Shown here in pieces: positions 1 to 20,243 of a stretch of 20,243 nt of DNA. How positions within the stretch are numbered: position 1 is the stretch's first letter; every line of letters begins with the position of its first letter. The translations under genes and the position numbers were made by a program. Source of the DNA: Saccoglossus kowalevskii. Taxonomy: Eukaryota; Hemichordata; Enteropneusta; Harrimaniidae. The stretch lies in the NCBI RefSeq assembly GCF_000003605.2, contig NW_003124905.1, forward strand, positions 52,218 to 72,460. The letters run 5' to 3'. The notes beneath the pieces are model-generated. The model was not told the origin of the DNA, did no database searches, and saw nothing but the letters and a program-made list of their open reading frames with translations.

Positions 1-1263
1 GATAACAAAAAACCGTGTACGCTACAATTAGTTACAATTTACAAAGTTGGGCAATCGCTGTGACTAATTTGTTGTGACAAATAGAGCAATACGAACCGGT
101 GATTATTCCTTGAATTGTTTGACTTAAAACGATAATCGTCGATAAAGCTTGAAGCTCTAAATAAATACGCAATGCATAATAATGACTTTCCGAACTCTGT
201 GCGTGATGCTACATCAAAATGCTTATATTGTGATATAGACATTCGGAAATATATTGAAATATACGATAAATAAGACTCCGGTAAAATGATACGGTAAATA
301 AATGTATGTTTATTTCAGTGATATATATTAGTGTATGTGTCGTTTTTTTTTTTGCAATAGAGATAAGTGTCCGTGTGAAAGCGTCTATACGATTGTATCT
401 GGTTACGTCATCTTCTTGGAATACTTCTCTTATCAACCATTTCCCGCAGAGTTTATCGTATATTGCGTCAGTCTAGCGATATAAACCATGCAAAGTTTCA
501 CTCCGCAATGAAATAATAAGCGTGGATAATTTAAAAGTCGTGATTAAAATCTAGGGTACATGGAAAACATCTAGCACAAGATCATTAAGAGGTTTGAGTA
601 GTTGCATGTAGTCCAGTTATTCACACACCATAGAATTTCGGTTAATCATCAGAGATGAATTTCATTGCATCCGACAGATAAGTGGAACACTGTTACAGTA
701 CTAGTTTGATCATTATAACTTCTGGTAAGAGCCGAGACCCAAAGAGGCAAAACATATTTACGTCTTTTCATAGAGCGCAATTATAACATTTAGAAAACAA
801 ACTCAAATTTACCGGATCTACTTTCATCAACGATAGTTTACCAGGTGAGAACAAAATAAAGAGTCAGTGTGGTAAATCACAACGATTGAACAGTATATGT
901 CAACATGATACAGGTCGTTGGGAGCTTAAATTATTAATAAAAGGCCAATTTCAGCAGTACAATTACTTTGATAAAGTCCGCGACGATAAGACAGATGTGA
1001 ACTGTGTTTGTGTAACGAGCGTTTAAATAACTTTATTGTCAACATGCCTGGTAATCAATACATTGATTATCTATCAGATAGGAAATCAACACATTTTGAC
1101 ACGCACTTGAAGTTGAATTTACAATCGTATCTATCTTATCAAGTACCGACTAACATATATTAGTTGAGTGCTTTGACTGTGGCATTAAACTGTAGTTCTA
1201 ATAAATGAACATGTTACTTCGATTCGTTCGATCATGATCATGAGTCTGATGCGACAACCACTA

Positions 1264-1297
1264 TGCTATCAGTGACTTTACTAAGTCACTTATAGCA
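1264..1297. repeat. 34-bp near-perfect inverted repeat (hairpin)
   Basis: The arms at 1264-1278 and 1283-1297 pair at 14 of 15 positions around a four-base loop. The arm reads TGCTATCAGTGACTT. No TTAA or other element end is seen next to it. It could be a chance palindrome, a transposon remnant or a small RNA hairpin; it is shorter than usual for a microRNA precursor. Confidence 0.5.
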
Positions 1298-2808
1298 CAT
1301 GCGCTTAACATCTATGCTCGACGTAGTAAAATGTTAAAATGGATTGTTCATTTATTCATTAATAAATTAATTATTCAATTCATTCTTATGATAATTCCGT
1401 CTGTGTGTATGTCTGTATTGGGGACGAGTTTGGTATTTTATTTAGACCTGCTTATAGGAGTTATGTTATACTTGACTGATGCATATACTGTGTTTTATAT
1501 TGTGAGTTCTATTTCATTGCATAGGTCAAGTACACAACAGTGGAATGTCCCGCACTAATTCACTCATGGCGATGATAATTATTGGCACATGGGCCATAAA
1601 GCACGCGATTACAATCAACTGTGATGTTTACACATCTACTTCTTGTTAACATCGAGTCGTTTGTCATATATTTTTTTTAATTAACTCGGAAATTAATATA
1701 CTGATTACTAAGCCACGTGCAAACTATGGGTAGTTATTGTACATTGCAGTACTGTACGTGACGAACCTGACCGAAACCTGTTTTCTCGAGTCACGTGATA
1801 TTCATGTAAATTAACGTCGTGGCCATTCCGTATATAAAACGTTCATGTATTGTTTGCGTATTAGGTTAATTGTCAAATGATGATGGATGGACTGCCAGGG
1901 TTATATTTTATCCAAATACGAGTAACACGAACTATTAACGCAATAAGTCAATCAATGCTATTCAACGACACATCCATCAAATGTAACGTTTTCATGATAT
2001 CTATCATCAAGTCAAAACACCTACTTTGACGACGTAGGAATGCCAATCCACTCTAAATCAAGAGTCAATACGATCAGTTATTGCTATGTTCGTTGGAACA
2101 CAGCCTGGCTACGGTATAGAAATTGTCGTTGTTATGCACCGATTTTTTTATACCCGGAGCTTATAAAAATACAACTCAAAATGATCTCTACGCTAAACGT
2201 ATACGTTTATGATGTGGGTTACTGTAAACTGTGATTGCCAGCGCAAAACCAAACACAAGTAAACTTATACCAAACGTTGACACGCCACAGTTCAAATTTT
2301 GTGTAAGAAAACAATGTATTTTACACGCGCTGTATACGTACATGTAGCATGGGACCCATACCGAATACGACGCGAGATGAGGTTCCCAATACGGTGTGCC
2401 AAACATATATAAATTCAAGCCCGTTAAATGCAACGTTTCATCCAATTTATCGACATACTGAGTGTGTCTGTGGAATACGTAAGAACTCTATACTATATAT
2501 AACAGTACGTTGTATGACACGATTTCAATAGAACAGTATTATGAAAAACAACTACTTTTATGTTATTTTGTATTACGAGGCGAAACGATGAAGGTGAATT
2601 AATAGCGACTAGTGTTTTCTTTTCCCAGCTTATCTGCGCGTTCATATAGTTTTACCTGTGTCCATTCTTGGCATTTGTAACGCATTCTCTAATAGATTTA
2701 GAAATGTTAACACCTTTTTCACGATTTGACGATAAATAAGTGCCAAAAATGACGAGAATGGACACAAGCACGGTTATATCATTTCTGTTTCAGTTTCAGC
2801 ACATAACC

Positions 2809-2842
2809 AAAACGAGTGGGAAAACGAGTGGGAAAACGGGGG
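2809..2842 (+). repeat. 12-bp tandem repeat
   Basis: The unit AAAACGAGTGGG occurs twice exactly (2809-2820, 2821-2832) and a third time in degenerate form to 2842. It is a short minisatellite-like tract in non-coding DNA. Confidence 0.7.
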
Positions 2843-3743
2843 AAGGATCCACAATTTGACGGCCGGAATCATGAATGCCGAACACATTACATCATGGTCG
2901 TCACGACACTCGGGCTGGTAATCTGATTTCACGGCTGAGTGAGCGGAGACGTGTCCCACGGCTAACTTGATAGCTTCTGGGGCTTTACGAATAAACTGAA
3001 CTATTCCCGTTGGGGGAATCTGCCAAAACTAATCAAATACCTTAAGACCGATATCCATTGTGCTCCCGAGTGTTTTCAGTACGAGATTGTTAAAAGGGAT
3101 ACTTAAATTGGGTTTCTTTTGAAGGGACGGTCAATATGTTTTTGTGAATGCAAATTAAACTGATACGGGGTGAAATGTGTGGGTCATACGCCACGATACG
3201 TAAGAATAAAGTGACGAGAAATGTCACTGATCTTTCTCGCGTAATCCTTTCTTAGCTGCCATGAAGACGGAATTTCACGTTTCATCTCGCCAGTCACCAT
3301 TCAAACAGTTACTAATTACAACCAAATCGCACGAAGCACACCAACAAATGCCCTCCCTAGGGAAGGCGGAAATCTGCAACTCAGAAAGAGATCACGGCCA
3401 CTTTAGCGGCTGGCATGATAATCACGTGATAGCGGTACGCTCGTACGTCTGTGTTATGCCTGTAATTTAGCGCATAACAGACCAGTCATAGGACATAGAA
3501 TATCACAATGTTGACTAATTGAGCTTGGCAATTTCTAATCACACGAATGTACTAGTAAATGAGACTCACTACAATGGGAGACTGATCACGTATTAATACG
3601 TTTGGCAAAGGGGGGTATAAAACTCAATTTCACTAACAAATTGAACCTTGAAACCAAAAATGTTGTTTGCGAAGATAAAGCACAATACTGAGAGTTATGG
3701 CAAACTAGAAAACAATCGTTAAATTGAAATTCTAGAAAGCTTT

Positions 3744-4049
3744 TTAAAGGGCGGTAGTCGTCGCGCCACGCATGCGCGAGATATATGGGTCTCATATTAA
3801 CAAATATGGTGACTTTGGCTGTTGCGCAGATCAACGAGTACAAACTGAGAGGTTACCAAGCTTTAATTAGGTATTTTTTTAGGTGATTGGAAGGTATCAA
3901 AAGAGTCAACTGGGGCAATTAGTGCAAGTCGCGCCCAGGTCAAACCTCATCATACATTTCCATTAGAAGAGCGCGTTGGATTGTGGGGAAATCAATGTTT
4001 ATCAACACAAATGTCGCACATGCGCAGCTCGACGACTACCGCCCTTTAA
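3744..4049. mobile_element. TTAA-flanked MITE, Kolobok-like (subfamily 1)
   Basis: A 306-bp non-autonomous DNA transposon with terminal inverted repeats. The left end reads TTAAAGGGCGGTAGTCGTCG and the right end is its exact reverse complement over the same 20 bases. The TTAA at each outer edge is the likely target-site duplication. Further in, both ends carry a CATGCGC core. TTAA targets with termini starting AGGG are known for the Kolobok superfamily (such as T2-type MITEs of Xenopus), so this is the best guess; piggyBac also targets TTAA but has different ends. It has no transposase and lies in the presumed intron after copy A. Confidence 0.75.
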
Positions 4050-6924
4050 CTATACATTTGAGTGGGAACTCTACATCAACGCTTAGAGAAACTTTTATAA
4101 ATATGAAACTGTTAATTCAAGCTCTATGGCCGTGTATGTCTAACTCCACGAGCGGTCTATTAAAAATAAAATAATTCATGCAGCGCACACGATACCCATC
4201 CAACCGAAGTAACTGAAATGAAACACACCAGGGAATCAGATTGTGGATTCGAAAAGTACATTCATATGTAATTCGACACTATGTGCGTGTGGTATGAGTT
4301 AGCGCATCTTCTTGTTGCCAGTTGCGAATCGCGATATTTCCTGAATTAAAACACATGGATGTATCCGCGCCTTTTAGTTGCCATACCACACACTGCAATA
4401 CAAGAATCCCTGTGATATCGGAAAATTTAATAATAGTTTGGTTGCTGGTGTTTTGAAGATCAGTTTACGACAGTGATATAATGTAAGAATGTTGGCCACG
4501 CGACTAGTGCGTTTTCCATATTACAGTGAGAAGCAAAAATGTGGCATATAACAGTCAGTCGCCATGGTTATATATATATACAACTGTACAGAATAGTCGT
4601 ATGCCTACTCAAGAACTCCCATACTATCCCTAACACGGTACCTACAAGTATCACACGTTTTCAATATTTTGTTAACCCAAAAATTTGGAAATTGTATGAG
4701 AACAGTACAGATTCACCAGCGAATCAAGCAGATATTGTAAAAGTATATTTTGGAGGAAAAAATGCAAATTCAACCGTCATATTGATTGGATTCATTTTGA
4801 ATGACCGGATGTAGCGGCTGATAAATCAGAGGAACATTTAGTCACTAAAATGTTGTTGGAAGAACTAAGAACTTAATTCAGTGCATTTCGACACAATGAA
4901 ATGAGACACGAGTACTGAAATGATCAACATTGTTCTTGTGAAGGATTGGGGGTGTCCATTAACACTACCCTAATTACGATCACATAGTCTGCTTCGGTAT
5001 TTTTGTAATGTAAGTTGGTGCACGAAATTCGATTTAAAAAAATGCATTGGCATACTTTTTTTGAAAACCACACTGTGTCGTGATCACGTGATCCAATCAA
5101 CATGACTCTCCTTGTTGACCTTCTTGTTTGTTATAGCATACCAACATAATTCCGACTGCTTGGTGCCAGGCATTTTTACCGTGCCATTCTAACATCAGCC
5201 TCACCCGAATTCTGATTCATGTTCATAAACATTGCAATCATATTTACGCTCCGTTAAAAAATTGAATTGTACAACTTGAAACCAGCTTCAAATAAATGCA
5301 TAACGATCATTTTCGCAATTGAATTTACTCAGAGTGGCAGTTAGCAAATTTCGGGGGTTAACTCGTTAGGTATCGCGCTACAACACCTCCGTATATTTAA
5401 TAATATTAAGCGGACATGTGTTGAAACAGCTGCGATATAAGTATACTTGGCGTTGCTTAGCATTTGTCGCTGGCCGAGAGAGTTGCCACTCTGTCAATAC
5501 ATCACGCAAAATAAATACACTTGTTTCAAACATTTCCATATTACTGTGAATAAAATGAATCCACTGAATACCTACAGAGGTCTGTACACGCAGTATACAG
5601 CTACAGACTGTGGTTCTAAATATCCTTACGTTCTAGTTCTACTGATTACATTGACGGCGGACAGCCCACCACTTGGTACGTAGAGGTGAATTTAAGCTTG
5701 GACACCATGAAATATAGAAATGCTGTTTTTAAGTCTGTTTTGATATTTGTCGCATGAGTTCGATACAGGGATTATGAGAGGAAATCATACACACTTCAAC
5801 CAGTCGAAAAGTACGATTTTTTTTAGCCACACTTTATGCATATTTCTTTTTAAATTTTCTGCAGTTTCTATATTGAATTTAGTTCAAATGTACTGAAGTT
5901 TTGATTACCCAAGGGTTTTGATCAAAACCGTTCAAAATATGACAAAAAACAAACAAAAAAAAACAAATTATATCATTTATTTCAATTCATTTTAGGGAAC
6001 TTGACAAAGACGTCAGTGTACTGAGTCAATCGGTTTTCGACCGGAACAACTGAATCTAATTGTTTACACGAAACTTTAGGACAACACATGCATGTCAACT
6101 TTCGTACGTGGATGTGAGTCCCTGTACAGGAAGTTTACCTCTAGTGTGGAATTCTGCAGCAGAACATGAACAAGTAACACCGGAGTGTATTCATAATGAT
6201 TGCAGAACTGGAAATAGACTACAGTCTCTTATTTTGTTTTCTAGGTCGACCATATTTTTTGTTGTTGGATGGGATTGATGATGACACCGTGACTGAAACA
6301 AATATTTATTTCCAATAACGTTTTATTCCGCCCCAACCATCAAAGACAAATATTCCAAAAAACTCGGTACACCGTAACCATGTCGATCACTGAAGGCGGC
6401 GATGCAATTAAAAATGGGCTTTACACTCGTTTGCATAACAACGTCCGTTTAGACGCGATGAAGTGGCCTGGCATACTATTTGTGAATAGTCAATAATCCA
6501 AGGCGCGCATTGCCCCACTTGTCAGCGAATCAGTTAGTTAGACAATGCGATACAGTTGTACAATCATGACTAAACACGTCCACGGCGAAACCTTATAATT
6601 GGGGACTTGGGTTATCGTTGTTTGGAAGCATTTTCGCGTGACAGACGGTGGCAATGCAACGTGAAAGTGAGTGCATCGACGATACTTTTAATGATCTATA
6701 TTCAATAAGAGTTTGTTTAACGAATATTTATTTTATCGTGTCGGGTCACAGTTCGAGTACATGTAAATGCATGTCATTGATGTCTTCTCTGACTTGTTTT
6801 TCTTTTATGGCAAGTGCACGCGCGAACCGTACTTATGATAAGTTCATGTTTCCACAGAGACGATATCTATGTTTGCGACAGCTTGACAGGGCTCTGCGGA
6901 CATCTCTCTATCAAAAGGTTATTT
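4050..6924. other. Non-coding, presumed intron
   Basis: No family match was seen. Plus-strand open frames at 4539-4814 (91 codons) and 5447-5683 (78 codons) have low-complexity, AT-driven composition and no recognised motif. A perfect GATCACGTGATC palindrome with an E-box core lies at 5082-5093, and a 10-bp inverted repeat at 4287-4296 / 4382-4391. Confidence 0.45.
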
Positions 6925-7145
6925 AATGCGACATCGCGGTCGAACACAAGCACCTGCACACCTTGTCAGAGATTTCTCAAAAGGAACACCCGTGAAGGAA
7001 TGAATCTCCTCCAGTAGCTTTGGTCTGTGGTACATTCGCCCATGGTAGGTGTCAAGCCCTTTTTCGATGCTTAGCCAAAAGTGGGATTTGGACTCGGGAC
7101 GTACCAAAGACGGGCCCGAAAAGGAAACCGCTAGACTACCGGAAA
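6925..7145 (-). mobile_element. tRNA-derived SINE-like element
   Basis: On the minus strand an A-box-like sequence (TAGTCTAGCGG, 7138-7128) is followed 44 bases later by a B-box-like sequence (AGTCCAAATCC, 7094-7084). This is the spacing of an RNA polymerase III tRNA promoter. No full cloverleaf or 3' CCA-type end can be formed, and unrelated GC-richer sequence follows, as in a SINE body. The head (about 7145-7073) is the supported part; the tail end near 6925 is a guess, and no target-site duplication or A-rich tail was identified. The body domain was not recognised. Confidence 0.5.
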
Positions 7146-8067
7146 ACTTTAACGACTACAAGGAAAACGAAGGCTACAACAATGGCTTTAAAAGTGTGAG
7201 CATTTTTATACCCATGTATTGAAACTGGTCAGCGCGATTGAAACAATTTAACGATTTTTGCATATACAAATGTAGATCCATATTTATTCAAAAAACAGCT
7301 ACCCTGAACAGCTGAAATCAGCCAGATATTTAAACCCTGAATTTAAACCTATTTGGACAGTAAAAAAGGCCCATACATATTCCTAGAATTATTAAAAACA
7401 GAGCAAATTTCTCCCAACGGGTATTACTATATTGTGTCCCGGGAGTATTTAGATTAACAGACCGTATGCGGGGCGGGATTGTACCAAAGGTCACCCACCC
7501 CGGCATCTCTCAAAGTATATCTGAATGTATGCCATTCTGTTCAAACTACAGCTTTTACTGATCGTCAATTTCCCTCGGGTTCCTGAACGGGAGACATTTC
7601 GGGGACATGCATAAAGCGCCCATCCTGACATTCGTTACAGCATGTTGCTGCTGGTTATCGTATTCTAACGCTGTATATGTGTAGTAGGTAGGCCGATAGA
7701 CCTTGATATCTGAACTTGGTGATGACATTATCGTGCTATTACGTAATCATCGCGGAATTGATTTTATCTAATTTTCTGCATGAAAGCATCCTTTTTTGTG
7801 AAGCTAGGTGAATTCGAATTTAATTGCAATTTCCGGCAACAAAGGGAACAGGGCCGTCCACGTACTCACTAAACGATGAGAACTGCCCACGGCGCAAATT
7901 ATTGTCGTTGAGATAGTAGTAGTCAATCAGTTGCCCGGGCAAAAACTAAGGTCTGAGTTTTCAGCCAAGATCGCTTCTTTTTTATTAGAAGCAACGCATG
8001 CCAGAAACAGATTGAAGTATTTTTAAAGACATTTAATGCATGGCCCATATGGCAAACGTAAGAAAAC
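7146..8067. other. Non-coding, start of intron after copy A
   Basis: AT-rich sequence with no clear exon, repeat or RNA gene. On the minus strand it directly follows the copy A donor, so it would be the first part of the intron. Confidence 0.5.
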
Positions 8068-8075
8068 ACTTACTT
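8068..8075 (-). other. Splice donor of copy A, phase 1
   Basis: On the minus strand the exon ends AGA-A and the intron starts GTAAGTG, a near-ideal 5' splice site. The intron begins at 8073. Continued reading leaves the family alignment at once and hits a stop at about 8033. The first intron bases can pair with a CTTAC ten bases on, giving a weak 5-bp hairpin over the donor. Confidence 0.8.
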
Positions 8076-8833
8076 CTACCATTCGGCATGACAATTTCTT
8101 GAAGGATTTCTGTATAATTAGGATCGTCGTCCTCCACAAATTTTTGGTACCCAGCGTAATCCTTGCCAGGGTCGTACCAACCGGCTCCGTGAAATAAATG
8201 AAATAGGGCACCGCCGAACAGCCAGCAGTCTCTGTACAGAGACACGTCTTTGTCATTGTGGATAATAGCGGTTGTATTCCACTGAAAAGTTCGTAAGATT
8301 TCCATCATAAATTCGGCCATTTTCAAAAAGGGACCGTGGGCTCGTGTCAATGTGCGGAAATCCTCTTTTTCTTTCATGCCGAACTCTTTAGCCTTAGCGC
8401 CCGTCGTTATAAAAGGGATATTCCAGTGGGACGCGAATCTTGTGACCGCGATAGCGGCGTAATCGCACGCTGGTCCGAAAAATACGTCTACTTGCCTTTC
8501 CGTAATGAATTCAACAGCACGGATAGGAGACACAAGATTGGAACACCGAGAATCCACTTTTCTAATGGTCACATTCACCTTCCGATTCCCGAAAAAATTG
8601 CCTTGCATAAACACTTTGTTTACAGCGATGTCGATTGCAGGACATACCATTTCAAACCTGTATGGATAGTGTCGTATTTCCGGTGGCTCGTCAGTGTCCT
8701 TTGGAAGAATGACGGCGATTTGCACTTGAATTACATCTTCGTCAGTATTCTTCAACGGGTCAAAGAAAGCGTATTCAGATTGGAAGAACGCAACAATAAC
8801 AAATAGTATTCCGTAAGAAACGACGTAGTTCAT
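8074..8833 (-). CDS. First coding exon of an NPR-like receptor (copy A)
   Basis: Encodes 253 whole codons plus one base of a natriuretic-peptide-receptor-like extracellular domain (ANF_receptor family, periplasmic-binding-protein fold). The start is the ATG at 8831-8833, in good context (CACC before, A after); a further in-frame stretch upstream begins only with TTG. Residues 1 to about 22 form a signal peptide with a hydrophobic core (GILFVIVAFF). Family marks: Cys97 and Cys123 in the GPACDYAA block (120-127), matching the first NPR disulfide; ASHWNIP (134-140); GAKA (145-148); LTRAH (162-166) followed by KMAE; and YRDCW with Cys203. N-glycosylation sequons lie at N87, N186 and N239. The frame has no stop or frameshift. 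It ends at a GTAAGT donor after the first base of codon 254, just where NPR proteins continue with the V-I-Y-I-C strand, so transmembrane, kinase-like and cyclase parts must come from later exons not seen here. It could be a cyclase-linked or clearance-type (NPR-C-like) receptor; the exon cannot tell. Confidence 0.88.
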
Positions 8834-8925
8834 GGTGACACGATGCAATAATAAAAAAATATATAAATTTAAAGGAAGTATATCAAAAATTGCGTATATT
8901 CCTAAATGCTATATGAAAGGCGGGT

Positions 8926-8935
8926 CTTCTTATAA
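8926..8935 (-). promoter_or_regulatory. Possible TATA box of copy A
   Basis: On the minus strand this reads TTATAAGAAG, about 95 bases upstream of the ATG. Used as a TATA box it would place transcription start near 8900 and leave a leader of roughly 65-70 bases without an obvious intron. A second TATA-like run at about 8856-8870 is nearer the ATG and may be chance in AT-rich DNA. This is pattern matching only. Confidence 0.2.
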
Positions 8936-9230
8936 CTACTCGACTTCCAGCTGTGCGTGGTTCTACCTGCAGGCGGTGACCGCGGTAACAACTTGCAATG
9001 AATCGAACAAAGTATAAGACGTAGAATGCGGACACATTGACACAAGACGCTTGAACAGACCGAGATGACTCGAACTGAGCCACTGTCGATATCGCATTGG
9101 CCGACGTGACACAGCATAGACAGCGTAAAAAAATCCGCGGAACCGTGCGCGTGTGGACGAGCCGGTCGGTAACACTCACATGTTATCCACACACATACTG
9201 TGTTTTACCTCACCGGCGATCGCTTATAAC
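8936..9230 (-). promoter_or_regulatory. CpG-richer upstream region of copy A
   Basis: The stretch before copy A is richer in GC and CpG than the DNA on either side, and by chance is open in several minus-strand frames at once. That pattern suits a promoter or leader region better than protein coding; none of the translations resembles a known family. A separate promoter here is what an alternative-first-exon gene would need, but no transcription start can be read directly. Confidence 0.25.
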
Positions 9231-12200
9231 TCACTAAACGCATCGCTTATCAGAATGAACTGGTCTGTAAGTTTGAATGGGCACTCTACTCAAGCACCAT
9301 GAACGCATGCGCAATACCGATGACAAATCGCCGTGTTTATAACTGTTCAGATGCAGATCGACACTTTAATTACACCCACGTAACAATTTCAGCCCCCCCC
9401 CGTGAAAACAATACTAGAGATCGATTGAAAGCGAAAAACTCATTAATTGCAATGTACTCTAATTAATTAGAATCTCGATGTCATTGTCAAGAACATGTAG
9501 GAGGTCATACTACGTACTACACTGAGTCCCTGGCACCCCCAAAACTGCATATTCCAATATTGACATTACGAGTTAAGCAAGATATGTATATATTGTATGC
9601 TATTATCATGAAATACGACGCAAATCGCCCCTGACTGTCATTGTGTGGTCTGACACCAAATTGTCGCTACGAAGGCAGTTAATAATCACTTGATTTCATT
9701 TCGAATCAACATGTCAAATCGGAACGGACTGTGAACCGTAGCGTATCGCTACAACTCGGTTAACCGTGCGAAAAGTATATTTTCAACTCAAAGATCTCGG
9801 GTGTATACGTCATTTGACTTAGCGAGCAGTCTCGATGTGAAGATTTATTTGCGGATGTTGTGTGTGATACGTCAGTCGGTTTTGCCTCTCACAGTAAGAC
9901 AGTAACGCTGATAACAGTGACCTGCGAATGCCACATGCCACAAATTCTATTGTCGCTAAATGACGCATTTACTAGGCAATAGAGCGCCCGCATAAGGTCA
10001 AACTGAAATTGCACGTGTTGCTCGTATAACGTTGAGGGATACAAAGTGCGAGTGGCCATTTCAACCAATGACGTTGGTAGACATGCACTATTGGAATAAT
10101 TTTGACCTATATATGTGGTTAGTATTACTGGATCATTTTATTTCGATCTACATAGTCAGTTATTACTGTGATCATTTGCAATCAGTATAGGTGGAGATAA
10201 ACATCGGCCAACTGCGTTTGCAATAATCATGGTAGCGTAATGTTTAGGGTGACGCGTAGTCCATTATTTCATGAACAAGACCAAGAATTAAACTTGCTTA
10301 CTAGTCTTAATGTTTTTCTTTTGAAAATTATAAAAACAAATGAAAATAAAGGGATTGATCCAGTGGTATTAAAGTAAAATCTATCGCTGAAGTAACCAGT
10401 TTAATCAATCACAAACTAATATAAGTAGACTTCCTTCTGTACCCCACCCCACACTTTAACATTAACTCTCTAACGGCCCCATAATTTAAATATACTTGCG
10501 CTGAACAGCCCTTTAGCTATCTAGAGGGGCATATACAATCGAATTAGGGTGGGGTGTAAAACACATATGACATGTGACAGAAAGAAAACTATTTGGTTGC
10601 AATTGGAAGCCAAGTGAGGCTACATATGACTCTGTGACTCATGTGTGCTAGGTTAATTAATTAATTAATTAATTTATTTATTTAGTCATTTATTTAGTCG
10701 TTAGTCGCTGTAGTCGTTAAACTTGTTGTTTATTATTATCAACTGAACAAATACTCATCACAAGTATTCCATATATGTAAGACTTTCGGTGTTCTGATAT
10801 AAACACGATAACAAAAATACAGTATTCATAGTAGCCACGTGACGTAAAACTGTTTACCTAATATCAATGCGCGAAATGTATAAAACAAAGAAAGGTTAGC
10901 TATTATCGTAGTACGTCGGAGCATGGCTTAACGACTCAGATCCTACAGGTGGTGTAAAGAAACGTGTTCATCGCCCTCTGTCGGACGAAACGAATACAAT
11001 TTGCGCCTCCAAGGGTCTGAGTAAGACAGGAATACACGTACAATCATAGACGAACAGTTTATTCTGCAAATTAAGGTGGTCATCACGATCATCGATATCA
11101 TGTTAAAGGAAGGAGGCAGCCGCGCGTTATGATGCGGTCAAATGTTATGTTCATAAACAGAGCATTTGATATGTAACGACAATCACCTTCCTTAAAAAAG
11201 GAAAATTTCGGCAAACAACAAGTTTTAAATGAAAGAGCTCCACAAATGTAATTTACAATTTTGCTTATATCTCTTTTTATTCTCTAGATAATTAACATAT
11301 CACCAGCAATGTATTATGGGTAAAATATGACACCATAGCTACAAAAAGTGAGAAAATAATGACAAATCAATCGTACGTGACTGACACTATTTCTTCCAAG
11401 GAATTGGGCGTTCACTCGTTCTACGCACTGGTGGGTTTATGATTCAAAATATCTTGGCAGGTTTTCATTTTTACGGGACTTTTACAAGAATTAGAGTATA
11501 TTGCAGATAAAGGAAGAACATTTTTAATAGATTTTAGTTGATAATTTTTTTTAATTATATACGTTAATTAATAACCTCTTCCAAATAATCTGTAATGTTT
11601 AGGTCATTGACCTCTTGTCGGACGGGCATAATCAGTCACAATTGATGGTGTTGTTCACGATCACCCATCACTAAGCGACGGTATCTCAGAACAACCGACG
11701 ACATCAGATGAACTTAGCTTGGCAAATACAGTCTTATCTCTGTTATTTTGGGAAGTGTGTTTTTTGGTCACGATTGATTCCATGCGAGTCAAGAGCTGAC
11801 AGTTATAGGTAGATTTGCCATGTATCATTTGTTATCCTGTTCAAACACTTAAGAAATCACAAATCAGTCGTATGTGCGTACTTCTATCGTGCATTCCAAA
11901 AACTGCTTATCACGACAATATTTGGCTTATTTTCTTTGTTTCAAACACGGTTCGTTTCTATGATTTAACTCCGGATCGTCGCTGGATGTGCCCGCCGAGG
12001 ATGGTTCAAGCAGATCTACTCAGCGATTTATACTGCCGAGAGAGCATGCTGCTGGGAGATATGGAAACCGCACCCCTCCCCTCGGTGCGAGGCGCACCAC
12101 TGCACCATACCTAGATCCTGCTCAAGAGAGACTGTGATTCTATTCACGAAATACTATGGCCGGTCTTTTTTTCTTGACACTGTTTTACAACAAACATTCA

Positions 12201-12607
12201 TTGTTCATGACTTACGTGATTTAGCCGTGGCATCTTAGAACGTAAACTGGACAAATCCAACGTAGATATTGGGGTTGTTTATTTTTTTTATTTGAGAAAG
12301 TTTTACGTAAATCGGCTCTCAGCTATTACGACAACATAAACACTCTTTAGTAAGCTTAACGAATAGACAAATAGAGGATGTTTACTTCAAAATATTGCCA
12401 TCGACGTTTGACGTCAGATCACAAACAATTCTCCGAAAAAGTATCAACACATTCTCGCGGTCGTACAGCCTAGCCTTCGTGAAGTACTGCCGAGAATTCT
12501 CCCTCACAAATATCAAATAAAACATCGACTAAGTGAAACCATTATTGGATTTCCTCGCAGGCAAGAAGAACCAGCTAAAGATTGACATGAAATATGCTAT
12601 GCAATGA
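9231..12607. other. Non-coding between the receptor exons, left part
   Basis: No exon recognised. It holds the C run at 9393 and the TTAA/TTTA repeat. A GC-richer patch at about 11970-12120 carries the end of a 99-codon plus-strand frame (11815-12114); its translation was not recognised. None of the later receptor domains was recognised on the minus strand. Confidence 0.45.
10653..10700. repeat. TTAA / TTTA simple repeat
   Basis: A run of TTAA units passes into TTTA units, followed by imperfect TTAGTC copies to about 10720. An ordinary microsatellite. Confidence 0.85.
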
Positions 12608-12771
12608 TTAAAGTGGGAGGGTCGTCACCTGCGCACGCGCGGAAATTGAGTCCCAAGCGACGATAACAACACACACTAAAAACGCAAAGACTTATGGGTA
12701 GACGCTTGTTTGTAAACAATGACACGCTATGGCCATCTGACGCATGCGCAGATGACGACTCCCCGCTTTAA
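12608..12771 (+). mobile_element. TTAA-flanked MITE, Kolobok-like (subfamily 2, copy 1)
   Basis: A 164-bp element bounded by TTAA on both sides. The left terminus starts TTAAAGTGGGAGGGTCGTCA and the right terminus, reverse-complemented, TTAAAGCGGGGAGTCGTCAT, followed on both sides by CTGCGCA. The interior carries a near-palindromic TTGTTTGTAAACAA. It shares terminal design and the ATGCGCAG block with the 306-bp element at 3744, so the two subfamilies were probably mobilised by the same transposase. It is non-coding. Confidence 0.75.
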
Positions 12772-15351
12772 GTTACAATACAACTTGAATAAACATTTTT
12801 CCTCAGGTATGAACATGATGAATGTTATTGCAGTTGCTAAAACATGACAAATACACAGTAAACCCGAATATATGTAAAGTTAACAAAAATTAAAAATCCG
12901 AATTTATTAATTCAGTTAGGTACAAGGTTGCGTTAATTTTTCGGCAACCATTCATGAGAGACCCTTCGTAATACTCATAGAACTTTCAACATTCACACGT
13001 GCTAAACAGTAGCGACGAGTCCATTTTCTTTGTCGTCCATAGCTTGAGGACAGTTTTTTCCGCAGGCACAGTATTCAAAATTTTGGTGTTAAACCCGCCC
13101 TAAACCAGGAGCGAATTGCCGATCGCTGCATAAATACGCCTTCTGATCACATCTTTCAACACGCATGCTTGCTGTTAATGCATTTGACACAGTTTTGAAA
13201 ATGTGAGATTTGTTTTTTCTCAAACAAGAACAAAATCTAAGAAAAGTCTAAAACTAACTATGGTGTTCATTTATTCAATTACTTAAAGATAATGTATTTT
13301 AGAATATATGTCACAAGAAAAGGATACAATGCTCACTCAGATTGTTAGAGTTATTTATTAGTTCGATTATCCCAGTTTAACTTGATATCATTTCCTTTGT
13401 GAGCGTTGATATCGTCTCACCATTCCGTTAACACCATTTGAAATACAGTAGTTGTTCAGGTGCGTTCAACCGCATGGTTCGTCTCGAATATTTACAAATT
13501 AAAACAATGATGGGCATTAACCGTTCTATTAAATATCATAGCATCGGATCGCCATGCATTGCGAGAAATAAACACAAGTAAGCACTCATTCAATCGTGAC
13601 TAAAATGGCTGTGTCTCGGGTAATTAGTCTTGTGACACGTCATTAACAACACCGGAAGTTTTCTTTGTATTTGACTAAAACCCTGAGAAAAATAAACATT
13701 TTTGCGGCGCTCATTAATCAATGTTGAATATCGAGGGAAAAAGCATCAAGTTTTAATCGAATACAGTAACTGTATGTTCCCGAGTAACTCGATCACATAT
13801 GCATCAGCTACTGAGTTGAATATATACTAATTCAACATATTTACCGAAGGTCTAACAAAATGTCAAATACGAGATTCAGTCACGTCGGGAAAGTGTCGCC
13901 TCCGGAGTCGGTAATATTTTGCGTAAACACTGTCTAAGTGTACTTATACATGAAACGCACTGTCTGTTCCGAGACGACGGTAATTCCGTGTATTTACCCT
14001 TCATATGGGCGCTCATGCACTCACAATTGAGTTGTATATAGCTGACCGCTTTATGTTACGTAAAACGGAAAGACTGAGTTGTTGAATTATTGAAGAGCAG
14101 ATAACGAAGTGGCATGTGCAGTCGTCAGTGAAAACGTTCGTTTGGTGCCATGAAGTAAATGAGCCCCGAATCTCAACGTAATTTAGCTTGGATATTTGCA
14201 TAAATCTGAATAAGACTCAGCCTCATTGAGAGTGAACCCAGTGGTGCACATATAACCAAGGACAGAATAGTGTCTGTTTCTTGTACACGTAATTACTGTG
14301 CCATGCACGCGCACCAAGGACCTGTATTTCAGTCACTGTTTGCTGTGTCTCCATCAGTTACAGTCAACGCCTTAATCATTCGACGCCATTCCTACGAAGC
14401 GTGAAATTAAAAGAAAAAATGTTGTCACGGTGCGCTCAGATGGCACACAGCGATAAATAACAACACGCACAAAGACAGTATTGATAACTGGCATATTACA
14501 TGCGTCTTCAGACTTCCAGTGTACATGCCATGGATACGAAATTCTGCCCTCGGTTGCAGAACATTGGCACATATAACGAGGTCCAACCCATGATCTAACT
14601 AAGTTGTCTTTGGACATCGACGCGACATGCAGTCCATTTGTAAAGACGATATGCTTTGTATGTCGCTTTTTTTTCAAATATAGCAAAGTTACAATATGTT
14701 ATTCCACACACAAATTGCTTTGAAGTTGTTACGTGTATAACATCGCACAGTGATAAACTAACAGTTAGTCACTTTGTAAGTGTAATGACATATACAATGT
14801 GCTATAAACAACCATCATATCTCCTTGAAGAGCAAGGTAGATTTGATAATACGCTCAGGACAACTGATCACACTAACTTCACGTGGAAATAGACCTCAGT
14901 TATGATACGATGCCGGTATGTGGCCTTGTTGTCAATCAAACAGCTGATGGATAAGATGTTATGAGTCGTTAGCAGGGCGAGTAATTGAAAGAACCGGTAA
15001 CCCACATCGCATAAAGTCGAACTAATGCGATTAAAGTAATTCTGCTTGGTTGGGTTATATTGTATTTCAAATTATCGCTATGGGTAAGCTTTTAGAATTC
15101 ATTATTATATATGTTGCAAACAGGACATGAAGGTCAATTGCAATACTAATTATTGCAAGTATATATATCATTGCAACTGAAGCGACTGTGGAGCAACAAT
15201 TCAACACACATTTATAATTTGACGACGGAATGTTATACGTTGGAATATTAGAATTCTAATGCCGGACTACGAACCCATCGTCGACTTCGAACAATATATT
15301 TAACCAAAGTTTGAGAAGTGGCTGTAATATAACAATGCGATGGACCAAGCA

Positions 15352-15363
15352 CCCCCCCCCCCC
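15352..15363 (+). repeat. Poly-C tract (12 C)
   Basis: An uninterrupted run of C in AT-rich DNA. A shorter run of nine C lies at 9393-9401. Such runs are length-variable and prone to sequencing error. Confidence 0.8.
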
Positions 15364-15589
15364 ACAAATTTATAGCTATCGCATTTAAGAAAACAGATTA
15401 CACGTTGCGATTTAAAAACAACATTTACTTGTATTACTTATTCAGAAAAATATGCCCCTTCTAATATCTACTTCCTTAGTAATAGTTTTCCAAGTTTTCA
15501 TAACAGAGTTTCATTATGTAATCGAACGGAGGACGAGATTTCCATGTCTTTCGTTTAGCTAGATAAATGTATTGTAGAACAAACAAGCT

Positions 15590-15617
15590 CTTTTAGCGTG
15601 GGAACATACGCTAAAAG
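15590..15617. repeat. 10-bp perfect inverted repeat
   Basis: CTTTTAGCGT and its exact reverse complement lie eight bases apart. No element boundary or gene is next to it. Confidence 0.5.
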
Positions 15618-16877
15618 TGTCCATAATTAGCGTGACAAGGAGAAGTTATCATGCCCGCGTAAACCACTGCTGTACTGCTGATCTAGCCCGATACGGAATA
15701 TAGGAGATAATTTCCATGTTATTACTAACAACGCATGTTGTTTTGTTGGTTGTTCACCGGGTAACGCCTCGTGGCGAGGGCATGACTGCTATGTCTGCGT
15801 AGTAGATGATAAAATACTGGTATGTATTATAAACTAGATTTATAAAGAACAATCGAGCATTGTTTTGCGTTCGCAATTCCGACTGTAACGGTGTCACTCT
15901 GCCGTTTTTATTCCTGGCCAACGTTTCCCCATCAGCCAAAAAATAAAGTATAAATCTTTGCAGTAACAGACAGTAACTCAGTAAATACTCCTTTTTTTCA
16001 AATCACCGATATCGTTGATTCTTCTTACAGTAGAACCTACGCTGTCGTGACGCCTTCAATCGCAGAACCACAAAGATTAAATATTTTAACGCTTGAATGA
16101 TCGCCTTCTTCTACGTCTCACGACGTCAAGTTGGCCTCACTGTTTCCGTTTAATAGATATGATTAAGTGACTGACTGCTTTGTTTGGTTCTTTACGTGGC
16201 AATCATATACCTGCCCACTTGACCTAACGACACGAGGACCTTTTCGCATGATAGTTTTAACACCTACTGTAAGCGTTTTCGCAACAGGAGACCAAAGTCC
16301 GAGACCACACAGGAGGTGGGATTCATCACATTGGGCGTTTGTTTTCGCCAGGGCGTGAACCGCAGCTGAACAGGATAGCTAATATATGATGGAATAACTT
16401 GACGTACTAAGGACAAAATATAAGGATTTAACTCGTATTGTTTCTCCACAATTTCTATTCAACTCATATAAGCTAAAGTCGTGATGCTGAATTTAAGAGC
16501 TAGATCGTAGTAACAAAATCTTTGAATTTCGAAGCGGATTTCATATAATTGCCAGATTATGTAGGGTTATACCTATATGTGTAATCCCCGACTTGGCTTC
16601 GTCAATTGCAACACACGCAAATTAAAGTTGAACGATTTCGACTTTTCAATTTTAAAGTAAGCAACCGGGGAAATCTCATAGAAAAGTGACTTTTAAACAA
16701 AGCTGACTCTGTGTATTACTCGACATCACAATACATACAATCGTATAAACACGCAACATGAGATTCAAACTCATCATGACTCCGGCTAAGCGCTTCGCCG
16801 CTGCAATCAGACGCGTACCTCGCTACGACACGCTAACTGCCCGCAACAGACAGAATAGCGTGTAATAAGCGCGGACA

Positions 16878-17034
16878 TTAGAGCGGGAGGGTCGTTACCT
16901 GCGCACGCGCGAGAATTGAGACCCATGCAATGACACGCTAAGAACGCAAAGCCTCATGGGTAGACGCTTGTTTGTAAACAAAGAAACGCTATGGCCACCT
17001 GACGCTTGCGTAGGTGACGACTTCCCCGGTTTAA
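16878..17034 (+). mobile_element. TTAA-flanked MITE, Kolobok-like (subfamily 2, copy 2)
   Basis: A 157-bp second copy of the element at 12608, in the same orientation and roughly 85% identical by eye apart from an internal indel of about nine bases. The right flank is TTAA; the left has decayed to TTAG. Both inverted termini and the TTGTTTGTAAACAA interior are kept. Open frames that cross it run through the element by chance. Confidence 0.75.
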
Positions 17035-19902
17035 GTGACGGAGAATTTCGTAGACGATTGCGAAAAAAACACATGTATTCAAATTGTAATCTGTCATACA
17101 ACTTCCAACTTGAAAACAAATGCGAACAAATTCCTAGAAAGTTGTTGTGTGTATCAGCTGTGAGAATAACAGCCACCGCACGCGATGCGCAAAACAGTTA
17201 TTTTTGTATCTTGTTGACGAGATGCTCCGTCTTCCAAGCAAAACATGATACAAAACAGGTTCATATATGTTCTAATACAGTTTGAACTTCAGAATACGTA
17301 TGCGTTGTCATAATTACTACCAGATTAACAGTTTTGGTTGCCACTGTAAGAATAAGCTAGATTAAGACGCACACACTAACGTAAAAGTGTGCAATTCTGT
17401 TTCCAGTTAATCGGTGGGAAGTGATTGTATGATCGCCTCTCACAGTTAAAACTGCAGACGGTACTTCTAGAATCGTACGCGTGGTTGTCACAGTTTATAA
17501 CGACTAGTTCAGTCATTTCCTTTTTTTTAAATATATGTGGTGTTTTTATATAAGGCAAATGAATGACAGATTAATCAAATAAAACGCAATATTTTGACAT
17601 TGTCTACGAACTTTAATTTATAATACACAGAAGAGGCATTGTATATGCATTGTAATACTGTGTCTTTGTCATCAAAGACTATTTAGTTCGGGGTCAGTGC
17701 TTGGGCCCAGACCAGCCCAGTGTTCGATGTAGTGTGTGTGTGTGTTGGCGGGGTCGGGGAGGGGGCGGTAAAAGTTTTTATAAAGAGCCATTTGATGTGA
17801 CCATCGACAATAATTTGAAACAAATTAGGAAACTGTACAAGAATGCGATTATGAACACATACCCTTTTTTATCTCGTGTATCAGTGCTTAATTTTTTATT
17901 AATTTTTTAGTAAAACTATGCTGGAAATTCCTCTACTATAATAATAATAATAATGAAGCTATTTTCAAACTAACCCTCGGAACACCAACGTTGGCATCAA
18001 CGGAGACTACAAACCACATGGTATGGGGTTGATGAAGCTAATTCGAAACTATTATCAGAGTTGTAGAATGGAAGCTCGCTGACATTTGCGGAGAAGAATA
18101 TAATTGCTTTTGAAAAAATACAGTGTTTTCTTAGTTTGCATTTTTTCAAGTATATATAAGTTACAAAAAAGTAGCGGGGGATTCTAGAAAAAAAAACGGA
18201 TTAAGAGTTTTATTGAATGTTTTTGGGAGTTGGGGAACTGTTTAAGTTGCTTCAGCCAATATGATAAGGTTGGTAAATCGTGAGATTCGTTATCACACAG
18301 ACACAACATGCCTAGGTGGAGGGGGTGGTCAACTTGTGTTCGTATTTTTCCGTCGTCACTTGCACCAGTAATGGATACGTAAGTACAGATGTCGGGAATG
18401 TAGCCTGACACTCATATAAGAAAAACGTAACTATTTTTACCGATTCAACATCAGGTCTTCGCCGTAATTTTGTTTATATGCTATCAGACATCTCAATTTG
18501 TAGAGATGTTGGCATTTTACCCTGCCTGTGACTGATTGTGAAGGATATATTTGCTACTAAACAACAACTTGACGGGTCGTTGCTAGGTTAAATTGATCGC
18601 ATTGTTAAAGGGTGTTAATAATCGAGACACGAACCCCAATGTTTACCGTTTCGAGAGAGTATTAAGGTAGATCAACACATAACTTAAAGCGCTTTTCATT
18701 GTGTTATATCTGCCACCAATCCAGACATCCCTAGGGAAGTAGCGTGATTGAACTACTGACAACAATGGCTTCTGTGGACACACGCAGATACTTACATTTG
18801 ACGTCAGCAATACAGCCATCAATTAACAACCAATCACCAGCACATCACCGAGATGCACAGACGAATGGGCGATATTTGAATAGTATACGTGGATCGCTTA
18901 AGCACATTTTTAAGTCAATAAATCAGAGTGCGGAAATTCTATACAGAATATGCTCTATTGGGTTGGGCTTTATTTACTGAGTAGCAGTCATTATTGAAAG
19001 CAACGATGTCATTGAATATATGGACTAGTACATGCGCAAATAGCACAACATATGTACTGAATGTATACACAGACTTTTGAATAGTACTTGACTTTGTTAA
19101 TCATATAGTATTTACTCACAAGCTACAATTGAACGTTATCAATGGTCATGTACTTGATTCTTCTTATTTAAATACTCACAAACAATGTGCAGACACTTTC
19201 TCTATTTAACATTTGTGTTTGATGATTTACTAGGCTTAACACGCTTGCCATTTTTTCTTTTGGACGATTCTACATTTTTAAGCCTATTTTTACTAGCGTC
19301 ATAGATAATGTAATGTATATACGGGTTTCATGAGCAGCGTTTGAATCTAAATACCTCGAGGGGTATCGCGTTGTCCATACGAGAAACTTAAGCAACACAC
19401 ATTGAACGCATTCAAACTAAAACCTACACATTACAGATTTCACCCGGAAAACTGCTCTCATGTATCTATAAAATTAAACTCGTCCTGGAAGTTTGTTCGT
19501 ACATCTAGATTTTGTGATTTTGTACAATTTCTTCGCAATAATGTTGCTATTATTGGCGACTGTGAATGGGTTAGAACAAGTTGATTAATTTTACCCGATG
19601 AACAAAGGAAGTGCCGTGCCACGGACCCACATGACCACGTTCCCGTACTTTCTTGCGAGTACAAAATGTTTTCTCGAATGATTATGTTTGAATCATATGA
19701 ACAATTAAAATGCTCAGTAATATAATACAAACATCTCTGTTTGTTTTTACCAGCGAATCTTTGTGCGATGTTCGTCATAGACTACCTATTTGAACCAGTT
19801 GTCATGTTATTATTCATGGGAAAATGGGAAAAAGAAATAAGATGAATAAGGAAGGGTAAAAGTATTGCGAGACTTCATTACATAGCAGCAATCGTGAAAG
19901 CG
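17035..19902. other. Non-coding, presumed intron after copy B
   Basis: No exon recognised. It includes the GT/G-rich tract and a short ATA repeat near 17938-17955. On the minus strand it directly follows the copy B donor. Confidence 0.45.
17732..17768 (+). repeat. GT repeat followed by G-rich tract
   Basis: Seven GT units (17732-17745) run into a G-rich stretch (17747-17768) with G runs of four, four and five plus flanking GG pairs. The G-rich part could form a quadruplex with two tetrads, or three with a bulge. It lies in non-coding DNA between the two receptor exons. Confidence 0.6.
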
Positions 19903-19910
19903 ACTTACTT
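19903..19910 (-). other. Splice donor of copy B, phase 1
   Basis: On the minus strand the exon ends AGA-A and the intron starts GTAAGTC at 19908. It is the same exon end, residue and phase as copy A, while the following intron sequence is unrelated, so the junction has been kept by selection or shared descent rather than recent duplication. Confidence 0.8.
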
Positions 19911-20243
19911 CTAGCCTGGGGTATAACCATAGTTTCCAGTAGCTCAGAGTAATCGTGGTCCGCTTCTGTCGGGGAATATTCACTGAACGTCTCATAACGT
20001 TTTTCGTCTGGATACTCGATTCCAGCAGCTGTCATGGCTGCAAGGAGCGCAGCGTTGAAAAACCAACAATCCCGGTAGGGCCGGGTACCGTCGTCTTGGT
20101 GTAATACTGCTATTCGCTTCCAATTAAAATATTGTAAGACCTCCACAAACGCCTCCGCCATTTTGATGTGCGGAGGGTGAGCCCTCGTGATCATTTCGTA
20201 TTCCTTTTCTTCCTTGTGTCCGAAGGTCTGAGCTTTCGCCCCC
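19909..20243 (-). CDS. NPR-like receptor exon, 3' part (copy B, partial)
   Basis: This is the C-terminal 111 codons plus one base of a second NPR-like ligand-binding exon; it is open to the right edge of the window, so its start and signal peptide are not seen. Reading begins with GAKAQTFG, continues through ITRAH-PP-IKMAE, an FNW strand, YRDCWFF and a YSELLETMVIP helix, and stops at a GTAAGT donor. Aligned with residues 145-253 of copy A it is about 40% identical by eye, with blocks GAKA, TRAH, KMAE and YRDCW shared and a two-residue longer acidic loop before the last helix. None of copy A's two glycosylation sequons in this part is kept. The intron phase (1) and last complete residue (Arg) are the same as in copy A. 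An internal ATG at 20192-20194 is not the start, because the homology continues upstream of it. No inactivating change is visible. Confidence 0.82.

Follow-up and report, generated by a model that had tools for sequence, protein, structure and literature searches.

In UGT1A and the clustered protocadherins, large variable first exons stand in tandem, each with its own promoter, and are joined to common downstream exons. For receptors such as the one considered here, diversity is usually attributed to whole-gene duplication. The vertebrate receptors NPR1, NPR2 and NPR3 belong by sequence to the same ligand-binding family as the two exons considered here (exons A and B) and likewise have a long first exon: codon 209 of mouse Npr3 (PMC5154531) and codon 205 of human NPR2 (PMC7374443) lie in exon 1. 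The ectodomain of human NPR-A is encoded by exons 1-6, and isoforms of this receptor have been described in which exons 9, 5a and 4 are altered by deletion or by a three-residue insertion; unlike what is proposed here for A and B, exon 1 is swapped in none of the isoforms in that account (PMC10665444). Caenorhabditis elegans gcy-28 has been called an orthologue of the ANP receptor, and its isoforms c and d have been used with separate promoter fragments (PMC9249223). It is in these separate promoters that c and d resemble the arrangement proposed for A and B.

Among the matches listed in a search of titles and abstract openings of the open-licence literature, there was no description of an NPR gene with alternative first exons. 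The statement in the preliminary description of this locus that no natriuretic-type receptor was known to have such a layout is nevertheless softened by gcy-28 isoforms c and d. Compared with UGT1A and the protocadherins, the locus studied here has two first exons within the stretch analysed, and its common exons and promoters are predicted.

Two NPR-type exons and their common junction

The window (the whole stretch of DNA analysed, 20,243 nucleotides of contig NW_003124905.1 of Saccoglossus kowalevskii) contained the following features.

1..8067, minus strand: downstream side of exon A, interpreted as belonging to a long intron 1
8068..8073, minus strand: 5' splice donor of exon A, AGAA/GTAAGT
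8074..8833, minus strand: exon A, an NPR-type first coding exon running from the ATG at 8833 to the donor, with 8074 as its last base
8834..19902, minus strand: interval from B to A, read as the putative intron of a B transcript and the putative promoter of A
19903..19908, minus strand: 5' splice donor of exon B, AGAA/GTAAGT
19909..20243, minus strand: 3' part of exon B, whose frame contains no stop between the window end (20242) and 19909

Exon A is 760 nt long (253 codons plus one base, phase 1); the chance of such an open frame in the neighbouring DNA was approximately 3e-7. It matched Pfam ANF_receptor with 88.2 bits (E=7.3e-25; curated cut-off 25.4), and its best solved relatives (2.8e-19) were NPR-C and, next, NPR-A. 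The encoded sequence has cysteines at residues 64, 97, 123 and 203, three N-glycosylation sequons and a GPAC motif; S(x)nGPxC is the chloride motif of NPR-type receptors (PMC5225109). Copy A had been described as a complete first exon with its own signal peptide. The frame from ATG to donor agrees with this, and a putative signal peptide was recognised by eye in the translated sequence. As a point against a role as first exon, acceptor-like sites were present upstream of the ATG, the strongest of which reached the 95th percentile in a crude scoring. A scan of viral and prokaryote contigs revealed no relative of exon A. An AlphaFold model of exon A, for which exon B was the sole other row, had a mean pLDDT of 35 and was not used.

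The visible part of exon B comprises 111 codons plus one base (phase 1), its 5' end being cut off by the window edge. A frame of this length was expected by chance in the neighbouring DNA at 1e-3. This part also matched ANF_receptor (30.7 bits, E=2.1e-7; curated cut-off 25.4), with NPR-C as the best solved relative (1.9e-5), and its sole cysteine sits in YRDCW.

In the alignment of exons A and B, 47 of 114 columns were identical (41%), a value on which an allelic relationship between the two was rejected. Both exons end with an arginine codon plus one base, followed by GTAAGT. The sequence GAAGTAAGT occurred twice on the minus strand, exactly at the A and B junctions, and was absent from the plus strand; no third NPR exon copy was found in the window by tblastn. 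The Pfam matches, the degree of identity and the repeated AGAA/GTAAGT thus bore out the earlier observation of two diverged NPR-like exons on one strand, with the same end residue, phase and donor.

That common end had been the main argument for a shared downstream part, and as such it proved weak. An arginine codon plus one base before GT ended all nine family first exons whose end was read, the ends were in phase 1 in 9/9 first exons read (exon A among them), and the exon-2 acceptors of this genome were in phase 1 in 9/9. The junction common to A and B is therefore the ordinary exon-1 end of the family, and matching donors were rejected as proof of sharing by themselves.

Sequence between and downstream of the exons

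The window was searched with profiles of exon 2 and of a later ectodomain exon (exon 4) of this genome, and with NPR-C and NPR-A. In leave-one-out controls 17 of 17 were recovered, each with at least 23 bits; for diverged bodies the power of the profiles was weak, the positive-control matches on contig C1297 having E values of 0.002-1.4. Neither an NPR-type exon 2 nor a later exon for the ectodomain or the cyclase was detected in 8834..19902, and no NPR exon was detected in 1..8067. When another 81 kb of contig that could be read was searched along with the window, the best exon-2, exon-4 or NPR profile scores were 6.6 and 7.3 bits (E of at least 1).

Other searches gave similar results. None of the 155 minus-strand segments of at least 33 aa outside A and B exceeded a Pfam cut-off, no Pfam family was above cut-off in 10 of 12 plus-strand open frames of at least 80 aa, and Rfam gave no match in the window at the gathering threshold. 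When the 137 open frames left of A were compared with the 167 between B and A, the matches were short and low-scoring (E=0.002 for the best), and NPR-like matches were absent. There was no cyclase match in the window, and neither the remaining ectodomain nor a transmembrane segment nor an intracellular part was found within it. The earlier report of no recognisable exons between the copies was thus upheld by the profile and Pfam searches, and an exon set of copy B's own between 8834 and 19906 was sought and not found. B and A follow one another without body exons between them. Because exon 2 of an A-type relative on contig C2725 lies approximately 18.5 kb downstream of its first exon, followed on the same strand by later ectodomain and cyclase exons, exon 2 of A is expected outside the window.

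The interval also bears on whether B could encode a short, secreted, soluble decoy, through either a non-NPR terminal exon or read-through of the donor to a nearby stop. Read-through would add a tail of approximately 30 residues before a stop. However, no domain above the Pfam cut-off was present in the interval, the half-domain would be incomplete, and the donor was retained in exon B, in its copy B' and in a copy on contig C2308 (as GTACGT in the latter). Furthermore, the NPR cysteine equivalent to that of YRDCW presumably pairs with an exon-2 cysteine, which also counts against a secreted decoy. Such a product is therefore considered highly improbable.

Related first exons elsewhere in the genome

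More copies, for which a search had been proposed in the preliminary description, were found beyond the window: a second pair, B' followed by A', lies on one strand of the same contig, with approximately 20 kb between the two. B' (L005) is 95% identical to exon B, is open from Met to the matching donor, and contains GPAC, the corresponding part of exon B falling outside the window. It is on this copy that the probable identity of exon B as a first exon rests. Judged from match positions, exon-2, exon-4, exon-5 and cyclase matches were all absent between B' and A', and the contig carried no body match on the B'/A' strand.

It could be supposed that two ordinary tandem genes begin with B and A, respectively, and that the body of B is missing only through assembly error or rearrangement. 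Contig C1297 carries ordinary tandem receptor guanylyl cyclase genes of the same family, arranged on one strand like A and B; exon-2 and exon-4 matches (individually weak) come after every one of its four first exons, and strong cyclase matches after three of the four. Moreover, the assembly consists of 4830 contigs with gaps, and the only close exon-4 match readable on C1740 lies on the strand opposite to B'/A'. In contrast to C1297, however, body matches were absent both between B and A, where the sequence is free of assembly gaps and the search power was good, and between B' and A' (from match positions only). This explanation is regarded as decidedly unlikely.

Between B and B', dS was 0.38 and dN/dS was 0.07, with no internal gap or stop. 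Exon B therefore looks alive and under selection, and its death through sequence decay was rejected on this dN/dS. Among six pairs of A-type copies, dS was measurable in three, and in these dN/dS was 0.11-0.16; L005/L006 gave 0.046, with dS close to saturation (2.8). Exons of both types thus show selection. Since dS was 0.38 for B and B' but 1.41 for A and A', the two pairs did not arise by one clean block duplication.

These values also concern the explanation in which B is an orphan, i.e., an intact first exon whose body was lost or never copied, with A as the sole functional first exon. The absence of a body between B and A agrees with it; a fourth B-type copy, at a contig end, contains a stop, and other first exons likewise have no detected body downstream. 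Of the 22 that are last in line this applies to 9, one of which is exon A, its downstream side being readable only to the window edge. Because of this frequency, missing bodies can reflect contig ends, gaps or lost genes. On the other hand, a dN/dS of 0.07 at a dS of 0.38 would be unexpected in an unused exon unless the loss of the body was recent, and of the 40 places in the genome that matched exon 1, 39 were free of stops within the match. An orphan B is thus judged unlikely.

Genome-wide, 13 of 21 adjacent same-strand pairs of first exons had no body between them, some of these intervals spanning unreadable sequence. The bases were read in two of the 13 (B-A and 146-129 kb), and at least two others contain long unreadable stretches (129-72 kb, and C3947 beside the exon at 173 kb). 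A third type of first exon was found at C1740:129304 and C2725:208510, the two copies being 80% identical. On both contigs it lies upstream of an A-type exon on the same strand, and on C2725 a single body lies downstream of both types; no B-type exon was detected there.

Proposed use of the two exons

The reading favoured here, with considerable reservation, is that A and B serve a single NPR-type receptor gene as alternative first exons, either of which would be joined to a common downstream set. The case is strengthened because B appears to be under selection although no separate body was detected for it ahead of A, and because the B-then-A order recurs. It is also favoured by the phase-1 exon-1 ends and exon-2 acceptors of this genome, by the third-type exon ahead of an A-type exon on two contigs, and by the 13 of 21 pairs lacking a body between them. 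Against it stand the lack of a body match on the B'/A' strand, the unequal dS values of the two pairs, the 9 of 22 last-in-line first exons with no detected body, the non-detection of a B-type exon on C2725 and the weak power of the profiles for diverged bodies. The shared downstream part proposed in the preliminary description is therefore the best fit to these findings, with exon 2 itself as a predicted element. The gene probably encodes a receptor guanylyl cyclase.

According to this proposal of alternative first exons, A and B would each have a promoter, start codon and signal peptide of their own and would be transcribed from the minus strand. Each would encode the N-terminal ligand-binding part, to one base past the arginine codon. 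Since A, being a first exon, should lack a functional splice acceptor, it would be passed over in transcripts that begin at B, and the B donor would join the next acceptor, presumably that of the phase-1 exon 2 used by A, past the low end of the window. In the products a common remainder would carry either of two alternative N-terminal halves for ligand binding (approximately 40-46% identical), and the two receptor forms may differ in ligand.

It is tentatively suggested that such arrays could be a general device of the NPR-type family in this animal, with several diverged first exons per single body. Candidate loci include C2725, C3981 and C355, with two first exons to one body, C3947, perhaps with three to one, and C1740, with several. 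This extension is favoured by the comparison of the third-type exon between C1740 and C2725 and is made less likely by the partly unreadable C3947 interval and the individually weak control matches on C1297.

If A and B are indeed used alternatively, swapping the N-terminal binding half alone, with the remainder of the receptor and its output unchanged, would broaden cell sensing at lower cost. The role of exon 1 as a determinant of ligand choice in the NPR family would become testable, and draft genomes may, for a biological reason, contain unequal numbers of first exons and cyclase domains. If arrays were general, a modest set of receptor bodies would be combined with a wider range of binding halves, much as in the clustered protocadherins.

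First exons A and B and the constraint on them

The genome searched comprised 572 Mb in 4830 contigs, and the window mapped to C1740:52218-72460. Two candidate first exons of natriuretic peptide receptor (NPR) type were found in the window.

NPR-type exons in the window
8833-8074, minus strand: exon A, NPR type, 253 codons and one base
20242-19909, minus strand, truncated by the window end: exon B, NPR type, 111 codons and one base

Each exon scored over the family cut-off of Pfam ANF_receptor; the best solved relatives were NPR-C and NPR-A for A and NPR-C for B. The exons were 41% identical (114 aligned columns), and both ended with AGAA directly before the donor GTAAGT, in phase 1. When both strands of the window were searched, GAAGTAAGT was found only at these two ends. 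The preliminary description of two diverged same-strand NPR-like exons with the same phase and matching donors was thus confirmed. Across the whole, mostly non-coding window the observed/expected CpG ratio was 1.16, which does not indicate CpG depletion. Two 39-bp repeats in inverted orientation (3744-3782 and 4011-4049; 87% identical) flanked approximately 306 bp, an arrangement resembling a small non-autonomous DNA transposon.

A copy of B (B', L005), also on C1740 and with a frame open from Met through to the donor, was 95% identical to B; over 111 codons, aligned without a gap, dS was 0.38 and dN/dS 0.07. Of the six pairs of A-type copies, three had an estimable dS, and their dN/dS values were 0.11, 0.16 and 0.16. 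For L005/L006 the ratio was 0.046, at a near-saturated dS of 2.8. Between A and B, silent sites were saturated (pS 0.87, pN 0.37), and identities by codon position were 62, 78 and 31 of 108. Constraint acts on both exon types.

Downstream receptor exons

When NPR-C and NPR-A models were used, A and B ranked highest among 1154 open segments of both strands, and the next best segment had E=2.8. None of the 155 minus-strand segments of at least 33 aa outside A and B exceeded a Pfam cut-off, and four conserved downstream blocks scored at most 30, the same as the plus-strand null, compared with 49-106 for exon-1 control blocks. Power was moderate: of 400 test pieces of exon size taken from A and B, 287 were detectable. 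A sharper test employed probes from exon 2 and from an ectodomain exon further downstream ("exon 4" in our numbering) of receptors of the same genome. In a leave-out control, these probes recovered 17/17 members, all at 23 bits or more, although some left-out members had close sisters in the set, and the weakest was a 19-residue piece. In the window and another 81 kb of readable contig, the top score was 7.3 bits (E ~1), and genome-wide searches with a cyclase family, NPR-C, an exon-4 probe and an exon-2 probe gave no match inside the window. The proposed lack of recognisable exons between the two copies was therefore upheld, and B is without an NPR body (exon 2, later ectodomain and cyclase exons) of its own ahead of A. 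It is unlikely that B, being under selection, is an orphan exon. An interspersed repeat also occurred twice, in direct orientation, in the interval between B and A (12607-12776 and 16877-17039; 82% identical over 171 columns).

Genome searches identified an A-type gene on C2725 and a third first-exon type.

Related exons on C2725 and C1740
C2725:89009-89776, minus strand: exon 1 of the A-type gene
C2725:70243-70536, minus strand: exon 2 of the A-type gene (L029)
C2725, 68.7 and 66.5 kb, minus strand: further ectodomain exons of the A-type gene
C2725, 45-44 kb, minus strand: cyclase exons of the A-type gene
C1740:129223-129933 and C2725:208510-209097, same strand as the A-type exon: third first-exon type, 80% identical

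Because the first intron of the C2725 gene spans 18.5 kb, exon 2 of A is expected well past the low end of the window. Exon 2 on C2725 had a single in-frame TGA and, relative to NPR-C, an additional segment; given this TGA, the C2725 copy may be broken. On both contigs the third type is located upstream of the A-type exon, in the same orientation. On C2725, the 119 kb between them gave no body match in the genome searches, and one body follows both first exons.

Further copies and the genome-wide pattern

A search for further copies, as suggested earlier, was productive: at least four B-type (one broken, at a contig end) and at least four A-type first exons were found genome-wide. The order B-then-A on one strand occurs twice: in the window, and on the plus strand of the same contig, C1740, where B' is followed at approximately 20 kb by its A-type partner, A'. 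Genome-wide searches gave no exon-2, exon-4, exon-5 or cyclase match between B' and A', where the sequence may contain a gap, and no body match downstream of A' on the plus strand of C1740; the sole close exon 4 in the readable part of this contig is on the minus strand, opposite to B'/A'. Since dS was 1.41 for A versus A' and 0.38 for B versus B', a single block duplication without later exchange did not give both pairs. That the layout, found twice, is an artefact of assembly or rearrangement appears quite unlikely.

C1740 (528 kb) carried twelve NPR-type exon-1 matches; its readable part had no exon-2 match, one exon-4 match, one exon-5 match and one cyclase set. The fourth B-type first exon, the broken one at the contig end (C1740:527855-528069), was matched in two pieces that overlap, one of which contains a TAG. 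An exon-1-like match at C1740:146113-146622 lay inside an open frame of 569 residues, whose N-terminal part was Thr/Ser-rich, unlike the other first exons read.

In total, 43 first-exon-like matches were listed, 40 from the exon-1 genome search (39 without an internal stop) and three from the Pfam scan only; not all are established as first exons. Those on C1056 match only in part and belong to a gene type with a different exon split, and the match at C3947:139016 is short. Body matches lay between 8 of 21 adjacent same-strand pairs and were absent from 13, of which two (B-A; C1740 146-129 kb) were read base by base and at least two (C1740 129-72 kb; one of two on C3947) contain long unreadable stretches. 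Among 22 last-in-line first exons, 13 had body matches downstream and nine had none, the latter including A itself and several on contigs with unchecked ends. On C1297, the positive control, exon-2 and exon-4 matches in the correct order came after all four tandem first exons, and strong cyclase matches after three of them. The exon-2/exon-4 matches there were weak (E 0.002 to 1.4); therefore, bodies of diverged members may escape detection elsewhere, whereas those of A/B type should not. The excess of first exons over bodies is suggestive, not proof. On the minus strands of C3981, C3947 and C355, two, three and two exon-1 matches preceded one downstream exon set each; one such interval on C3947 is partly unreadable, and the C3947 exon at 173 kb adjoins an open frame of 12972 residues.

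Junctions and proposed alternative use of the first exons

Arg plus one base before GT, in phase 1, closed 9/9 first exons whose end was read, a count covering A and five close relatives (one with the donor GTACGT), two more distant exons on C1740 and L008 on C2725. L007, the broken B-type copy from the end of the contig, was left out, its match stopping short of the donor. The exon-2 acceptor was also in phase 1 in 9/9 loci fetched. The matching ends of A and B are the normal exon-1 end for the NPR-type family here, and a long first exon of the same kind is described for vertebrate NPR genes (PMC5154531, PMC7374443). Hence the first exons are interchangeable in principle; the match taken earlier as a sign of sharing is real, but, being family-wide, does not prove exchange between A and B. 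It is highly improbable that B, with this junction, yields a short secreted product.

A literature search revealed, among the matches listed, no NPR-type locus in which homologous exons for a binding half serve as alternatives, in agreement with the earlier statement, which nevertheless has to be qualified: the closest parallel identified is C. elegans gcy-28, whose isoforms were reportedly used with separate promoter fragments (PMC9249223).

Acceptor-like sites were present upstream of the ATG of A, the best at the 95th percentile in a crude scan. As a first exon, A should be without a working splice acceptor, and RNA started at B would then skip A and join the next acceptor, that of exon 2 of A. 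Selection on B, the lack of a body for B and the compatible junctions favor A and B as alternative first exons, which, judged from sequence, is the best explanation and probably, by a modest measure, the correct one.
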